Notes under the pieces: generated by a model | Database searches by the model: none | Told to the model about the DNA's origin: nothing | The model's input: the letters and a program-made list of their open reading frames with translations, nothing else | From: a bacterium | GTDB taxonomy: Bacteria > Elusimicrobiota > Elusimicrobia > Elusimicrobiales > UBA9959 | NCBI GenBank assembly: GCA_021811185.1 | Contig: JAJZPL010000004.1 | Location: 1-64,000, forward strand | DNA: 64,000 nucleotides | Direction of reading: 5' to 3' | Part shown: positions 1 through 64,000 of the stretch, piece by piece | Position numbering within the stretch: the stretch's first letter is position 1 | How the letters are laid out: each line of letters begins with the position of its first letter | Translations under genes and position numbers: made by a program

Positions 1-118
1 CTCGCGCAGGGCGAGGCTTACGTAAGCGCCGAGCCCGAGCGGGAGCGCGGCCACGGTGTGGCCGATAGCGTGCCCGACGGGCCCATACCCCTGACGTTCC
101 GACTTTGCTAACCTGCGG
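1..118 (+). repeat. Palindromic repeat, copy 1 (partial, cut by window edge)
   Basis: This is a diverged partial copy of the intergenic palindrome family; the left outer arm lies outside the window. The first inner hairpin is visible with outer stem GGGC/GCCC around the perfect palindrome GCTTACGTAAGC. The second inner hairpin is GGCCAC-GGT-GTGGCC. Relative to the other copies the first hairpin has changed its stem sequence but still pairs. It ends next to the transketolase stop codon. Confidence 0.6.
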
Positions 119-133
119 TTCTTGATTCTAAAC

Positions 134-2098
134 TTACTTCACCATTTTTCTGGCTTTGGCCGCTATCGTCTCCGCCGTCAGGCCCAGCGCCTTGTACGCC
201 TCCGCCGCCGGCGCCGACTTGCCGTAAGAATCTATGCCGATAGTCTCCACTTCCGTCCCCACCAGGTCCGTCCAGCCCACGCTCCGGCCCGCCTCCACCG
301 CCAGCTTGGGCAGGTTCGGCAGGAACAAAGAATCTTTGTACGCCTTGTCCTGTTCCCGGAACAGCTCGAAAGAAGGCACCGAGATAATGCGGGCCGCAAT
401 GCCGTCCTTTTCAAGAAGAGCCGCAGCCTCGAACAGCGTGGAAACCTCGGAGCCCGTAGCGATCAGCTCTATCGACGGCACCGTGGAAGGCCCGCGCAGC
501 AGGTAAGCGCCGCGCTTAACGCCGGCCGCTATCTTTTCCTTGTACTGCGTCATCAGCGGCAGCTTCTGGCGCGACAGCGCCAGGCACGTCGGGCGCTTGG
601 AGCGCACCGCTATCTCCCAGGCGTAAAGCGTTTCCCACGCGTCCGCCGGGCGCAGCACCAGCAGGCCCGGGATCAGCCGCAGGCTCATCAGGTGCTCCAC
701 CGGCTGGTGCGTAGGGCCGTCCTCGCCCAGGCCGATGCTGTCGTGCGTGAACACGAAGATGGAGGGAGCCTGCATGATGGCCGCCAGCCGGAGGGCCGGG
801 CGCATATAGTCCGAGAAGGTCAGGAACGTCGCGCCGAAGGGGATCAGCCCGCCGTGCAGCGCCAGACCGTTCACGATCGAGGCCATGCCGTGTTCGCGGA
901 TGCCGAAATGCAGCGTGCGCTCCGGCTCCTTCACGAAGTCCGTCTTGGTGGAAGGGCCGAGGTCGGCCGAGCCGCCGGTGAAGCCGGGGAGGGCGTCGGC
1001 GATCAGGTTGATCACCTTGCCGGAAGCCTCGCGCGTGGCCATGGGCTTCTCGAAGAAAGCCGCGTCCTGGGCGAACAGCCCCTCGGGGATCTCGCGGCCC
1101 AGCAGGGCCTTGGCCAGCTCGGCCTTTTCGGGCAGGGTCTCGGAGTAATTCTTCCAGAGCTTCAGCCAGCGCTTGCGGTCCTTCTCGCCGGCCTCGGCCT
1201 GCTTCTCGAAGCGCGCCTTCGCCTCTTCCGGCACGAAGAACGGTTCGGCGGACGTCCAGCCCAGCTGCTTCTTGGTGGCCAGGATCTCGTCGGGCTTGAG
1301 CGGCTCGCCGTGCACGGAGCTCTTGTCCTGCTTGGGGCTGGCCCAGCCGATATGGGTCTTGCAGATGATCATCGAAGGCATCTCGGTCTCGCGCTTGGCC
1401 TTCTTGATGGCGGCGTCGAGCTCGTCCAGGTCGTTGCCGTTCTCCACTTCCAGCACCTGCCAGCACTGCGCGACGAAGCGCTTCTTCACGTCCTCGCTGA
1501 AGGCTATGCTGGTGGAGCCTTCGATGGTGATGCTGTTGGAATCGAACAGGCAGATCAGCTTGCCCAGCTTCAGGTGGCCGGCCAGGGACGCCGCCTCGTA
1601 GGAGACGCCTTCCATCAGGTCGCCGTCGCCGCAGATCACGTAGGTAAAATGGTCAACGAGGGGGAACTCCGGCGTGTTGAGCTTCCTGGCCAGCAGCTGC
1701 TCGGCCAGCGCCATGCCCACCGCGTTGGCGAAACCCTGGCCCAGCGGGCCGGTGGTGGTCTCCACGCCTTTGGTATGGCCGTATTCGGGGTGGCCGGGGG
1801 TGAGGCTGTCCAGCTGGCGGAACTTCTTAAGGTCTTCCATCTGCAGGCCGTAGCCGTAGAGGTGCAGCATGGAGTAGAGCAGCGAGGAGCCGTGCCCGGC
1901 GGAGAGCACGAAGCGGTCCCGGTCGAACCACACGGGGTCGGAGGGGACGAACTTGAGGTGGCCGGCCCAGATGGCGTAGGCCATGGGCGCCGCGCCGAGC
2001 GGCAGGCCGGGGTGGCCGGAGTCGGCCTGGCCCACCATGTCGATGGAAAGGGTCCTGAGGGTGTCCACGCAGAGCTGGTCGGTAGTATCGAATTTCAT
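134..2098 (-). CDS. tkt: Transketolase
   Basis: Thiamine-diphosphate enzyme moving two-carbon ketol units between sugar phosphates in the non-oxidative pentose phosphate pathway (cytoplasm). The N-terminal half has the usual SGHPGLPLG segment, the AGHGSSLLY segment and the ThDP motif GDGDLMEG followed by N about 25 residues later; the middle has the pyrimidine-domain IREHGM segment. At 654 aa it is full length. I start at ATG 2098, which has GGAG five bases upstream; another ATG precedes it directly and an in-frame ATG lies at 2125. The start overlaps the NUDIX stop as TGATG, so the two genes are translationally coupled. Confidence 0.95.
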
Positions 2099-2661
2099 CA
2101 TTTCTCCAGTAATTTTATTTTCCACGCCTGCAAAGCTATTATGGTCTTGGCGTCCATTATAAGACCTTTTTCCAGAAGAGTCCAGGCCTTGTCGAAGGGC
2201 AGGATCTCGGTGTTGAGGAACTCGTCGTCGTCGGGGTCCGGCTTGCCGCCCTTAAGCCCCGTGGCCGTGAACACGTGCAGCACCTCGTTCGAGAAGGCGG
2301 TGGTGGGCCAGAAAGAAATAAGCGGCTTGATGGTGGCCGCGGTGTAGCCGGTCTCTTCCTTAAGCTCGGCCTTCGCGCGCGCCAGCGGCTTGTCCCCGAT
2401 AAAATTCAGCTTGCCCGCCGGGATCTCCAGCGTGGCCTCGTTAACGGGATACCTGAACTGCCGCACGAAGATGATGCTCCCGTCGGGCAGCACCGGAAGC
2501 ACCGCCACCGCGCCCGGGTGTTCCATGAAAGCCCGCGTGGCCTTCTTCCCGTTCGGCAGCGTCACCGTATCCGCCCGGAAATTCACCGTCCCGGTATACA
2601 TCACCCGCTTCTTGTGAAAATTCTCGCGCAGCCCGGCATGCTTATCTTTCTTAACACTCAT
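2098..2661 (-). CDS. NUDIX hydrolase, ADP-ribose pyrophosphatase-like
   Basis: Probable hydrolase of ADP-ribose or another nucleoside diphosphate linked to X. The order of elements (VRQFRYP, then EIPAGKL, then the NUDIX helix) is typical of the ADP-ribose pyrophosphatase branch. The catalytic ELKEETGY core is intact. Upstream of it the box deviates from GX5EX7REUXEEXGU: there are six residues after the Gly, Asp replaces the first Glu, and Ala replaces the Arg. First gene of an operon with transketolase. A TATAAT hexamer sits six bases before the ATG, so the message may be leaderless. Confidence 0.88.
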
Positions 2662-2667
2662 CTTCCC

Positions 2668-2673
2668 ATTATA
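2668..2673 (-). promoter_or_regulatory. -10 box of the NUDIX-tkt operon
   Basis: On the minus strand TATAAT is followed by GGGAAG and then the ATG of the NUDIX gene. Transcription would start at or next to the start codon. No convincing -35 box is visible. Confidence 0.45.
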
Positions 2674-2713
2674 TAATTTACGAAGATAAAGTCCTCCTCG
2701 TTAAATATCCACA

Positions 2714-2860
2714 GGCCGGGAGCGGCCACGGGGGCCGGAACGAAAAAACAGGGTCTCGCACACCGTGCTCGCCCTTCGCTGTCTCGGCCCTCGCGCTTAC
2801 GTAAGCTCGGGCCTCCGACGCGTTTTTCTTATCCGGTCCCCGCGTCCGCTCCCTCCAGCC
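2714..2860 (-). repeat. Palindromic repeat, copy 2
   Basis: Full copy in reverse orientation. The outer arms carry GGGAGCGG on the left and CCGCTCCC on the right, unlike the arms of the other copies but still complementary to each other. Inside are a GAAAAA/GTTTTTC pairing, a first hairpin with GGCCC/GGGCC around GCTTAC/GTAAGC, and a weaker second hairpin GCAC-ACC-GTGC. With copy 3 it forms an inverted pair around the gene at 2933-3202. Confidence 0.75.
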
Positions 2861-2875
2861 CCCACCGTTAAAATA

Positions 2876-2904
2876 TTGCGCATCCCCAATATCTCTGCTA
2901 TAAA
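2876..2904 (+). promoter_or_regulatory. Sigma-70-like promoter of the small membrane gene
   Basis: TTGCGC at 2876-2881, a 17-base spacer and TATAAA at 2899-2904. It lies between the right arm of repeat copy 2 and the ATG at 2933, so the AT-rich gene appears to carry its own promoter. Confidence 0.55.
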
Positions 2905-2932
2905 CTAACTAACAGTAGGGGTCGAATTCTAA

Positions 2933-3202
2933 ATGAAAAAACAGATTTGGTGGATATTGCCGGCAGTAAGTTTTCTGCTTTATATCCCGGATATATTCGG
3001 GTATAAGGCCTCGCTTTGTGACCACGTTATTTATGCTGCACTAATGCAGGTTGTCATGTTCCCTATATTCTTGCCGATGTCGTGGTTTGAGAGAATTATC
3101 GGGGCATCAGTAAATGAGGCAGTGGTAGTAATCGTTTCAATACTCTTTTATTTAGCATTGGGATTACTAATTTCCAAGTGGAAGTCTAAAATTAAGGCAT
3201 GA
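2933..3202 (+). CDS. Small membrane protein of unknown function (AT-rich)
   Basis: 89 aa with about three hydrophobic segments (residues 5-22, 30-50 and 60-82) and a basic tail ending KWKSKIKA; I recognise no family. Base composition is visibly more AT-rich than the neighbours and codon use is looser, which suggests foreign origin. The gene has its own promoter-like sequence and a strong terminator and lies alone between two inverted copies of the palindromic repeat. A short real gene is more likely than chance because of the coherent membrane pattern and flanking signals, but function is unknown. Confidence 0.65.
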   Translation: MKKQIWWILPAVSFLLYIPDIFGYKASLCDHVIYAALMQVVMFPIFLPMSWFERIIGASVNEAVVVIVSILFYLALGLLISKWKSKIKA

Positions 3203-3222
3203 TGACATCCAGGTTACAAGCC

Positions 3223-3250
3223 AACCGCCGGGGAGCCGGCGGTTTTGTTT
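3223..3250 (+). terminator. Intrinsic terminator after the small membrane gene
   Basis: Perfect nine-base stem AACCGCCGG/CCGGCGGTT with loop GGAG, followed by TTTTGTTTT. Confidence 0.85.
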
Positions 3251-3302
3251 TGGGTTGGGGAGAAACGGGAAGCCCCGGATCGTAACCAACGTTAGCTAAA
3301 CC

Positions 3303-3470
3303 GGAGGGGGCGGACGGGGGGACCGGGTTAGCAAAACCGTCGTGAGGCCCGAGCTTGCATAGCGCGAGGGCCGAATGTCGAGCGAGGGCACGGTGTGCCC
3401 CGAGCGCGTTTTGCGTTCCGGTCCCCCTGGCCGCCCCCGACTGGGCATCTCGCGGCCCTTCACCCAAAGC
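3303..3470 (+). repeat. Palindromic repeat, copy 3
   Basis: Forward copy. The outer arms run from GGAGGGGGCGGAC to CCGCCCCC. Next inside is GCAAAAC paired with GTTTTGC. The first inner hairpin is at 3346-3372 (GGCCC/GGGCC outside GCT/AGC), and the second at 3386-3400 is GGGCAC-GGT-GTGCCC. A conserved tail TCTCGCGGCCCTT and CCCAAAGC lies on the side away from the enclosed gene. Confidence 0.85.
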
Positions 3471-3520
3471 CAAAAACACGCCTTTTCGTCTGGAAATTCC
3501 TTAAGGCCCCTATTTATTTA

Positions 3521-3526
3521 TATAAT
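3521..3526 (+). promoter_or_regulatory. -10 box upstream of dnaE
   Basis: TATAAT in an AT-rich stretch 52 bases before the dnaE ATG; no clear -35. It lies outside the repeat, so dnaE transcription need not depend on the repeat. Confidence 0.4.
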
Positions 3527-3578
3527 TAAGACCTGTGATCGGAACGGTTACGGACGATTTGCTGCTTTCTATATATTA

Positions 3579-6500
3579 ATGCAACCCGGCTTTATACACT
3601 TACATAATCACTCCGAGTACTCGCTGCTCGACGGCATGCTGCGCATCAGCGACGGCCACGGCGGCCCCTCCGAGTTCCTCAAAGGCCTCGCCGCCAAACC
3701 CGGAAACGCCTTCGCCATCACCGACCACGGCAACATGTACGGCGCCATGGACTTCTACTTCATGGCCAACCAGGTCGGCCTCAAGCCCATCATCGGCTGC
3801 GAATGCTACGTAGCCAAAGGCTCCCGCAAAGACCGCGACAAGAGCACCAGCCGCCGCGACAACGGCCACATGACCGTCCTCGCCAAGAACGACGCCGGGT
3901 ACCGCAACCTCATGAAGCTCGTCTCCAACTCCTTCATCGAGGGCTTCTACCACGACCCCCGCATCGACAGCGAAAGCCTCGCCAAGCACGCCGAAGGCCT
4001 TATCTGCCTCTCCGGCTGCCTCAAATCCCACATAGCCCGCGCCTGCGCCGAAGGCCGCCTCCCCGAAGCCGAAAAAATGGCCATGGAGTACCAGGACATC
4101 CTCGGCAAAGGCAACTTCTATCTCGAGATGATGGACCACACCATCCCCGAAGAGCAGGCCGCCATGGCCGGCCTCATCGAGATAGCCAAGCGCACCGGCA
4201 TCCCGCTCGTGGCCACCAACGACTGCCACTACCAGAAGAAAGAAGACTGGGAAGCCCACGAAGCCCACGTCTGCATCTCCACCGGCAAGCTCCTGGACGA
4301 CCCCGACCGGATGCGGCAGACCCAGCACGAGCTCTATTACAAATCCCCCGAGGAGATGATCAAGCTCTTCTCCCACACGCCCGAAGCCATCAAGAACACC
4401 CTCGTCATCGCCGAGCAGTGCAACATCAAGATCGACACCAAGACCCTGCACCTGCCCGCCTTCGATATCCCCGCCCAGTACAAGGCCGACCACACCGCCG
4501 GCGACGGCGACTACTACTACCTCAAAGACCTCTGCGAAGCCGGCCTAAAGAAGAAAGTCCCCAACGCCGGCGAAGAGTACCACAAGCGCCTCGAGTTCGA
4601 GCTCGACACCATCAAGAAGATGGGCTTCTCCAGCTACTTCCTGATCGTCATGGATTTCATCAACCACGGCCGCTCCATCGGCGTGCCCGTAGGCCCCGGC
4701 CGCGGCTCCGGCGCCGGCTCGCTCGTGGCCTACACGCTGGACATCACCCGCGTGGACCCGCTGCCGAACGCGCTGCTATTCGAGCGCTTCCTGAACCCCG
4801 GCCGCAAAAGCATGCCGGACCTCGACATCGACTTCTCAGACGACGGCCGCGAGAAGGTGGTGCAGTACGTACGTGAGAAGTACGGCGCCGCGCGCGTGGC
4901 CAACATCATCACCTACGGCACCATCAAGGCTAAGAGCGCCGTTAAGGACGTGGGCCGCGTGATGAACATCCCGCTGGCCGACGTCAACGCTATCTCCAAA
5001 CTGATCCCCGCCGAGCTCGGCACTACCCTTTACAAGGCGCTCAGCGAAGTGAAAGAGCTCCAGGAATACCAGCGCGACCCCCGCCTGAAGAAGATGTTCG
5101 ACATCGCCCTCAAGGTGGAAGGCCTGCGCCGCCAGACCGGCGTGCACGCCGCCGGCGTGGTGATCTCCAAGGACGATATCACCGACTACGTGCCGCTGGC
5201 CAACCGCAACAACAAGGACGTCATTACCACCCAGTACGACGGCAACGTCCTGGGCACGCTGGGCATGCTCAAGGTGGACTTCCTGGGCCTGCGCACCCTT
5301 ACGATCATAGAGACCGCCTGCGAATTCATCCGCAAGCTCCCGGGCAAGGAAAATTTCGACATCTACTCCGTGCCGATGGACGACAAGGCCTCCTTCGACC
5401 TGCTGTGCGAAGGCCGCACCACCGGCGTGTTCCAGCTGGAAAGCGAAGGCATGAAGAAGCTGGTTAAAGGCCTCAAGCCCACCGCGTTCAGCGATATCGC
5501 CGCGCTCGTAGCCCTGTACCGCCCCGGCCCCATCGAGAGCGGCATGCTGGACATGTTCGTGGACCGCAAGCACGGCAGGAAGAAGATCACCTACGACCAC
5601 CCGCTGCTCGAGCCCATCCTGAAGGACACCTACGGCATCATGGTGTACCAGGAACAGGTGATGGAAATTTCCAAGAAGCTGGCCGACTTCACGCCCAGCG
5701 AGGCCGACGACTTCCGCAAGGCCATGGGCAAGAAGAAGCTGGACGTGATGGAGAAGATGCGCGTGAAGTTCGTGGAACAGGCCAAGAAGTTCCACGACGT
5801 GCCCAACAAGCTCTCCAACAAGATCTTCGACGACATGGCCAAGTTCGCCGGCTACGGCTTCAACAAGTCCCACTCGGTGGCCTACGCCCTCGTGGCCTAC
5901 CACACCGCCTGGCTGAAGGCCAACTACCCCGTGGAGTTCATGGCCGCGCTGCTCACCAGCGAAATAGGCAAGAGCGCCGTGAGCTCCGAGGACAAAGAGA
6001 ACAAGCTGGTCACCTACATAGGCGAGGCCCAGGACATGGAGATCGAGATCCTCGGTCCCAGCGTGAACGGCTCCCAGAAGAAATTTTCCATAGAAGAGAA
6101 GAACGGAAAACCAGCCATCCGCTTCGCGCTCACCGCCGTTAAGAACGTGGGCGAGGGCGTGGTGGAGGCTATGGTGGCCGAGCGCGGCCGCAACGGCCAG
6201 TACCGCTCCTTCGAGGAGTTCACGCTGCGCGCGGATTCCAAGCAGCTCAACAAGCGCGTGATCGAGTCGCTGGCCAAGGGCGGCTGCTTCGACTGCTTCT
6301 ACCCCACCGAGAAGCCCGAGTTCTCCCGCACCAAGGCCATGGAGGCCGTGGAGCTCTTCGGCGGCAAAGGCGGCCGCGACGTCAACCAGAGCCTGCTTTT
6401 CGGCGAGGAGAAGAAAGCCGCGGCCGTAATGAGCGAACACGCCCTGCTCAAGAACGAGCACGAAGTGCTGGGTTTCTATTTTTCCGGCCATCCCCTCAAC

Positions 6501-7091
6501 AGCTACCGGCGCCACCTCGGCATGGTGGCCAACGCCCACGCCGAGAAGATCCTGGCCGGCGGCTTCGAGGAAGACGCCGTCGTGCGCGTGGCCGGCATCG
6601 TGACGGCGTTCAAGAATATCCAGACCAAGAAGACCGGCGAGGCCATGGCCAAGTTCGAGGTGGAGGACCTCACCGGCAACGTGGGCGTCTGCCTGTTCCC
6701 CAAGAAGTACAAGATATACGGCTCGCAGCTGGGGCCCAACAAGATAGTGGTGGTAACGGGCAAGGTGCAGAAATCCGATTTCGGCGAGCAGAACTGGGAG
6801 CTGATCGCCGAGGAAGCCTACCCGCTCTTCGACGCCATGAACAAGTGGGCCCGCGGCCTGGTCCTGAACCTGCCCGAAGGCATCCTTTTCGACGAGAAGC
6901 AGCTGCAGGAGCTCCGGAGCCTGCTGAACAAGAACCACGGCGCGTGCCCGGTCTATTTCCAGGTGAACACTAAGGCGCGGGGCGCCTATATGATAGAGAC
7001 TTCCGAACGGGTGGGGCTTTCCGAGCTCCTGCTCCACGATGTGGAAAAATTACTGGGGGACAAAACATGGAAAGTGGAAAGCGGATTCTGA
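3579..7091 (+). CDS. dnaE: DNA polymerase III subunit alpha
   Basis: Replicative polymerase catalytic subunit. From ATG 3579 the product is 1170 aa, close to the usual DnaE1 length. It begins with the PHP-domain motif FIHLHNHSEYSLLDG (residues 5-19). The polymerase active-site acids are PDLDIDF at 413-419 (Asp416 and Asp418) and Asp567 in LKVDFLGLRTL. A helix-hairpin-helix region and an OB fold (VRVAGIVTAFKNIQ) follow. The frame is open upstream to 3375, but that part is the palindromic repeat, and family alignment begins at the PHP motif. No good Shine-Dalgarno is visible. The 3' end overlaps the response regulator. Confidence 0.96.
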   Translation: MQPGFIHLHNHSEYSLLDGMLRISDGHGGPSEFLKGLAAKPGNAFAITDHGNMYGAMDFYFMANQVGLKPIIGCECYVAKGSRKDRDKSTSRRDNGHMTVLAKNDAGYRNLMKLVSNSFIEGFYHDPRIDSESLAKHAEGLICLSGCLKSHIARACAEGRLPEAEKMAMEYQDILGKGNFYLEMMDHTIPEEQAAMAGLIEIAKRTGIPLVATNDCHYQKKEDWEAHEAHVCISTGKLLDDPDRMRQTQHELYYKSPEEMIKLFSHTPEAIKNTLVIAEQCNIKIDTKTLHLPAFDIPAQYKADHTAGDGDYYYLKDLCEAGLKKKVPNAGEEYHKRLEFELDTIKKMGFSSYFLIVMDFINHGRSIGVPVGPGRGSGAGSLVAYTLDITRVDPLPNALLFERFLNPGRKSMPDLDIDFSDDGREKVVQYVREKYGAARVANIITYGTIKAKSAVKDVGRVMNIPLADVNAISKLIPAELGTTLYKALSEVKELQEYQRDPRLKKMFDIALKVEGLRRQTGVHAAGVVISKDDITDYVPLANRNNKDVITTQYDGNVLGTLGMLKVDFLGLRTLTIIETACEFIRKLPGKENFDIYSVPMDDKASFDLLCEGRTTGVFQLESEGMKKLVKGLKPTAFSDIAALVALYRPGPIESGMLDMFVDRKHGRKKITYDHPLLEPILKDTYGIMVYQEQVMEISKKLADFTPSEADDFRKAMGKKKLDVMEKMRVKFVEQAKKFHDVPNKLSNKIFDDMAKFAGYGFNKSHSVAYALVAYHTAWLKANYPVEFMAALLTSEIGKSAVSSEDKENKLVTYIGEAQDMEIEILGPSVNGSQKKFSIEEKNGKPAIRFALTAVKNVGEGVVEAMVAERGRNGQYRSFEEFTLRADSKQLNKRVIESLAKGGCFDCFYPTEKPEFSRTKAMEAVELFGGKGGRDVNQSLLFGEEKKAAAVMSEHALLKNEHEVLGFYFSGHPLNSYRRHLGMVANAHAEKILAGGFEEDAVVRVAGIVTAFKNIQTKKTGEAMAKFEVEDLTGNVGVCLFPKKYKIYGSQLGPNKIVVVTGKVQKSDFGEQNWELIAEEAYPLFDAMNKWARGLVLNLPEGILFDEKQLQELRSLLNKNHGACPVYFQVNTKARGAYMIETSERVGLSELLLHDVEKLLGDKTWKVESGF

Positions 7092-7438
7092 TCGCCGACG
7101 ACGATCCCGATATCATAGACCTGCTGGAATCGTATTTCAAGAGGGCCGGTTTCATAGTTACGGCCAAGATCAACGGCAAGGACGCGCTGCAGGCCGCCGA
7201 GGCCGACAAGTTCGACCTGGTGCTGCTGGACGTGATGATGCCCTATATAGACGGCTACCACGTGGCCAGCGAGATCTCTTCCCGGATGGGCTCCGACGCC
7301 CCCAAGATCATCATCATGACCTCCCGCGACGTCTCCAGCGAGAAGGGCATAGCGCTGCTCTCCGGCGCGATGGACGTGGTGCAGAAGCCGTTCACGCTGG
7401 ACGAGCTGGACGCCAAGATCCAGGCCGCCCTGGGTTGA
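7067..7438 (+). CDS. Single-domain response regulator
   Basis: 123-aa stand-alone receiver (REC) domain, with no output domain, for phosphotransfer signalling. All key residues are present: the acidic cluster Asp11-Asp13, phosphoacceptor Asp55 in LLDVMMP, Thr85 in IIMTS, and Lys107-Pro108. It overlaps the end of dnaE by 25 bases, so translation is coupled although no functional link to replication is implied. No histidine kinase lies in the window. It could signal to a kinase or diguanylate system elsewhere. Confidence 0.92.
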   Translation: MESGKRILIADDDPDIIDLLESYFKRAGFIVTAKINGKDALQAAEADKFDLVLLDVMMPYIDGYHVASEISSRMGSDAPKIIIMTSRDVSSEKGIALLSGAMDVVQKPFTLDELDAKIQAALG

Positions 7439-7472
7439 TAAATTTCGGATAAACGCTTCAAGGAAGGTAAAA

Positions 7473-8228
7473 ATGAAAAGACTGAATATTGCTCTGTCGT
7501 TAACCCTGCTGCTGGCGGCCGCCGCGCCCGCCCTGGCGGCCAAGGATAAAGATAAAGATGAATCCGTGGTCCTGCCCGACGTCGAGATGATAGACATCCC
7601 CACCGCGGGCATCCTGGATTACTACGGTTTCCAGGTGAAGACGCGTTTCTACTCCGGCGGCGGCGTGCTGGGCGCGCTTAACTTCGGCGTGCTGGAGCGC
7701 CTGAACCTGGGCGCGGCCATGACCGTGGACAAGCTGATCGGCTCCGATTCCGAGATCAAGATGCGCCGGCCCGAGATCCAGGTGAAGTTCCGTTTTTACG
7801 ACGGCGGCTACTACATCCCCGCCGCGGCCGTCGGCTACGACAGCCAGGGCTACTATTACGATTCCACGGCCAAGAAATACCAGGAGAAAGGCAAAGGCCT
7901 GTACCTGGCGGGGTCCAAGGAAATAGGCGTGCCCGGCCTGGTGGCGCATGGCGGCTTCAACGTGCCCGACTTCGACAACAACTACCTGTTCGGTTTCCTG
8001 GGCCTGAACTACACGCTGGAGGACAAGGTGGCGTTCATGGTGGAATACGACAGCCTGTTCCACAACGACGACCCCTCCCGCCTTAACGTGGGCACGCGCA
8101 TCTACGTTACGCCCTACTTCCAGCTGGACCTGGCGGTGCGCGAACTGGGCCGCAACGAAAAATTCGCCAACGGCCTGCCCCGCAAGGCGGAGCGCATCGT
8201 GCAGATGCGCTACACCACGAGCTTTTAA
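7473..8228 (+). CDS. Outer-membrane beta-barrel-like protein
   Basis: 251 aa with an N-terminal signal peptide (hydrophobic core LSLTLLLAAAAPALA, cleavage near residue 22) followed by a charged KDKDKDE linker. The rest alternates polar and aromatic residues in strand-like segments such as YGFQVKTRFYSGG and IQVKFRFYDGG. It ends in QMRYTTSF, a terminal-Phe signature typical of BAM-assembled outer-membrane proteins. Start is set by AAGGAAGG five bases before the ATG. Resembles small YjbH or porin-like proteins; specific function unknown. Confidence 0.7.
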   Translation: MKRLNIALSLTLLLAAAAPALAAKDKDKDESVVLPDVEMIDIPTAGILDYYGFQVKTRFYSGGGVLGALNFGVLERLNLGAAMTVDKLIGSDSEIKMRRPEIQVKFRFYDGGYYIPAAAVGYDSQGYYYDSTAKKYQEKGKGLYLAGSKEIGVPGLVAHGGFNVPDFDNNYLFGFLGLNYTLEDKVAFMVEYDSLFHNDDPSRLNVGTRIYVTPYFQLDLAVRELGRNEKFANGLPRKAERIVQMRYTTSF

Positions 8229-8282
8229 AGAACTCCGCGGCCGGCGCCGCGGCGGCAGATACAAACTCAAAGGAGACATGAC

Positions 8283-9317
8283 ATGAAAAAGAAAATAGGA
8301 ATTTTGACGGGCGGCGGCGACTGCCCCGGGCTTAACCCGGCCATCCGCGGCTGCGTTTACTCGGCCGAGAAGTACGGCTACGAATGCGTGGGCCTCACCG
8401 ACGGCTGGAAGGGCCTCGTGGAAGGCACCACCACCCCGCTCAGCCGCGAGATCGTGGAATACAGCATCATGAAGGGCGGCACCATGCTGGGGACCTCCCG
8501 CACCAACCCTTACAAGAACGAGGGGAACGTTGAGAAATGCCTGGCCACGTTCAAGAAGCTCGGCCTGCACGCCCTGGTGGCCATGGGCGGCGACGACACG
8601 CTGGGCGTGGCCACCAAACTGTACCGGGACCACAAGCTTAACGTGGTGGGCGTGCCCAAGACCATGGACAACGACCTGAACGTCACGGACTACACTTTCG
8701 GTTTCGACACCTCCGTCACCCGCGCGGTGGACGCCGCGCAGGCGCTGCAGGACACCGGCAACAGCCACCACCGCGTGATGGTGCTGGAAGTGATGGGCCG
8801 GCACGCCGGCTGGGTAGCCCTCTACACGGGCATCGCCGCCGCCGCCGACTTCGTCTGCATCCCCGAGCGCGCCATCGACACCGCCGACATGCTCAAGAAG
8901 ATCAGGGCCGCCCACGCCCGCAAGCGCTTCGCGCTGGTGGTCACCAGCGAGGCCGCCGAGCTCCCCGAAGTGGGCGAAGGCGCCTCCAAGCGCGAGGTGG
9001 ACCAGTTCGGCCACGCCATCCTTAAGGACCGCGGCATGGGCGAGCGCATAGCCCAGTTCATCGAGAAGCAGACCGGCATAGAGACCCGCCACGCCGTGAT
9101 AGGCCATATGCAGCGCGGCGGCGCCCCCACGCTGTTCGACCGCATGCTCGGCACCCGCGTGGGCATGAAGGCCGCCGACCTCGTGCACGCCGGCGACTTC
9201 GGCAAGATGGCCGCCCTCGTCAATAACAAGTATGTCGGCGTCCCGCTCGAAAGCGCCACCGGGGAGCTGAAGACGGTCAACAAGGAATGGTTCGACGTGA
9301 TGGAAGTGATGTTTTAA
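8283..9317 (+). CDS. pfp: Phosphofructokinase, pyrophosphate-dependent type
   Basis: 344 aa PfkA-fold enzyme phosphorylating fructose 6-phosphate in glycolysis. The N-terminal GILTGGGDCPGLN loop is intact. Two positions predict the phosphoryl donor. Residues 102-106 are GGDDT, with Asp105 where ATP enzymes have Gly, and residues 125-131 are PKTMDND, with Lys126 where ATP enzymes usually have Gly. In this family Asp plus Lys is the pyrophosphate signature, and such enzymes can run reversibly. Asp129 is the catalytic base. An AGGAG motif precedes the ATG. Donor choice is inferred from residues only. Confidence 0.9.
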   Translation: MKKKIGILTGGGDCPGLNPAIRGCVYSAEKYGYECVGLTDGWKGLVEGTTTPLSREIVEYSIMKGGTMLGTSRTNPYKNEGNVEKCLATFKKLGLHALVAMGGDDTLGVATKLYRDHKLNVVGVPKTMDNDLNVTDYTFGFDTSVTRAVDAAQALQDTGNSHHRVMVLEVMGRHAGWVALYTGIAAAADFVCIPERAIDTADMLKKIRAAHARKRFALVVTSEAAELPEVGEGASKREVDQFGHAILKDRGMGERIAQFIEKQTGIETRHAVIGHMQRGGAPTLFDRMLGTRVGMKAADLVHAGDFGKMAALVNNKYVGVPLESATGELKTVNKEWFDVMEVMF

Positions 9318-9326
9318 AAGGATGCT

Positions 9327-9872
9327 ATGACAGAAAACATACAGGCAAAAGCGCCGGCGCAGTTCCAGCGCAAGACGATAATGATCAAGAAGGGCCTGCA
9401 GTACCGCTACATGGCCCTGATCTTCATGAGCGTACTGCTGGCTTTCATCGTGGTGGGGCTGGACATCCTCTGGACCGTCTCCAAAGTGGTCACCGAGCAC
9501 CCCATGATGCAGCCGCTGCTGGAAGAGCTTTCCGCCATGATGCCGCTGTTCGGGATCAAAGTCGTGATGTACATGGTGATGGTCCTCATCGTGGCGGCCG
9601 TGGTCTCGCACCGCATGGCGGGCCCGGTCTTCAAGTTCGAGAAGAGCTGCGCCACGGTGGGCGAGGGCGACCTTACGCACCGCGTGTACCTGCGCAAGGG
9701 CGACCAGCTGACGGACCTGCAGGACCAGTTCAATAATATGACCGGCGCCGTCAACGAGGTGGTAAAAGAGTACGAGAAGTTCCGCGTGGAAGCCGCCGCC
9801 GCCGGCATGGGCGACAAGGCCGAGGCCCTTTCGAAGAAAGTCTCGGAAATAATGCCCAAGTTCAAGGTGTAA
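9327..9872 (+). CDS. HAMP-domain membrane protein without output domain
   Basis: 181 aa with two transmembrane helices (about residues 28-52 and 73-95) separated by a short periplasmic loop, then a HAMP domain (RMAGPVFKFEKS through LQDQFNNMT) and a short helical tail. There is no methyl-accepting, kinase or cyclase domain, so it looks like a truncated or accessory signal transducer. Its stop is one base before the TolC-family gene, implying co-transcription. Role unknown. Confidence 0.75.
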   Translation: MTENIQAKAPAQFQRKTIMIKKGLQYRYMALIFMSVLLAFIVVGLDILWTVSKVVTEHPMMQPLLEELSAMMPLFGIKVVMYMVMVLIVAAVVSHRMAGPVFKFEKSCATVGEGDLTHRVYLRKGDQLTDLQDQFNNMTGAVNEVVKEYEKFRVEAAAAGMGDKAEALSKKVSEIMPKFKV

Positions 9873-9873
9873 G

Positions 9874-11169
9874 ATGCTCCTCCGCCCCGCCGTTTCAGCG
9901 CTCGCCCTGGTCCTGCTGTGCGCCGCCGCGTCGGCCCAGCAGGCCGGCCGCGAGGCCCTGACGCTGGACGACGTGGTCTCCCAGGCGGTCAAGCACAGCC
10001 CCGCCGCGCTGGCCGCCGAGCAGGACATCATCATAGCCAGGCAGCGGGTGAGCGAGGCGCGGTTCATGTACCTGCCGCAGCTCACCCTTTCGGGCACGGC
10101 CAGCAAGGCCAGCCTGGAGTATCCCGCCGTGCTGGGCCCGGAGCTCGGCGAGCGGTACATCGATCCTTCTAAAAACGCTTTATACTCCCTGCGCGTGCAG
10201 GGCCTGCAGCCGCTGTATACCGGCGGCAGGACCACCAACACCATAAAGCTGGCCAAGGCCGCCCACAACCAGGCCCAGGTCAGTTACGAGGCGGTAAAGG
10301 CGCAGGCCGCCCTGGAGGCTAAAAAGGCTTTTTACACGCTGCTCTACCAGCGCCGCCTGCTGGAAGTTTCCTCGCAATGGCTTGCGCGGGCGCGCGAGCT
10401 GAACGCTTCCCTGCATAAGGACGCTTACGAAGAGCTGGAAGCCTCCATGCTGCTTTCCGGCCTTTCCGACCGGGCGCAGCGGGCCGCCAGCGGCGAGGAA
10501 GCAGCCTCCACAGAGCTGCTGCGCGTGATAAGCAGGGAGCCGGGCTACAAGCCCGTGATCGACGGCGTGCTCGAGCCGCTGCCGGTGGAATCCGACCTGA
10601 GCCGCAGCCTGGTCACCGCGATGGAGACCCGGCCCGAGCTCAAGAGCGAGATGTACCGGGCCCAGATGGACGACATCGCCGTGAGCATGGCCATGGTGCG
10701 GCGCTACCCCACCGTGTACCTGGGCGGCTCCTACGACGTGAACGCTTTTACCCTTTCCGACCTGGGGAACCAGTCCGTGCGCGCCAACAACTGGCTGGCC
10801 ACGCTGGCCATCCACCTGCCGATCTCTTACGACTTCTGGACGCAGGTTCAGCAGCGCCGGGCGCAGCAGCGCCAGGGCGAGCTGGAACGCATAGAGCTGC
10901 AGGACAAGGTCCGGTTCGAGATCATAGCCGCCCACAAGGATGCCCTCTTCTGGCAGGGCGAGGCGGTCAAACTGGCGGCGGAAACCGCCAGGCTGAAGGC
11001 GGGGTACGAGGCGGCCGCGGTGTCGGCCAGGCCGTCGATGGCCGCGCTGCGGGCGCTGTGCGCGCTGTGCGAACTGGAGAAAAGGTCCATGGACGCGGTG
11101 TACGCGGAGCTTACGGCGCGGGCCCGGCTGGAATGGGCGCGGGGGCGGGACTTCCTGGATAAGCAATAA
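9874..11169 (+). CDS. TolC family outer-membrane efflux protein
   Basis: 431 aa. Signal peptide at residues 1-21 (cleavage after AAASA). An outer-membrane-factor pattern follows: LTLDDVVSQAVKHSP at the start, long amphipathic coiled helices, and strand segments PTVYLGGSYDVN and LAIHLPISYDFWTQ. Such proteins form the trimeric exit duct of tripartite efflux or type I secretion. No adaptor or inner-membrane pump is adjacent, so the partner must be encoded elsewhere. AAGGTG sits just upstream of the start. Confidence 0.88.
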   Translation: MLLRPAVSALALVLLCAAASAQQAGREALTLDDVVSQAVKHSPAALAAEQDIIIARQRVSEARFMYLPQLTLSGTASKASLEYPAVLGPELGERYIDPSKNALYSLRVQGLQPLYTGGRTTNTIKLAKAAHNQAQVSYEAVKAQAALEAKKAFYTLLYQRRLLEVSSQWLARARELNASLHKDAYEELEASMLLSGLSDRAQRAASGEEAASTELLRVISREPGYKPVIDGVLEPLPVESDLSRSLVTAMETRPELKSEMYRAQMDDIAVSMAMVRRYPTVYLGGSYDVNAFTLSDLGNQSVRANNWLATLAIHLPISYDFWTQVQQRRAQQRQGELERIELQDKVRFEIIAAHKDALFWQGEAVKLAAETARLKAGYEAAAVSARPSMAALRALCALCELEKRSMDAVYAELTARARLEWARGRDFLDKQ

Positions 11170-11210
11170 CGCGGCGAAAGCGGGGTTCCCAGGGGTAACG
11201 GTTTTTTCTA

Positions 11211-12230
11211 GTGATGAAATCGATCTTCGCAATTTCTCTTTTCACGCTGCTGGCGTCCGCGCCGGCTATTCTGCACGCCCAGGGGTCTGCTTCGGTAGAA
11301 GACAGGGCCAGACAAAATAATCCTTCCTCAATATCGTTCTCGGGAGACGAAAGCGACGACTACGTCCTGCGCGAGGCGCTGTGGACCAGGGCCGCCACGG
11401 CCGCGCCCGGCGCGCGTCCCACCGTGGGGCTGGCGCTGTCCGGCGGCGGCGCGCGGGCCTTCGCGCATACCGGCGTGCTGGACGTCCTTAACTATTCCGG
11501 CTTCCCCGTCGATTACGTTTCCGGCACCTCCATGGGCGCCATGGTGGGGGCTTTTTACGCCTCGGGCCGGCCGATGGACGAAATGTGGCGCTTCGGGCGC
11601 GAAGCTGTAGCTCTTAAGGTGGCGCGCGATTTCAAGACCATAAGAATGCTGCCGCTGCTGATAGCGGACAAACTGATCAACCCGACGCACATCACCCGGT
11701 TTATCGACGGCAAACTGGGCGGGCTGGAGTTCAAGGACCTGAAAAAGCCGTTCGCCTGCACGGCCATGGACCTGCGCACCGGCGAGAAGATCATCTTCAC
11801 CGACGGGCCGCTGGCCATAGCGGTGCGCGCCAGCGTCAATATCCCCGGCATCTTCGCCCCGGTACAGTACCGCCAGCGCTACCTGGTGGACGGCGGCGTG
11901 GTGGACAATATCCCGGTGGACGCGGCCAGGGGGCTGGGAGCCGAGTGGGTGCTGGCCAGCGTGGCGGAGAACTCCGTGGACAGGATGCCCGAGAGCGTGC
12001 TGATGACGCTGATGCAGGTTATCGATATAAGGGGCACGCTGCTGGCCCGCGAGGCTGAAAAAAGCGCCGATTTCGTGGTGAAGCCCAAGGTGGGGGACAT
12101 AACCGTGGCCGATTTCGACCGCTGCGTGGAAGCCGGCGAGGCCGGGGTGGTGGCCGCTTCCGGCAGGCTGGACGCGGCCAAAGAGGCCTACCTGGTCTTC
12201 GCCGCGCCCGAACTGGTAGAGAAATTATGA
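11211..12230 (+). CDS. Secreted patatin-like phospholipase
   Basis: About 339 aa, starting at GTG 11211 or ATG 11214. Signal peptide (IFAISLFTLLASAPAILHAQ), then a short spacer and a patatin domain: oxyanion loop LSGGGARAFAHTGVL, nucleophile elbow GTSMG and catalytic Asp in DGGVVDNIP. Expected to hydrolyse acyl lipids in the periplasm or at the envelope. The stop overlaps the ATG of the following TPR gene by four bases. No POTRA or barrel domain follows, so it is not a PlpD-type autotransporter. Confidence 0.9.
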   Translation: MMKSIFAISLFTLLASAPAILHAQGSASVEDRARQNNPSSISFSGDESDDYVLREALWTRAATAAPGARPTVGLALSGGGARAFAHTGVLDVLNYSGFPVDYVSGTSMGAMVGAFYASGRPMDEMWRFGREAVALKVARDFKTIRMLPLLIADKLINPTHITRFIDGKLGGLEFKDLKKPFACTAMDLRTGEKIIFTDGPLAIAVRASVNIPGIFAPVQYRQRYLVDGGVVDNIPVDAARGLGAEWVLASVAENSVDRMPESVLMTLMQVIDIRGTLLAREAEKSADFVVKPKVGDITVADFDRCVEAGEAGVVAASGRLDAAKEAYLVFAAPELVEKL

Positions 12231-13234
12231 CCTTGAGCGTACCGGCCTCCTTTAAATATTCCGCCGCCCTGGCCGCCGCGCTGCTGCTGGCCGCCGCGGC
12301 TCCTGCGCGGGCTTTTCTTTTCTGGGGGCACGGCAACGCCAGGGCCGGCGCGCTGCTCGGCGAGATGGGCGCCGCTTTCGGGCGCGGCGACTGCGTTACG
12401 GTGCTGGAAAGGTCCGGCGATTTTTTCGGGGAAAAGCCCCCGGCGGAAATGCGCGAAGAGGCCTACGGTTATACCGGGCGCTGCTACGAGGCCTCCGGCT
12501 CCACGGACAAGGCCATAGGCGTCTACAAGCTGGCGATCGGGCTCTATCCCGAAAACTCCCTTTTCGCTTACCGGCTGGCCCTGATCTATAACCAGAGCGG
12601 CTTCCCGGAAACCGCCGTGCCGCTTTTTATCAAGGTGCTCGCGGTCTACCCCGACGATATCGGCGCCAACCTGGGCCTGGCCAGGGCTTACGCCGCGCTC
12701 GGTTTCCTGGCCAAGGCCGGGGATTACTATTCCCGCGCCGTGATCCTGCAGGATTTCAAGGACGGGCCGGTCCTTAAAGAATACGCTTTCTGCATGCTCA
12801 GGAAACGCGACTGGAACGAAGCCCTGTTCGCGGCGGGCAAAGGCGCGCAGGTAAGCCCGGCGCTGGCAGCCTGGCCGCTCGTAGAGGCGCGCGTGCGCGC
12901 CGGCAGGGGCGATTATCATACGGCGCTCGCTTCCATGGAGGCCGCCATCCGGCTCGAGCCTTCCAGGCATTTGCGCCTGGAGCGCGCGTTGTACCAGCTG
13001 CTGGGCGGCCTGCCGCGGCGGGCCGCGGAATCCGCCGACGCGGAACTGCTGCTGGACAAGGCCGACCCGCTGGCCTCGCTGGTGAAAGGTATGGCGCTTT
13101 ACAAGTTGGGCGACAAGGCCGGGGCGGCGGAGTATTTCACCCTGGCGAAGGCGGGCGAGCCTTTTACCGCCGGGATCGCGGCGGCTTTCCTAGGCGCGCC
13201 GGCAAAGAGCGGGGGGGACTCATGCAAAAAATAA
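12227..13234 (+). CDS. Exported TPR-repeat protein
   Basis: 335 aa with a signal-like N terminus (FKYSAALAAALLLAAAAPARAFLF) followed by tandem tetratricopeptide helices, clearest at GYTGRCYEASGSTDKAIGVYKLAIGLYPENS and AYAALGFLAKAGDYYSRAVI. Likely a periplasmic scaffold. It is translationally coupled to the patatin upstream (ATGA) and overlaps dapF by 13 bases. A similar patatin then TPR order recurs at 38.3-40.5 kb. No enzymatic motif is visible. Confidence 0.8.
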   Translation: MTLSVPASFKYSAALAAALLLAAAAPARAFLFWGHGNARAGALLGEMGAAFGRGDCVTVLERSGDFFGEKPPAEMREEAYGYTGRCYEASGSTDKAIGVYKLAIGLYPENSLFAYRLALIYNQSGFPETAVPLFIKVLAVYPDDIGANLGLARAYAALGFLAKAGDYYSRAVILQDFKDGPVLKEYAFCMLRKRDWNEALFAAGKGAQVSPALAAWPLVEARVRAGRGDYHTALASMEAAIRLEPSRHLRLERALYQLLGGLPRRAAESADAELLLDKADPLASLVKGMALYKLGDKAGAAEYFTLAKAGEPFTAGIAAAFLGAPAKSGGDSCKK

Positions 13235-14028
13235 AATTCTGGAAAATGTCGGGCGCCGGCAACGACTTCGTGCTGCTCTCGGGCGGCGGCCGGAAGACCG
13301 CCGCGCTTAAGAGGCTGGCGGTAAAACTCTGCGCCAGGAAAACGGCCGTGGGCGCGGACGGCCTGCTTTACGTTAATAAGGACGGAGAGACTTCCGTTAC
13401 GCTGCGCTACTTCAACTCCGACGGCTCCGAGGCTTTCTGCGGCAACGGTTCGCGCTGCGCGGCCTGGTGGGCATATTCCACCGGGCTGGTGAAGAGCGGC
13501 AAATTCCTGCTCAAGACCTCCGGAGGCGAGCTGGCCGCGGACATAAAGGCCGCCGAGAGCGTAAGGATGCGGATGCCGGACGTGGAGGACGTTTCTTTAG
13601 GCCACGGCGGGGCCTGGTCCAAGCCGGTGCGGTCCGTGCATTTCCTGGATACCGGCGTGCCGCACGCCGTGGTGCCGGTCTACGACCTGGAGAAACTGGA
13701 CGTGGGCGGCGTGGGGCGGCTGCTCCGCTTTCACAAGGCCTTCGGCACGCAGGGGACCAACGTGGATTTTGTGCGGGTGGGCGGCGGCAAAGTGTACGTG
13801 CGCACCTATGAGCGCGGGGTGGAGGGTGAAACCCTGGCCTGCGGTACCGGTATCACTGCCAGCGCCGTGGCCCTGGCGCTTACGGGCGAGGTTAAGTCCC
13901 CCGTTACGCTGGTAGCGCGCAGCGGCGACACTTTCCGCGTATGGCTGAAGCCGTCAGGCGCGGGCGCGAAGGAAATTTACATACAGGGTCCGGCTAAAAT
14001 AGTATTCGAAGGGGAGATATTATGCTGA
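13222..14028 (+). CDS. dapF: Diaminopimelate epimerase
   Basis: Converts LL- to meso-diaminopimelate for peptidoglycan and lysine. 268 aa, normal length. Contains KMSGAGNDFVLL at the N terminus, the first catalytic Cys73 in FCGNGSRC and the second Cys207 in LACGTGITASA. It sits directly before dapA with a seven-base overlap, so the two steps are co-expressed. DapL, which makes LL-DAP, is encoded at 41.6 kb. Confidence 0.96.
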   Translation: MQKIKFWKMSGAGNDFVLLSGGGRKTAALKRLAVKLCARKTAVGADGLLYVNKDGETSVTLRYFNSDGSEAFCGNGSRCAAWWAYSTGLVKSGKFLLKTSGGELAADIKAAESVRMRMPDVEDVSLGHGGAWSKPVRSVHFLDTGVPHAVVPVYDLEKLDVGGVGRLLRFHKAFGTQGTNVDFVRVGGGKVYVRTYERGVEGETLACGTGITASAVALALTGEVKSPVTLVARSGDTFRVWLKPSGAGAKEIYIQGPAKIVFEGEILC

Positions 14029-14906
14029 AACTTAAAGGTTGCTTTACCGCTATCGTCACGCCGTTCAGGAGCGGGAAAGTGGACTTTCCGGCGCTTAGGA
14101 AGATCGTCAACTTCCAGATTGAGCACGGCATAGACGGGCTGGTGCCCTGCGGCTCCACCGGCGAGGCCGCCACGCTCACGCCGGAAGAATACCTGGCCGT
14201 GATCAAGGCCGTGGTAGCCGCGGCCAAGGGCCGGGTGCCGGTGATGCCCGGCGTAGGCACCAACTCCACCGCCAAGTCGGTGGACATGGTGAAGAAGGTC
14301 TCCGCGCTGGGCGTGGACGGGCTGCTGGCCATAGTGCCTTATTACAACAAGCCCACGCAGGAAGGTATGTCGGCGCATTTCTCGGCGCTGGCCAAGGCCA
14401 CCAAGCTGCCTATCGTCCTTTACAATATCCCGGGCCGCACCGGGGTTAACATGCTGCCTGCCACCGCGCTGAGGTTGCGGAAGAAATTCAAGAACATCGT
14501 GGGAATAAAGGAAGCTTCCGGCAGCCTGGACCAGGTTAGCGAGATCATCAACGGCGCCGACAAGGACTTCGTGGTAATGAGCGGCGACGACTCGCTGACT
14601 CTGCCGATGATGTCGGTTGGCGCGAAGGGCGTAATTTCGGTCGTTTCCAACGTTGCCCCGGCGGAAACCGGGCTGATGTGCTGTCTGTTCCTGGAAGGGG
14701 AGACCGAAGCTGCGGCGGCCATCCACCACGTGCTGTTCCCGTTCGGCAAGGCGCTGTTCGCCGAAACCAACCCTATTCCGGTGAAGTACGCGGCGCACCT
14801 GCTGGGCCTGTGCCGGCCGGAGCCCCGCCTGCCGCTGCTGCCGCTTTCGGAAGCGCGCCGCGCGCCGCTGAAGGCCGCCATGAAGAAGGCCGGAGTTCTG
14901 TCCTGA
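14022..14906 (+). CDS. dapA: 4-hydroxy-tetrahydrodipicolinate synthase
   Basis: Condenses pyruvate with aspartate semialdehyde, the first committed step to diaminopimelate. 294 aa. The Schiff-base Lys163 lies in VGIKEASGS, Tyr134 in VLYNIPGRTG and the GSTGE pyruvate-binding motif at residues 44-48. Overlaps dapF by seven bases and ends the plus-strand run, followed at once by a perfect palindrome. A DapB was not seen in the window. Confidence 0.95.
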   Translation: MLKLKGCFTAIVTPFRSGKVDFPALRKIVNFQIEHGIDGLVPCGSTGEAATLTPEEYLAVIKAVVAAAKGRVPVMPGVGTNSTAKSVDMVKKVSALGVDGLLAIVPYYNKPTQEGMSAHFSALAKATKLPIVLYNIPGRTGVNMLPATALRLRKKFKNIVGIKEASGSLDQVSEIINGADKDFVVMSGDDSLTLPMMSVGAKGVISVVSNVAPAETGLMCCLFLEGETEAAAAIHHVLFPFGKALFAETNPIPVKYAAHLLGLCRPEPRLPLLPLSEARRAPLKAAMKKAGVLS

Positions 14907-14910
14907 TGGA

Positions 14911-14957
14911 AAAGGGGACAGGCTACTTTATTTGAAATAAAGTAGCCTGTCCCCTTT
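14911..14957. repeat. REP-like perfect palindrome, copy 1
   Basis: Two perfectly complementary 23-base arms around one central base. The core is GGGGACAGGCTACTTTATT. The same core recurs as a palindrome at 41546-41600. It sits between dapA and the EFR1 gene and can fold as a hairpin ending in CCCCTTTATTT, so it may also terminate dapA transcription. Confidence 0.85.
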
Positions 14958-14970
14958 ATTTAAGGAGCAT

Positions 14971-15744
14971 ATGAAAACGACAATATATTATTATACCGGC
15001 ACGGGGAATTCGCTGTGGGCGGCCAGGAAGCTGGCGGCCGAGCTTAAAGAGGCCAAGGTGGCGAGCATGCGCCGGAGCAAGCCGGAGGCGGCCGACGCCG
15101 AGGCTATCGGGTTGGCTTTCCCGGTGCACGTCTGGGGGCTGCCAAGCCGCGTCATAGATTTCGTGAACAAGCTGCCGGTGGGCAAGAGCAAGTATTACTT
15201 CGCGCTGGGCGTGAACGCGGGGCAGGTGGCCGGCACGCTGAACCAGCTTAAGAAGCTGATGGCCGCGCGCGGGCTTACGTTGCACGCCGGCTACGACCTG
15301 GTGATGCCCAGCAACTATATCCCTTGGGGCGGGGCTATTCCCGCTGAGGAGCAGGAGGCGAAGTTCGCGGCGGTGGCGAAGAAGATCAAGGACGTGGCGG
15401 GTACTATCGAGGCCGGGCAGCCGGGGCCGGTGGAGAAGGGGCCGCTGTGGCAGCGGATGTTCCTGTCGGGCGTGGCCTACAAGTTCACTTTCAACAAGCT
15501 TGCGAAGGCGGACAAGGATTTCTGGGCGGACGACAAGTGCAACGCGTGCGCTATCTGCACGTCGGTCTGCCCGAGCAGCAACATCATCATCGACAACAAC
15601 AAGCCCGTGTGGCAGGGCCGCTGCGAGCAGTGCCTGGCCTGCATCCAGTGGTGCCCCCTCGAAGCCATCCAGTACGGCAAAAAGACCCCCGGCTACGCCC
15701 GCTACCACCACCCCCAAGTCCGCCTCTCCGACATGATGTCGTAA
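14971..15744 (+). CDS. EFR1 family ferredoxin-flavodoxin
   Basis: 257 aa electron-transfer protein. The N-terminal two-thirds is flavodoxin-like with the phosphate-binding loop YYTGTGNSLWAARKLA. The C terminus holds two 4Fe-4S motifs, CNACAICTSVCP and CEQCLACIQWCP. This fusion is common in anaerobes and fits the flavodiiron protein and other redox genes here. AAGGAG precedes the ATG, immediately after the REP-like palindrome. Partner enzyme unknown. Confidence 0.92.
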   Translation: MKTTIYYYTGTGNSLWAARKLAAELKEAKVASMRRSKPEAADAEAIGLAFPVHVWGLPSRVIDFVNKLPVGKSKYYFALGVNAGQVAGTLNQLKKLMAARGLTLHAGYDLVMPSNYIPWGGAIPAEEQEAKFAAVAKKIKDVAGTIEAGQPGPVEKGPLWQRMFLSGVAYKFTFNKLAKADKDFWADDKCNACAICTSVCPSSNIIIDNNKPVWQGRCEQCLACIQWCPLEAIQYGKKTPGYARYHHPQVRLSDMMS

Positions 15745-15755
15745 GAGCGGAGTGC

Positions 15756-15921
15756 TTTGGGTTAAGGGCCGCGAGAAGTGAAGTCGGGGGCGGCCAAGGG
15801 GGCCGGAACGCAAAACGCGCTCGGGGCACACCGTGCCCTCGCTCCACATTCGGCTCCGGCGCTACGCAAGCCGGAGCCTCACGAGGGTTTTGCTAACCCG
15901 GCCCCCTCGTCCGCCCCCTCC
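15756..15921 (-). repeat. Palindromic repeat, copy 4
   Basis: Reverse copy. The first inner hairpin is GGCTCCGG/CCGGAGCC, a fully compensated change from the GGCCC/GGGCC stem of other copies. The second is GGGCAC-ACC-GTGCCC. GCAAAAC pairs with GTTTTGC and the outer arms end in GTCCGCCCCCTCCA toward the enclosed gene. The conserved tail (CTTTGGGTTAAGGGCCGCGAG) lies on the outer side. Forms an inverted pair with copy 5. Confidence 0.85.
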
Positions 15922-16026
15922 ATATAATCAAACGCGCTTAACGATCCTTTCCTAAATAAGTAATTGACCCCGCCCACTTAAGATACATCCGATTAACCCA
16001 CCCTTCGGATATTGTATGTGCTGTAT

Positions 16027-16055
16027 TTGACTTTTGGGCGCTGGTCTGCCAGAAT
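16027..16055 (+). promoter_or_regulatory. Sigma-70-like promoter of the AT-rich secreted gene
   Basis: TTGACT at 16027-16032, a 17-base spacer and CAGAAT at 16050-16055, placing a start near 16062 between repeat copy 4 and the ATG at 16085. Confidence 0.5.
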
Positions 16056-16084
16056 ATTTAAATCCGGGGGATGTATAAATTTAA

Positions 16085-16987
16085 ATGAAAAATATTTTTA
16101 TATCGGTATTGTGCTTTTGCTCTTTATCATTGGCTGAAGCCGGGTATAAGCTGACCGCTGATTCCCCGGAGGTTATTCAATTGGTTCCAAGCGGTGCAAC
16201 TATCTGTAAGGCATATCCTGTTTTAGAAATGGATAAAGGGGAAATTACTCGCGGTTGGTATGGCTTGCCAGAAAGAAAGATGGACGATTGCGTTATTACT
16301 GCAGACTTAGACAATGATGGTGAGGAGGAATTGGCGATATTCTATTCAATTCCGACTAAGGGTGATCTTTCGACTAGTTATTTGGAAATACATAAAAAAA
16401 TCAAAGGAAAATGGAAGTTGCAGTATCGGAACGCCTATGGGAACGTTGTTCTCGATTTTGGAGTGGTTGAACTTTTCAATAATAAAAAAAAGCAAGTTAT
16501 CGTCGACTCTGGAGTCGGTGCATCTATCGGATATAGGTTATTCGTGACTCAATATAACGGCAAACAATATGCTTCTTTGCTTTCCGAAAAGGAAGAGAGT
16601 CTGAATTCGGGTATTTTTGTGAGTGACATAGATGGAAACAATCAGAAAGAGATATTAGCCTCCCACAGGTTTTCTCCACTAGCAATGGTATATAAAAGGA
16701 ACGATAAAACCGGTTTTATCGAGGTTCTGACCGATACGAATTCTGTAACTTTAAGAAACTATTATAAATTAGTCATAGCGAAGATAAAGACGCCGTTTGA
16801 AAGCGGTGGTAATTTTAATGATGGCTACGCTTGGGCATTATTTGAAAGCTATGACAAGCTTGGTGATTCCGCGAATGCCATAACGATTGGCAAGCAGTTG
16901 ATGGTGTGTAAGGGCGGCGACGAAAATAAGTACGCGTGGTACGATTCTGTGAAGAGCCGACTTAAGGTTCTTGAGAAGTCTAAATAG
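16085..16987 (+). CDS. Secreted protein with FG-GAP-like acidic repeats (AT-rich)
   Basis: 300 aa with signal peptide (IFISVLCFCSLSLAEA). Two acidic DxDxDG-type loops are visible, TADLDNDGEEEL near residue 80 and SDIDGNNQKEIL near residue 180, like the calcium-binding loops of FG-GAP/VCBS beta-propeller repeats. The C terminus is helical. No enzymatic family is recognised. The gene is strikingly AT-rich against its surroundings, has its own promoter and stands alone between two inverted palindromic repeats, as does the gene at 2933. Likely acquired DNA. Confidence 0.75.
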   Translation: MKNIFISVLCFCSLSLAEAGYKLTADSPEVIQLVPSGATICKAYPVLEMDKGEITRGWYGLPERKMDDCVITADLDNDGEEELAIFYSIPTKGDLSTSYLEIHKKIKGKWKLQYRNAYGNVVLDFGVVELFNNKKKQVIVDSGVGASIGYRLFVTQYNGKQYASLLSEKEESLNSGIFVSDIDGNNQKEILASHRFSPLAMVYKRNDKTGFIEVLTDTNSVTLRNYYKLVIAKIKTPFESGGNFNDGYAWALFESYDKLGDSANAITIGKQLMVCKGGDENKYAWYDSVKSRLKVLEKSK

Positions 16988-17011
16988 TATATTCGATTGT
17001 TTCTAGGTGCT

Positions 17012-17176
17012 TGGAGGGGGCGGACGGGGGGACCGGATAAGCAAAACCGTCGTGAGGCCCGAGCTTGCATAGCGCGAGGGCCGAATGTCGAGCGAGGCCA
17101 CGGTGTGGCCGAAGCGTGTTTTGCGTTCCGGTCCCACTGGCCGCCCCCGACTTCGCTTCTCGCGGCTCGTTAGCCA
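17012..17176 (+). repeat. Palindromic repeat, copy 5
   Basis: Forward copy beginning TGGAGGGGGCGGAC and ending in the tail CTTCTCGCGGCTCGTTAGCC, close to the mtgA stop codon. Inner hairpins are GGCCC/GGGCC with GCT/AGC, and GGCCAC-GGT-GTGGCC; GCAAAAC pairs with GTTTTGC. Inverted partner of copy 4. Confidence 0.85.
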
Positions 17177-17179
17177 ACG

Positions 17180-18004
17180 TTATTCTGTCGTGGTAGATAC
17201 TACGGTGGGGGTGCTGACTTCGATTTCGGTTGAGGTTATGACTTCGAAGTTTTCGTCGAGGAGAGAGTCTTCGGTTTCGTCGGGGAGGTAGCCGGAGGCG
17301 CGCATGCGGTTGACGATGCGGCTCTTCTGGCGCTCCATGAAGCGCGTGCCGCCAGTAGGATTGTAGCGCCGCGGGCTGGGAAGAGCCGCCGCCAGCGCCG
17401 CGCCCTCCTCCGGGGTAAGGTCCGCCGCGCTCTTGCCGAAGTAGGCCTGGGCCGCCGCCTCAGCGCCGTAAATGCCCCTGCCCCATTCCGCCACGTTCAG
17501 GTAGAGCTCGAAGATGCGCCGCTTGCCCAGCGCCTTCTCCAGGCGCTGCGCTATCAGAATTTCTTTTATCTTACGGAGCGGGTTCTTGGATGGGGAAAGG
17601 TAAAGGTTCCGCGCCAGCTGCTGCGTAATAGTGCTGCCGCCCGAAGCCAGGCGCTTCTTCTCCCAGTCCCTCGCCAGAGCCTCTCTGGTGCTCTCCCAGT
17701 CCACACCCTTGTGACGGTAGAACCCCCCGTCCTCCGCCACCAGCACCGCGTGCTTAAGGTTCTCGGAGATGTCGCCCCAGTTCCTCCAGACCATCCGCCT
17801 GCCCAGCTTCCTGCCCTGCGCCCGGGCATGCGCCTCTTTAAGCCGCATAAAGGAGGTCTCCGCCGGGTTCCTCTTCTTGAACTCGCTAACGTCGGGCAGC
17901 CAAAGCACGTAGGCCGCGCTGGCTAACAGGAGGAAGCCGGTCAAACCGGCGAAAATGTACAATTCCCGGCCGCCCAGAAGATAGAAACTCTTTTTGCTTT
18001 TCAT
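17180..18004 (-). CDS. mtgA: Monofunctional peptidoglycan transglycosylase
   Basis: GT51 glycosyltransferase polymerising lipid II into glycan strands at the inner membrane. 274 aa: one N-terminal transmembrane helix (about residues 15-36), then EDGGFYRHKG with catalytic Glu91, and GGSTITQQLARNL at 122-134. No transpeptidase domain follows. The C terminus has an unusual Ser/Thr/Val-rich tail ending STTTE. Its start overlaps the stop of the FAD oxidoreductase gene upstream by four bases. Confidence 0.93.
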   Translation of the reverse strand: MKSKKSFYLLGGRELYIFAGLTGFLLLASAAYVLWLPDVSEFKKRNPAETSFMRLKEAHARAQGRKLGRRMVWRNWGDISENLKHAVLVAEDGGFYRHKGVDWESTREALARDWEKKRLASGGSTITQQLARNLYLSPSKNPLRKIKEILIAQRLEKALGKRRIFELYLNVAEWGRGIYGAEAAAQAYFGKSAADLTPEEGAALAAALPSPRRYNPTGGTRFMERQKSRIVNRMRASGYLPDETEDSLLDENFEVITSTEIEVSTPTVVSTTTE

Positions 18005-19302
18005 TTGACCAGCAGGCGTTCGGCCGCTTCCAGGCCCTCTTTCACGCTCTCTTCCATGAAAGAATACTTCCAGGCGCCGTAGCGGCCTATGGACTGCGCC
18101 CTTTTAGTTTTAAGCCAGTCGAAGATGACCGGCAGGGCTTTCGCCCTTTCCCTGTTGTAGATCACGTAGGCGCAAGGGATCTTTAACCAGAGCTTTTCCA
18201 CCACCTGGCTTTGGCTCTTGATAAGCCCGCAGGCCTTGAGGCCTTTAAGCACGGCAGCCTCGGCCGAGGCAAGGTCCAGCGCCTCGCCGGCGGTGGCTAT
18301 CTCTATGTAGAACGAAGCGCAGCCGCGGGGGGCCAGCGACTTGGCGAAATTAGTGGCGATGCCCGCGCGGTAGAAAGGAAATTCTTCGCCGGGGAAGTAG
18401 CCCCAGTGCATGTCCGACTTGGCGCCTTTCACTCCCAGGTTCAGCACGTACACGGTGTTGTGCCGCAGCGAGGCGGCGGCGCGCCTTACGGCGGCGGGCG
18501 CGTCCTCGGCCTTGGCTATCAGCTCGTTCAGCGGCATGGTGTTTATCAGGCGCTTGAAATTAACGGGGCCGAAATAACGGATGTCCGCGGTGCCCTTGCC
18601 CAGGTTCAGGCTCTCGACTTCAAGGCCCAGGCGCAGGCCGCGCGACTTCTTGGCCAGCGCGTTGGCCAGCGCCCCGATCCCGCCGCGTTTAGGGTAATGG
18701 AAAACGGTGTTGTAGCCTATGCCTTCATTCGCCCTGCCGTAAGCGCCCTTTATGACCTCTTCGGGCTTAGGCATGGGGACGAAAGGGGCGCACCATTCCG
18801 TAGTGAGCCTTTCCATGGGGTACTGCCAGAGTTTGGCGTTGTAAGGCAGCATGAAATGTTTTGAGATCCCGTCGCCCAGCACCCTGCGGGTCCAGCGGCT
18901 GAAAACCTCCGAGCCGTCGCCCGGGCCGGTATGGCCCGCGTTGTAAGCTTTAAGGAAACCGCTCACGCATTCGGACTTAACTGCGGGCGGCATGGCGGCC
19001 AGGTTGGATTGGAAAGGGAAAGGCGTCCAGCGCTTGTGGGCGTATACCCTGGCGTCGCGCTTTATGCGCGCGCAGTTGCCGGCGAGCGCGCCGAGGATGA
19101 ATTTGGAGGTCTTGGGCCAGCGCAGGTGCAGCAGGTGGCCGGAATAGTCGAAGTGAAAACCGCCCTTGGCGACGGTGGCGGCCAGCCCGCCGGGGCGGTT
19201 CTCGCGCTCGGCGATAATATAGTCTTTTTTCCCTTCCAGCGCTTTGGCCGCGGAGAGGCCGGCAAGGCCGCCGCCGATTATAAGAATATTTGTTTTAAAC
19301 AT
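18001..19302 (-). CDS. FAD-dependent oxidoreductase, UDP-galactopyranose mutase-like
   Basis: 433 aa flavoprotein. The N-terminal Rossmann motif is ILIIGGGLAGLSAAKALE, followed by the second FAD-contacting segment ENRPGGLAAT. FDYSGHLLHL and MLPYNAKLWQYP resemble the amine oxidase and UDP-galactopyranose mutase superfamily found in glycan clusters. Coupled to mtgA by a four-base overlap and 15 bases from the end of the GT39 gene, so probably one operon with it. Substrate unknown; true Glf identity is not established. Confidence 0.75.
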   Translation of the reverse strand: MFKTNILIIGGGLAGLSAAKALEGKKDYIIAERENRPGGLAATVAKGGFHFDYSGHLLHLRWPKTSKFILGALAGNCARIKRDARVYAHKRWTPFPFQSNLAAMPPAVKSECVSGFLKAYNAGHTGPGDGSEVFSRWTRRVLGDGISKHFMLPYNAKLWQYPMERLTTEWCAPFVPMPKPEEVIKGAYGRANEGIGYNTVFHYPKRGGIGALANALAKKSRGLRLGLEVESLNLGKGTADIRYFGPVNFKRLINTMPLNELIAKAEDAPAAVRRAAASLRHNTVYVLNLGVKGAKSDMHWGYFPGEEFPFYRAGIATNFAKSLAPRGCASFYIEIATAGEALDLASAEAAVLKGLKACGLIKSQSQVVEKLWLKIPCAYVIYNRERAKALPVIFDWLKTKRAQSIGRYGAWKYSFMEESVKEGLEAAERLLVK

Positions 19303-19317
19303 AGCTATCCTGTTTTT

Positions 19318-20955
19318 CTAAGGTTTGGGAAATCGCTGAAAGACGGTGATCTTGTCCGGTATATAAAGCATGTCCGGGATCTTTTTCGTGAACGGCAGGC
19401 CAGGCAGGGCCAGGGAGGCCCGGAAATCCTTTATCTCCCTGTAGCCGTATTTAGCGGCGGCCGGGGCTAAATCTCCGCCCTGCAGGTCCCTGCTTTCAAA
19501 CTCAGTTACCAATATGTACTCCGGAGTTGCGGCGGGCAGAAGGTCGAAGCCGGCTTGGCTCCTCCATTTAACGGAGGTAAGAGGGATATATTTATAATCA
19601 GGCAGGCCGGTGTGCTCCGGGTGGCGGTATTTCCGGTCCACAAGGCCGGGACTGAACCAGGAGGGCTCCCTCAGCAGGCCTATGCTGGAGCCGGGCCTGA
19701 TATTTTCGGCCATCCAGGCCGAGGCGGTGTCGCGGATATCCGGGGGGGATATAAGCCTGAAATATGCGGCGCTATAAACGGCGGTTTGCGCTATAACGGT
19801 CACAAGGGCGAAGATTCCGGCCGCAGCGGATCTTCTCCAGGCCAGATCAACGGCTTCCGCGCCGAGTATCAGCAGAAAGGGCAGCGCCGGCAGGATGCGT
19901 CCCGGTGAAACAAGCGGTCCCGCCAGGAAAAAGAACAGGATCAGGATGGATATCCATGCCAGTAGTAGGAGAGTTTCTTTAGCGCGCCTGGCAAAAGCAA
20001 GCGCGACGCCGCCGGCGGAGATAAAAAGAAGCGCCGGCCCGAGCGCTTCTGTGAAAGCGGCTGATACCAGTGAGACATGACTTTGAAAAGATAGAGCATG
20101 ATCGCCGGCAGCCTGTGTATTCAGGAATCTCATTCCTGCTAAAAAGTCGGGGAAATCCAGCAGAGTGTATGGCGATACGATGAAATAGAACAGGAACAGC
20201 GCCGCAAACCCTGCCGCGGCCTTTTTACGTTCGCGCCAAGCGCCGCCACGGAGAATGTGGGCGAGGATCAGTATCAGGAAAAGCGGGGCGGCGGAATATC
20301 TTGTGGCTGTGGCCAGTCCGATGCTCATGCCCGCCAGAAAGTAGTCCCGCGTGCTTCCCCGGCGGATAATATCGGTCAGGAAAATAAAAGCCAGTACGAT
20401 CCAGAACGTGCCAGGAACGTTCATCAGAATATAACGGGAATAGATAACATGCGCCGGCATGACCGCCATAAAAAAAGCCGCCAGCAGCCCGGCCCGCTCT
20501 CCGGACAACTTTTTAGCCAGGAGATATGTCACCCAGACCGTAAGCAGCCCGTAGAAAACGGAAAGCAGTCTGCCAGCCAGGTACAACTTGGCCATTTCAC
20601 CTATATGCGCGTAATAAAAGCCTTTGTCAGGGTTAAGGGTAAGTAATTTCACCGTGGATAAAAGCTTGAGCAGCCCGCCGTAGGTGTAGAGGTTGAAGGT
20701 GCCCTCGTAGAGCGCGTGCGGCATTTTGTCGCTTACCGGGTTGAAATCCAGCTTGGAAGGGTTTATGCCCTGCAGAGCGGTGAACACCGTGGCCTCGTCG
20801 GGGTTGTAGGTCGCCGTATGGAATTGGTTCGGCAGGGTCCAGCCTATGAGGCTAAGGCGCAAGGCCGCGGCGCACAACAGGATAAGTATCAGCGCAAGTT
20901 TTTCTTTTGACAGGGTTCTCGGCATATTAAGACCGTCTACGTTCAATTTTATCAC
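19318..20955 (-). CDS. GT39-type membrane glycosyltransferase
   Basis: About 545 aa polytopic protein with roughly ten or more hydrophobic helices. After the first helix comes the acidic loop motif NPDEATVFTAL, the catalytic region expected in GT-C enzymes (ArnT/PMT type) that use polyprenyl-phosphate sugars outside the membrane. The start is either GTG 20955 or the ATG at 20925; neither has a clear Shine-Dalgarno. It follows the GT2/DUF2304 genes after a 465-base gap. Acceptor unknown. Confidence 0.82.
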   Translation of the reverse strand: MIKLNVDGLNMPRTLSKEKLALILILLCAAALRLSLIGWTLPNQFHTATYNPDEATVFTALQGINPSKLDFNPVSDKMPHALYEGTFNLYTYGGLLKLLSTVKLLTLNPDKGFYYAHIGEMAKLYLAGRLLSVFYGLLTVWVTYLLAKKLSGERAGLLAAFFMAVMPAHVIYSRYILMNVPGTFWIVLAFIFLTDIIRRGSTRDYFLAGMSIGLATATRYSAAPLFLILILAHILRGGAWRERKKAAAGFAALFLFYFIVSPYTLLDFPDFLAGMRFLNTQAAGDHALSFQSHVSLVSAAFTEALGPALLFISAGGVALAFARRAKETLLLLAWISILILFFFLAGPLVSPGRILPALPFLLILGAEAVDLAWRRSAAAGIFALVTVIAQTAVYSAAYFRLISPPDIRDTASAWMAENIRPGSSIGLLREPSWFSPGLVDRKYRHPEHTGLPDYKYIPLTSVKWRSQAGFDLLPAATPEYILVTEFESRDLQGGDLAPAAAKYGYREIKDFRASLALPGLPFTKKIPDMLYIPDKITVFQRFPKP

Positions 20956-21420
20956 TTTTCAATCCGCATATCTCCGGGTAAGTCTTTTAGAATCGTGGTA
21001 ATATTGTGTCGACAGCGCAGCAGCTGCTGCGCAAGTCTGACGGCAGCGTCTCTTCTGTTGAAAACATCCCTAAATAAGAAGATCTGGACCTAGCGCGGCT
21101 GCCTGTAGGAGACCGGGGACGCGGCGCCTAAATTCTCATATTCGTATTTCCAGTCGAGCCTGATCGGCGACACTTCAAGTAAACGGATCGTTACGAACGC
21201 GCAGCGGCTTTTCGCGCATTTCGTCAAATAAAAAACATCTTATGACGATTTTGCCCGATATGTGGCGCGGCCCCGTTTCGGGATCGATAAATTATATCCC
21301 CTCATGTTCTATTGGCACTATGGCCGGGATAGAAGGAAAAGATACGGCTTGTCCTGGTTCGCCCTGTTCAGGTATTGGCTGTATTCCAAATCCTAATAGC
21401 CCCTGCCCGGCGCAGGCGCT
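20956..21420. other. 465-base intergenic region without a convincing gene
   Basis: No supported coding region. It contains a perfect 18-base palindrome at 21015-21032 (GCGCAGCAGCTGCTGCGC), possibly an operator or hairpin upstream of the GT39 gene. The plus-strand open frame entering at 21242 is Cys/Pro-rich and runs antisense through the DUF2304 gene, so I do not call it. Confidence 0.5.
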
Positions 21421-21786
21421 CTATCGTTTCGCGGTTTTAACGGACTCAAGGGTCTGTTTAAGCAGGCTCAATTCCTGTGTAAGCAGGCGGTTTTCCGATT
21501 CTAATTTATTGGCTTTAATCGTAAGCCGGTGGGTGAAGACAAAGAGAATCGCGAATAAAGCGCCGAACATCACCACGAAAGGGAACTTGACCCCGGTGAT
21601 CTCCGCCGACCATTCGGCGAACCGGGGGAAGAGGGTGAACGCGCCGGGAATAACGGCCACGGCGGACAACATGAGCAGGTCGAAGAGGTCCAGCTGGCGC
21701 AGCGTGGTTTTGCGGATGATGAGGAACATATAGCCGCAGATGAAAGAGATCACGAGAATACTGGTGCGGATAGAAACAGTGTGCAT
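21421..21786 (-). CDS. DUF2304 family membrane protein
   Basis: 121 aa with three hydrophobic helices followed by a C-terminal coiled coil (LTIKANKLESENRLLTQELSLLKQTLES). This is the DUF2304 pattern, usually encoded beside a GT2 polyprenyl-phosphate glycosyltransferase, as here. GGAGG eight bases before the ATG fixes the start. Probable membrane partner of the GT2. Confidence 0.85.
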   Translation of the reverse strand: MHTVSIRTSILVISFICGYMFLIIRKTTLRQLDLFDLLMLSAVAVIPGAFTLFPRFAEWSAEITGVKFPFVVMFGALFAILFVFTHRLTIKANKLESENRLLTQELSLLKQTLESVKTAKR

Positions 21787-21801
21787 GGATATGCCCTCCG
21801 G

Positions 21802-22524
21802 TCAGAATGACGTCGCCCGCGTGAACCGCGCCAAAATAATGTAAGCCAGAACCCGGAACATGTAACTCAGGGGTTTCAGCCCGGTGATGGAACTGGTCCC
21901 TTGTACGCGCCTGCGCATTTCCACGGGGACCTCGGTCACGGTAAAACCCATTTTAAGCGCCCAGGCCAGAGAAATAGGCTCGGGAAAATCATGGGGGTAG
22001 TGCTTCGCGAAAAAACCTATCATTTCCCGGTCCAATAAACGCATCCCGCTCGTCGGATCGGTAATGGAGCAGGGCTGGAACAGGGCGTTGAGCGTTCCGG
22101 CGATTATCCGGCCGCCCAGGCGGCGCGCATAGGTAGAGCGGAACGCGGCATTGTGCAGATAGCTGCTGCCTATGATGATCGAGCGGGGCGTTTTTTGATA
22201 AGCCTGGAGCAGTTTCGATATTTCGCCGGGCTGGTGCTGCCCGTCGCCGTCTATCTGAACGCAGAGATCGTAACCGTGCTCGCTGGCGTATTTTATCCCC
22301 GTTTGTACCGCGCCCCCTATCCCCAGGTTCCGCGGCAGCCTCACCGCCGGGGAAAGTTGGCTGGCGATCTGATAAGTGGAATCCTGCGAGCCGTCATCTA
22401 TGACTATGGTCTCATAATTCTGCCGGCAGGCCGCTATTTCCCGCAAAAGCGCGCCTATCGTTCCCTGCTCGTTATAGCAGGGAATAATGATCAAAACCCG
22501 CGGCGGGCTTATGAGTTCCGGCAT
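21802..22524 (-). CDS. Family 2 glycosyltransferase, polyprenyl-phosphate sugar synthase-like
   Basis: 240 aa GT-A enzyme with IIIPCYNEQGTIG, VIDDGSQDST, the DxD-type QIDGDGQHQP and PTSGMRLL. It resembles dolichol-phosphate-mannose synthase family members that charge a lipid carrier for GT-C enzymes such as the GT39 nearby. It overlaps the radical SAM gene by 16 bases and is followed by DUF2304. Sugar unknown. Confidence 0.9.
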   Translation of the reverse strand: MPELISPPRVLIIIPCYNEQGTIGALLREIAACRQNYETIVIDDGSQDSTYQIASQLSPAVRLPRNLGIGGAVQTGIKYASEHGYDLCVQIDGDGQHQPGEISKLLQAYQKTPRSIIIGSSYLHNAAFRSTYARRLGGRIIAGTLNALFQPCSITDPTSGMRLLDREMIGFFAKHYPHDFPEPISLAWALKMGFTVTEVPVEMRRRVQGTSSITGLKPLSYMFRVLAYIILARFTRATSF

Positions 22525-24014
22525 AGTTTCCCGGTAAGAAGCGACTTAAGCACCAGCCAGTAAATAAAGGCCATTCTGCGCGGTAAATTCTCCATTTTGG
22601 TTTCCGGAGCGCCGATAACCGCCCGCCACCCCTGCAGCCATAGGTCCGCGCCGTGTTCAAGCTTTCCTATGAAAAAAGTCCGGACAAGCCTCTTTCTGCG
22701 GTTTTCTATCGTCTTATAGTCGCCGCGGCCTTTGGGGGAAAAGCTGATAAAGGCTTTTCTGTCAGCAAGGGAAATGTCCCCTCTCGCGTGAACCCGGCTG
22801 CCGGCAAAAGCGGCCACTATGAAAACCGCGACTTCGTCCAGGCCCGCTTTCAGCATTTGCGAAAGATAGCGGTCCGACGCCTCAAGATCCGTTTCCGTCT
22901 CGGCCGGATGCCCTACCAGCAGACAGGCCTGAGTGCGGATCCTGTTGGCCCTGCACGCGGAAATTAATTCAATGCCGTGCTGATAGTCGAAGCATTTGCC
23001 GATCCGGCTCATGAGCCCGGCGCTGCCCGACTCCGGGCTGATAGAGATATAGCGGCAGCCCGCCGCGGCGAATAAGGGGATCTTGTCTATGTGCAGGGTT
23101 TCGGCCTTGGTGCCGCTCACAAAATAAAACCTGATCCCGGCTTCGCGCTCGATCAGTAATTCGCAGATCTTTTCCCAGCGCTGATGCTGGACGGTCGGAT
23201 TCAGGTCCTCGATCTGAAAATCGCGAACGCCGAAGCGGTCCCGTAACGCCAGCATTTCATCCACGACCTCTTCCGGCTTATTGCCGCGCCAGCGCCGGTT
23301 ATTGGTTTCAGGGACCACGCAGAAATCGCACGGGTAGGGGCAGCCGCGCGAGGTCAGGATAGGCAGGAATTTGGGCGTTTTAGGGCCATGAGAATAGGGG
23401 AGAGCCCAATAGCCGGGCAGGTTGACAAGGTCCCATGCCGGGACAGGGTAGTGCAGGTCTTTAACCGTTAGCCTTTCCGGAAGAAGCGCTGAGCCGCGGG
23501 CCATTACGTTCGCCGGCGCGGGGCCGGAGCCGGTGCCGGCGAACTGCTCTTTGATCGCATCCCAATTGAAGTAGGGTTCTCCGCAGATCAAGAGGTCCGC
23601 GCCGGCGTTGAAATAATCGGCCGACGCGCGCGGAAGCGAATAGGCCGTTACGGACTGGGAGTTTTCCAGGATTGCTACGGGAATCAGCGGGAACGCCTGT
23701 TTAAGCCGGGCGGTTATATCAAGAAGTTCCTGATGCGACATGTACGAGATCGCATATAAGATAAACGCTTCCGCCTCCTTAAACCTGTCCTCACCGAGAT
23801 GGCAGGATATCGGCTCTCCCTGAAGGTAATGATCGCCGGCGTCCGACAGCCGCCCGGGGGCGTTCCCGAACAGATCTATCAGCGAGACCGTATCCCCGCG
23901 CTCACGCGCGTAGGCGGCTAAAGTGGCCAGTTCGATCGGCCAATATGGTACGCCTGAGCCAAGGAAGTCACCTTTCTGGATAGCCAGCCGCGGCGAGATC
24001 AATGTCAATTTCAT
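22509..24014 (-). CDS. B12-binding-type radical SAM protein
   Basis: 501 aa from ATG 24014, two bases after the stop of the FAD oxidoreductase. The N-terminal 200 residues have the Rossmann-like layout of B12-binding radical SAM proteins (PYWPIELATLAAYARERG, SLIDLFG). The radical SAM cluster motif is Cys225-x3-Cys229-x2-Cys232 in RGCPYPCDFC, followed by the TIM-barrel signatures FQIEDLNPT and ISISPESGS. Likely methylates or rearranges an unactivated carbon in a lipid or glycan intermediate. Upstream in-frame extension to 24065 overlaps the neighbour and is not needed. Confidence 0.88.
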   Translation of the reverse strand: MKLTLISPRLAIQKGDFLGSGVPYWPIELATLAAYARERGDTVSLIDLFGNAPGRLSDAGDHYLQGEPISCHLGEDRFKEAEAFILYAISYMSHQELLDITARLKQAFPLIPVAILENSQSVTAYSLPRASADYFNAGADLLICGEPYFNWDAIKEQFAGTGSGPAPANVMARGSALLPERLTVKDLHYPVPAWDLVNLPGYWALPYSHGPKTPKFLPILTSRGCPYPCDFCVVPETNNRRWRGNKPEEVVDEMLALRDRFGVRDFQIEDLNPTVQHQRWEKICELLIEREAGIRFYFVSGTKAETLHIDKIPLFAAAGCRYISISPESGSAGLMSRIGKCFDYQHGIELISACRANRIRTQACLLVGHPAETETDLEASDRYLSQMLKAGLDEVAVFIVAAFAGSRVHARGDISLADRKAFISFSPKGRGDYKTIENRRKRLVRTFFIGKLEHGADLWLQGWRAVIGAPETKMENLPRRMAFIYWLVLKSLLTGKLCRNS

Positions 24015-24016
24015 TC

Positions 24017-25429
24017 TCAATCCAGCACGGGATAGTGATTGGTGCGCGCTCGTTCCTGCTCCCACGGCCGGCGTCTGCCCCCTGCCAGCCAGTCGGAAAA
24101 GCCATAGCCGATATCCATCGAGTCCAGGGTGCCGATGTAGTTGAAAGCTCCCTGACGCCCTATGGTCCGGAAATTTTCGAATTGGTCGAGCCGATGAATG
24201 ATCTCATTCAGGTCGGTCTCGAAGCCCGTGCGGAAAACCGGGTAGCTCTTCGGAAGGCGGACTACTTTCTTGTCCAGAAGCCGGAACCCGGTATATCCCA
24301 TGGCGGTCAAGCCGGCCAGCGCGGCCTCGCATAGTTCGTCGTCGGTCTTTTTCGCCAGCGGCCGGTCCGGCCCGCTCATGATCTCGCAGCAAACAAAACT
24401 GCCTTCTTTTGTCATCTGAGGGTCGAACGATTCCTGCTCGCTTAGCCGGTGAAAGATAATGCCGGGGTCGGGTACGAACACCCAGGATTCGTCAAGCAAG
24501 CTCTCGCGGTCTATATGCAGGAAGACCAGCAGCAGATCGTTCAGCGTCGCGACTTTCTCCGCCAGTTCCGGCAGGTGCTTCGGCAGGGAATCGCGCAGCA
24601 GCCTGGTGGCGAGCGCCAAAGGCAGGGTGGAAACCACGTAATCGTCCGGCCCGACTTCTATCCGGCCTTCCGCGCCGGTGGGCAGTTGATAATGTATCGC
24701 CTGTATCCGTCCCTTGTCCGCGGCCAGCCGCGTTACGGTATGTTCCAGTAAAAATTTCCCGTTAACGCCGGCCTTCCTCTCGATGGCCGACCATAAACGG
24801 CCCAGCCCGCCCTTTGGGTAGCGGAATGTCAGGGCTTCGAACTCGCTGCTCTTCTGGAATTTAAGCAGCCGCCCGAGAACCTCGGACAGCGAGGGCGTTT
24901 GAACGCGGCCGCGCGACAGCTTTGAATCCAGCTCCCGGGGGTTGCCCCATAATTTTATCGCAATTGGTTTGAACAGCGCCTCATACAGCGGCGCGCCCAC
25001 CCGCGAAACCAGATCCTCTTCGAAGGTGCCGGCGACCGCCGTGCCTGTGAGGTTTCTCAGGCGCGCCGCCGCGTATCCGGCTACCATCCGGACAAAGGCG
25101 GGGAAGCCGAATACGCCCGACAGAGAGAACGGGGACGGCGGATAAGGCAGGTAATGCCCGTTCATGTAGATGCTGCTGACCTTGTTGCGGGTGAGCCAGT
25201 CGGACCCGGGCAGCAACCCCTCTACCCGGCTTACTGTTCTTTTATTGACCGAAAATATTTTGTGCGGCCCCAGGTCATGCGCGCCGGCGTCCTTCCAGGC
25301 CACGGTCCGGGCCAGTCCGCCCAGGCAGGCGTCCTTTTCCAGCAGCACGAAGTCCCCGAACTCCGCGTCTTTCAGCCCGTCGGCCGCAGCCAGGCCTGCC
25401 GGCCCGGCGCCGAGAATATATGTCGTCAT
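24017..25429 (-). CDS. FAD-dependent oxidoreductase, protoporphyrinogen-oxidase-like
   Basis: 470 aa from ATG 25429. Starts MTTYILGAGPAGLAAADGL with the dinucleotide-binding glycines, then LEKDACLGGLARTV. It belongs to the amine oxidase/UDP-galactopyranose mutase-like superfamily often found in surface glycan loci; no heme genes are nearby. The ATG overlaps the methyltransferase stop as ATGA, so an upstream in-frame extension to 25585 is rejected. Substrate unknown. Confidence 0.85.
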   Translation of the reverse strand: MTTYILGAGPAGLAAADGLKDAEFGDFVLLEKDACLGGLARTVAWKDAGAHDLGPHKIFSVNKRTVSRVEGLLPGSDWLTRNKVSSIYMNGHYLPYPPSPFSLSGVFGFPAFVRMVAGYAAARLRNLTGTAVAGTFEEDLVSRVGAPLYEALFKPIAIKLWGNPRELDSKLSRGRVQTPSLSEVLGRLLKFQKSSEFEALTFRYPKGGLGRLWSAIERKAGVNGKFLLEHTVTRLAADKGRIQAIHYQLPTGAEGRIEVGPDDYVVSTLPLALATRLLRDSLPKHLPELAEKVATLNDLLLVFLHIDRESLLDESWVFVPDPGIIFHRLSEQESFDPQMTKEGSFVCCEIMSGPDRPLAKKTDDELCEAALAGLTAMGYTGFRLLDKKVVRLPKSYPVFRTGFETDLNEIIHRLDQFENFRTIGRQGAFNYIGTLDSMDIGYGFSDWLAGGRRRPWEQERARTNHYPVLD

Positions 25430-26322
25430 TGTTTTATCCGCGCCAAAGCCGTGGTCTGGCTGGCGTAATACGGGATCGGAAGCCTTTGGATGAAGCCCGG
25501 CGTCAGGCGGGTGATGAGCGCGGTAAGCGGAATCTTGTAATGGACCGCCATGCGCTCCAAGTAGCCGAATTCCAGCGTTTGCCAATACCTTTGGAAGTGG
25601 AACGCTTCAAAACCCGTTAATGAACAGATATGCCGGATAGATCTTTCCGTGAAGTGGTGCAAATGGACCGACAGGATCCACCAAAAGCGCCGGCCCGCGA
25701 GCTTGGCCTGCCAGGTGCCGATGTCCGGAAAGTTGATCAGAAGGATCCCCTGAGGTTTTAGCAGTTTCCTGATCTCCGCAAGAGCCGCTTTTGGATCGGG
25801 CAAGTGCTCTATAACGTCCCACAGACAGACCAGATCAAAACTCCCGGGAGTAAAACTGTGGCTCTCAATGGTTCCCTGTTCTATTTGCAGCCCGCGCGCC
25901 TTGCCGCGCGCGACAAGATCGGCGGAAGGCTCCATGCCGTAGGCGTCGTAGCCGTACTGCTTCGCCGCATCCAGAAAGGCTCCGCCTGCGGTGCCTATAT
26001 CCAGCACTTTCGCCCCCCGGGCGGGAAGGTAGCCTGCGTGTTTTTGTAAAGCGCGGTAAAAGCTGAGGACGCGCATGGAGTATTGGCTGTCATGGGCGCT
26101 CTCTTGCGAAGCCATATATCCGGCGACGATAGTCCCGGCCTCGAAGCGCGGACTTTCAAAGATCATTCCGCAATCTAAGCATTTTACGAGTTGCTGAGTT
26201 CCCGGGATCCCGGAGGCCGCGCCATAAAGTTTGGCGGGATCCCCCTCGCTGATCCGGGGGGACATGAATATAGACGATCTGCCGCCTCCGCAAACGGGGC
26301 AATTTTGCTTAATTCTTTCCAA
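25426..26322 (-). CDS. Class I SAM-dependent methyltransferase with zinc ribbon
   Basis: About 298 aa. The N-terminal zinc ribbon is NCPVC...KCLDC. A Rossmann SAM-binding domain follows, with motif I VLDIGTAGGAFL and motif IV LVCLWDVIEHL. This layout is common among sugar C- and lipid methyltransferases in glycan clusters. I prefer TTG 26322 because AGGGAGG lies six bases upstream; an ATG at 26346 without a ribosome site adds eight residues. It heads the five-gene run down to DUF2304. Confidence 0.85.
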   Translation of the reverse strand: MERIKQNCPVCGGGRSSIFMSPRISEGDPAKLYGAASGIPGTQQLVKCLDCGMIFESPRFEAGTIVAGYMASQESAHDSQYSMRVLSFYRALQKHAGYLPARGAKVLDIGTAGGAFLDAAKQYGYDAYGMEPSADLVARGKARGLQIEQGTIESHSFTPGSFDLVCLWDVIEHLPDPKAALAEIRKLLKPQGILLINFPDIGTWQAKLAGRRFWWILSVHLHHFTERSIRHICSLTGFEAFHFQRYWQTLEFGYLERMAVHYKIPLTALITRLTPGFIQRLPIPYYASQTTALARIKQ

Positions 26323-26413
26323 GATTCGCCTCCCTGGATGCGGCATATTGTCGGATTTGCGGTTCGGGCCGGATCTGATATCTAAAATTCACGAACCATG
26401 GGATACCGCGTTT

Positions 26414-26458
26414 CCCCCGACAACCTGCCGCTGCGCTGTCGCGGCAAGCTGCGGGGGG
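26414..26458 (-). terminator. Probable hairpin terminator after the DegT gene
   Basis: CCCCC and GGGGG enclose a TGCCGC/GCGGCA stem in the gap between the DegT aminotransferase and the methyltransferase. No T-run follows, so termination may be weak. Confidence 0.4.
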
Positions 26459-26484
26459 TTACGGTAAAGACCGGGTTCCGTTCT

Positions 26485-27621
26485 TTATCGCGCAGCAACG
26501 GATACGACCGCGGCTTTTACCGCGTCGGTCACGGTCTTGATCTGCGCGTCGGTGAGCTCCGGGTACATCGGCAGCGAGAACACGGTGTCCATCACCGCGT
26601 CGCAGACGGGCAGGTCGCCGCGTTTGCCGCCCAGGTGCGCGTACGCTTCCTGCAGGTGCAGGGCGATCGGGTAGTAGATCTGGTTGGCGATCTGCTGCTC
26701 GGTCAGGTGCTTCTGCGCGCTGTCGCGCTTGGCCTTGCTGTCGAAGCGGATGGTGTAGTAGTTGAACGAGTGACGCGCGTTGGCGGGGACCACCGGGGTC
26801 ACGCAGACGCCCTTGAGGGCCTCGGCGTATTTGGCGGCCACGGCGTTGCGCATCTCGGTCCACTTCTCCACATGCTTCAGGCGCACGGAGAGGACGGCGG
26901 CCTGCACGGTGTCGAGGCGGGAGTTGAAGCCTTCCATCTCGTGGTGGTAGCGCACCTTGCTGCCGTGGTTCCTGAGCTGCTTGAGCGTCTCGTAGATCTT
27001 GTCGTCGTTGGTGGTGATAGCGCCGCCGTCGCCGAAGGCGCCCAGGTTCTTGGCCGGGAAGAAACTGAAGGTGCCGCAATGGCCGATATTGCCGAGGTAC
27101 TTCCAGTCCTTGCCGCCCAGCTGGTACTTGCCGGTGAAGGCCTGCGCGGTGTCTTCCACCACGATCAGGTTATGCTTCTTGGCGATCGCCATGATGGCGT
27201 CCATGTCGCAGGGCATGCCGTACAGGTGCACCGGCACTATCGCGCGGGTCTTCGAAGTGATCTTCTTCTCCACGGACCTGGGGTCCAGGTTGTAGGTCAC
27301 CGGGTCGATGTCCGCGAACACGGGGATGGCGCCTACCTGGGAGATGGTCTCGGAGGTGGCGATGAAGGTGAACGGGGAGGTGATGACCTCGTCGCCCTTC
27401 TTTATGCCGCTGGCTATGAAGGCCATGCGGAGCGCGTCGGTGCCGTTAGCTACGCCCACGGCGTACTTGGCGCCGTTGTGCGCGGCGAACTCTTTTTCAA
27501 ATTTCGTCACTTCTTCGCCCAGGATGAAATTGGCCTTATTGAACACGGCCTTGACCGCGGTCTCGATCTCGTCCTTTATGGGGGGGTAACCCGCGAGCAT
27601 ATCTACCATTGGTACTTTCAT
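26485..27621 (-). CDS. DegT/DnrJ/EryC1/StrS family sugar aminotransferase
   Basis: 378 aa PLP enzyme, typically transaminating UDP- or dTDP-ketosugars. Shows NGTDALRMA, the PVHLYGMPCDMD segment, VEDTAQAF and the PLP lysine in FFPAKNLGAFGDGGA. GGAGG seven bases before the ATG supports the start. It is divergent from the GT2 at 27718, sharing a short promoter region. The exact aminosugar cannot be named. Confidence 0.93.
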   Translation of the reverse strand: MKVPMVDMLAGYPPIKDEIETAVKAVFNKANFILGEEVTKFEKEFAAHNGAKYAVGVANGTDALRMAFIASGIKKGDEVITSPFTFIATSETISQVGAIPVFADIDPVTYNLDPRSVEKKITSKTRAIVPVHLYGMPCDMDAIMAIAKKHNLIVVEDTAQAFTGKYQLGGKDWKYLGNIGHCGTFSFFPAKNLGAFGDGGAITTNDDKIYETLKQLRNHGSKVRYHHEMEGFNSRLDTVQAAVLSVRLKHVEKWTEMRNAVAAKYAEALKGVCVTPVVPANARHSFNYYTIRFDSKAKRDSAQKHLTEQQIANQIYYPIALHLQEAYAHLGGKRGDLPVCDAVMDTVFSLPMYPELTDAQIKTVTDAVKAAVVSVAAR

Positions 27622-27701
27622 ATTGGTTCCTCCGTTATCTCACTAACCTTATTGTATAAAAAGATAGGCGAGTAAGGCCACCCAAAGGGGCAAGCCAATT
27701 T

Positions 27702-27710
27702 TGTTATAAT
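27702..27710 (+). promoter_or_regulatory. Extended -10 promoter of the GT2-RmlD-MraY-like operon
   Basis: TGTTATAAT is a perfect extended -10, ending seven bases before the ATG at 27718, so the transcript would have essentially no leader. Confidence 0.6.
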
Positions 27711-27717
27711 TTCGTTG

Positions 27718-28428
27718 ATGAAAACCACCATCGTTATCCCGTCCTATAACGAGATGAAGACCCTGCCGGCCGTGCTGAAGGCCGTGGCGGCGGTGCCGCT
27801 GGATAAGGAGATAATAGTTGTTGATGACGGCTCCACGGACGGCACGCGGGAGTGGCTGGCCGGGACCGCCGCCGGAGAATATCCTTTCCTCAGGGTCATA
27901 GAGCATGAGAAGAACACCGGCAAGGGCGGGGCGCTGATCACCGGTTTCGGCGCCGCTACCGGGGACGTCGCCATAGTGCAGGACGCGGACCTGGAATATG
28001 ACCCCGCCTGTATCCCGGCCATAGTTAAGCCCATAGAAGAGGGACGGGCCGACGCGGTGTTCGGCTCCAGGCTTTATTACGGCAAATCCGCAACCTACAA
28101 TATCGTTTACCTCTGGGGGAACAAGTTCCTTACTTTGCTGGTGAACCTGTTCTTCGGCGCCCGGATGACGGATTCCTACACCTGCTATAAGGCCTTCCGG
28201 ACCCCGCTGCTGAACAAAATTAAACTGACCTCCCCGGGGTTCGAGATCGAGGCGGAAATTTCCTGCAAGACCGCTTTTCTGGGGCTGCGTTTAGAAGAGG
28301 TGCCTATCCCTTACGTCCCGCGCTCGCGCCGCGCAGGCAAGAAGATAAATTTCAGGGACGCCGTAAAGGGCGTGCTCAAGATCCTGCGGCTGCGGTTAAC
28401 GCTGCGCCGGGCGGATTTCCCCCGATGA
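27718..28428 (+). CDS. Family 2 glycosyltransferase
   Basis: 236 aa, GT-A fold, with IVIPSYNEMKTLP, IVVDDGSTDGT, the DxD-type VQDADLEYDP and SYTCYKAFR. Resembles polyprenyl-phosphate glucose/mannose synthases but lacks C-terminal membrane helices. First of three overlapping genes (four bases with the next). ATG 27718 is preferred to the TTG just upstream. Confidence 0.9.
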   Translation: MKTTIVIPSYNEMKTLPAVLKAVAAVPLDKEIIVVDDGSTDGTREWLAGTAAGEYPFLRVIEHEKNTGKGGALITGFGAATGDVAIVQDADLEYDPACIPAIVKPIEEGRADAVFGSRLYYGKSATYNIVYLWGNKFLTLLVNLFFGARMTDSYTCYKAFRTPLLNKIKLTSPGFEIEAEISCKTAFLGLRLEEVPIPYVPRSRRAGKKINFRDAVKGVLKILRLRLTLRRADFPR

Positions 28429-29294
28429 AAGTGCTCATCATAGGCGCTTCCGGTCAGGTGGGGGGAGCGCTGGCTTCCCTCTGCGTGCGGCGCCGGCTCG
28501 AGGTTTACGGCACGTCCCGCCGCGGGCAGGGCTTTCTTTACCTGGACTTGGCGGATCCGTCTTCGGTTGCCGGGGCGTTTAAGGCGGCCGCTCCTGACCT
28601 GGTCTTCCTTTGTTCGGCTATGACCAACGTGGACAACTGCGAGCGCGAGCCAGAACTCGCCCGGAGTGTTAACGCGGAAGGTCCGGCTCTGGCGGCGGAA
28701 GAATGCCGGAAGGCCGGCGCGAAGCTGGTTTATTTTTCCACCGAGTACGTCTTCGACGGGGCCTCGGGGCCCTACGGCGAGGACGCCCCGGCCTGCCCGG
28801 TAAGCGTGTACGGCCGCACCAAGCTGGAGGGGGAAAAGGCCGCGCTGGCGCTGGACGGGGCGCTGGCGCTGCGCACTACCGTGGTTTACAGCCATAATAC
28901 GGCTTCCAAAAATTTTATTATGCAGTTGGTGAGCAATTCCCGCTCGGGCGCTAAAATGCGGGTGCCTTCCGACCAGTTCTCCAACCCCACCTACGCGCCG
29001 GAGCTGGCCGCGGCGGCGCTGGACCTGGCGGGCCTGGACGCCGCGGGCGTGTATAACGTGGTGGGGCCGGACTGGATGAACCGCTACGATTTCGCCCTTA
29101 AGGCCTGCGCCGCCTTCGGCTTCGACCCCGCTTTCCTGGAGCCCCGGCTGACCTCGGAGCTCGGGCAGATCGCGGCCAGGCCGCTGAAGGCCGGGCTCAA
29201 GACCGAAAAGCTCGCCGCGAAACTCGGGCGCCGGCTGCCTCCCGTGGAGGACAGCCTCCGGAAGATCGCGGCCATCATAAAGCAATATGAATAA
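28425..29294 (+). CDS. SDR sugar-nucleotide reductase, RmlD-like
   Basis: 289 aa short-chain dehydrogenase of the dTDP-4-dehydrorhamnose reductase type. N-terminal NAD(P) motif GASGQVGG, then STEYVFDG and the catalytic Tyr-x3-Lys in SVYGRTKLEGEKA. Overlaps the upstream GT2 by four and the downstream transferase by eight bases. No RmlA/B/C partners adjoin it, so the true substrate may be another 4-keto sugar. Confidence 0.87.
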   Translation: MKVLIIGASGQVGGALASLCVRRRLEVYGTSRRGQGFLYLDLADPSSVAGAFKAAAPDLVFLCSAMTNVDNCEREPELARSVNAEGPALAAEECRKAGAKLVYFSTEYVFDGASGPYGEDAPACPVSVYGRTKLEGEKAALALDGALALRTTVVYSHNTASKNFIMQLVSNSRSGAKMRVPSDQFSNPTYAPELAAAALDLAGLDAAGVYNVVGPDWMNRYDFALKACAAFGFDPAFLEPRLTSELGQIAARPLKAGLKTEKLAAKLGRRLPPVEDSLRKIAAIIKQYE

Positions 29295-30324
29295 CCTGCT
29301 TGAAAATTTCCGCCTTTACCTGCTGGCCTTCCTGCTGCCGCTGCTGCTTTCGCTCGTGCTTACGCCGCTGCTGCGGGCCCTGGCGCTGCGCTTGGGCAAG
29401 CTGGATAAGCCCACGGATATCAAGACCCACAAGGTCCCCACTCCGCTGCTCGGCGGGGCGGCGATCTTTATTTCCTTTTCGGTTTCGCTGCTGGTGATGA
29501 GGTTCTATACCTCTTTCCCCACCGGCACGCTGCGCGACCTGCGCCTGCTCCTGGCCGGCGGCGGTATTATGTTCGCGCTCGGCCTGGTGGACGACTTGCT
29601 GAAACCGCTCGGGCTCGGCGTAAAGACCAAGTTCGCGGTGCAGTTCGGCGTGGCCCTGCTGACGGCTTACTACGGTATCAGGATACACTTCATCCAGCCG
29701 GATCACCTGGCTTTCGCGCTGAGCATGCTGTGGATCGTGGGGGTTTCCAACGCCTTCAACCTGATAGACATCATGGACGGGCTTTCCGCGGGACAGGCGG
29801 CGCTGGCGGCCTTCGGTTTCCTGCTGATAGCTTTCCCGTCGGAGTCCATCTACGTCAACTTCGCCTCCGCGGCCCTGGCGGGCGCGGCGCTGGGCTTCCT
29901 GCCCTATAATTTCTCGAAGAAGTATAAGATCTTCATGGGCGATTCCGGCAGCCTGTTCTGCGGCTACGTGCTGGCGGTGATCGCGATGGGCACGCGGTAC
30001 AGCGACGTGAACCCGCTGGGCGTTTACGCGCCGCTGTTCATCCTGGCGGTGCCTATCTACGACACGGTTTTCGTTTCGGTGATGCGCCTGCGCCGCGGCC
30101 ACTCGCCCTTCCTGGGCAGCCGCGACCACTTCGCGCTGAGGCTGGAACACATCGGCTTCACGCGCCGCCAGGTGGTGCGGCTGTCCTCGCTGGCCACGCT
30201 GGCGCTGGCGCTCTTCGCCTGGCTGATAACGCAGGTGCCGCTGGCCTGGGGCGTGCTGATCGTGTCCGTGCTGGCCGTCGAGTTCGTCCTGATCGGCCTG
30301 GCCATAGCCAAGATAAAAATATAG
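29287..30324 (+). CDS. MraY/WecA-family polyprenyl-phosphate sugar-phosphate transferase
   Basis: 345 aa with about ten transmembrane helices. Conserved cytoplasmic loops include KVPTPLLGGAAIF, DDLLKPLGLG, NAFNLIDIMDGLSAG and FMGDSGSLFCGY. It should move a sugar-1-phosphate from a UDP-sugar onto undecaprenyl phosphate, starting glycan assembly. WecA/TagO-like rather than MraY, since it lies in a glycan operon and not among mur genes. Last gene before a strong terminator. Confidence 0.9.
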   Translation: MNNLLENFRLYLLAFLLPLLLSLVLTPLLRALALRLGKLDKPTDIKTHKVPTPLLGGAAIFISFSVSLLVMRFYTSFPTGTLRDLRLLLAGGGIMFALGLVDDLLKPLGLGVKTKFAVQFGVALLTAYYGIRIHFIQPDHLAFALSMLWIVGVSNAFNLIDIMDGLSAGQAALAAFGFLLIAFPSESIYVNFASAALAGAALGFLPYNFSKKYKIFMGDSGSLFCGYVLAVIAMGTRYSDVNPLGVYAPLFILAVPIYDTVFVSVMRLRRGHSPFLGSRDHFALRLEHIGFTRRQVVRLSSLATLALALFAWLITQVPLAWGVLIVSVLAVEFVLIGLAIAKIKI

Positions 30325-30380
30325 CGGACAGCCGGGCGGCAGGGACCGTAGTCTCTTTGCCGCCCGGCCGTCCGCTTTTA
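30324..30380 (+). terminator. Intrinsic terminator after the WecA-like gene
   Basis: Long stem AGCGGAC plus GCCGGGCGGCA paired with TGCCGCCCGGC plus GTCCGCT, ending in TTTTA. Confidence 0.8.
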
Positions 30381-30391
30381 TCCCGTTACGT

Positions 30392-30784
30392 TCATTCCGC
30401 CGCTATCGTGAATTCCGGCGGGGTATTGATGCTGCGTTTTACCGTGCACTGTTCGGCGGCCTTTATCACGGCGCCCTTGTACTTTTCGGGGAAATCCTTC
30501 GGCAGGACGATCTTGAAAGAGATCTTTTTCATCAGGTGCGCTTCGGGGTCCCAGTCCATGGACTGTATTATTTTCAGCCCTTCCGCGCTGAGCCCGCGGG
30601 ATTGGATGAAGCCGAGCACGAAGATGCCCGCGCAGGTGCCCAGCGAGGCCAGGAACAGGTCGAAAGGGGAGGGCGCGGAACCCTCTCCTCCGCCGCCCAC
30701 CGGCTGGTCCGTGGCTATCTCGAAGCCGTGCCAGCTGGCGTTAACTTTTTTCCCGCCCGGAAAAGATATTTCCATTTCGCTCAT
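30392..30784 (-). CDS. OsmC family peroxide/thiol protein
   Basis: 130 aa. The two conserved cysteines of OsmC/Ohr proteins are present, in SLGTCAGIF and EQCTVKRS, so thiol peroxidase activity against organic hydroperoxides is possible. AGGAG seven bases before the ATG supports the start. Monocistronic between two hairpins. Confidence 0.88.
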   Translation of the reverse strand: MSEMEISFPGGKKVNASWHGFEIATDQPVGGGGEGSAPSPFDLFLASLGTCAGIFVLGFIQSRGLSAEGLKIIQSMDWDPEAHLMKKISFKIVLPKDFPEKYKGAVIKAAEQCTVKRSINTPPEFTIAAE

Positions 30785-30834
30785 TGTGCCGCTCCTTTGG
30801 CCTGTGACAGCCGCTTAACTTCTGAAAATTAGAT

Positions 30835-30869
30835 GTGAAAAGAGCCTGAAAGTTTCAGGCTCTTTTCAC
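30835..30869 (-). terminator. Hairpin terminator after the HD-GYP gene
   Basis: Two perfect 17-base arms (GTGAAAAGAGCCTGAAA and its complement) around one base, 18 bases beyond the HD-GYP stop codon. Confidence 0.75.
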
Positions 30870-30887
30870 GCGTAAGCCCCGGAGGGC

Positions 30888-32048
30888 TCAGAAGGTGTGG
30901 CGGTGCAGCTCTTTGGTGATGCCGGGGATGATGGTGCTCTTGCCGTCGCCTATGGCGTGCATCTTCAGGATCTCGCCGTAGACCTTCTCGAAAGCCGCCA
31001 CGACCGCGGGGTCGAAGGACTTGCCGCTCTCTTCCAGGATGTATTCCCTGGCTTTCTCCGTGTCCCACTTGGGCTTGTACACGCGCGGCATGCACAGCGC
31101 GTCGAACACGTCGGCCACGGAGACCACCCTGGCGTAGATCGGGATCTGCTCGGCCTTCAGTTTTGCGGGGTAGCCCGTGCCGTCGTACTTCTCGTGGTGC
31201 GAGGCGGCCACCTTGCAGGCTATCTGCAGCAGCGCGCTCTCGGCGTTGCAGAGGATCTTGGCGCCGTAAAGGGTGTGCTTCTTCATCTCGGTGAACTCTT
31301 CCGGGGTCAGCTTGCCGGGCTTCAGCAGGATGGCGTCGGCTATGCCCACCTTGCCGATGTCGTGCAGGGGGCTCGCGTAGCGGATGCTCTCCACTTCGCG
31401 CTCGGGCAGGCCCAGGCCCTGGGCGATCAGCGCCGAGTACTCGCTGATGTGGCGCAGGTGGATGGCCGTGTCCTGCTGGTCGCGGTATTCCGCGGTGACG
31501 GCCAGGCGGTAAATGGTCTCGAGCTGGGATTTGGACAGGCTCTCGTAAAGCTGGGCGTTCTCGATGCCCGAGGCCGCCAGCGAGCTGATCAGCTGCAGGA
31601 TGCCCTCGTCGTCCACGTCGAAGACGGAGCCGTTCTTGTTCATGGCCTCGAACACGCCGATGATGTGCCCGCCCACGTTCTTCATGGGCACGGCCAGGAT
31701 GCTGCGCGTGCGGTAGCCGGTCAGGCGGTCGAGGTCGTGGTTGAAGCGCTCGTCCTGGTAGCCGTCCTGGATATTGAGGGTCTGGCCCGAAGAGGCCACG
31801 TGGCCCGCTATGCCCTTGCCGAAAGGCACGCGGATCTCGGTGTGCTGCATGCCCAGCGCCACTTTGCTCCAGAGCTCGTTGGTCTGGCGGTCAAAGATGA
31901 ACACGCTGCAGCGGTCGCAGTTAAGTATGGTCTTGACCTGCTCGGCGATCAGCTCGAGGAGTTTGTTAAGGTTGGTTTCCTTGGACACAACTCCGCCGAA
32001 ATTCACAAGCAGGCGCAGACGGTTTTCCAGTTCTTCGGCCCGGGTCAT
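30888..32048 (-). CDS. GAF-HD-GYP cyclic-di-GMP phosphodiesterase-like protein
   Basis: 386 aa from ATG 32048. An N-terminal GAF sensor domain (about residues 15-170, with DRCSVFIFD and GKGIAGHVA) is joined to an HD-GYP domain with HDIGK, HHEKYDGTGYP and VADVFDAL. The GYP motif and metal-binding His/Asp residues are intact, so c-di-GMP hydrolysis is expected. A TAAAAT box seven bases before the ATG suggests a leaderless message. An extra ten residues upstream (32078) are possible but unsupported. Confidence 0.93.
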   Translation of the reverse strand: MTRAEELENRLRLLVNFGGVVSKETNLNKLLELIAEQVKTILNCDRCSVFIFDRQTNELWSKVALGMQHTEIRVPFGKGIAGHVASSGQTLNIQDGYQDERFNHDLDRLTGYRTRSILAVPMKNVGGHIIGVFEAMNKNGSVFDVDDEGILQLISSLAASGIENAQLYESLSKSQLETIYRLAVTAEYRDQQDTAIHLRHISEYSALIAQGLGLPEREVESIRYASPLHDIGKVGIADAILLKPGKLTPEEFTEMKKHTLYGAKILCNAESALLQIACKVAASHHEKYDGTGYPAKLKAEQIPIYARVVSVADVFDALCMPRVYKPKWDTEKAREYILEESGKSFDPAVVAAFEKVYGEILKMHAIGDGKSTIIPGITKELHRHTF

Positions 32049-32055
32049 AATGTAT

Positions 32056-32061
32056 ATTTTA
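32056..32061 (-). promoter_or_regulatory. -10 box of the HD-GYP gene
   Basis: TAAAAT on the minus strand, seven bases before the ATG at 32048; no convincing -35. Confidence 0.35.
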
Positions 32062-32115
32062 GCATTAACAAGGTGCAATAGTGCTCAACAACGGCGCAAG
32101 AAAAGCGGGGCCCGG

Positions 32116-33570
32116 TCACTGCGCCGCGGGGGTCTCCCGGGCCACTTCGTCCACGAACACGCTGTAGTGCACGGCCCTGGCCGAGGGGTAGGCCGCGCGC
32201 AGCCCGGCGTTGATCTGGATCAGGCAGGAGGTGCCGCCGGCTATGACGGTATCGGCCTGCGCGGAGGCGATGTTCCGGAGTTTCCGGTCCAGCACCATGG
32301 CCGCTATCTTGGGGTTAGTGAAAGCGTAGGCGCCGGCGCCGCCGCAGCACCAGTCGCTCTCGTTGAGTTCGCGGTAATTCTTGCCGGCGAGTTTGCGTAG
32401 CACGTCCCTGGGCTCCTGGCGGATGCCCTGCCCGTGGCAGGCCCGGCAGGAGTCGTGGTAGGTGACGCGCCCCGCCCGCTCGAGCGCGGCGGGGTCGGCC
32501 TTGCCGGCCTTTTCGGCGGGGATGAATTCCAGGATGTCCCTGACCGCCGCCGCGAAGGCTTTGGCCCTGGGCCGCCACTCCTCGTCGCCGGTGAAAAGCT
32601 GTTCGTAGGTCTTCATGAAGGCCGCGCAGGAGGAGCAGTCGGCTATCAGGGGGAACTCCCCGAGCTGCGCTTTCAGCGCCTCGTAGCGGACGATGTTGCG
32701 CCGCGCGAACTCTCGCGCGTCCTCCATCCTGCCGTAATTGTGGGCCAGCAGGCCGCAGCAGAGGTTCTCCATGAAGATGCCCTCGCCGGAGGTCCGGCGC
32801 AGCACCCGCACCGTGGCCAGCGCCACGTCCGTGAAAAGGAAGTTGGGGCCGCAGGGGGCGAAATAGGCCCAGTTCACCGTAGTTTTGCCCTCCGCGCGCA
32901 GCGCCGGGTTGGCGTGCAGCAGTTCCGACGCGAAACGCAGCGGGACCTTGCCGACCGCGCCTTCGGCTTCGGAGAGCCCGGGCATGCCGAGCAGGTCGTA
33001 CAGCCCCAGCTTGTTCGCCAGGCGGGGCAGACCGGAGAGTTTTACCAGGTAGGCCAGCTTGAGCCAGAAGGCGAACAGCCCGGGCGCGTCCAGCAGCGTT
33101 TTTACCGCCGCGCGCGCGAAGAAATTGTCGCCGTAGCCGTCCAGCGACCTTCTCCCTTCCAGCACGATGTCGGCGGTGGGGACCTTGGCGTAGCAGGCGC
33201 TTGAGCAGGCCCCGCACAGCAGGCAGGTGGACAGGGCTTCCCTGGCGTCGGCGGTATGCCTGGCCTTGCCTTCGAGCAGCATGCGCACGAACTGGTTGCG
33301 GCCGCGCGCGGAAATGGTTTCCCTGCCGGTCAGCATGTAGGTGGGGCAGGAGGTCTCGCAGTAGCCGCAGCGGTTGCACTGCGCGGCGGCGTCGTAAAGC
33401 GTGCGCTCGCCGAGGTCGGTGAGCAGGGGGCCCAGGTGGCGGTCCGCCTGCTCGTGGGGGTACATCTCGTTGGCGTCGTGCTGGATGTGCGCGAAAGAGG
33501 AATTGCCGGCGGCGGAGTCCATCTCCCGCCTGGCTTTCGCCGTTTCTTCGTTCTGTGGTTGGTCGCTCAT
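32116..33570 (-). CDS. glcF: Glycolate oxidase-like iron-sulfur subunit
   Basis: 484 aa. Two 4Fe-4S motifs (QCNRCGYCETSCP and TCLLCGACSSACY) precede two cysteine-rich CCG domains, with CCG at ENLCCGLLA and WCCGGAGAYAF. This is the GlcF/LutA-type architecture passing electrons from 2-hydroxyacid oxidation to quinone or another carrier. It lies 13 bases after the GlcD-GlcE fusion gene and is surely co-transcribed with it. The exact 2-hydroxyacid is not defined. Confidence 0.92.
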   Translation of the reverse strand: MSDQPQNEETAKARREMDSAAGNSSFAHIQHDANEMYPHEQADRHLGPLLTDLGERTLYDAAAQCNRCGYCETSCPTYMLTGRETISARGRNQFVRMLLEGKARHTADAREALSTCLLCGACSSACYAKVPTADIVLEGRRSLDGYGDNFFARAAVKTLLDAPGLFAFWLKLAYLVKLSGLPRLANKLGLYDLLGMPGLSEAEGAVGKVPLRFASELLHANPALRAEGKTTVNWAYFAPCGPNFLFTDVALATVRVLRRTSGEGIFMENLCCGLLAHNYGRMEDAREFARRNIVRYEALKAQLGEFPLIADCSSCAAFMKTYEQLFTGDEEWRPRAKAFAAAVRDILEFIPAEKAGKADPAALERAGRVTYHDSCRACHGQGIRQEPRDVLRKLAGKNYRELNESDWCCGGAGAYAFTNPKIAAMVLDRKLRNIASAQADTVIAGGTSCLIQINAGLRAAYPSARAVHYSVFVDEVARETPAAQ

Positions 33571-33583
33571 TTGTTCGCCTTAT

Positions 33584-35641
33584 TTACGCTTTCCCGCCGT
33601 CGCCGTAGATCCAGGGGTTCAGCAGGTTCCGGGGGTCCAGGGCCTTTTTGAGGCGCCTGTGGAAAGGCCCCGGTTCGAAGGCGTCCCAGGCCGCCGGTTC
33701 CACGAAAGCGGCGTGCTGGCGCCGGGCGCCGGCCGAAACGGCGAAGGTGGCGGCCAGGATCACGCAGTAAGCGCCCATCGAGCCGCAAAGAAGCTTTACC
33801 GCGTCGTAGCCGGCCACGTTCTTGACCGTTTTGCCGCCGAGCTCCAGCAGCCCGCCGTCGGCGGTGGCCACTTCCAGGCCCAGCAGGATCTCGCGGACCT
33901 CCGGGCAGACCTTGGAGGCGATAAGCCCGCCGACGCTGCCTTTCAGGTCCGGCAGTTCCAGCGCCAGGCCGGCCTCTTTCAGCTGCCTGCGGAATTCCTC
34001 CAGCGGCAGCCCCGCCTCGGCCCTGGCTGTCAGGTTCTCCCGGTCTATGACCGCTTTGCCGGCGAGGGAGCGCAGGTCCAGCGGCTTGGCCCCTTCCATT
34101 ATCCTGTCCGCTTTCAGCCTGGTGCCAAGCCCGGTGACCGCGGTGCGGACCCCGCTCCTGGAGCGCAGGCGCAGCTCGTCCACGATGCTGCGGCCTTCGG
34201 GGCTCAGCGCGGCCCTGGCCGCCAGGCCCGCGGAACCGGGTTCGGGATTCGAATCGAAGGAGACCGGCAGGATCTTGTCGGGGTTCGCCAGGTCGGCGGG
34301 ATCGAAAGCTTTTTTAAGGGCGCGGAAGAATTCCAGTTCCTCGCGGCCGTAGAGCCAGCCCATGGCCACGCGTTTCTCCACGCCTATGCCGTGCTCGCCG
34401 GAGATGGTGCCGCCCAGCTTGATGCAGGATTTGAGGATCTCGTAGCCGGCCTTCTTCACGCGTTTTACTTCCTGGAGGTCGCGCCGGTCGAAGACGATGT
34501 TGGGGTGCAGGTTGCCGTCGCCGGCGTGGAACAGCAGGCCGGCCGTCAGCTTGTACTTGGAAAGGATCTCGCGGGTTTCCCTTAGGGCTTCCGGCAGCCG
34601 GGGCCTCGGGACCACCCCGTCCTCGACCGCTATGTCGGGGGCCAGGCGCGCCATGGCCGGGTAGGCGCCTTTGCGCGCCTGCCACAGCAGTTCCCGCTCC
34701 GCCTCGCTGGCTGCCACTTTAAAGGACGAACAGGCGTTGGCCGCGCAGATCTTCTCCACGGCGTCCAGTTCGCGCCTGACCTTGGCCGCGTCGGCGCCGT
34801 CCAGCTCTATGATGAGGACCGCTTCCGTATCTTCGGTAAAGGGGTTTTTCTTGCCGTTCAGGGCCGCGTCCAGCGACACCTTGTCCATGGCCTCCAGGGC
34901 CCTGGGGACGATGCCGTCGCCTATCACCCTGGTGACGGCGGCCATGGCGGCTTCCATGGAGGCGAAGGAGGCCGAAGCGGTCTTGATGCAGCGGGGGATG
35001 GGGAGGATCTTGAGCCAGGCGTGCGTGACGATGCCGAGCGTGCCTTCGGAGCCCACGATGAGGCTCATCAGGTCGGGGCCCGGGTCCCGGTAGGACCAGG
35101 TCTTTACTTCTCCTTCGGGCGTGACCACTTCCAGTTTTTCCACGTTGTCGGCGGTCACCCCGTATTTGAGGCACAGCGGGCCGCCGGCGTTCTCGCCGAT
35201 GTTGCCGCCGATGGTGGAGACCTTCTGGCTGGCGGGGTCGGGCGCGTAGAAGAAACCGAAAGGCTCCAGCGCGCGCTGCAGTTCCATGTTCACCACGCCG
35301 GGCTCTACCAGCGCCACCCTGGCGGCGGTGTCGATCTGCCGGATCTTCTTCAGGCGGGAGAGGTTCAGGATCACGCCGCCCTTGAGCGGGATGGTGCCGC
35401 CGGAGAGGTTGGTGCCGGCCAGGCGCGGCAGGTAGGGGATGCCGGCCGCGTAAAGGGCTTTTACCACCGGCGCCACCTGGTCCGTGGAAGTAAAAGTTAC
35501 CACCGCCTCGGGCCGGGCGCGGGCCATGCCGGCGTCGTAGGAGTACATCAGGATCTCGGCTTCTTCGGTGCGGAAGTTCTCCCGGCCTACTATCGCCTCT
35601 ATCTCCTGCTGTATCGCGCGCATCCTGTGATGTTTGAACAT
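33584..35641 (-). CDS. FAD-linked 2-hydroxyacid oxidase, GlcD-GlcE fusion
   Basis: 685 aa from ATG 35641. Residues 1 to about 455 match GlcD: FAD-binding PCMH segments (RLAGTNLSGGTIPLKGG, TIGGNIGENAGGP, VGSEGTLGIVT), the HAGDGNLHPN motif and SGEHGIGVEK. After a linker, about residues 475-685 form a second FAD-binding domain like GlcE (SVGGLIASKV, GGKTVKNVAGYDAVKLL, DPRNLLNPW). The two are separate genes in many bacteria. An in-frame extension to 35824 is not supported. Works with the adjacent GlcF. Confidence 0.9.
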   Translation of the reverse strand: MFKHHRMRAIQQEIEAIVGRENFRTEEAEILMYSYDAGMARARPEAVVTFTSTDQVAPVVKALYAAGIPYLPRLAGTNLSGGTIPLKGGVILNLSRLKKIRQIDTAARVALVEPGVVNMELQRALEPFGFFYAPDPASQKVSTIGGNIGENAGGPLCLKYGVTADNVEKLEVVTPEGEVKTWSYRDPGPDLMSLIVGSEGTLGIVTHAWLKILPIPRCIKTASASFASMEAAMAAVTRVIGDGIVPRALEAMDKVSLDAALNGKKNPFTEDTEAVLIIELDGADAAKVRRELDAVEKICAANACSSFKVAASEAERELLWQARKGAYPAMARLAPDIAVEDGVVPRPRLPEALRETREILSKYKLTAGLLFHAGDGNLHPNIVFDRRDLQEVKRVKKAGYEILKSCIKLGGTISGEHGIGVEKRVAMGWLYGREELEFFRALKKAFDPADLANPDKILPVSFDSNPEPGSAGLAARAALSPEGRSIVDELRLRSRSGVRTAVTGLGTRLKADRIMEGAKPLDLRSLAGKAVIDRENLTARAEAGLPLEEFRRQLKEAGLALELPDLKGSVGGLIASKVCPEVREILLGLEVATADGGLLELGGKTVKNVAGYDAVKLLCGSMGAYCVILAATFAVSAGARRQHAAFVEPAAWDAFEPGPFHRRLKKALDPRNLLNPWIYGDGGKA

Positions 35642-35689
35642 AATATTGATACCGCGGCCCCGGGCTCCCGGCCGCGGGCTTATATGTAA

Positions 35690-35695
35690 ATTATA
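35690..35695 (-). promoter_or_regulatory. -10 box of the glc operon
   Basis: TATAAT on the minus strand about 48 bases before ATG 35641, in the gap after tryptophanase. A GC-rich inverted repeat (CCGCGGCC...GGCCGCGG) lies in the leader. Confidence 0.4.
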
Positions 35696-35745
35696 CCGCG
35701 GAATCGCGCCAAAGGCTAAACTAACGCCCGGGGCTTGCGCGGTCC

Positions 35746-37131
35746 TTACTTCGCCGGCCTGAGCTTGGCCGTGAAGTGCGGCAGGATCGGGGAGGCTTCC
35801 ACCACTTCCAGCCCTTTCACGCACTTCTTGTTCTTCGCCAGCCAGCCGAAAACCTCGATCACGTAATCTATATGGCTCTGCGTGTAGACCCGGCGGGGCA
35901 TCGCCAGGCGCACCAGTTCCATGGAGGCGGGCAGGAAGCTGCCGGCCTTGTCGCGCTTGCCGAACATCAGCATGCCTATCTCCACGCCGCGGATGCCGCC
36001 CTCCAGGTACAGCGCGCAGGCGAGCGCCTGGGCGGGGAACCGGCCGGGCTTTATGTGCGGCAGGAACTTCCTGGCGTTAACGTACACGCCGTGGCCGCCG
36101 GGGGGATTGATGATGGGCACGCCGTGCTTCAGCAGGCCCTCGCCCAGGTACGCCGCCGAGCGGATGCGGTACTGCAGGTAATTCTCGTCGAGCACTTCGC
36201 GCAGGCCGATGGCGATGGCCTCCAGGTCGCGGCCGGCCAGGCCGCCGTACGTGCTGAAGCCCTCGGTGAGGATCAGCATCTGGCGGGCCCTGGCGGACCA
36301 GTCGCGGTTGTTCATGGCCAGGAACCCGCCGATGTTGACCAGCGCGTCCTTCTTGGAGCTCATCCACGTGCCGTCGGCCAGCTCGAACATCTCCTGGGCG
36401 ATCTCGCGCACGGGGGTGGAATTGTAGCCTTTCTCGCGCAGCTTGATGAAATAGGCGTTCTCGGCGAAGCGCGCGCAGTCGAGGAACATCGGGATGCCGT
36501 ATTTATTGCAGAGGTTGCGCACGTCCTTTAGGTTCTGCATGGAGACCGGCTGGCCGCCCAGCGAGTTGTTGGTGACGGTCATAACGCAGAGGGGGATGTG
36601 CTCCGCGCCCTTGGCCTTTATGAACTTCTCCATGGCGGCAACGTCGGCGTTGCCCTTGAACGGGGCGGGCCTGTCGAAGTCCAGCGCTTCCTTAACCGGG
36701 AAGTCCATGGCCTCGGCGCCGGAGAACTCCACGTTGGCGCGCGTGGTGTCGAAATGCGAGTTGGAGATGATGCACTTGCCCTTGCCGCCGATCACGCCGA
36801 ACAGGATCTTCTCGGCCGCGCGGCCCTGGTGCACCGGGATGATCTCGGCGAAGCCGGTCAGGGACTTTATCTCGGTCTCGAAATTGTAGTAGCTGCGGGC
36901 GCCGGCGTAGGACTCGTCGCCCACCATGATGCCGCCCCACTGCGCCGCGCTCATCGCGCCGGTGCCGCTGTCGGTCAGCAGGTCTATCAGCACCTTCTCC
37001 GCCCGGACGTTAAAAAGGTTGTAATGCGCCTGCTCCAGCGCCTTGAGCCTTTCCTCGCGGGTGGTGACCCCGAGCGGCTCCACGCTCTTGATCTTGAAAG
37101 GCTCTATGATAGTTTTCCATTTCGTTTCCAT
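35746..37131 (-). CDS. tnaA: Tryptophanase
   Basis: 461 aa beta-eliminating lyase releasing indole, pyruvate and ammonia from tryptophan. The PLP lysine is Lys261 in MSSKKDALVN. The sister enzyme tyrosine phenol-lyase is separated by three positions: Asp128 in SHFDTT (Thr in TPL), Ile385 in GVEIG (Arg in TPL) and His452 in LPHFTAKL (Phe in TPL). All three match tryptophanase. It follows the DUF1646 membrane protein by 12 bases, which may be the transporter. No TnaC-like leader was identified. Confidence 0.92.
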   Translation of the reverse strand: METKWKTIIEPFKIKSVEPLGVTTREERLKALEQAHYNLFNVRAEKVLIDLLTDSGTGAMSAAQWGGIMVGDESYAGARSYYNFETEIKSLTGFAEIIPVHQGRAAEKILFGVIGGKGKCIISNSHFDTTRANVEFSGAEAMDFPVKEALDFDRPAPFKGNADVAAMEKFIKAKGAEHIPLCVMTVTNNSLGGQPVSMQNLKDVRNLCNKYGIPMFLDCARFAENAYFIKLREKGYNSTPVREIAQEMFELADGTWMSSKKDALVNIGGFLAMNNRDWSARARQMLILTEGFSTYGGLAGRDLEAIAIGLREVLDENYLQYRIRSAAYLGEGLLKHGVPIINPPGGHGVYVNARKFLPHIKPGRFPAQALACALYLEGGIRGVEIGMLMFGKRDKAGSFLPASMELVRLAMPRRVYTQSHIDYVIEVFGWLAKNKKCVKGLEVVEASPILPHFTAKLRPAK

Positions 37132-37143
37132 TGTTCAGGCTCC

Positions 37144-38214
37144 TTACTTTACGAGGATAGACATAAGTATGAAATAGGCCAGCATCAGCGCCCCGCCGAA
37201 CGGCAGGGCGGCCTTCGCCCACTCGCGCGACTTGATGCCCAGCTTGGCGGAACTGACGATGTTGGGGATATTGCCGGGGATCAGCATGCCGCCGGAGACC
37301 AGCAGCCCCATTAAAATGAACTTGATCTGCCGGTCCGTCATCACCGGGGCTACCTCGGCGGCGGCCAGCGTGGCGTTGTCCAAAATGGCGGAAACGGAGT
37401 TGGCCCAGTAGAGCGCCCAGGTCGGCAGCCCCGCCACGAAGCGCTCGGCCAGCGGGGTGAGGCCCGCGCCCAGGAAAACCAGGGCCATCACGAAGAGGTA
37501 CACTTTGCCGGCGCGCAGGAGTATTACTTTATGGGTGTCGTGCGCGTCCTCCCGCAGACCGGCGTGTTCGGCCGAGGCCGCCCTGGCCCCGCGGGCCGCC
37601 AGCGCCGCGCAAAGCAGCACGCCGGGGATTATCCACGCTCCGAGGGAGTTAAGGAGATAGAAGAATCCCGCGTCGTGCGGGGGGCCCTTCAGTTTGGCTA
37701 CTACTATGGTGGAGAGCGGCTCGCCCAGCGGGGTGAGCGCCGCCCCGAGCCCGATGGCGTAGCAGGCGTAAACCGTGAGTCTCACTTCGAAATCGCGCTT
37801 CAGCTTCAGGATCGTGACCACTTCAGCCAGCATGATGGCCGAGACTATGGCCGTGAAAACGCTGGAGCCCAGCCCCAGCGCCGCCACGAGGATGAAGATG
37901 GTGGGGCCCAGGCCCAGCTTGCCGCAGAGCGCCGCGATCAGGCCGCGCAGGCGGGGGCGGAAGAGGCCGAACAGCCAGCCGACCACGGCCACCGCCGCGG
38001 TTATGGCCAGCGGCTCTTCCAGCGCCTGCAGGATAAGGCCCCTGCTCCAGAGCCCTGAAATGCTGACGGCCGCCATTCCCATCACGAAGAGGAAAGCTTC
38101 CAGGTCCTGTTCCACCCTCTTCACGGAGAAGGGGAGCACAAGGGTAAGGCCCATGACGACGCCCAGGCCGGCCAGAATAAGGTAATCGGACATAAATAAG
38201 CGGCTCTCCGCCAT
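37144..38214 (-). CDS. DUF1646 family membrane transporter
   Basis: 356 aa with about ten hydrophobic helices, including GLGSSVFTAIVSAIMLAEVV and ALTPLGEPLSTIVVAKL, patterns of the ion transporter superfamily (DUF1646, putative cation transporters). Directly upstream of tnaA in one operon, so it may supply the substrate, a counter-ion or product export. Start ATG 38214 has TATTAT eight bases upstream; ATG 38193 has a GGAG 12 bases upstream and is the alternative. Confidence 0.8.
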   Translation of the reverse strand: MAESRLFMSDYLILAGLGVVMGLTLVLPFSVKRVEQDLEAFLFVMGMAAVSISGLWSRGLILQALEEPLAITAAVAVVGWLFGLFRPRLRGLIAALCGKLGLGPTIFILVAALGLGSSVFTAIVSAIMLAEVVTILKLKRDFEVRLTVYACYAIGLGAALTPLGEPLSTIVVAKLKGPPHDAGFFYLLNSLGAWIIPGVLLCAALAARGARAASAEHAGLREDAHDTHKVILLRAGKVYLFVMALVFLGAGLTPLAERFVAGLPTWALYWANSVSAILDNATLAAAEVAPVMTDRQIKFILMGLLVSGGMLIPGNIPNIVSSAKLGIKSREWAKAALPFGGALMLAYFILMSILVK

Positions 38215-38261
38215 TTGCTACAATAATATTCTAATATTTTAGCAGGGGCATAAAAAGCGTT

Positions 38262-39197
38262 ATGTTTAAATTCAGGCGTCCTGTGGGGCTTTTCTTATGC
38301 GGCGGCGGCGCGCTGGGCTCCTGGCAGTCCGGGGTGCTGGCCGAGCTGGTGCGCCAGGGCCTGCATTTCGACGCGGTGGCCGGCTTCAGCATAGGTTCGC
38401 TGAACGGGGCGGCCTACTGCTACAACAAGACCGGCGAGCTGCGCCAGCTCTGGCGCGACATGAAGCCCGAGTCCATCCTGCAGCTGAAGCCCCGGTACTA
38501 CAATATCCCGATGGAGCTTTACCAGCACACCGGCGGCAGCCTGCTCGGCAAGCTGGGTTTCTTCTTCCAGAACCGCCTGGCCAAGCTGACCCTCTTTTCC
38601 AACAAGCCGGTGTACGACTTCCTGAACGGCTGGCTGGTGAAGAGCGGACCGCAGTTCCAGCGCAATATAAAATTTTACGTGATCAGCCACGCCGTGGAGA
38701 TGAAGCTTCCCTATATCGTGCCCTTCGACGGGTCCACGCAGAGCCACAACCTGTCCTTCACCGACGCGCTGATGGCCAGCTGCGCCATCCCGACGGTCTT
38801 TCCGCCGGTGGAGGTGGAGGAGCACGGCCGCAAGTACCACCTGGTGGACGGCGGCGTCATAGGCATCGCCACCATCAACTTGAGCCTTTTCGAGGGCTGC
38901 CGCACGGTGATCATGATCGGCAACTCCCGCGACGCCGACCTGGATTTTCCCGCCGCGGGCCCGTTCGGCTACTTCGAGCGCCGGGCCCGCAGGATGCTGG
39001 CCATCCATACTCAGAAGATCTATGAGTCGCGCGTGTTCATCAAGTCCGAGCCCGACGTGCACCTGATCAAGCCGCCGGCGGACCTGGGGCTGAACCTGCT
39101 GGAGTTCGACGGCGCCAAATGCGAAAAGGCTTTCGATATCGGGACGGCGGAGGCGGAACTATTCCTTAAGAACTTGGGCCAGGCCGGCCATGGTTAA
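38262..39197 (+). CDS. Patatin-like phospholipase (cytoplasmic type)
   Basis: 311 aa without a signal peptide. Oxyanion loop LCGGGALGSWQSGVL, nucleophile elbow GFSIGSLNG and catalytic Asp in LVDGGVIG. Likely a cytoplasmic or membrane-facing lipid acyl hydrolase. The 3' end reaches the leader of the TPR gene that follows, repeating the patatin then TPR order seen at 11.2-13.2 kb. Divergent from the DUF1646-tnaA operon. Confidence 0.9.
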   Translation: MFKFRRPVGLFLCGGGALGSWQSGVLAELVRQGLHFDAVAGFSIGSLNGAAYCYNKTGELRQLWRDMKPESILQLKPRYYNIPMELYQHTGGSLLGKLGFFFQNRLAKLTLFSNKPVYDFLNGWLVKSGPQFQRNIKFYVISHAVEMKLPYIVPFDGSTQSHNLSFTDALMASCAIPTVFPPVEVEEHGRKYHLVDGGVIGIATINLSLFEGCRTVIMIGNSRDADLDFPAAGPFGYFERRARRMLAIHTQKIYESRVFIKSEPDVHLIKPPADLGLNLLEFDGAKCEKAFDIGTAEAELFLKNLGQAGHG

Positions 39198-39252
39198 GCT
39201 TGCCGCTCTGACTTTCCCGGGGCTCCCGGTTTGCCGTCGTCAAGGTGAATTT

Positions 39253-40488
39253 ATGAGAATATTGCTCCTGCTGTTTTTGCTTTCAGCTCCCGCCCGCGCG
39301 CAGCTGCCGGCGGCCCGCGCCGACGACGACGGGCTCGGGCCCGCGCTGGTGGACCTGAACGCCTCTACCCGGCCTTTCGCGCTCAGCCCCGGCGCGGACG
39401 AGCGCTACGATATCGGCATAGCCGAAATGTACCGGCTTGAATTCGACAAGGCCGGGAACGAATTTAAGGAGATAGTCAGGCTGGACCCGCAAAGCCCCGC
39501 CGGCTACTTCGCGCTGGCGGCCCTTTCCTGGTGGCGCTACTCGCAGAATTTCGACAATACCGAGGGGGACTTCAAGGCTATCGAGACCGAGTTCATGTCG
39601 AACGCGGACAAGGCCATCGAACTCTCCGAGAAGCTGATAGACGAGGGGCGCGACCTGGACCAGGCCTATTTCTTCATGGGCAGCGCCTACGGCCTGGAGG
39701 GCCGGTGGTACGCCGTGCAGCGCAGCTGGTGGCGCGCCTACACCCACGGCAGGAAGGGACGCAAGTTCCTGAAGAAATGCGTGGAGGTGAATCCTGCGGT
39801 CTACGACGCCTATCTGGGGCTGGGCATCTTCGATTATTACGCGGCCACGCTGCCGGGCACGCTTGGCCTGGCGGCCAAGCTGTTCGTGGGAGGGGACAGG
39901 CAGCGCGGCATAGAGTACGTGAAGATAGCAAAAGAAAAAGGCAGGTTCTTCAAGACGGAGGCGCGGTTCTTCCTGGTGGAAATCTATTCTATGCACGAGA
40001 AGGATTTTAAGGCGGCTTATGCCGAGGCTCAGGGGCTGCGCGCGCTGGACCCGTCCAATATGCTTTTCCGCCTGGCCGAGCTGATGACCCATATCCAGGC
40101 TAAGGACTGGCAGGGCGTGCTGGACGAATGCGAGGCCTTCCTCGGCGCCTGGCAGGTAAAGCCGCAGCCCGGCCTTGAGCCGCAGCTGGCGCTTATCTAC
40201 CTCTCGGCCGGCGACGCGCTGATAGCCATGAAGCGCTACGAAGAAGCGGTGGGCTGGCTTACCACCGGCATAGAAAAGACCGGATACCCCGAGAAAGGCT
40301 GGGTGACTTACTGCCACCTGCGGCGGGCCCAGGCGCTGGACCTGCTCGGCCGCCGCGACGAGGCGCTGGCCGACTATAAGACAACGGCCGGCCGCCCCAA
40401 CTTCTGGGATTCCAAAAAATACGCCCGGGCGGGGCTGAAAAACGCGCCTGACTACAATGAAGTCTACCGCCAGATGACGGTGGATTGA
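39253..40488 (+). CDS. Exported TPR-repeat protein
   Basis: 411 aa from ATG 39253, where a signal peptide begins (MRILLLLFLLSAPARAQ). An in-frame extension to 39190 overlaps the patatin and has no signal character. Tetratricopeptide helices fill the rest, for example GIAEMYRLEFDKAGNEFKEIVRLDP and AGDALIAMKRYEEAVGWLTTGI. No catalytic motif seen. Periplasmic location expected. Confidence 0.8.
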   Translation: MRILLLLFLLSAPARAQLPAARADDDGLGPALVDLNASTRPFALSPGADERYDIGIAEMYRLEFDKAGNEFKEIVRLDPQSPAGYFALAALSWWRYSQNFDNTEGDFKAIETEFMSNADKAIELSEKLIDEGRDLDQAYFFMGSAYGLEGRWYAVQRSWWRAYTHGRKGRKFLKKCVEVNPAVYDAYLGLGIFDYYAATLPGTLGLAAKLFVGGDRQRGIEYVKIAKEKGRFFKTEARFFLVEIYSMHEKDFKAAYAEAQGLRALDPSNMLFRLAELMTHIQAKDWQGVLDECEAFLGAWQVKPQPGLEPQLALIYLSAGDALIAMKRYEEAVGWLTTGIEKTGYPEKGWVTYCHLRRAQALDLLGRRDEALADYKTTAGRPNFWDSKKYARAGLKNAPDYNEVYRQMTVD

Positions 40489-40527
40489 GCGGCCGGATAA
40501 ATTTTAATATCTGTCAACGAGGTTATT

Positions 40528-41535
40528 ATGAAAAGATCGGAATTTACCGCGGTAGTGCCGGTGGCGGGGATGGGGACGCGGCTGCGGCCCCACACTTATA
40601 CTTATCCCAAGGTGTTGCTGACCGTGGGCGACAAGCCCATCATCGGCCACATCCTGGACGAGTTGCAGAAAGCCGGCATAAAGAAAGTCTGCATGGTGGT
40701 GGGCTACCTGGGCGAAAAAATAAAGGAATACGTCAACAAGAACTATAAGGGCCTGGAAGTTTTCTACGTGGAACAGACCGAACAGAAAGGGCTGGGCCAC
40801 GCCATCTGGCTCACCCGCGGCTGCGTTAAGGGCCCGGTCATGGTAATGCTCGGCGACACCATCCTCGACGCGGACCTCTCCAAGTTCATGGACCCCAAAG
40901 AGGACTGCATCGCCGTAAAGGAAGTGGCCGACCCGCGCCGCTTCGGCGTGGTGGAGGTGAAGAACGGTTATATTTCCGCCATGGTGGAGAAGCCCGAACA
41001 TCCGAAGACCAAACTGGCCATCGTCGGCATCTATTCTTTCCAGGATTCCGCAATGCTTTACGGCAGCCTGGACAGGCTGGTAAATTCAGGCAGGACCACC
41101 AAGGGCGAGGTCCAGTTCACCGACGCTATGGCGCAGATGGTGAAGGACGGCCACAAGATAAAGCCCGTGGCCATAGAAGGCTGGTACGACTGCGGCAAGC
41201 CCGAAACCCTGCTGGAGACCAACCGTTATATCCTGGACAACAAGAAATTCTCGCCCCGGGCAAAGAATTCGCTGATCATTCCGCCTGTCTACATCTCGCC
41301 CACGGCCAAAGTGCAGAACTCCATCGTGGGGCCCTACGCCGCCATCGGCGACGGGGCCAGGATAGATTCCTCCATAGTCTCGGACTCCATCGTGAACGAG
41401 CACGCCTCCATAACGAACATGAACCTGAGCGGCTCGCTCGTCGGGCCCAGCGCCACCGTGGTGGGCAGGAAGGACCAGTTGAACGTGGGAGAGAATTCCG
41501 AGATAAGGTTCGACAAGAACGCCTGCGAACTTTAA
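40528..41535 (+). CDS. NDP-sugar pyrophosphorylase with left-handed beta-helix
   Basis: 335 aa. The nucleotidyltransferase domain begins VVPVAGMGTRLRPHTYTYPKVLL, with GDT at the metal site and EKPEHP further on. From about residue 245 hexapeptide-like repeats follow (YISPTAKVQNSIVGPYAAIGDGARIDSSIV). This resembles long-form glucose-1-phosphate thymidylyltransferases. It would feed activated sugar to the glycan genes at 17-30 kb. Nucleotide and sugar specificity unknown. Confidence 0.88.
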   Translation: MKRSEFTAVVPVAGMGTRLRPHTYTYPKVLLTVGDKPIIGHILDELQKAGIKKVCMVVGYLGEKIKEYVNKNYKGLEVFYVEQTEQKGLGHAIWLTRGCVKGPVMVMLGDTILDADLSKFMDPKEDCIAVKEVADPRRFGVVEVKNGYISAMVEKPEHPKTKLAIVGIYSFQDSAMLYGSLDRLVNSGRTTKGEVQFTDAMAQMVKDGHKIKPVAIEGWYDCGKPETLLETNRYILDNKKFSPRAKNSLIIPPVYISPTAKVQNSIVGPYAAIGDGARIDSSIVSDSIVNEHASITNMNLSGSLVGPSATVVGRKDQLNVGENSEIRFDKNACEL

Positions 41536-41545
41536 AGGCGTGTGG

Positions 41546-41600
41546 TAAAAAAAGGGGACAGGCTACTTTATTTAATAAAGTAGCCTGTCCCCTTTTTTTA
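41546..41600. terminator. Bidirectional terminator made of REP-like palindrome, copy 2
   Basis: Perfect palindrome of 55 bases centred at 41573 with the same GGGGACAGGCTACTTTATT core as 14911-14957. Runs of seven A and seven T on its two sides make it a terminator for both convergent genes (pyrophosphorylase and dapL). Confidence 0.85.
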
Positions 41601-41608
41601 TTAGTCGT

Positions 41609-42784
41609 TTATTTCAGCAGGCTCCAGTCCAGCAGCTTTATGCGCTTGGCGGCTTCTTTCAGCATATGGTCGGGCTCGGTGAGCGAGAACCGCACGTAGC
41701 CTTCGCCGTACTTGCCGAAGCCGGAGCCCGGCGCGGTAAGCACCGAGATCTTGTCCAGCATGAAATAGACCGCTTCCAGCGAGGCGCATTTTACCGGAGG
41801 CCGGGCCCAAACGAAGCAGCTGCCCTTGGGGTCGGGGAACTGCCAGCCGGCGGCCCTCAGCACGGCGCAGAAATCGAGCGCGCGCTGCTTGAATTTCTCC
41901 CGGATGGGGGGGACGATCCGCTCGTGGTGCTTCAAAGCGTGCGCCACGGCGTTCTGGATGGCGTTAAAAGGGCCGGAGTCGATGTTCTCTTTAAGCTGGT
42001 TCAGCGCGCAGACCAGCTGTGAGTTGCCCACCACCCAGCCTACGCGCCAGCCGGCCATGCAGTAGGTTTTGGAAGAGGAATAGAACTCCACGGCGATGTC
42101 CCGCGCGCCCTGCACCTGCAGCAGGCTCGGCGCGGGCTTGTCGAAGTAGATCTCGGCGTAGGCCGCGTCCTGGGCGAGGACGACGCCGTTCTTCCTGCCC
42201 CACTTCACCAGGTCCTTGTAGAACTCCAGCGTGGCGCCCGCGCCGGTGGGGTTGTTAGGGTAATTGAGGAAGAAAAGTTTTGTGCGGTCCACTATCTTCT
42301 GCGGGATCCTGGCGAGGTCCGGCAGGAAGCCGTTCTTCTCCAGCAGCGGCACGTCGTGGATGCGGCCGCCGGCCAGCACCACGCCGGTGCGGTACGTGGG
42401 GTAGGTGGGGTCCGGGATCAGGCAGTAGTCGCCTTGGTTCATCACTACGAAAGGCAGGTGGGCTATGCCTTCCTTGGAGCCGATCAGGATGGATACTTCG
42501 TCGCTCTGGTGGAAATTAAGGCCGAACCTCCGCTTGTGCCAGGCGGAGACCTCTTTGCGGAGGTTCTCGTTGCCCTTGGTGTTGGGGTACCGGTGGTTGC
42601 GCCCGTTCTTCACTTCCCGCACCGCGCAGCCGACTATTTCGGAATCGGTCGGGATGTCCGGGTCCCCTACGGCCAGGCTGATGATGTCCTTGCCTTTGGC
42701 CCGTTCGGCGCGTTCCTTCCGGTAGAGTTCCTCGAAAAGGAAAGGCTTGAAAGATCTCAATTTGTCGCTCAGTTCTATTTTCAT
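41609..42784 (-). CDS. dapL: LL-diaminopimelate aminotransferase-like class I aminotransferase
   Basis: 391 aa fold-type I PLP enzyme. SLAVGDPDIPTD, YPNTKGNENLR, NYPNNPTGA, the PLP lysine in SSSKTYCMAGWRVGW and the C-terminal VRFSLTEP fit the DapL group. DapL converts tetrahydrodipicolinate to LL-DAP in one step, consistent with dapA and dapF here. It lies 15 bases after the TRAP large permease. Alternative: another aspartate-family aminotransferase of class I. Confidence 0.82.
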   Translation of the reverse strand: MKIELSDKLRSFKPFLFEELYRKERAERAKGKDIISLAVGDPDIPTDSEIVGCAVREVKNGRNHRYPNTKGNENLRKEVSAWHKRRFGLNFHQSDEVSILIGSKEGIAHLPFVVMNQGDYCLIPDPTYPTYRTGVVLAGGRIHDVPLLEKNGFLPDLARIPQKIVDRTKLFFLNYPNNPTGAGATLEFYKDLVKWGRKNGVVLAQDAAYAEIYFDKPAPSLLQVQGARDIAVEFYSSSKTYCMAGWRVGWVVGNSQLVCALNQLKENIDSGPFNAIQNAVAHALKHHERIVPPIREKFKQRALDFCAVLRAAGWQFPDPKGSCFVWARPPVKCASLEAVYFMLDKISVLTAPGSGFGKYGEGYVRFSLTEPDHMLKEAAKRIKLLDWSLLK

Positions 42785-42799
42785 AAGTTCCAGTGCCGG

Positions 42800-44062
42800 T
42801 TACCGCGGAGCCCCTAAAAGGCTCAGCTGCGGCAGGTACGTGACCAGCGCCAGCATGGCGAGCAATATCAGGATGAAGGGGCCGATGGCTCGGTAAAGTT
42901 CCGGCAGCTTCTTGTCGAAGCGGGAGCTGGCCAGGAACAGGTTGAGCCCCAGCGGCGGCAGCATGTAGCCGATCTCCAGGTTCAAAAGGAAGATGATCCC
43001 CAGGTGTACCGGGTGGATGCCGTACTGCGCGGCTACCGGCACGATGATCGGCACCACGATGATGATCGCCGAGAAGATCTCGATCATGTTGATGACCAGC
43101 AGGAAGGCGTTAAGGAGGATCAGGAACAGGATCTTGCTGTCGACGTAGGCGTGCAGCCAGGCGAAGACCTTGTCCGGGATCTGCGCGTCGATCAGGTAGT
43201 TGGTGAAGCCCAGCGCGGTGCCCAGCACCAGGAAGATGGCGCCGACGAGCAGCATGCTCTTTACCGCCACGCGCGGGATGTCCTTGAACAGGTGCAGGTC
43301 TTTGTAGACGAAGACTTCCGTGACCAGCACGTAGAAGGCCATCACCGAGGCGGCTTCGCTGGCCGTGAAAAGACCCATATAGATGCCGCCGATGATCACG
43401 AACGGCAGCGGGATCTCCCAGGCCGCGGCGCGCGCCGCCGTCTTAAGACGGGCGAACGAGAAGGCCGTGGGCTTGATGCCGGCTTTCTTCGCCGTGAAGA
43501 AGGCGTAGACGGAGAGCGCGAGGAGCAGCAGCAGACCGGGCAGCAGGCCGGCCTTGAACAGTTTGTCGATGTCGATCTTGGCCACCAGGCCGTAAAGGAT
43601 TATCGGCAGGCTCGGCGGGAACAGCAGGCCGAGGCTCCCGGTGGTGGTGAGCAGGCCCAGCGTGAACTTTTCCGGGTAGCCCTGTTTGGAAAGCATCGGG
43701 TACAGCAGGCCGCCCATGGCTATGATGGTGACGCCCGAGGCCCCGGTGAAGGCGGTGAACAGCGCGGTGGTGCACAGCGCCACTATCGCCAGCCCGCCCG
43801 GCATAGCGCCGAACATGGCCTCGGCCAGCGCCAGCATGCGCTGGGGGGACTTGCTTTCCGCCAGGATATAGCCCGAGAACGTGAACAGCGGGATGGCGAT
43901 CAGCGCCGGCAGCGAGGCCAGGCGCAGCATCTCCACGATCACGGCGGAGGAGTCTATCTGGGCGCCGGAGAAGAGGTAGATGGAGCCGGCGCCTATCAGC
44001 GTGAAGACCGGGGCGCCCAGGAAGGCGAGGAAGATTATTAACAGCCCTATTATTATCGCCAT
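42800..44062 (-). CDS. dctM: TRAP transporter large permease
   Basis: 420 aa with about 12 hydrophobic helices. FLGAPVFTLIGAGS, GASGVTIIAMGGLLYPML and NLEIGYMLPPLGLNLF are typical of DctM. It provides the ion-coupled substrate channel in the inner membrane. It starts one base after the small permease stop. No binding-protein gene adjoins; the only DctP in the window is at 55.2 kb. Confidence 0.94.
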   Translation of the reverse strand: MAIIIGLLIIFLAFLGAPVFTLIGAGSIYLFSGAQIDSSAVIVEMLRLASLPALIAIPLFTFSGYILAESKSPQRMLALAEAMFGAMPGGLAIVALCTTALFTAFTGASGVTIIAMGGLLYPMLSKQGYPEKFTLGLLTTTGSLGLLFPPSLPIILYGLVAKIDIDKLFKAGLLPGLLLLLALSVYAFFTAKKAGIKPTAFSFARLKTAARAAAWEIPLPFVIIGGIYMGLFTASEAASVMAFYVLVTEVFVYKDLHLFKDIPRVAVKSMLLVGAIFLVLGTALGFTNYLIDAQIPDKVFAWLHAYVDSKILFLILLNAFLLVINMIEIFSAIIIVVPIIVPVAAQYGIHPVHLGIIFLLNLEIGYMLPPLGLNLFLASSRFDKKLPELYRAIGPFILILLAMLALVTYLPQLSLLGAPR

Positions 44063-44063
44063 G

Positions 44064-44564
44064 TTAGTAGGCCCCTTCGGCGGGGTCTTTCTGCCTGAAG
44101 ATGCCCAGCAGGGCGTGGAAACCGGTTAGCGCGAAAGCGGCCGGGATGATCATCACGGCCCAGCCGTCCTGGACCGGGAAATCGTTGATATAGAAGGCCA
44201 CGGCGCCGGCGGCGAACTCGTCGCGGATGAACTTGTAGGCGGCGTAGAACAGCAGACCCGAGGCCGCTACCGTGAAGACGGAGGCGAAGACCTCGAGCGG
44301 GCGGTGCAGCGCCTTGGGGGCGAACTTCACGAAAGCCTCCAGCGCGAAGTGGCGGGAGTAGCGCGCGGCCAGGGCGGCCCCGGTGAGGCCGGCCCAGAGC
44401 ACCATGTGCCGGAGCAGCGGGTCCAGCCAGACTATGCCGGAGTGGAAGAGGATGCGCAGCAGCATTTGCAGGATGGAAAAGCCCACCATGGCCAGCACCA
44501 GCGTCACCACCACGCCTTTTTCGGCCTTGACGATGTAGTCTTCGAATTTGAGGATATATTTCAT
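44064..44564 (-). CDS. dctQ: TRAP transporter small permease
   Basis: 166 aa with four transmembrane helices. LVLAMVGFSILQMLLRILF, WLDPLLRHMVLWAGLTGAALAAR and HFALEAF are the DctQ signature segments. Forms the membrane domain with DctM. Divergent from fhs, with a 155-base intergenic region containing a foldable element. Confidence 0.92.
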   Translation of the reverse strand: MKYILKFEDYIVKAEKGVVVTLVLAMVGFSILQMLLRILFHSGIVWLDPLLRHMVLWAGLTGAALAARYSRHFALEAFVKFAPKALHRPLEVFASVFTVAASGLLFYAAYKFIRDEFAAGAVAFYINDFPVQDGWAVMIIPAAFALTGFHALLGIFRQKDPAEGAY

Positions 44565-44603
44565 GGTATTCGGTACCGTTCTTCTGGTCTTATTATCCTA
44601 AAT

Positions 44604-44670
44604 GCCTTGGCAGGACCGCAAGGCTATGCCAGTGCCGTAACAGGGCCTATGGCCATCAGACGGCCAAGGC
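44604..44670. other. Candidate structured element between dctQ and fhs
   Basis: GCCTTGGC at 44604-44611 is perfectly complementary to GCCAAGGC at 44663-44670. The 51 bases enclosed contain GGC-TAT-GCC and GGCC-TAT-GGCC hairpins. It may act as RNA in either leader or as an operator. It matches no riboswitch consensus I know, including ZTP. Confidence 0.4.
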
Positions 44671-44719
44671 GGCGGATAAATATTTTTGTATCATAGTCGT
44701 AAGCAAAGAGGACAATATT

Positions 44720-46393
44720 ATGGCCACAGATATTGAGATAGCCCGCACCGTAAAACTTAAGGATATTAAAGAAATAGCCGCGCGGCTCGCCGTGCCCGAG
44801 GACGACCTGGTCCTGTACGGCAGGCATAAGGCCAAACTGCCGCTAAAGCTGATAGACCTCGAGAAGGCTAAAAAGAACAAGCTGGTCCTGGTTTCCGCCA
44901 TCTCGCCCACGCCCGCGGGCGAGGGCAAGACCACCGTTTCCATAGGCCTCGCGCTGGGGCTGAACAGGATAGGCAGGAAGACCACCGTGGTGCTGCGCGA
45001 GCCGTCCCTCGGGCCGGTGTTCGGCATCAAGGGCGGCGCCACCGGCGGCGGGCATTCCCAGGTGCTGCCGATGGAGGACATCAACCTGCATTTCACCGGC
45101 GATTTCGCCGCCATCGAGAAGGCGCATAACCTGCTGGCCGCCATCATCGACAACAATATCCAGAATAAGAAGAGCAACCTGGGGATAGACCCGCGCACCG
45201 TTACCTGGCGGCGCGTGATGGACATGAACGACCGGTCCCTCCGGAAGATCATCGTGGGCCTGGGCGGTACCATGTCCGGCGTGCCGCGCGAGACCGGCTT
45301 CGACATCGTGGCCGCTTCCGAAGTGATGGCCATCCTCTGCCTGTCCAACGACCTGCAACACCTTAAAGAGAAGCTCGGCAATATTTTCGTCGGCTATACA
45401 TATGACCGCAAGCCGGTCTATGCGCGCGACCTGAAGGCCAACGGCGCCATGGCCGCGCTGCTCAAGGACGCCATCATGCCGAACCTGGTGCAGACCAGCG
45501 AGGGCACGCCGGCCATCATCCACGGCGGGCCCTTCGCCAACATCGCGCACGGCTGCAACTCCATCATAGCCACGCGTATGGGGCTGACCCTTTCCGACTA
45601 CGTGGTGACCGAGGCCGGCTTCGCCTTCGAACTCGGCGCGGAGAAGTTCCTGGACATCAAGTGCCGCTACGCAGGTCTCTGCCCCAGCGCGGCCGTGCTG
45701 GTGGCCACCGTGCGCGCGCTCAAGTACCACGGCGGCGTGGCGCTTAAAGATCTGAACGCCCCCGACCCCGCCGCGGTCAGGCGCGGGCTGGAGAACCTGG
45801 AAAAGCACGTGGAGAACATGAAGCAGTTCGAGCTTTCCCCGGTGATCGCCATCAACAAGTTCGCCACCGATACCGAAGAGGAAATAGCCGTGATCCTGAA
45901 GCGCTGTGCGGAACTTGGCGTGCCGGCGGCCGTGGCCGACGTGTGGGGCCAGGGCGGCGCGGGCGCGGCGGAACTGGCGGAGCTGGTGGCGAAAGCCGTG
46001 GAATCCAGGACCGCCTGCGGCTTCAAGCCGGTTTACGAATGGGAATGGCCGGTTGAAAAAAAGATAGAGGCCATCGCCGGCAAGATGTACGGCGCCAGGC
46101 ACATCGATTATACGGCGAAAGCGAAGAAAGACCTGGAGAAGATAAACGGGCTGGGGCTGGATAAACTCCCGGTCTGTATCGCCAAAACGCAGAAGTCCCT
46201 GTCGGATAACCCGGAGCTTATCGGGCGGCCCAAGGACTTCGTGGTGACCGTGCGCGAGATCGAGATAGCCTCCGGCGCCGGCTTCATCATCCCGATAACC
46301 GGCGATATCATGCGTATGCCCGGCCTGCCGGAGCACCCGGCCTCCGAGAACATCGACATAGACGCCAACGGCAACATAACCGGGCTGTTCTAG
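44720..46393 (+). CDS. fhs: Formate-tetrahydrofolate ligase
   Basis: 557 aa, normal length. ATP-dependent formation of 10-formyl-THF from formate, the entry of formate into C1 metabolism. The ATP loop TPAGEGKTT is at residues 64-72, followed by EPSLGPVFGIKGGATGGG and MEDINLHFTGD. AGAGGA precedes the ATG. rtcB follows after 29 bases. No other Wood-Ljungdahl genes are in the window. Confidence 0.96.
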   Translation: MATDIEIARTVKLKDIKEIAARLAVPEDDLVLYGRHKAKLPLKLIDLEKAKKNKLVLVSAISPTPAGEGKTTVSIGLALGLNRIGRKTTVVLREPSLGPVFGIKGGATGGGHSQVLPMEDINLHFTGDFAAIEKAHNLLAAIIDNNIQNKKSNLGIDPRTVTWRRVMDMNDRSLRKIIVGLGGTMSGVPRETGFDIVAASEVMAILCLSNDLQHLKEKLGNIFVGYTYDRKPVYARDLKANGAMAALLKDAIMPNLVQTSEGTPAIIHGGPFANIAHGCNSIIATRMGLTLSDYVVTEAGFAFELGAEKFLDIKCRYAGLCPSAAVLVATVRALKYHGGVALKDLNAPDPAAVRRGLENLEKHVENMKQFELSPVIAINKFATDTEEEIAVILKRCAELGVPAAVADVWGQGGAGAAELAELVAKAVESRTACGFKPVYEWEWPVEKKIEAIAGKMYGARHIDYTAKAKKDLEKINGLGLDKLPVCIAKTQKSLSDNPELIGRPKDFVVTVREIEIASGAGFIIPITGDIMRMPGLPEHPASENIDIDANGNITGLF

Positions 46394-46422
46394 GCGGCGG
46401 GCGCGGGGGCGCCCGGTAAGCG

Positions 46423-47868
46423 ATGATAAATTCACCTCATATCCGGCGCCTGGACGCTTCCAGGCTGGAGCTCCTGCCTTCCTATAAGCAGGGGATGAAC
46501 GCTTCCGCCGTGGTCTATGTGGACGCGGAGCTGGAGGCCCTGGTAGAGGACCGGGCCCTGGACCAGATAGCCAACGCCGCCGCCCTGCCTGGCATAGTCG
46601 GCCGCGCGCTGGCCATGCCCGACATCCATACGGGTTATGGTTTCCCTATAGGCGGCGTGGCGGCTTTCGACGCCGGGAGCGGCGTGATCTCGCCGGGCGG
46701 CGTAGGCTACGACATCAACTGCGGCGTGCGCCTGCTCGCTTCTTCCATCGAAGCTTCTTCCATTAAAGATATACAAAGCCTGGCCTCGGCGCTTTATTCC
46801 CGCATCCCGGCCGGCCTGGGCGCGGGCGGGGGTGTGCGCCTGGACAAACATGGCGGGGAAGCGCCGCTGATAAAGGGCGCGGCCTGGGCGGTGGAACAGG
46901 GCTTCGGCAGGAAGGAAGATTTGCTGCACGCGGAGTCTTTTGGCTGTATGGACGGGGCGAACCCGCACGCGGCCAGCCGCCGGGCGCTGGAGCGCGGACG
47001 GGACCAGCTGGGCACGCTGGGCTCGGGCAACCATTTTTTGGAACTGCAGGAAGTAACAGATATTTTCGACGAGGCCGCGGCCGGGGCCTTCGGGATCTTT
47101 AAAGGCCAGCTCACCGTAATGCTGCATACCGGCTCACGCGGTTTCGGCCACCAGGTCTGCTCGGATTTCATGGAAGTGATGCGCGCGGCGGCGCGCCGCT
47201 ACGGGATCCAGCTGGCCGATCCCCAGCTGGCGGCGGCGCCGTTCCGCAGCACCGAGGGGCAGGACTACTTCGGGGCCATGCAGGCGGCCGCCAACTACGC
47301 CTGGGCCAACCGCCAGGTGCTCACCGGGCTGACGCGGGACATCCTTGGCGAGGCGCTCGGCCTGGGCGAGAACGCGCTGGGCCTGCGCCTGGTCTACGAC
47401 GTGGCACATAATATCGCAAAGCTTGAGGAACACGTAGTGGACGGGAAAAAGGTACGCGTAGTGGTGCACCGCAAGGGCGCCACCCGCGCCTTCGGCCCCG
47501 GCCACCCGGAGCTGCCCGCCGCTTACGCGGCCGCCGGCCAGCCCGTTATCATCCCGGGCGACATGGGCCGGGCCTCCTACCTGCTGGCCGGCACCAGCGC
47601 GGCCCTGGCCGAAACTTTCGGCTCGGCCTGCCACGGGGCCGGCCGGGCCTTGTCCCGCCACGACGCCACGCGGCGCGCCCGCGGAAGGAACATCGCCGAG
47701 GAGCTGGCCGCCAAGGGCGTCTGGGTGCGCTCTTCCGATCCCGCCACGCTGGGCGAGGAAATGCCCGAGGCTTACAAGGACGTGGAGCTGGTTGTGAAGG
47801 TGATAGCGCAAGCCGGCATAGCCCGCAAAGTAGCCCGGTTCCGGCCCCTAGCCGTGATAAAGGGTTAG
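46423..47868 (+). CDS. rtcB: RNA-splicing ligase RtcB
   Basis: 481 aa GTP- and Mn-dependent RNA 3'-phosphate ligase. Metal and active-site motifs are present: PDIHTGYGFPIGG, Cys100 in GYDINCGVRL, GSGNHFLELQ, HTGSRGFGHQ and the guanylylated His in CHGAGRALSR. No archease or RtcA is adjacent. It follows fhs closely and may share its transcript. Likely role in RNA repair or tRNA ligation. Confidence 0.94.
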   Translation: MINSPHIRRLDASRLELLPSYKQGMNASAVVYVDAELEALVEDRALDQIANAAALPGIVGRALAMPDIHTGYGFPIGGVAAFDAGSGVISPGGVGYDINCGVRLLASSIEASSIKDIQSLASALYSRIPAGLGAGGGVRLDKHGGEAPLIKGAAWAVEQGFGRKEDLLHAESFGCMDGANPHAASRRALERGRDQLGTLGSGNHFLELQEVTDIFDEAAAGAFGIFKGQLTVMLHTGSRGFGHQVCSDFMEVMRAAARRYGIQLADPQLAAAPFRSTEGQDYFGAMQAAANYAWANRQVLTGLTRDILGEALGLGENALGLRLVYDVAHNIAKLEEHVVDGKKVRVVVHRKGATRAFGPGHPELPAAYAAAGQPVIIPGDMGRASYLLAGTSAALAETFGSACHGAGRALSRHDATRRARGRNIAEELAAKGVWVRSSDPATLGEEMPEAYKDVELVVKVIAQAGIARKVARFRPLAVIKG

Positions 47869-47895
47869 CCCGCCCCCGCGCCCCCCGCGCTGAAA

Positions 47896-47904
47896 TGTTA
47901 AAAT
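47896..47904 (+). promoter_or_regulatory. Extended -10 promoter of the radical SAM membrane operon
   Basis: TGTTAAAAT, a TGn extended -10 with hexamer TAAAAT, lies 32 bases before ATG 47937 in the gap after rtcB, suggesting that a separate transcript starts here. Confidence 0.5.
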
Positions 47905-47936
47905 AGCGTTTGGGGAAATACAAAGCCGTAGGATCT

Positions 47937-49304
47937 ATGCCGAACCGGGATTATCAATTCATCGAGAGCACCGTCAGCCTGTGCCCGGGCTGCATGAAGC
48001 GGGTGGACGCCAAGATCGTGCTCCGTGGCGGCAGCATCTACCTGCTTAAACATTGTCCCGAACACGGGGAGCAGGAAGAGCTTCTGGAAGAAGACGCCGT
48101 GTACTACCTGAACCGGATGGCCTACGATAAGCCCGGCACCATTTCCAAAACGCAGGCCGAGCGAAAAGACGGCTGCCCTTTCGACTGCGGGCTCTGCCCC
48201 GAACACGACCAGCATACCTGCATAGGCCTGATAGAAGTTACCCCTAAATGCGACATGCAGTGCCCGGTCTGCTACGCCGGCAGCGGCAGCGGGGGGGACT
48301 ACCTGCCGCTGGAGAAGATAGGCGAAATGCTGGAGTTCTTCCGGGATTCCGAATACGGCAGCGCCGAGATCCTGCAAATAAGCGGCGGCGAACCCACCAC
48401 CCACCCGCGGATACTCGATATCATCGCTTTGGCGCGCAAGAAAGTTAAATACGTGTTCCTGAACACCAACGGCCTGCGGCTGGCCGAAGACGAGAGCTTC
48501 GCAGCGGAGCTGGGGCGGTTCCAGGGCGGCTTCGAGATCTACCTCCAGTTCGACGGTTTCGAAAAAGAAACACATGAGCGGCTGCGCGGCAGGGACCTTT
48601 CCGAAATTAAGCGCAAAGCCCTGGCGAACCTGGCGAAATATAAAGTGCCGGTGACCCTGGTGGTCACGGTGGCCAAGGGCGTTAACGACGGGGAACTGGG
48701 GCGCGTCGTGGAGTTCGGCATCAATGCCGGCAATATCCGCGGCATCAATTTTCAGCCGGTGGCGCTCTGGGGCCGCCTAGGGAATGTGGACAGGAAAGAG
48801 CGGGTGACCGTCACCGGCATCATAGCCCGCCTGGAGCAGCAGACCAAGGGGATGCTGAAGAAGAGCGACTTCGTCCCCCTGCCCTGCGACGTGGACCGGG
48901 TGGCCCTGACCTATCTGTACCGCTCCGGCGGCGGCTTCACGCCGCTCACCCGGGACCTGGACATAAAAGCCTGCCTCCCGGCGATAAATAACACTTTTAA
49001 CTTCGACCCGGAAGACTTCATGAAAGACCTGGCTAAAAAAGCCCCGGGCGCGGCCGCCTGCTGCTGCGGCGCGGACCTGCTTAAAAATTTCAAGAAGATC
49101 ATCCCGGGCGAGTACCTGCTGAAGTCGGAGCAGAAAAAGGTGGAGTACGTGAACGAGAACACGTTCCGGATCAGCGTCACGTCCTTCATAGACGCCCATA
49201 ACTTCGACATGAAGTCGATGAAGAAAGAGTGCGTGCACATGATTACCCCGGACCTGAAGAAGATACCTTTCTCGGCGTATAACATGCTGTACAGGAACAA
49301 ATGA
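47937..49304 (+). CDS. Radical SAM protein resembling the tetraether synthase (MJ0619/Tes) family
   Basis: 455 aa from ATG 47937 (AGGA just upstream; a TTG at 47910 is the alternative). The N terminus has a CPGC pair (Cys16, Cys19) and CPEHG (Cys40). Next comes GCPFDCGLCPEHDQHTC (Cys80, 84, 87, 95). The radical SAM cluster is Cys105-x3-Cys109-x2-Cys112 in KCDMQCPVCYAG, then QISGGEPTTHP. This order of extra cysteines before the SAM cluster is the layout I know from MJ0619/Tes-type proteins, which join lipid tails. A C-terminal ACCCGAD patch is also present. Substrate here is inferred, not shown. Overlaps the next gene by four bases. Confidence 0.85.
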   Translation: MPNRDYQFIESTVSLCPGCMKRVDAKIVLRGGSIYLLKHCPEHGEQEELLEEDAVYYLNRMAYDKPGTISKTQAERKDGCPFDCGLCPEHDQHTCIGLIEVTPKCDMQCPVCYAGSGSGGDYLPLEKIGEMLEFFRDSEYGSAEILQISGGEPTTHPRILDIIALARKKVKYVFLNTNGLRLAEDESFAAELGRFQGGFEIYLQFDGFEKETHERLRGRDLSEIKRKALANLAKYKVPVTLVVTVAKGVNDGELGRVVEFGINAGNIRGINFQPVALWGRLGNVDRKERVTVTGIIARLEQQTKGMLKKSDFVPLPCDVDRVALTYLYRSGGGFTPLTRDLDIKACLPAINNTFNFDPEDFMKDLAKKAPGAAACCCGADLLKNFKKIIPGEYLLKSEQKKVEYVNENTFRISVTSFIDAHNFDMKSMKKECVHMITPDLKKIPFSAYNMLYRNK

Positions 49305-49930
49305 CCGAAACTTTATGCCATCTCTTCGACACGCCCGAAAAGATCTTTTACGCGGCGGTGGAAATATCCGTTATGCTGTCCGTCTTTGCCGTGCTGGTGG
49401 CCATCCTGATAGACTTCGCCGAGTTCCAGAAGCGGGAACAGGTTAAGAAGGAAAAAAAGAGCGTGGTGGAAACGGGTACGATGCTGATGTTCTTCTTCGG
49501 CTTCTACGCTATCCTCCGGACGGGCGCCGGGCGCATCGCTTTGGAATTTTCGCCCCTTAAGATAATCCTCATGGTTTCAGGGGCGCTCCTGGTGATAACC
49601 GGCTGCGCGGTGAACGTGAGGGGCCGGCTGGACCTGGGCAGGAACTGGGGCAACCAGATAAAGATCTACGGCGACCATACCTTCGTCACAGGCGGGATGT
49701 ACCGGCTGGTGCGGCATCCGCTGTACGCCTCGCTGGTCTGGATGTTCCTGGGCGCGAGCCTGATCTACCAGAACTGGCTGGCGCTGGCGGCCGCTCTCTT
49801 TATCTTCATCCCTTTCATGCGCTACCGGGCCAGGCAGGAAGAAGAACTGCTTGCCAGGGAATTCGCCGCTTACGCGGACTATCGGAAAAAGGTGGGGATG
49901 TTCTTCCCCAAACTATGGAACAAAAATTGA
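49301..49930 (+). CDS. Isoprenylcysteine/phospholipid methyltransferase-like membrane protein
   Basis: 209 aa with about five hydrophobic helices. The C-terminal half shows the ICMT/PEMT pattern: GMYRLVRHPLYASLVW and, after a helix pair, RARQEEELLAREFAAYADYRKKV, which bind SAM at the membrane face. Likely methylates a lipid or membrane-anchored substrate. Overlaps the radical SAM gene (ATGA) and the DUF4395 gene by 16 bases. Confidence 0.85.
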   Translation: MTETLCHLFDTPEKIFYAAVEISVMLSVFAVLVAILIDFAEFQKREQVKKEKKSVVETGTMLMFFFGFYAILRTGAGRIALEFSPLKIILMVSGALLVITGCAVNVRGRLDLGRNWGNQIKIYGDHTFVTGGMYRLVRHPLYASLVWMFLGASLIYQNWLALAAALFIFIPFMRYRARQEEELLAREFAAYADYRKKVGMFFPKLWNKN

Positions 49931-50373
49931 AATTGGTGAAACCTGTGTCGGTCCCGTCGGCGGCTTTCGCCTTCTGCCGGTACACGCTGGCCCTGCTGGT
50001 CTGGGCCGCGCTGATCTTCCGTTTTAAGCCCTTAATGATTGTGGCTTTTATACTCTTCGCGCTTTCCGCTATCTTAAAGGTAAGGCGCGCGCCGCTGATC
50101 CTGCTGTATTCTTACACGGTAAATAAAATCTTCAAGTCTTCCGACGAGGTGCTGAACGAGGACGCCATGCGGTTCGCGCATCTCATGGGCGCGATCTTCA
50201 GCCTGGTCTGCATAGGCCTGCTTTATTTCGCTCCGCCAAGAATAGGCTGGTCCGCGGTGCTGGTCTTCGCCATCATGAAGAGCATTTCCGCCCTGGGCTT
50301 CTGCCCGGCTTCCAAACTGTACGAATGTATGTCGAAAGGCGGCTGCTGCGCTTTTACCGGGAAGCATGGTTGA
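49915..50373 (+). CDS. DUF4395 family membrane protein
   Basis: 152 aa with about four hydrophobic helices and the DUF4395 features: VSVPSAAFAFCRYTL near the N terminus, FKSSDEVLNEDAMRFAHLMG between helices and a cysteine-rich C terminus (GFCPASKLYECMSKGGCC). Function unknown. Overlaps both neighbours, so it is an obligate part of this operon. Confidence 0.82.
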   Translation: MEQKLKLVKPVSVPSAAFAFCRYTLALLVWAALIFRFKPLMIVAFILFALSAILKVRRAPLILLYSYTVNKIFKSSDEVLNEDAMRFAHLMGAIFSLVCIGLLYFAPPRIGWSAVLVFAIMKSISALGFCPASKLYECMSKGGCCAFTGKHG

Positions 50374-51136
50374 GCATTACACGCCCGAACACTGGGGCAT
50401 AAGGCCCATCCTGTTCCACGCCGGGGGCTTCGGCGTGCCGGCTTATTCTTTTTTCGTGCTGCTCGGCCTCGCCGTGGGCGTGGCGGTTTATTTTTATGAG
50501 GCTAAGCGGGGGAAGAAGCTTACCGAGCAGGGCTTCTTCATCTTCATAGGTTCGCTGGCCGGAGGCGCGCTGGGCGCCAAGTTTACGGAACTGGTCATTA
50601 ATTATAAGGCAGCGCTCGCCGCCGCTTCCCCGGAGCTTCTTTTGTCCGGCCGGACCATCGTGGGCGGGCTGATAGGCGGCGCGGCGGGCGCGGCGCTCAC
50701 CAAGAAGGCCATGGGTCTTACGGAGCGGCGGGGAAATTTCTTCGCTCCGGCCATAGCGGCCGGGCTGGCCATAGGGCGGCTGGGCTGTTTCTTCCAGGGC
50801 TGCTGCTACGGCGTACCGACCTCCCTGCCCTGGGGCGTGAACTTCGGCGACGGTATCCCCAGGCACCCTACCCAATTGTATGAATCCGCTTTCATGCTCA
50901 TTATGTTCGTCTACCTGGAAAAGGTTAAGAACCGCGCGAACCTGGCGCCGGGCCGCCTTTTCGACTTGCTGATGATGAGTTACTTTACTTTCCGCTTCTT
51001 GATCGAGTTCATCCGGGTGGAGAAACCCGCTTTCTGGGGCCTTTCTGTGTTCCAACTCATCTCCTTAGCTGTTATAATTTACCTTAACAGGGGCCTCATA
51101 CTTGACTACGCGCGGGGACAAAAAAACTATGCCTGA
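50366..51136 (+). CDS. Prolipoprotein diacylglyceryl transferase-like protein (atypical)
   Basis: 256 aa with about seven helices. The Lgt features RHPTQLYESAF and RFLIEFIR are present. Key positions differ from classical Lgt: the loop with the catalytic His (FHGG) reads RTIVGGLIGG, and the GRxGNF motif reads GRLGCFFQGCCYG. Such Lgt-like proteins may transfer a glyceryl lipid moiety to something other than lipobox proteins. Overlaps DUF4395 by eight and the next small gene by eight bases. Confidence 0.82.
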   Translation: MVEHYTPEHWGIRPILFHAGGFGVPAYSFFVLLGLAVGVAVYFYEAKRGKKLTEQGFFIFIGSLAGGALGAKFTELVINYKAALAAASPELLLSGRTIVGGLIGGAAGAALTKKAMGLTERRGNFFAPAIAAGLAIGRLGCFFQGCCYGVPTSLPWGVNFGDGIPRHPTQLYESAFMLIMFVYLEKVKNRANLAPGRLFDLLMMSYFTFRFLIEFIRVEKPAFWGLSVFQLISLAVIIYLNRGLILDYARGQKNYA

Positions 51137-51473
51137 AGAACAAAAACAGGGAACTGAAAGTGCGCCCGCTACCCGAGGGTATTACAAGGATACAGGCAGC
51201 AAGGTGACCGACTTCCTCGTGGGGTTCCTGGGTTATCCCATAATTATGTTGCTCGCCCAGATGGCGTTCGGGCCAGATATTCCCATGAGGGGGAGTTCTC
51301 TGGCGGGGTTGGGCACGGCGATCGTAAGTTTAGCCTTTACGGTGTTTTTTGTGGTGTTCGCCTACAAGCGCGGCCGAAAGTTCATCGCTATCGGGATACT
51401 CTCCCTGCTTATAGTCCCGCTGATAGCCGCCGGCAGCTGCCTTCTGATCGTGATGGCGGTCTCGGGACATTAA
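51129..51473 (+). CDS. Small membrane protein, tandem paralogue 1
   Basis: 114 aa from ATG 51129, inside the end of the Lgt-like gene. Begins MPEEQKQ, then GYYKDTGSKVTDFLVGFLGYP and three hydrophobic helices, ending with GSCLLIVMAV. The next gene encodes a clear paralogue, so the frame is genuine. No family recognised. An in-frame extension to 51102 is rejected because the paralogue also starts MPEEQKQ. Confidence 0.78.
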   Translation: MPEEQKQGTESAPATRGYYKDTGSKVTDFLVGFLGYPIIMLLAQMAFGPDIPMRGSSLAGLGTAIVSLAFTVFFVVFAYKRGRKFIAIGILSLLIVPLIAAGSCLLIVMAVSGH

Positions 51474-51476
51474 GTT

Positions 51477-51800
51477 ATGCCGGAAGAACAAAAACAAACG
51501 CCGAGCGCGCCTGAACAGCCTGGTTATTACAAAACTACCCGCAGCAAAGTTACTGACTTCCTGCTGGGTTTTTTCGGCTTTCCTGTCCTTCTTTCTTGGG
51601 GTGTCACGATGCTCTCGCGCGTGCGCGATCCGAACCTGGGCAGCTACGCCCTGGCGGCCGCCGCCCTGATAACGCTGGGCTCCTGCTTTTATGCCGTGCA
51701 GAAAGGCCGGAAGTATATCGCCATAGGGATAGTCTCTTCGATCATGATCCCGCTGCTCATCGTCGGCAGCTGCATGCTGGTGATCTACGGAGGCCGTTAA
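51477..51800 (+). CDS. Small membrane protein, tandem paralogue 2
   Basis: 107 aa, paralogue of the preceding gene: MPEEQKQ start, GYYKTTRSKVTDFLLGFFGFP, QKGRKYIAIGIVSSIMIPLLIVGSCML. Three hydrophobic helices. Three bases separate the two genes. Function unknown; probably a subunit of the same membrane assembly. Confidence 0.78.
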   Translation: MPEEQKQTPSAPEQPGYYKTTRSKVTDFLLGFFGFPVLLSWGVTMLSRVRDPNLGSYALAAAALITLGSCFYAVQKGRKYIAIGIVSSIMIPLLIVGSCMLVIYGGR

Positions 51801-51822
51801 ATATCATGAGCGGGACGAACGT

Positions 51823-52614
51823 ATGATCCGCTGGTGCGCCTACTGCCAGAGCTATATGGGTGAATCCGAGCCGTTCGCCGATTTTTCCCTGACGCACGGC
51901 CTTTGCCCTAAATGCGCCGCCAGCGGGATCGCCGAAGATAAAGGCGTTTCCGGCCGCATGCGGCCTTTGGTTAACTTTTTCCTAAAATTAAGGAACGAGG
52001 TCAGGGCGGGGATAAAGGCCGACCCGGCAGTATGGGTTAAAAACGCATATGACCTGGGCATAAAGCCCGAAGACCTTCTTATCGGAGTTATCCAGCCCGC
52101 GTTATATGAAATAGGCGAACTCTGGGCTAAGGGTGAAGTGACGGTGGCTATCGAGCACCGCTTCAGCGCGTTCGCCGAAGAGATGGTCGGCGCGGTTTAC
52201 CGGCATTATCCCGAGCTCGCAGGGCACAGGCAGGCCAAAAAACCTGACGTGCTGCTTACTAACGCGGACGGGAATTACCATACCCTAGGGCTTAAATTCC
52301 TGGAGGTGCACCTGCTCTCCCGCGGCCTCAAGACTTATACCGTGCTGCCGGGGCTGCCCGGCAGGGAGATCCTGGAGCTGGCCAGGTCGCTGAAGCCTAA
52401 AGCCCTCGGCCTCTCCGCGGCGCTGCTGCCGCAGCTCAGGGAGGTAAGGGAATTCGCCGGCGAGCTCACTAAAATGCCGAAGGCGGACAGGCCCCTGCTG
52501 CTGCTTGGCGGGTTTCCGCTTAAAGAAGGCCTCGTGCTGCCTGCGGAACTTCAGGTGAGGTGCTGCCGCGGCATACAGGACCTGGACCTTTCCGATATCA
52601 GCTCAAACCGGTAA
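51823..52614 (+). CDS. Cobalamin-binding CarH-like sensor protein with N-terminal zinc motif
   Basis: 263 aa. Residues 5-31 carry CAYC and HGLCPKC, a Cys4 motif like those ending many sensor kinases. A helical B12 cap domain follows with W101-x9-E111-H112, the W-x9-EH motif of CarH-type adenosylcobalamin photoreceptors. The Rossmann B12 domain has NYHTLG at 151-156, giving the lower-axial His153. There is no MerR DNA-binding domain, so output may be by protein contact. Lies 22 bases after the small membrane paralogues. Light sensing is inferred only from the motif. Confidence 0.8.
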   Translation: MIRWCAYCQSYMGESEPFADFSLTHGLCPKCAASGIAEDKGVSGRMRPLVNFFLKLRNEVRAGIKADPAVWVKNAYDLGIKPEDLLIGVIQPALYEIGELWAKGEVTVAIEHRFSAFAEEMVGAVYRHYPELAGHRQAKKPDVLLTNADGNYHTLGLKFLEVHLLSRGLKTYTVLPGLPGREILELARSLKPKALGLSAALLPQLREVREFAGELTKMPKADRPLLLLGGFPLKEGLVLPAELQVRCCRGIQDLDLSDISSNR

Positions 52615-52643
52615 AAAGGACGCTGCGTTCCGCATAAAAATAT

Positions 52644-53342
52644 ATGGACATAAAATGCCCTCACTGTTCCCGGACCGTGCCCGCGGAGAACATCAATATC
52701 CAGACCAGCATCGCCAAGTGCGGGTCCTGTAACGCCGTGTTCGGTTTCGCCGACAAGGTGCCCGGGGCCTCGGCTTTCGGTCCGTCGAAGAGAACGGTGG
52801 AGATGCCAAGTAATTATACCGTCGCCAATGAGGGCGCGGACCTGGTGATCACGCGCAGGTGGATGAACTGGAAGTACGTGATGATGCTGGTGTTCTGCGT
52901 ATTCTGGGACGGCTTCCTGGTGTTCTGGTACTCCATAGCTTTCAGCCAGGGCGGGCCGCTGGCGATGAAGCTGTTCCCGGTGCTGCACGTGGCCGTAGGC
53001 GTGTTCCTAACTTACAGCACCCTGGCCGGCTTTCTCAACAGGACCAAAATAACGCTCAATACCGGCGAGCTGCGCATAAAGCATTATCCGCTGCCGTGGC
53101 CGGGCAACAAAGTCGTGCCGCGGCCGGAAATAGAGCAGCTCTTTTGCGAAGAGATAATGCATTCCAATAAGAACGGGACCTCTTACACCTACAACCTGCA
53201 GGCGGTAAAGACCGGCGGCGGGCGCCTGAAGCTGGTTTCCGGCATGGACAAGCCGGAGGACGCGCTGTTCCTGGAACAGAAGATAGAAGGCTTCCTCGGC
53301 ATCACGGACCGGCCCGTAGCCGGCGAGATGCGCCCGGCCTAA
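52644..53342 (+). CDS. Zinc-ribbon membrane protein of unknown function
   Basis: 232 aa. The N-terminal zinc ribbon KCPHC...KCGSC resembles the MJ0042/zinc-ribbon type. Two hydrophobic helices follow (about residues 77-98 and 108-132), then a soluble C-terminal domain (TKITLNTGELRIKHYPLPWPGNK, EDALFLEQKIEGFLG) that looks pleckstrin-like. Last gene of the operon, closed by a terminator. Confidence 0.78.
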   Translation: MDIKCPHCSRTVPAENINIQTSIAKCGSCNAVFGFADKVPGASAFGPSKRTVEMPSNYTVANEGADLVITRRWMNWKYVMMLVFCVFWDGFLVFWYSIAFSQGGPLAMKLFPVLHVAVGVFLTYSTLAGFLNRTKITLNTGELRIKHYPLPWPGNKVVPRPEIEQLFCEEIMHSNKNGTSYTYNLQAVKTGGGRLKLVSGMDKPEDALFLEQKIEGFLGITDRPVAGEMRPA

Positions 53343-53365
53343 CGCGGCGCTTAATATAAGGAAGG

Positions 53366-53386
53366 GCCCGGCTTGCCGGGCTTTTC
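53366..53386 (+). terminator. Intrinsic terminator of the radical SAM membrane operon
   Basis: GCCCGGC-TT-GCCGGGC followed by TTTTC, between convergent genes. Confidence 0.75.
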
Positions 53387-53808
53387 TATTTGAAGATGAT
53401 CAGGAGCGCGCCGGCGGCTATCATGGAAGCCCCCAGCCACTGGTACGCTCCCAGGCGTTCGCCCAGGAACATTACCGACAGCAGAATAGCGAAGACCAGG
53501 CTGAGCTTGTCTATAGGCGCTACCAGCGAGGCGGGGCCCGTCTGCAGCGCGCGGTAGTAGCAGATCCAGGACAGCCCCGTGGCCAGGCCTGACAGCACGA
53601 GGAAAATAAGGCTGTGCCGGTTCAGCAGCAGCGGGTTCTTCCATTCGTGCCGGGCCGCCACCAGCGCGCCGAGAAAGGCGATAATAACGAAGGTGCGTAT
53701 AAGTGTGGCCAGATTCGACGGGATGTCTTTCACTCCCACCTTGGCCAGTACCGCCGTCATCCCGGCGAACAGCGCCGAACCTACCGCGTAAAGTTTCCAG
53801 TCGGTCAT
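53386..53808 (-). CDS. EamA/DMT family half-size transporter
   Basis: 140 aa with five predicted helices, one EamA unit (LAKVGVKDIPSNLATLIRT, GLSWICYYRALQTGPASLVAPIDKLSLVFAILLS, LGASMIAAGALLI). Short EamA proteins act as dimers, often exporting small metabolites. AGGAAG precedes the ATG, nine bases after the antiporter stop, so the two are co-transcribed. Substrate unknown. Confidence 0.88.
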   Translation of the reverse strand: MTDWKLYAVGSALFAGMTAVLAKVGVKDIPSNLATLIRTFVIIAFLGALVAARHEWKNPLLLNRHSLIFLVLSGLATGLSWICYYRALQTGPASLVAPIDKLSLVFAILLSVMFLGERLGAYQWLGASMIAAGALLIIFK

Positions 53809-53817
53809 GATCTTCCT

Positions 53818-54948
53818 TTAGAGAATATCCTCTTCTTCCAGCGGCGGGAACCAGCGCTGCGCCACGAAAGTCGGGATAACGGCGCTGGCTATCAGCACGC
53901 CGGTGAGCACCGAGTACTGCTCGGCGTTCAGCAGGCCGCCCTTAAGCCCGAACAGCGCGGCCATCAGCCCGAAGGTGAGGCCGGTGGACATCAGCAGCGT
54001 GAAGTAGTTCCTGTTGGCGGGGAAATATTTGCCGGCCAGGAAATACACACCGGCGAACTTGGCCGCCTGTTTAACCGCGAACAGCGCGGCAAAAAGCCCG
54101 GCCGCGCCCCACAGCGCGCCAAGCGAAACCTTCATTCCGGCCACTATAAAGAAGAAAGGCGTGATGAAGGCGTAGGCTACCGTGCGCAGGCGGTTCTTCA
54201 CGGGGGCGGCCTTGGTGGAGGCGAAGTGTCCGCTCATTACCAGGCCGAAGAGGAAGGCCGGCAGCATGGCCTGGCTGGACCCGAGTTCGGCCAGGTAGAT
54301 GAAGGCGAGCAGCACGAAGAAGATATATTTTATCTCTGGCTCTATCACCTTGCCCGAGAGCGCCGGGTGGTTGAGCAGCCCGGCGGAGAAGCGCCCGGCG
54401 AACACCAGGAAGCCGCCGGAGACGCCCAGGAAGAGCAGGGTGTAGGGGTTGGGCTTGAGGAAAGCCAGGCTTAGCGCCAGCGCGGTGAGGGTGTTGGTGA
54501 GGAAGGTGCAGGCCATCAGCAGTTTGCCGGTGAGGGTCTTGCTGAGGCCGGTCTCGGTGAGCACGGAGTAGACGACGGCTAGCGAGGTCTCGGAGAGGGC
54601 TATGCCGGTGATGAGCGAGGCCTGCGGGCTCCAGCCTGCGGCGTAGCGGCAGAAGATTGCGCCGGCGGCGAAGGGGGCGAGGAAGGAGAACAGGCTGAGC
54701 GTGGCGGCTTGCCTGAAGTTCTCTTTCAGGAGTTTGGCGTCTACTTCGGCGCCGGAGAGGAAGGTGAGCACTATGCCGCCGAAGCCGGCGATGTAGGCCA
54801 TCCAGTCGGCGGCGTGCAGGCCCAGACTGCCGGCGGTGAGGCCGAGCAGGATCTCGAAGATGGCTACCGAGAGCCCCAGCCGCAGGCTCAAGAGGCTGGC
54901 CGCGAAGATCATCAGTCCGGCGATCAAGGGTATTTTGTCAGGTTCCAT
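53818..54948 (-). CDS. Kef/Nha-type cation:proton antiporter
   Basis: 376 aa from ATG 54948, with about 12 helices of the CPA2 family: FGGIVLTFLSGAEVDAKLL, ALSETSLAVVYSVLTETGL, AFITPFFFIVAGMKVSLG and MSTGLTFGLMAALFGL. No C-terminal TrkA-N domain. GGAG lies 11 bases before the ATG. The frame continues upstream to 55023 only because it runs through repeat copy 6. Confidence 0.9.
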   Translation of the reverse strand: MEPDKIPLIAGLMIFAASLLSLRLGLSVAIFEILLGLTAGSLGLHAADWMAYIAGFGGIVLTFLSGAEVDAKLLKENFRQAATLSLFSFLAPFAAGAIFCRYAAGWSPQASLITGIALSETSLAVVYSVLTETGLSKTLTGKLLMACTFLTNTLTALALSLAFLKPNPYTLLFLGVSGGFLVFAGRFSAGLLNHPALSGKVIEPEIKYIFFVLLAFIYLAELGSSQAMLPAFLFGLVMSGHFASTKAAPVKNRLRTVAYAFITPFFFIVAGMKVSLGALWGAAGLFAALFAVKQAAKFAGVYFLAGKYFPANRNYFTLLMSTGLTFGLMAALFGLKGGLLNAEQYSVLTGVLIASAVIPTFVAQRWFPPLEEEDIL

Positions 54949-54957
54949 AATCGTTCT

Positions 54958-55094
54958 CCGGGTCCCGCCACGGGGGCCGGAACGCAAAACACGCTTCGGC
55001 CACACCGTGGCCTCGCTCGACATTCGGCCCTCGCGCTATGCAAGCTCGGGCCTCACGACGGTTTTGCTTATCCGGTCCCCGTGGCGGGACCCGG
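54958..55094 (-). repeat. Palindromic repeat, copy 6
   Basis: Reverse copy whose two 23-base outer arms (54958-54980 and 55072-55094) are complementary at 22 positions yet have a sequence unlike the other copies (GGTCCCGCCACGGGG against CCCCGTGGCGGGACC). The inner hairpins GGCCC/GGGCC and GGCCAC-ACC-GTGGCC and the GCAAAAC/GTTTTGC pairing are kept. No inverted partner is seen within 5 kb. Confidence 0.85.
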
Positions 55095-55112
55095 GGCCTC
55101 ACTATGTAAAAC

Positions 55113-55138
55113 GACCTCTACCTTAGCGGGTAGAGGTC
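55113..55138 (-). terminator. Hairpin downstream of dctP
   Basis: Perfect ten-base stem GACCTCTACC/GGTAGAGGTC with loop TTAGCG; on the minus strand it is followed by GTTTT, ending the dctP operon. Confidence 0.6.
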
Positions 55139-55210
55139 ATTAGTCCCTGCGGACGGTTTCCCCGGGGGGCCGGGGCGGCGGACTTCATCGCCGTGTTCAA
55201 ATTATACAAA

Positions 55211-56215
55211 TTACTTCTTGGGCGCGCGGAAGGTTCTCAGCGCGTTCTCGACTTTGTCCAGGAGTTCCCTGGAGTAGAGCTTGCCTGCCAGCGCCTGGCG
55301 GGCGTCTTCTCCGGCCTTCTCGAGTTCGGTCACCACGGCGGGGCTGGCGGGTTCGGTGAACACCAGGCCTTTCTTTTTAAGGATGCCGATGGACTGCTCG
55401 TTCTCCTTGCGGCTCTGCAGCGTGAGCGCGCGGAAGTATTTCTCTCCCAGCGCCAGCATGGTCTTCTGGTCGGCGGGGGTGAGAGTGTCGAAAGTCTTCT
55501 TGGAGATCAGCACCGCGCCGGAGGCGTTGGTGAGCGGCAGCGCGAACACGTACTTCATGCGCGCGAACCACTGCAGCGCTATCACGGAAAGGGGAGAGCC
55601 GTAAACGCCGTTGATCATGCCGGTCTGCAGCGAGCTCATCACGTCGGTGATGGAGAGCGGGATGGGTTTTATCTTCAGCGCGGCGAAGGTGGCCTCGGCT
55701 ATGGGGTCGCCTTCCCAGATCCACATCTTCACGTCCCGCAGGTCTTCGGGCCTGGTCACGGGGATGTTGGAGAAGATGTTAACGTTGCCCACTTCGGCCC
55801 AGCCCAGCAGCACGTAGCCGCGGCTCTCGAAGATCTTCCTGAAATCTGCGTCCATCGTCTTGTAGACGTAGTCTATCTCTTTGGCGTTCTTGAACAGGAA
55901 GGGCGTGTCCAGGATGCGCGCCTCGGGGGCCACCTCGCCTATGCCCACGCCGGTAAAACCGCCGGCCTGCAGCTGGCCCAGCCTGATCTTCCTCACTACA
56001 TCCTTCTCGTCGCCGGAGACGCCGCCGGGATAGATCTTGAACTTAACGCGGCCGTCGGTCTTTAACGTGGTCTCCGTGGTGAACTGCTTCATCGCCTTCA
56101 TCCAGGTGGAGCCGTCCGGCGCCAGCGTGGCGAATTTTATCATGGTCTGCGCCTTCAGCGGCAGCGCCAGCGCCATGGCTGTAAGGTATACGGCTGCGGT
56201 TTTAGAAAAGTTCAT
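55211..56215 (-). CDS. dctP: TRAP transporter substrate-binding protein
   Basis: 334 aa periplasmic binding protein. Signal peptide at residues 1-23 (ends LPLKAQ). The DctP fold shows in IKFATLAPDGSTWMKAMKQF, GQLQAGGFTGVGIGEVAPEARILDTPFLF and MINGVYGSPLSVIALQWF. It overlaps tatT by 14 bases, the known P-T pairing. The only TRAP permease genes in the window lie 11 kb away. Ligand likely an organic acid, not determinable here. Confidence 0.93.
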   Translation of the reverse strand: MNFSKTAAVYLTAMALALPLKAQTMIKFATLAPDGSTWMKAMKQFTTETTLKTDGRVKFKIYPGGVSGDEKDVVRKIRLGQLQAGGFTGVGIGEVAPEARILDTPFLFKNAKEIDYVYKTMDADFRKIFESRGYVLLGWAEVGNVNIFSNIPVTRPEDLRDVKMWIWEGDPIAEATFAALKIKPIPLSITDVMSSLQTGMINGVYGSPLSVIALQWFARMKYVFALPLTNASGAVLISKKTFDTLTPADQKTMLALGEKYFRALTLQSRKENEQSIGILKKKGLVFTEPASPAVVTELEKAGEDARQALAGKLYSRELLDKVENALRTFRAPKK

Positions 56216-57014
56216 CTTTTTTCTCCAGTAATTTCTTCGCCTTGAGTTTGGCCACTTCGTTCGGCAGGCGGGTCACTCCGTCCTTCGGTTCCGCCTCGAT
56301 TATCTCGCCGAGGAGCCGCTCGAAAAGGGCCTGGTCCTGCGCGGCCACCGCGCCCAGCTTGGCGTACAGGTAGCGGCTCAGCATGAAGTCCGCGCCGGGG
56401 CCTTTCAGCGCCAGCTCGAAATGCTCCGCCGCCTTCTCGGGGCTGCCGCCGAGCATGCGGGGCCTGATCGCGTAGTAGGCCCCCAGGATATCCTCGGCCG
56501 CGTTATAATAGTAGCCGGGGTCCAGCTGCAGCAGTTTCAGCGCCGCCGGCTCCAGCGTGGGGATCTCCGCTATGGCTTCCGGCTTGTCCCGGTTGATGTT
56601 CATGTAAAGGGCCTTGCAGAAGGTATGCCAGAACAGCGGGTGGGCGTCCTTCTTCTTGGCGGTCTCCGCGGTGGCGCCGTCGAGCGCCCGCTCGGCGTAG
56701 GCCTGGCCCTTCTGGTAGAAGACCGAGGCGCGCTCGGGGTTCTCGTCCTCGAGGAACATGAAGGCGTAGCCGCAGAAGCCCTGGGACGCGTTCACCAGCA
56801 GGTCCTTGTTGCCGGGGTCGCTGGCCAGCAGGATCTCCATCAGCTGCAGGTTGGCCGGCAGGGCTTCCTTCACGTACTGCGGGTCGGACTCGGAGAAGAC
56901 CACGGGCAGGCCGGTGTCGATAATGCCGGAGGTGACGTGCGCGGCGGTGCGGTTGAGCGAGCAGCCGGTGAGGGCCGCCAGGCACAGGGCGTAAACCAGG
57001 TGTTTTACGTTCAT
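56202..57014 (-). CDS. tatT: TRAP-associated TPR lipoprotein TatT
   Basis: 270 aa. Lipobox LTGC with lipidated Cys18. Helical TPR-like repeats cover the rest, such as VNASQGFCGYAFMFLED and AAEDILGAYYAIRPRMLGGSPEKAAEHFELAL. TatT proteins form periplasmic trimers that bind the DctP partner, encoded next with an overlap of 14 bases. The start overlaps the malQ stop by four bases. Confidence 0.88.
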   Translation of the reverse strand: MNVKHLVYALCLAALTGCSLNRTAAHVTSGIIDTGLPVVFSESDPQYVKEALPANLQLMEILLASDPGNKDLLVNASQGFCGYAFMFLEDENPERASVFYQKGQAYAERALDGATAETAKKKDAHPLFWHTFCKALYMNINRDKPEAIAEIPTLEPAALKLLQLDPGYYYNAAEDILGAYYAIRPRMLGGSPEKAAEHFELALKGPGADFMLSRYLYAKLGAVAAQDQALFERLLGEIIEAEPKDGVTRLPNEVAKLKAKKLLEKKDELF

Positions 57015-58573
57015 CCGCGTTTCTCCTTCACCAGGGCCGAGAAAGCCGCGGCGGTGTCCGAATATTTCTTAAGGAACTCCTCGGCGGGGGTGGGGAAGCG
57101 GTAGGTCCAGTTGTGGTCGCCCAGTGTGCCGGGGGTGTTCACCCTGTCCTTGGTGCCGAAGATGTCCTGGATGGGCAGGATCACTATGCGCGAGCCGGCG
57201 CCCAGGAGCGAGGCCAGCACTTTTTCGCGCGCCTTGGCGAAGACGGGCGGGGTCGACTCGTCGCCGGAGGCCAGGTTCCAGAAAAGTTTTTTCTCGACCG
57301 GGTCCACGGTGTCCCACCAGTCGGCCAGCGGCTCGTTGTCGTGCGTGGAGGAGGTGGCCAGCGAGACCGGGCCGTAAGTTTCCGGGTTTATGTAGCTGGT
57401 CCCGTCCTTGGTCTTCTCCCAGCGCATCACCTTATAGCCCGGCACGTTCAGTTCGTTCAGCACCTCGCCCACGTAGGGCGGGATCAGGCCCAGGTCCTCG
57501 GCCACGGGCAGCATACCGCTGGCCCCGGCCACGGCCTGGATGAAGCGTTTGCCGCGCTCGCGCTGGGCGCGCTCGTCCTTGATGTCGAAGTCCGGCTTAA
57601 GCGCCACGTCGCGCGGGATCACCCAGGTGCGGAAGAAACCCACCATGTGGTCGATGCGGAACAGGTCGTAGAATTCGGCGGCCTTCTTAACCTTGGAGCG
57701 CCACCAGTCGAAATTGTTGTTCTCGATCACGTCCCAGTTGTAGGCCGGCAGGCCCCAGCGCTGGCCGGTCTCGCTGAAAGCGTCCGGCGGGGCGCCGATC
57801 TCGCGGTTGATGTCGAACTCGGCCTGGCGGGCCCACACGTCGGAGCTTTCCTGGTTCACCATGAACGGCAGGTCGCCCAGGAGCTTGATGTCCAGCTCGG
57901 CGGCGCGGGCGCGGGCGGCGGTCCACTGGCGCTGGATGGCCCACTGCAGGTATTTGAAATAGAGGATCTGGTGCTCTTCGCGCTGCTGCAGTTCCCTGAT
58001 GGCCTGCTGGTCGCGGTCCTTCAGCGGGCCTTCCCAGTGGGTCCACGAGGTCCAGCTGTGGGTGTCCTTAAGGCGGCGGAACACGGCATAGTCGTCAAGC
58101 CAGCCGGCGTTGGCGCGGCAGAAGGCGCGGAACTCGTTGGCGAGCGCCGAGTCCTTGAGGATATGGTGCTGGTGAAAATGGGTATAGACCTTCCAGAGGG
58201 TGGAGAACTTGATGTTCCTCACCTCGTCGTACATTACGGTGTCCGCCCGGCGCAGCTGGCGAAGGCCGGACTGGAAGCGGCGGGAATTCACTTCTTCCAC
58301 CAGCGCCGGGGATTCTTTGAATTCCGGCAGTTCGTCCACGGCTATGTAGATGGGGTCCAGCGCGAAGGCCGAGAGGGCGGTGTACGGGCAGGAGACGCCG
58401 GGGGGCATCTCGTTGATCGGCAGCACCTGCAGCAGGTTCAGGTTCATGGCCTTCATGGCGTCGAACCAGAGGGTCATGGAGCGGGTGTCGCCTATGCCCC
58501 AGTCCTTCTTGTGGCGCATGGAAAAAATGGGGAAAAGGGTGCCGGTATGATTTTTTTCCAGGAATGGGTGCAT
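57011..58573 (-). CDS. malQ: 4-alpha-glucanotransferase
   Basis: 520 aa GH77 enzyme moving maltooligosaccharide units in glycogen or starch metabolism. The catalytic nucleophile is in FRIDHMVGFF, the acid/base in PVAEDLGLIP and the stabiliser Asp in SSTHDNEPLADWW. Length and motifs fit the bacterial amylomaltase. It sits between ridA (12 bases) and tatT (overlap), so it is co-transcribed with unrelated TRAP genes. Confidence 0.94.
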   Translation of the reverse strand: MHPFLEKNHTGTLFPIFSMRHKKDWGIGDTRSMTLWFDAMKAMNLNLLQVLPINEMPPGVSCPYTALSAFALDPIYIAVDELPEFKESPALVEEVNSRRFQSGLRQLRRADTVMYDEVRNIKFSTLWKVYTHFHQHHILKDSALANEFRAFCRANAGWLDDYAVFRRLKDTHSWTSWTHWEGPLKDRDQQAIRELQQREEHQILYFKYLQWAIQRQWTAARARAAELDIKLLGDLPFMVNQESSDVWARQAEFDINREIGAPPDAFSETGQRWGLPAYNWDVIENNNFDWWRSKVKKAAEFYDLFRIDHMVGFFRTWVIPRDVALKPDFDIKDERAQRERGKRFIQAVAGASGMLPVAEDLGLIPPYVGEVLNELNVPGYKVMRWEKTKDGTSYINPETYGPVSLATSSTHDNEPLADWWDTVDPVEKKLFWNLASGDESTPPVFAKAREKVLASLLGAGSRIVILPIQDIFGTKDRVNTPGTLGDHNWTYRFPTPAEEFLKKYSDTAAAFSALVKEKRG

Positions 58574-58585
58574 ATAGGTGAAAAA

Positions 58586-58963
58586 TTACCTCGCGGCTAC
58601 GGCTTCTATCTCCACCAGCGCGGCCTTGGGCAGGGCTTTCACTTCCACGGCGGCGCGGGCGGGGGGATTCTTGGAGAAGAATCTGGCGTACACTTCGTTC
58701 ATCTGGGCGAACTGGCCCAGGTCCGCCATGAACACGGTGGTCTTCAGCACGTTCTCGAGGGTGAGGCCCTCGGCCTTGAGGATGGCCTCGATGTTCTTGA
58801 TGGAAGCTTCGGTCTGGAGCTTGGTATCGGCCGGGGCCAGTTGGCCGGTGGCGGGGTCGATGGGCAGCTGGCCCGAGATGAAGATGAACCCGTTGGCTTC
58901 GATGGCCTGGGAGTAGGGGCCGATGGCGGCGGGGGCGTTCTTGGTGGCGATGATCTTTTTCAT
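58586..58963 (-). CDS. ridA: RidA family enamine/imine deaminase
   Basis: 125 aa from ATG 58963 (AGGA seven bases upstream). Typical RidA motifs: APAAIGPYSQAIEANGFIFISGQLPIDP, the catalytic-type Arg in NPPARAAVEVKALPKAALVEIEAVA. Removes reactive 2-aminoacrylate-type intermediates made by PLP enzymes. In-frame extension to 59128 overlaps the DUF6485 gene and is rejected. Confidence 0.94.
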   Translation of the reverse strand: MKKIIATKNAPAAIGPYSQAIEANGFIFISGQLPIDPATGQLAPADTKLQTEASIKNIEAILKAEGLTLENVLKTTVFMADLGQFAQMNEVYARFFSKNPPARAAVEVKALPKAALVEIEAVAAR

Positions 58964-58965
58964 GA

Positions 58966-59160
58966 TTAGTCCTTTCTGGTCCTTATGAAATTTTCTATCG
59001 AGCGGTCGTAGCTCCGTTCCGCTTCCGGGGTGAAATAGCAGCCGGGCAATTCCCCGCTGGCGCGGTGGTAGGCCACGCAGTCGCAGCACAGGCCCTTGCG
59101 CGGGCAGGGTTCGTAGGTACAGGCGCAATTCTTAAGGTTGGAGCTCTTTTTACAGTCCAT
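58966..59160 (-). CDS. Small cysteine-rich protein, DUF6485-like
   Basis: 64 aa with seven cysteines in CACTYEPCPRKGLCCDC and neighbours, followed by a helical tail (YFTPEAERSYDRSIENFIRTRKD). Matches the small DUF6485 type of metal-binding protein. Its stop lies two bases before the ridA ATG, supporting a real gene. Function unknown. Confidence 0.78.
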   Translation of the reverse strand: MDCKKSSNLKNCACTYEPCPRKGLCCDCVAYHRASGELPGCYFTPEAERSYDRSIENFIRTRKD

Positions 59161-59237
59161 ATAAGCGTTACAGCAACTATATTACAAAATTCGGTACTTT
59201 ACTTGCTCGTCCGGCCAGTAATTGTAATAATATCAAT

Positions 59238-60587
59238 GTGAAAAACACTATACATTTTTCCGGCATCGGCGGGGTAGGCATGAGCGCGCTGGCGCAGGTG
59301 AAGGCCATGGAGGGCCGGAGCGTGAGCGGCTCGGACCGCGACTTCGACCGCGGCCGCAACCTTGACGTTAAGGCCAAACTGGAGGCGCTGGGCATAAAAC
59401 TCTTCCCGCAGGACGGCTCGGGCGTGAACGAGGAGACCGCGGAGCTGGCGCTCTCCACCGCCATCGAAGATACCAATCCCGAAGTGCTGCGCGCGAAAGA
59501 GCGGGGCCTTAAAATCTGGCACCGCTCGGAACTGCTGGCCGCCGAGGTGAACGGCGCCGACACCATCGCCGTGGCCGGCACCAGCGGCAAGTCCACCGTG
59601 GCCGCCATGCTGTTCTGCGTGCTTGAGGCGGCGGGGCTGGAGCCCTCTATAATCACCGGCGGCGCGCTGGGGCAGCTGAGGGAGCGCGGGCTGATCGGCA
59701 ACGCTTTCCGCGGCAAGGGAAAAATTTTAGTGGTGGAGGCCGACGAGTCCGACGGCACCATAGTGCGGTACATGCCCAAGACCGGGCTGCTGCTGAACAT
59801 CAGCAAGGACCATAAAGAGATAGAGGAGCTCAACAAGATCTTCACGGAGTTCGCCGGTCACTGCGGCCGGCTGCTGGTGAACGCCGACGACAAGCCCGCC
59901 GCCGGGCTGCTGCCCGCCGCCGAGGTTTTCGGCTTTAACGCCGGGGCCTGGAAGGTCGCCGACGTCAAGACCGGGCCTTTCTCTTCGGATTTCAAGATAA
60001 ACGGCGTGCCGTTCACGCTGCCGGCGCCCGGGCTGTACAACATCGAGAACGCGCTGGCGGCCTGCGCGGCCGCCTCGCTGTACGGCGCCAGTCTCGAATC
60101 CTGCGCGGCGGGGCTTAAGAGTTTCCGCGGCGTGGAGCGCCGCTTCGTGCTGGTGGGGGAGAAGAACGGCGTTACCGTGATAGACGATTACGCCCATAAC
60201 CCGGCCAAGATCACCGCGCTGCTGAAGGCGCTGCACCAGGCGCCTGGGCGGCGGTTGCTGGCCGTGTACCAGCCGCACGGCTTCACCCCGACCCGCCACC
60301 TTAAGAACGAGCTGATCGAGAGCTTCGTCACCGGGCTGAACCCGGCCGACATGCTGATCATGCCGCAGATCTATTACGCGGGTGGCACCGTCAGCAAGAA
60401 TATTTCCTCAAACGATATCGTCTCGGGCGTGGCCGAAAAAGGCCACTCGGCCGTCTATTACGAGAACCGGGCGGAGATCCCGGCCGCGCTTTCCAAGCTG
60501 GCCAGGCCCGGCGACATAGTGGCCGTGATGGGCGCGCGCGACGCCACGCTGGCCGAGTTCGCCGCCCAGATCCTTAAGGCCCTTTAA
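59238..60587 (+). CDS. murC: Mur ligase, UDP-N-acetylmuramate--L-alanine ligase-like
   Basis: 449 aa from GTG 59238. N-terminal GIGGVGMSALAQV, ATP loop GTSGKSTVAAM (most MurC have GTHGKTT), Lys-carbamate region EADESDGT and IDDYAHNPAKI, and C-terminal YQPHGFTPTRHL. Fits MurC, adding L-Ala to UDP-MurNAc, though the variant loop and isolation from other mur genes leave Mpl-like recycling or another ligation possible. Confidence 0.85.
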   Translation: MKNTIHFSGIGGVGMSALAQVKAMEGRSVSGSDRDFDRGRNLDVKAKLEALGIKLFPQDGSGVNEETAELALSTAIEDTNPEVLRAKERGLKIWHRSELLAAEVNGADTIAVAGTSGKSTVAAMLFCVLEAAGLEPSIITGGALGQLRERGLIGNAFRGKGKILVVEADESDGTIVRYMPKTGLLLNISKDHKEIEELNKIFTEFAGHCGRLLVNADDKPAAGLLPAAEVFGFNAGAWKVADVKTGPFSSDFKINGVPFTLPAPGLYNIENALAACAAASLYGASLESCAAGLKSFRGVERRFVLVGEKNGVTVIDDYAHNPAKITALLKALHQAPGRRLLAVYQPHGFTPTRHLKNELIESFVTGLNPADMLIMPQIYYAGGTVSKNISSNDIVSGVAEKGHSAVYYENRAEIPAALSKLARPGDIVAVMGARDATLAEFAAQILKAL

Positions 60588-60615
60588 AAGTTATGTCAGA
60601 TCAACGGAGAAAATT

Positions 60616-61794
60616 ATGAAACCTGAAAAAATAACCGAAGGCGTCTACACCCTCAGGGTCAACCATTTCAACCGCCGGCTTTTCGACTCGCTGATCCCGC
60701 TGCCGCAGGGCACCAGCTACAACGCCTACCTGGTAAAAGGCTCCGAAAAGACCGCGCTGCTGGATTCCGCCGACCCCGAGAAGGCCGAGGTCCTCTTCGA
60801 CTTCCTCAAAGAGGAAAAGAAGATCGACTACGTGATTTCCCACCACGCCGAGCAGGACCATTCCGGCTCCATCCCGCTGGTGCTGGAGCGCTATCCTGAA
60901 GCCAAAGTCGTGACCAACGCCAAGTGCAAAGAGTTCCTGATGACGCACCTGCACCTGCCGGCGGAGAAGTTCATCGAGGTGAAGGACGGGGAAACCCTTT
61001 CGCTCGGCGGCAAAACCCTGGAATTCGTGTTCCTGCCCTGGGTGCACTGGCCCGAGACCATGGGCACCTACCTGCGCGAGGACAAATGCCTGTTCTCCTG
61101 CGATTTTTTCGGCTCGCATATGGCCACCAGCGAGCTTTTCTCCGACGAGCGCGGGGTCTACGAGCCGATGAAGCGCTATTACGCCGAGATCATGATGCCG
61201 TTCCGCACCAACATAAAGGCCCACCTGGAGAAACTGGCGAAATACGAGCTCGCTTTCATAGCGCCCAGCCACGGCCCGGTGCACAAAAACCCCAAATTCA
61301 TCATGGACATCTACTCCGACTGGGCCGTCTGCGGGCCCAGGAATAAGGTGCTGGTGGCGTACATCTCCATGCACGGCAGCACCTATATGCTGGTGAACCG
61401 CCTGGTGAGCCGCCTGCAGGAAGCGGGTGTTTCGGTGGAGAAGCTGAACCTGGACCAGTTCGACGAGGGCCGCGTGGCCATGGCGCTGGTGGACTCCGCC
61501 ACTTTGGTCATAGGCACGCCCACCGTGCTTACCGGCCCGCATCCCAAGGTGGCGTACGCCGCCTACCTGGCCAACCTGCTGCGGCCCAAGCTTAAGTTCG
61601 TATCCGTCGTCGGTTCTTTCGGCTGGGGAGGCCGCGCGCTGGAAACCATAGCCGGGCTTATTCCCAACATCAAGGCCGAGGTGCTCAAGCCCGTCATAAT
61701 TAAGGGCATGCCGACCGCGGCGGACCTCGTCCAGATAGATGAACTGGCCGCCCTTATCGCCGAAAAGCACAAAGGCCTGCCGGCCTGCGGCTGA
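60616..61794 (+). CDS. FprA-type flavodiiron protein
   Basis: 392 aa A-type flavoprotein that reduces O2 or NO in anaerobes. Metallo-beta-lactamase-like diiron domain with His77-x-Glu79-x-Asp81-His82 in SHHAEQDHSG, further ligands in PWVHWPETM, SCDFFGSHMA and SHGPVHKN. A flavodoxin domain (VLVAYISMHGSTYMLVNRL) follows. No rubredoxin module is attached. GGAG precedes the ATG. Confidence 0.94.
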   Translation: MKPEKITEGVYTLRVNHFNRRLFDSLIPLPQGTSYNAYLVKGSEKTALLDSADPEKAEVLFDFLKEEKKIDYVISHHAEQDHSGSIPLVLERYPEAKVVTNAKCKEFLMTHLHLPAEKFIEVKDGETLSLGGKTLEFVFLPWVHWPETMGTYLREDKCLFSCDFFGSHMATSELFSDERGVYEPMKRYYAEIMMPFRTNIKAHLEKLAKYELAFIAPSHGPVHKNPKFIMDIYSDWAVCGPRNKVLVAYISMHGSTYMLVNRLVSRLQEAGVSVEKLNLDQFDEGRVAMALVDSATLVIGTPTVLTGPHPKVAYAAYLANLLRPKLKFVSVVGSFGWGGRALETIAGLIPNIKAEVLKPVIIKGMPTAADLVQIDELAALIAEKHKGLPACG

Positions 61795-61827
61795 GAAGGC
61801 CGCGGTGGGCTGTCTTTTTTTTGGGCC

Positions 61828-61856
61828 TTGAATATTACGGTTTTGTCTGCTAGACT
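61828..61856 (+). promoter_or_regulatory. Promoter of the first low-complexity membrane protein
   Basis: TTGAAT at 61828-61833, a 17-base spacer, TAGACT at 61851-61856 with TGC in front (extended -10). The block TTGGGCCTTGA and the TGTCTG before the -10 recur in the promoter at 63159. Confidence 0.65.
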
Positions 61857-61942
61857 CTTAATAATGCATAACCTGTTTTTCAGTTTCCCGCGTGGGAAGG
61901 GTGAAAATCAGGCATTTGTTTTCTTTTAGCCAGGGGGCGGTC

Positions 61943-63151
61943 ATGGCGTACAACTCTAACGACAGAAAAAAAGCGCTTCTAATTTCGATGCTCATTTTCC
62001 TGCTCGGCGGCGGCGGGATCTTCCTCTTTTTCATCATCCAGGGTTCCAATGACCTGACCGGGGCCGGAAAGAATAATTTCCATTACGGCAACGCTACCCG
62101 CGGGGCTGTTTCTTCTTTTTTCAAGGTCCTGGGTTTCGACGACGCGGAACCCCTTTCCAAAGCAGCCAAGGTGCGGGTAGAGGCCAGGGGACTGCTTGAG
62201 GACGGCCCTACTCCGCCCGCTGCCGATGTTTCGGACTGGATGGCTCCGGCCGGGAAAACCGGTAATTCCGGCCCTTCCGCGTCAAGGTCGGGCAGCACCG
62301 CCGTGCCCAGGATGAGCGGAAGGGGGACTTCGGGTGTGGGCGGGCTCGGCGGCGGCGGGTCTAAATCTTCCGGAGGTGTTTCCCGTTTCGGCGAAGGTTC
62401 GGATGGCGGCAACACCAAACTGGCTGCCGCGGCGGCCGGTGCGGCCGGAGTTAACGGCAAGGGCACCCTCGGAGCCCTTACCAACGCGCGGGCCGCGCTG
62501 GGCGAAGGTCTGCGCAGCGGTTCGGCCATGACCGCCAAGAGCAGCTGGGACCGCAGTTTCGGCGTGGGCAGCGCCAGTACCCGCGGCGGGCCAAGCATGG
62601 CCTACGGTAAATCCGGCCTGGTCAGCCTCGATAAGATCAAAAAAGGCGAGGTCGACAACCTCAAGACAACGGATATAAAGTCGCTTAAAACCCCGGAGCC
62701 GGGAGCTTTTAAGGAAGACAAGGACGCCGAGGCCAGCGATCCCACCCTGAAAAAAGCCAAAGAGGAGGCGGCGGCGGATGCCGCCAAAAAAGCCGCCGCG
62801 GAGGCCCTGGCCAGCGCTGCCTCCAATAGCCTGACCGGGACATCCTCGGATAAACCTAAATCCGCGGATGGCGACACCAAGGATGGCGGGGAACCGCCGC
62901 CTAAGAAAATAATGGATTTGGCCAATTCTTCTTCCTGTTCCAAGAACTGCACCACGGCTGACGGACAGGTGTGGTCGGATAATAAAATGGTGGTGGGCAA
63001 AGATCCTGCCGGGGGGGGGAATTATATAGCCGAATATTCCGGCACGCAGACCAACCCGGTTACGGGCGCGAAAATTTCATACGTGGACACTGTGCGGATA
63101 TCTCCTGACGGGACAAAGACGATTATAAGTGTCAATGAAAAGCCGCTCTGA
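61943..63151 (+). CDS. Low-complexity Gly/Ser/Ala-rich membrane-anchored protein
   Basis: 402 aa from ATG 61943 (AGGGGG six bases upstream). One N-terminal transmembrane helix (about residues 11-32). Then a long Gly/Ser/Ala/Lys-rich region (VGGLGGGGSKSSGG, AAAAAGAAGVNG, AADAAKKAAAEALASAA) and a C-terminal module with a Cys pair in SCSKNCTTADGQVWSDNKMV. Looks like an envelope-exposed extended protein. No family recognised. A second protein of the same design follows. Confidence 0.75.
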   Translation: MAYNSNDRKKALLISMLIFLLGGGGIFLFFIIQGSNDLTGAGKNNFHYGNATRGAVSSFFKVLGFDDAEPLSKAAKVRVEARGLLEDGPTPPAADVSDWMAPAGKTGNSGPSASRSGSTAVPRMSGRGTSGVGGLGGGGSKSSGGVSRFGEGSDGGNTKLAAAAAGAAGVNGKGTLGALTNARAALGEGLRSGSAMTAKSSWDRSFGVGSASTRGGPSMAYGKSGLVSLDKIKKGEVDNLKTTDIKSLKTPEPGAFKEDKDAEASDPTLKKAKEEAAADAAKKAAAEALASAASNSLTGTSSDKPKSADGDTKDGGEPPPKKIMDLANSSSCSKNCTTADGQVWSDNKMVVGKDPAGGGNYIAEYSGTQTNPVTGAKISYVDTVRISPDGTKTIISVNEKPL

Positions 63152-63158
63152 TTGGGCC

Positions 63159-63187
63159 TTGACAAGTCAACTTCTGTCTGGTATAAC
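63159..63187 (+). promoter_or_regulatory. Sigma-70 promoter of the second low-complexity protein
   Basis: TTGACA at 63159-63164, a 17-base spacer and TATAAC at 63182-63187: near consensus. A leader of about 98 bases precedes ATG 63292. Confidence 0.8.
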
Positions 63188-63291
63188 ATAGACGAAATAA
63201 ACTTTACCTTGAACGTCCCGGGGACTGTGTCAAGGAAAGTTAAGTCTTATTTATGCGGGAAAAATCGGCGGGCTTTGAATAAGGCGGGGTT

Positions 63292-64000
63292 ATGATGAAA
63301 CTTCAAAATAAAAAATCCAAACCTATACAGTACGTTATAGGCGGCACTGTGGCCGTTGTAATACTGGGGCTGTGGGTTTCCCTTCCTCTGATGAACGGCG
63401 GTTCCGCCGACAGTTCCGTTTCCGCGGGAAATCCTTTCAAGTCCAAAGTAGCTGACATCTCTTCCCTGGGCAGCGAGATCTCGGCTGAAGGCGGCGCTCC
63501 CGGCTCGCCTTTGAGCGGCGAGATGATAAACAATCCCGCCACCTCGGGCGAGGAAATGGCTTCTTCACTTTTTCAGTCCGGCCCCAGCGAAGAAGAGGCC
63601 CCGGCGGCCTCCGCCTCCGTTGACCAGGCCCCGGCCGCTTCCGGCCCAGGCGCAGGTCCTTCAGCTTCCGGCGCCGCTCCCTCTTCCGCTCCCCACGGCA
63701 AGCTTGCCGCGGCCGCGTCCATAACCGCCGGCAACTCCAATTCCATGACTGCCGGAGGTGTGCATAATAAATTTTTCGGCTCCGGCAACAATAAGGCCGA
63801 ATTTGCTCCCGCGGGCCCCGGGCCGGACATGAAGAAACTGGCCACCACGGACAAGAAGTCCGCCCTGGTGGCAATGCTGAGCAGCAGCGCCGATAAAAGC
63901 GTCCTGGCAGCCAAAAGCGGCAATATGGACGCCGCCAAGGGCGGGGCCGCCGCCGCTTTCGGCGGCAATACCGCCAAGGGCGATACCGCCGACCTTAACG
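63292..64000 (+). CDS. Low-complexity membrane-anchored protein (truncated at window edge)
   Basis: The frame is open from ATG 63292 (GGGG just upstream) to the end of the window, at least 236 aa. N-terminal helix at about residues 13-34 (YVIGGTVAVVILGLWVSLPLM). Then a Ser/Ala/Gly/Pro-rich stretch (EEEAPAASASVDQAPAASG, GNNKAEFAPAGPGPD, AKGGAAAAFGGNTAKG). Same architecture as the preceding gene and a sequence-related promoter, so probably a paralogous or partner surface protein. The C terminus is outside the window. Confidence 0.75.
   Translation, partial: MMKLQNKKSKPIQYVIGGTVAVVILGLWVSLPLMNGGSADSSVSAGNPFKSKVADISSLGSEISAEGGAPGSPLSGEMINNPATSGEEMASSLFQSGPSEEEAPAASASVDQAPAASGPGAGPSASGAAPSSAPHGKLAAAASITAGNSNSMTAGGVHNKFFGSGNNKAEFAPAGPGPDMKKLATTDKKSALVAMLSSSADKSVLAAKSGNMDAAKGGAAAAFGGNTAKGDTADLN

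Follow-up and report, generated by a model that had tools for sequence, protein, structure and literature searches.

A Tes-family radical SAM protein of a separate clade is encoded together with an Lgt-like protein and small helix-cysteine membrane proteins in distant bacteria

The closest described systems are the archaeal tetraether synthase Tes, the radical SAM (seleno)protein TrsS, and the lipoprotein enzyme Lgt. Tes has a labile Met439 and a Tyr459, both of which are conserved among 1000 homologues from archaea (PMC9433317). In bacteria, Tes homologues were counted with an archaeal query under the criteria E < 1e-50 and identity > 20%, over 400 aa (PMC8941075). In E. coli Lgt, R143 and R239 are essential and H103 is critical, and the lipobox that marks its substrates follows the consensus [LVI][ASTVI][GAS]C (PMC4728403).

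The window analyzed here is a 64,000-nucleotide stretch of an Elusimicrobiota genome. Its ORF listing contains eight plus-strand ORFs at the positions given in the initial annotation, and the tight array described there is confirmed, with overlaps of 4, 16, 8, and 8 bases and gaps of 3, 22, and 29. The features of the locus are as follows.

47896..47904, plus strand: extended -10-like TGnTAAAAT, seen in the sequence; weak, with no -35 partner
47937..49304, plus strand: radical SAM protein, Tes/TrsS superfamily, separate clade (type I); from Pfam, NCBIfam, PDB match, motifs, and tree
49301..49930, plus strand: ICMT/PEMT-type membrane methyltransferase-like protein; Pfam ICMT, with NCBIfam isopcys_mtase below cut-off
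49915..50373, plus strand: DUF4395 membrane protein with conserved cysteines; Pfam DUF4395 and an alignment of four
50366..51136, plus strand: Lgt-like protein (prolipoprotein diacylglyceryl transferase family paralogue); Pfam LGT, PDB 5azb, and residues
51129..51473, plus strand: small membrane protein 1, proposed substrate; Cys104 in the last helix, P-x6-C, K-x19-C
51477..51800, plus strand: small membrane protein 2, paralogue of 1, proposed substrate; Cys99 in the last helix
51823..52614, plus strand: B12-binding-fold protein; in the gene run of the window, outside the conserved unit
52644..53342, plus strand: zinc-ribbon/TM membrane protein; in the gene run of the window, outside the conserved unit
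53366..53381, no strand assigned: GC stem-loop followed by a T-rich tail, terminator-like, between convergent genes; sequence and scan

The flanking signals are weaker than the gene array. The element proposed as an extended -10 promoter is present, but it gained no support above chance, since a promoter scan of 46300-54000 returned two promoter-like sites where 2.4 would be expected, and neither lay on the plus strand. The proposed terminator does have a stem with a T-rich tail on the plus strand, where the sequence 3' of it reads TTTTCTATTT, but the terminator scan reported this stem on the minus strand only.

The closest solved relative of the radical SAM protein is MJ0619 (PDB 7tol, E 1.5e-73), an archaeal enzyme that couples lipid tails and not one of a non-lipid pathway. 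Pfam Radical_SAM and Zn_ribbon_HMPTM both score above gathering, and the extra cysteine pattern that had been likened to Tes-type enzymes is fully retained, comprising a rubredoxin-type CX2CX20CX2H (C16/C19/C40/H43), the N-cluster CX3CX2C (C80/C84/C87), and the radical SAM motif CX3CX2C (C105/C109/C112). Such homology favors a reading in which the locus serves the synthesis of bacterial membrane-spanning lipids, with the radical SAM enzyme joining fatty-acid tails in the manner of Tes and the remaining genes supplying or modifying the lipid; bacterial Tes homologues have indeed been proposed for brGDGT synthesis (PMC8941075). Nevertheless, the specific claim of a Tes-type coupler of lipid tails did not withstand comparison. 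The protein scores 315.5 bits with the Tes model NF045702 (cut-off 450) and 346.1 bits with the TrsS model NF045646 (cut-off 490), whereas the positive controls reach 562 bits with the former (acidobacterial L113) and 571.5 bits with the latter (L104), and in the tree it falls in a clade apart from both Tes and TrsS. It carries Thr at the labile-Met position and Met at the position of the Tes Tyr. Across the three clades of which its own is type I, the labile-Met position holds Thr in all four type I rows, Lys in all 13 type II rows, and, in the 22 type III rows, Met in 12 and Val in 10; the 12 Met rows are again in keeping with lipid synthesis. The Tes-conserved Tyr is found in 0 of the 39 rows of types I-III, compared with 9 of the 9 Tes-group rows, although its absence alone is not decisive because Tyr459 variants of MJ0619 are active. 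Membership in Tes was rejected on the score, the Tyr and Met residues, and the tree, and membership in TrsS on the score and the clade. Furthermore, an Lgt-like gene is missing from the Tes-group loci of acidobacteria. With this evidence on both sides, we consider the synthesis of membrane-spanning lipids an unlikely role for the locus. Scores below both cut-offs are not peculiar to this group of proteins, as they also occur in L107, L118, and L120, all without Lgt. A structure prediction of the radical SAM protein from a two-row alignment (mean pLDDT 49) was too poor for use.

The Lgt-like gene sets the three clades apart. Of the 39 tree rows of types I-III, 37 have it next to the radical SAM gene, compared with 0 of the 27 other rows; the TrsS-group loci examined have none. 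In all 36 scanned loci that contain both genes they lie on the same strand, with a gap of no more than about 1.1 kb in 35 loci and of 2.5 kb in one. The trio of Lgt-like, radical SAM, and small membrane protein genes was found in three phyla, Actinomycetota among them, and the Lgt-radical SAM pair in four, including Bacteroidota. Scans of viral contigs with two queries returned no relatives. The window protein scores 127.2 bits with Pfam LGT (gathering 24.9), but only 77.3 with the lgt equivalog TIGR00544 (cut-off 118.9) and 105 with NF000778 (cut-off 334), being the third and weakest LGT match in its own genome. Compared with Lgt (PDB 5azb), it keeps R143, R239, E243, and R246. Among the 34 cassette copies that were aligned, every one has R239, whereas the R143 position holds Arg in 21, Lys in 12, and Ser in one.

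Neither the conserved GC...GCC cysteines of the Lgt-like proteins of types I and II nor the loss of H103 (Val in the window protein) was retained as a mark of new chemistry, because the two other LGT proteins of the genome share both: they contain GC...GCC, and have Tyr and Phe at the H103 position. The cysteines nevertheless bear on another reading, in which those of the Lgt-like, DUF4395, and small proteins would form a membrane relay for thiol redox, sulfur, or metal handling, with no lipid transfer. Conserved cysteines in all three proteins speak for it, as do some Lgt-free haloarchaeal relatives that have thioredoxin, DsrE, redoxin, or peroxiredoxin genes close by. Yet beyond the occurrence of GC...GCC in the other two LGT proteins, most type III copies retain the first cysteine only, and DUF4395 itself is absent from the type III and Persicobacter loci, so that a relay appears decidedly improbable.

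Two genes lie between the radical SAM and Lgt-like genes. The ICMT-like protein scores 50.8 bits with Pfam ICMT (gathering 24), but 90.1 with NCBIfam isopcys_mtase NF040696 (cut-off 160). The DUF4395 protein scores 53.2 bits with its Pfam family (gathering 24.5), and an alignment of four shows conserved cysteines in FCR, GFC, YxC, and CC; its structure, predicted from a two-row alignment (mean pLDDT 58), was too poor for use. The long type II ICMT proteins and DUF4395 both have Cys-rich C-terminal segments. A terminal DUF4395 domain in these ICMT proteins found no support, as hhalign gave a probability of about 1% over 20 columns.

The small membrane proteins had been described as duplicated, and phmmer indeed finds the pair mutually homologous (E 6e-25 and 9.6e-25); neither reaches a Pfam or NCBIfam family cut-off. 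Their cysteines lie in AGSC and VGSC, neither of which fits the lipobox. The typical site is a cysteine late in a helix with a positively charged start, the charge-to-Cys spacing being mostly 15 or 19-20 residues in a hand-picked set. In a mechanical harvest, with related and thus non-independent loci included in these locus counts, a membrane cysteine occurs in small proteins adjacent to 28 of 36 Lgt loci and 3 of 25 non-Lgt loci, and the stricter rule K/R-x13-23-C is satisfied at 25 of 36 Lgt loci and 1 of 25 control loci, leaving 11 of the 36 with no adjacent strict-site protein. Counted by protein, the rule selects 33 of 43 against 5 of 57 background ORFs, whereas a plain helix cysteine is frequent even in the background, in 25 of its 57 small membrane ORFs. 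No such small protein was seen among the plus-strand ORFs listed for the Persicobacter locus.

The small proteins could instead dock the radical SAM enzyme to the membrane, where its substrate would be a free membrane lipid or quinone, and the cysteine would be lipidated or packed against the Lgt-like protein. Two genomes (L038, L039) have the small protein as a C-terminal extension of the radical SAM protein, an order in which the helix begins next to the cytoplasmic enzyme, as expected of an anchor. The small proteins are, however, often tandem and divergent, with two or three copies in several loci, and several type III loci lack one next to the Lgt-radical SAM pair. We consider this anchor reading unlikely.

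Thus, an Lgt-like gene travels with a radical SAM gene that is of the Tes family but in a clade of its own, mostly together with one to three helix-cysteine small proteins, and the type found in the window adds ICMT-like and DUF4395 proteins. The conserved unit consists of the radical SAM, ICMT-like, DUF4395, and Lgt-like proteins with one or two small membrane proteins. The expected co-occurrence of the neighbors in other genomes is therefore seen, except for the last two genes of the run. The protein previously called a B12 sensor is better described as having a B12-binding fold (B12-binding_2 above the Pfam gathering score, B12-binding below; 52 with the CarH equivalog model, cut-off 400), and the last protein has a zinc ribbon below the gathering score. 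In the copy from the same genus, one small protein follows Lgt and neither gene lies within the 9 kb examined; the B12 gene was also not found in eight other cassette genomes, in a search without a positive control. Both genes were accordingly rejected as members of the unit.

The reading we prefer, tentatively and with somewhat less than even confidence, is a dedicated cassette for the maturation of the small membrane proteins. Of the earlier wordings, 'lipid-anchor modifying' fits better than coupling of lipid tails, since no partners are more constant than the Lgt-like gene and the membrane cysteine. In favor of this reading are the Lgt linkage, the excess of strict-site cysteines at Lgt loci, the divergent tandem copies, the retained R239 and R143, and the two fusions, which suit an anchor equally well; against it are the Lgt loci that have no strict-site neighbor, the frequency of plain helix cysteines, the misfit to the lipobox, and the missing H103. 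The helix would begin on the cytoplasmic side and hold the cysteine in its outer half, a placement resembling the geometry of a lipoprotein signal helix, with no canonical lipobox and with the helix running past the cysteine. The Lgt paralogue may put a diacylglyceryl or related group on this thiol with no cleavage, after which the radical SAM enzyme would modify either the chain so added or the stretch of peptide around the cysteine. The ICMT-like protein might contribute a methyl group, and the Cys-rich DUF4395 protein could hold thiols reduced or scaffold the complex. We can also speculate, as a very unlikely elaboration, that the products are membrane-stapled proteolipids, in which the Lgt paralogue makes a diacylglyceryl thioether on the transmembrane-helix cysteine and the Tes-family enzyme radically couples a tail of this outer-leaflet anchor either to a lipid of the inner leaflet or to the peptide itself, yielding a covalent membrane-spanning anchor.

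Recurrence of the set in distant bacteria suggests a new route of membrane-protein modification, and if the cysteine is lipidated, lipoprotein-type chemistry would reach internal membrane helices. A literature search, thin for subscription papers and exclusive of preprints, found no description of a system combining an Lgt paralogue, a Tes-family radical SAM enzyme, and, usually, a membrane-cysteine protein. When compared with an acidobacterial protein that scores above the Tes cut-off, the window protein shows 32.6% identity (E 4e-63), whereas a type III protein gives E 7e-54 and a type II protein 7e-39 (all for database size 1e8). The window and type III matches are within the thresholds for bacterial Tes homologues in PMC8941075, the query here being acidobacterial and there archaeal. 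Surveys that equate such matches with brGDGT capacity may count this other system, and some bacteria presumed to make membrane-spanning lipids may have a different activity; the residue at the Tyr position, the scores with both models, and the Lgt-like neighbor can discriminate the two.

In RiPP radical SAM maturation systems, the gene of the radical SAM enzyme is accompanied by genes for short proteins that change fast and often stand in tandem. The cassette may be likened to them in arrangement, although its short proteins are membrane-bound, the partner is an Lgt paralogue, and no peptide-recognition domain was seen in a Pfam scan of the cassette. With Tes (GDGT-MAS; MJ0619, 7tol, NF045702) the radical SAM protein shares the superfamily and the rubredoxin-type, N-cluster, and radical SAM motifs, but it has a different set of C-terminal cysteines, an Lgt-like neighbor, and no conserved Tyr. 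TrsS (NF045646) is its top-scoring model over nearly full length, and the QHxC and PLPC-position cysteines are common to both; the window protein nevertheless falls below the cut-off in a separate clade, and its Lgt-like neighbor has no counterpart in the TrsS-group loci. Finally, the Lgt-like protein belongs to the fold family of Lgt and keeps its four residues, but differs from it in scoring below the equivalog cut-off, in having Val for H103, and in its linkage to radical SAM and small membrane proteins.

A run of eight close-packed plus-strand genes occupies positions 47937–53342 of the window, as the initial annotation had claimed, with overlaps of 4, 16, 8, and 8 bases and gaps of 3, 22, and 29 bases. 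Pfam matches above gathering scores comprise radical SAM with an HMPTM-type zinc ribbon, ICMT, DUF4395, LGT, and B12-binding_2. The genome (3.09 Mb, 79 contigs) is 93.6% complete and 5.2% contaminated. The features considered here are:

44720–47868, plus strand: formate-tetrahydrofolate ligase and RtcB-type ligase genes, immediately upstream of the radical SAM gene
47937–49304, plus strand: Tes/TrsS-superfamily radical SAM protein
51129–51473, plus strand: short membrane protein with a helix cysteine
51477–51800, plus strand: second such protein
53386–56215, minus strand: EamA-type, Na/H exchanger, and DctP-type genes, convergent beyond a terminator-like stem

The RtcB-type ligase gene stops 68 bases before the start of the radical SAM gene, so cotranscription of the two is possible. 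The terminator proposed for the 3' end of the run is present as a terminator-like stem-loop; of the proposed promoter, an extended −10-like element is indeed found, but it is the only element and does not rise above chance.

The order radical SAM–ICMT–DUF4395–Lgt–small protein(s) recurs in three other genomes, in loci L030 (G237, same phylum), L007 (Acidobacteria MAG, JAKAGC010000199.1), and L079 (G533), although both small ORFs downstream of Lgt in L079 lack the cysteine site. In G144, from the same genus, the radical SAM gene sits at the edge of one contig, and another contig carries the final part of DUF4395 followed by Lgt and a single small protein; both the B12 and the zinc-ribbon gene are missing from the 9 kb fetched. 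The window's own clade is referred to as type I. Type II (13 loci) comprises radical SAM, Lgt, and a longer ICMT (326–368 residues), in most cases with a small protein between radical SAM and Lgt. Type III, which comes largely from L007's phylum, has Lgt upstream of radical SAM, often overlapping it, with no DUF4395. The B12 gene, included in the functional unit by the initial annotation, was found in none of eight other cassette genomes (E ≤ 1e-10, in a search run without a positive control), and neither the B12 nor the zinc-ribbon protein had a best match in L007 or L029–L047; both genes were thus rejected as members of the unit.

At E ≤ 1e-30, with all clades mixed, radical SAM matches occur in 20 of 340 genomes of the window's phylum, its own genome counted, and in 117 of 396 genomes of the phylum of G340, which carries L007. 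Wider surroundings were taken from 19 of the former and 40 of the latter, the 40 consisting of 20 high-scoring genomes (without G463, tied with G505; G340 was already included as L007) and 20 chosen lower-scoring ones; second matches in some sampled genomes were left out.

Among solved structures, the sole strong match of the window radical SAM protein is the archaeal tetraether synthase (Tes) MJ0619 (7tol, E 1.5e-73), followed by SkfB (1.2e-8). The two top curated models are TrsS (346 bits, cut-off 490) and Tes (315 bits, cut-off 450); since both cut-offs are missed, the protein was assigned to neither family, and the earlier Tes/MJ0619-type reading holds for homology and motifs but not for the curated Tes model. 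When ten relatives were scanned, including positive controls, acidobacterial L113 passed Tes (562) and L104 passed TrsS (571), whereas five cassette-type proteins (two of type II, two of type III, and that of Persicobacter) scored 238–328 for TrsS and 176–285 for Tes; L107, L118, and L120, from loci without Lgt, likewise fell under both cut-offs.

A quick tree was built from 66 of 68 aligned rows, the two truncated ones being dropped (SH-aLRT support only). In it, types I (4 rows, 99), II (13 rows, 100), and III (22 rows, 100) each form a separate branch, as do a Tes group (9 rows, 98) and a TrsS group (4 rows, 98); these two are named from the L113 and L104 scans and motifs, and Tes-group member L118 scores 345. 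Types I and III are joined at 94, with type II only tentatively placed. With ligands as given in PMC9433317, the window protein retains the rubredoxin, N-cluster, and radical SAM motifs of Tes. The labile Met439 is replaced by Thr in type I (4/4) and Lys in type II (13/13), with Met (12/22) or Val (10/22) in type III. Tyr459 is found in none of the 39 type I–III rows, in 9/9 Tes-group rows, and in 6/14 'other' rows, an absence not decisive by itself since MJ0619 Tyr459 variants were active (PMC9433317). Type II retains the PFC cysteine, in whose place type I has Ser and type III has Asp or Glu; type I carries four further conserved C-terminal cysteines (PLPC, CxC, KKxCVH).

Types I–III are also set apart by their partner. 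An Lgt-like gene, counted when over 45 bits within the locus, accompanies 37 of 39 type I–III rows (4/4, 13/13, and 20/22; two of the 37, L086 and L102, are fragments) versus 0 of 27 rows of other groups (23 loci). Of the two type III exceptions, L097 ends at a contig end and L101 has none visible. Both genes share a strand in 36/36 scanned loci holding both, at distances from overlap to ~1.1 kb in 35 and 2.5 kb in one. In four loci (L032, L033, L100, and L107), a tandem pair of divergent radical SAM genes related to Tes/TrsS occurs with no Lgt-like gene. Of the three LGT-family genes in the window genome, the one in the cassette scores lowest against Pfam. By comparison with E. coli Lgt (reference residues from PMC4728403), R239 is conserved in all 34 aligned cassette copies and R143 in 21 of them, the other copies having Lys (12) or Ser (one); H103 is present in none of them, nor in the two other LGT proteins of the window genome.

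No scanned small protein reached a Pfam cut-off. A mechanical harvest (same strand, 45–215 residues, a hydrophobic stretch with Cys scored zero, at most 120 bases from the cassette or another such ORF) recovered a helix cysteine in 28/36 Lgt loci versus 3/25 loci without Lgt, one of these three being the truncated type III locus L097. A helix cysteine alone is common, occurring in 25/57 background small membrane ORFs. The strict site, in which the nearest charge before Cys is K or R 13–23 residues upstream, is found in 25/36 versus 1/25 loci (Fisher p 1.7e-7) and in 33/43 proteins versus 5/57 background ORFs (p 1.6e-12), related loci being taken as independent in both tests. In a hand-picked set, 40/46 proteins have the site, and of 42 sites, 12 have a spacing of 15 and 17 of 19–20; the 15-residue spacing also occurs in the signal helix of E. 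coli Lpp. The cysteine helix can be the first or the last, and a Pro seven residues upstream of Cys is common to most type I and II proteins.

The linkage, clade specificity, and cysteine pattern of the cassette are established here. Family chemistry and the lipoprotein-like geometry suggest that the helix cysteine would most likely serve as substrate of the Lgt-like protein; co-occurrence alone suggests that the radical SAM enzyme may act on the product, with ICMT and DUF4395 possibly assisting. The chief alternative sees the small protein as an anchor for the radical SAM enzyme. This agrees well with L038 and L039, where the small protein is fused, helix and cysteine included, to the C-terminal end of the enzyme; these are sister rows in the tree yet differ in sequence, so the fusion was probably inherited. 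Tandem divergent copies of the small protein, however, favor a substrate over an anchor.

A plasmid search with the window radical SAM protein gave ten records, of which nine, all but that of Haloarcula sinaiiensis, were viewed. On Persicobacter psychrovividus pPP1 (Bacteroidota), an Lgt-like gene overlaps radical SAM by 8 bases, with no small Cys-helix protein among the printed plus-strand ORFs of at least 60 residues; a large gene, polyketide/PUFA-synthase-like by eye, follows the pair after ~2.2 kb (L119, 9581–13351). In Nonomuraea gerenzanensis, Mycobacterium branderi pJCM12687, and M. avium pS2b (Actinomycetota), Lgt-like and small or Pro-rich membrane proteins accompany radical SAM, the two mycobacteria each having two small proteins with CTGLNP in the last helix. 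The Nonomuraea radical SAM protein (L124, 5935–7464) seemingly, by eye, lacks the N-terminal-cluster CX3CX2C. With these loci, the trio of Lgt, radical SAM, and small protein spans three phyla and the Lgt–radical SAM pair four. In the five other records (Mycolicibacterium and four haloarchaea), radical SAM adjoins a methyltransferase gene; Lgt is annotated in none, nor was it found in the four also scanned. In three haloarchaeal plasmids (L121, L123, and L129), the methyltransferase gene directly follows a Tes/TrsS-related radical SAM gene without annotated Lgt, with thioredoxin, DsrE, redoxin, or peroxiredoxin genes close by.

No description of the cassette as a unit was found in the literature searched. 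In PMC8941075 and PMC11868695, bacterial Tes homologues are taken as possible brGDGT enzymes, their activity being described as unconfirmed in PMC11868695. Every protein family of the cassette is already known, and the system may be viewed as one in which a radical SAM enzyme and an Lgt-type transferase together carry out maturation.
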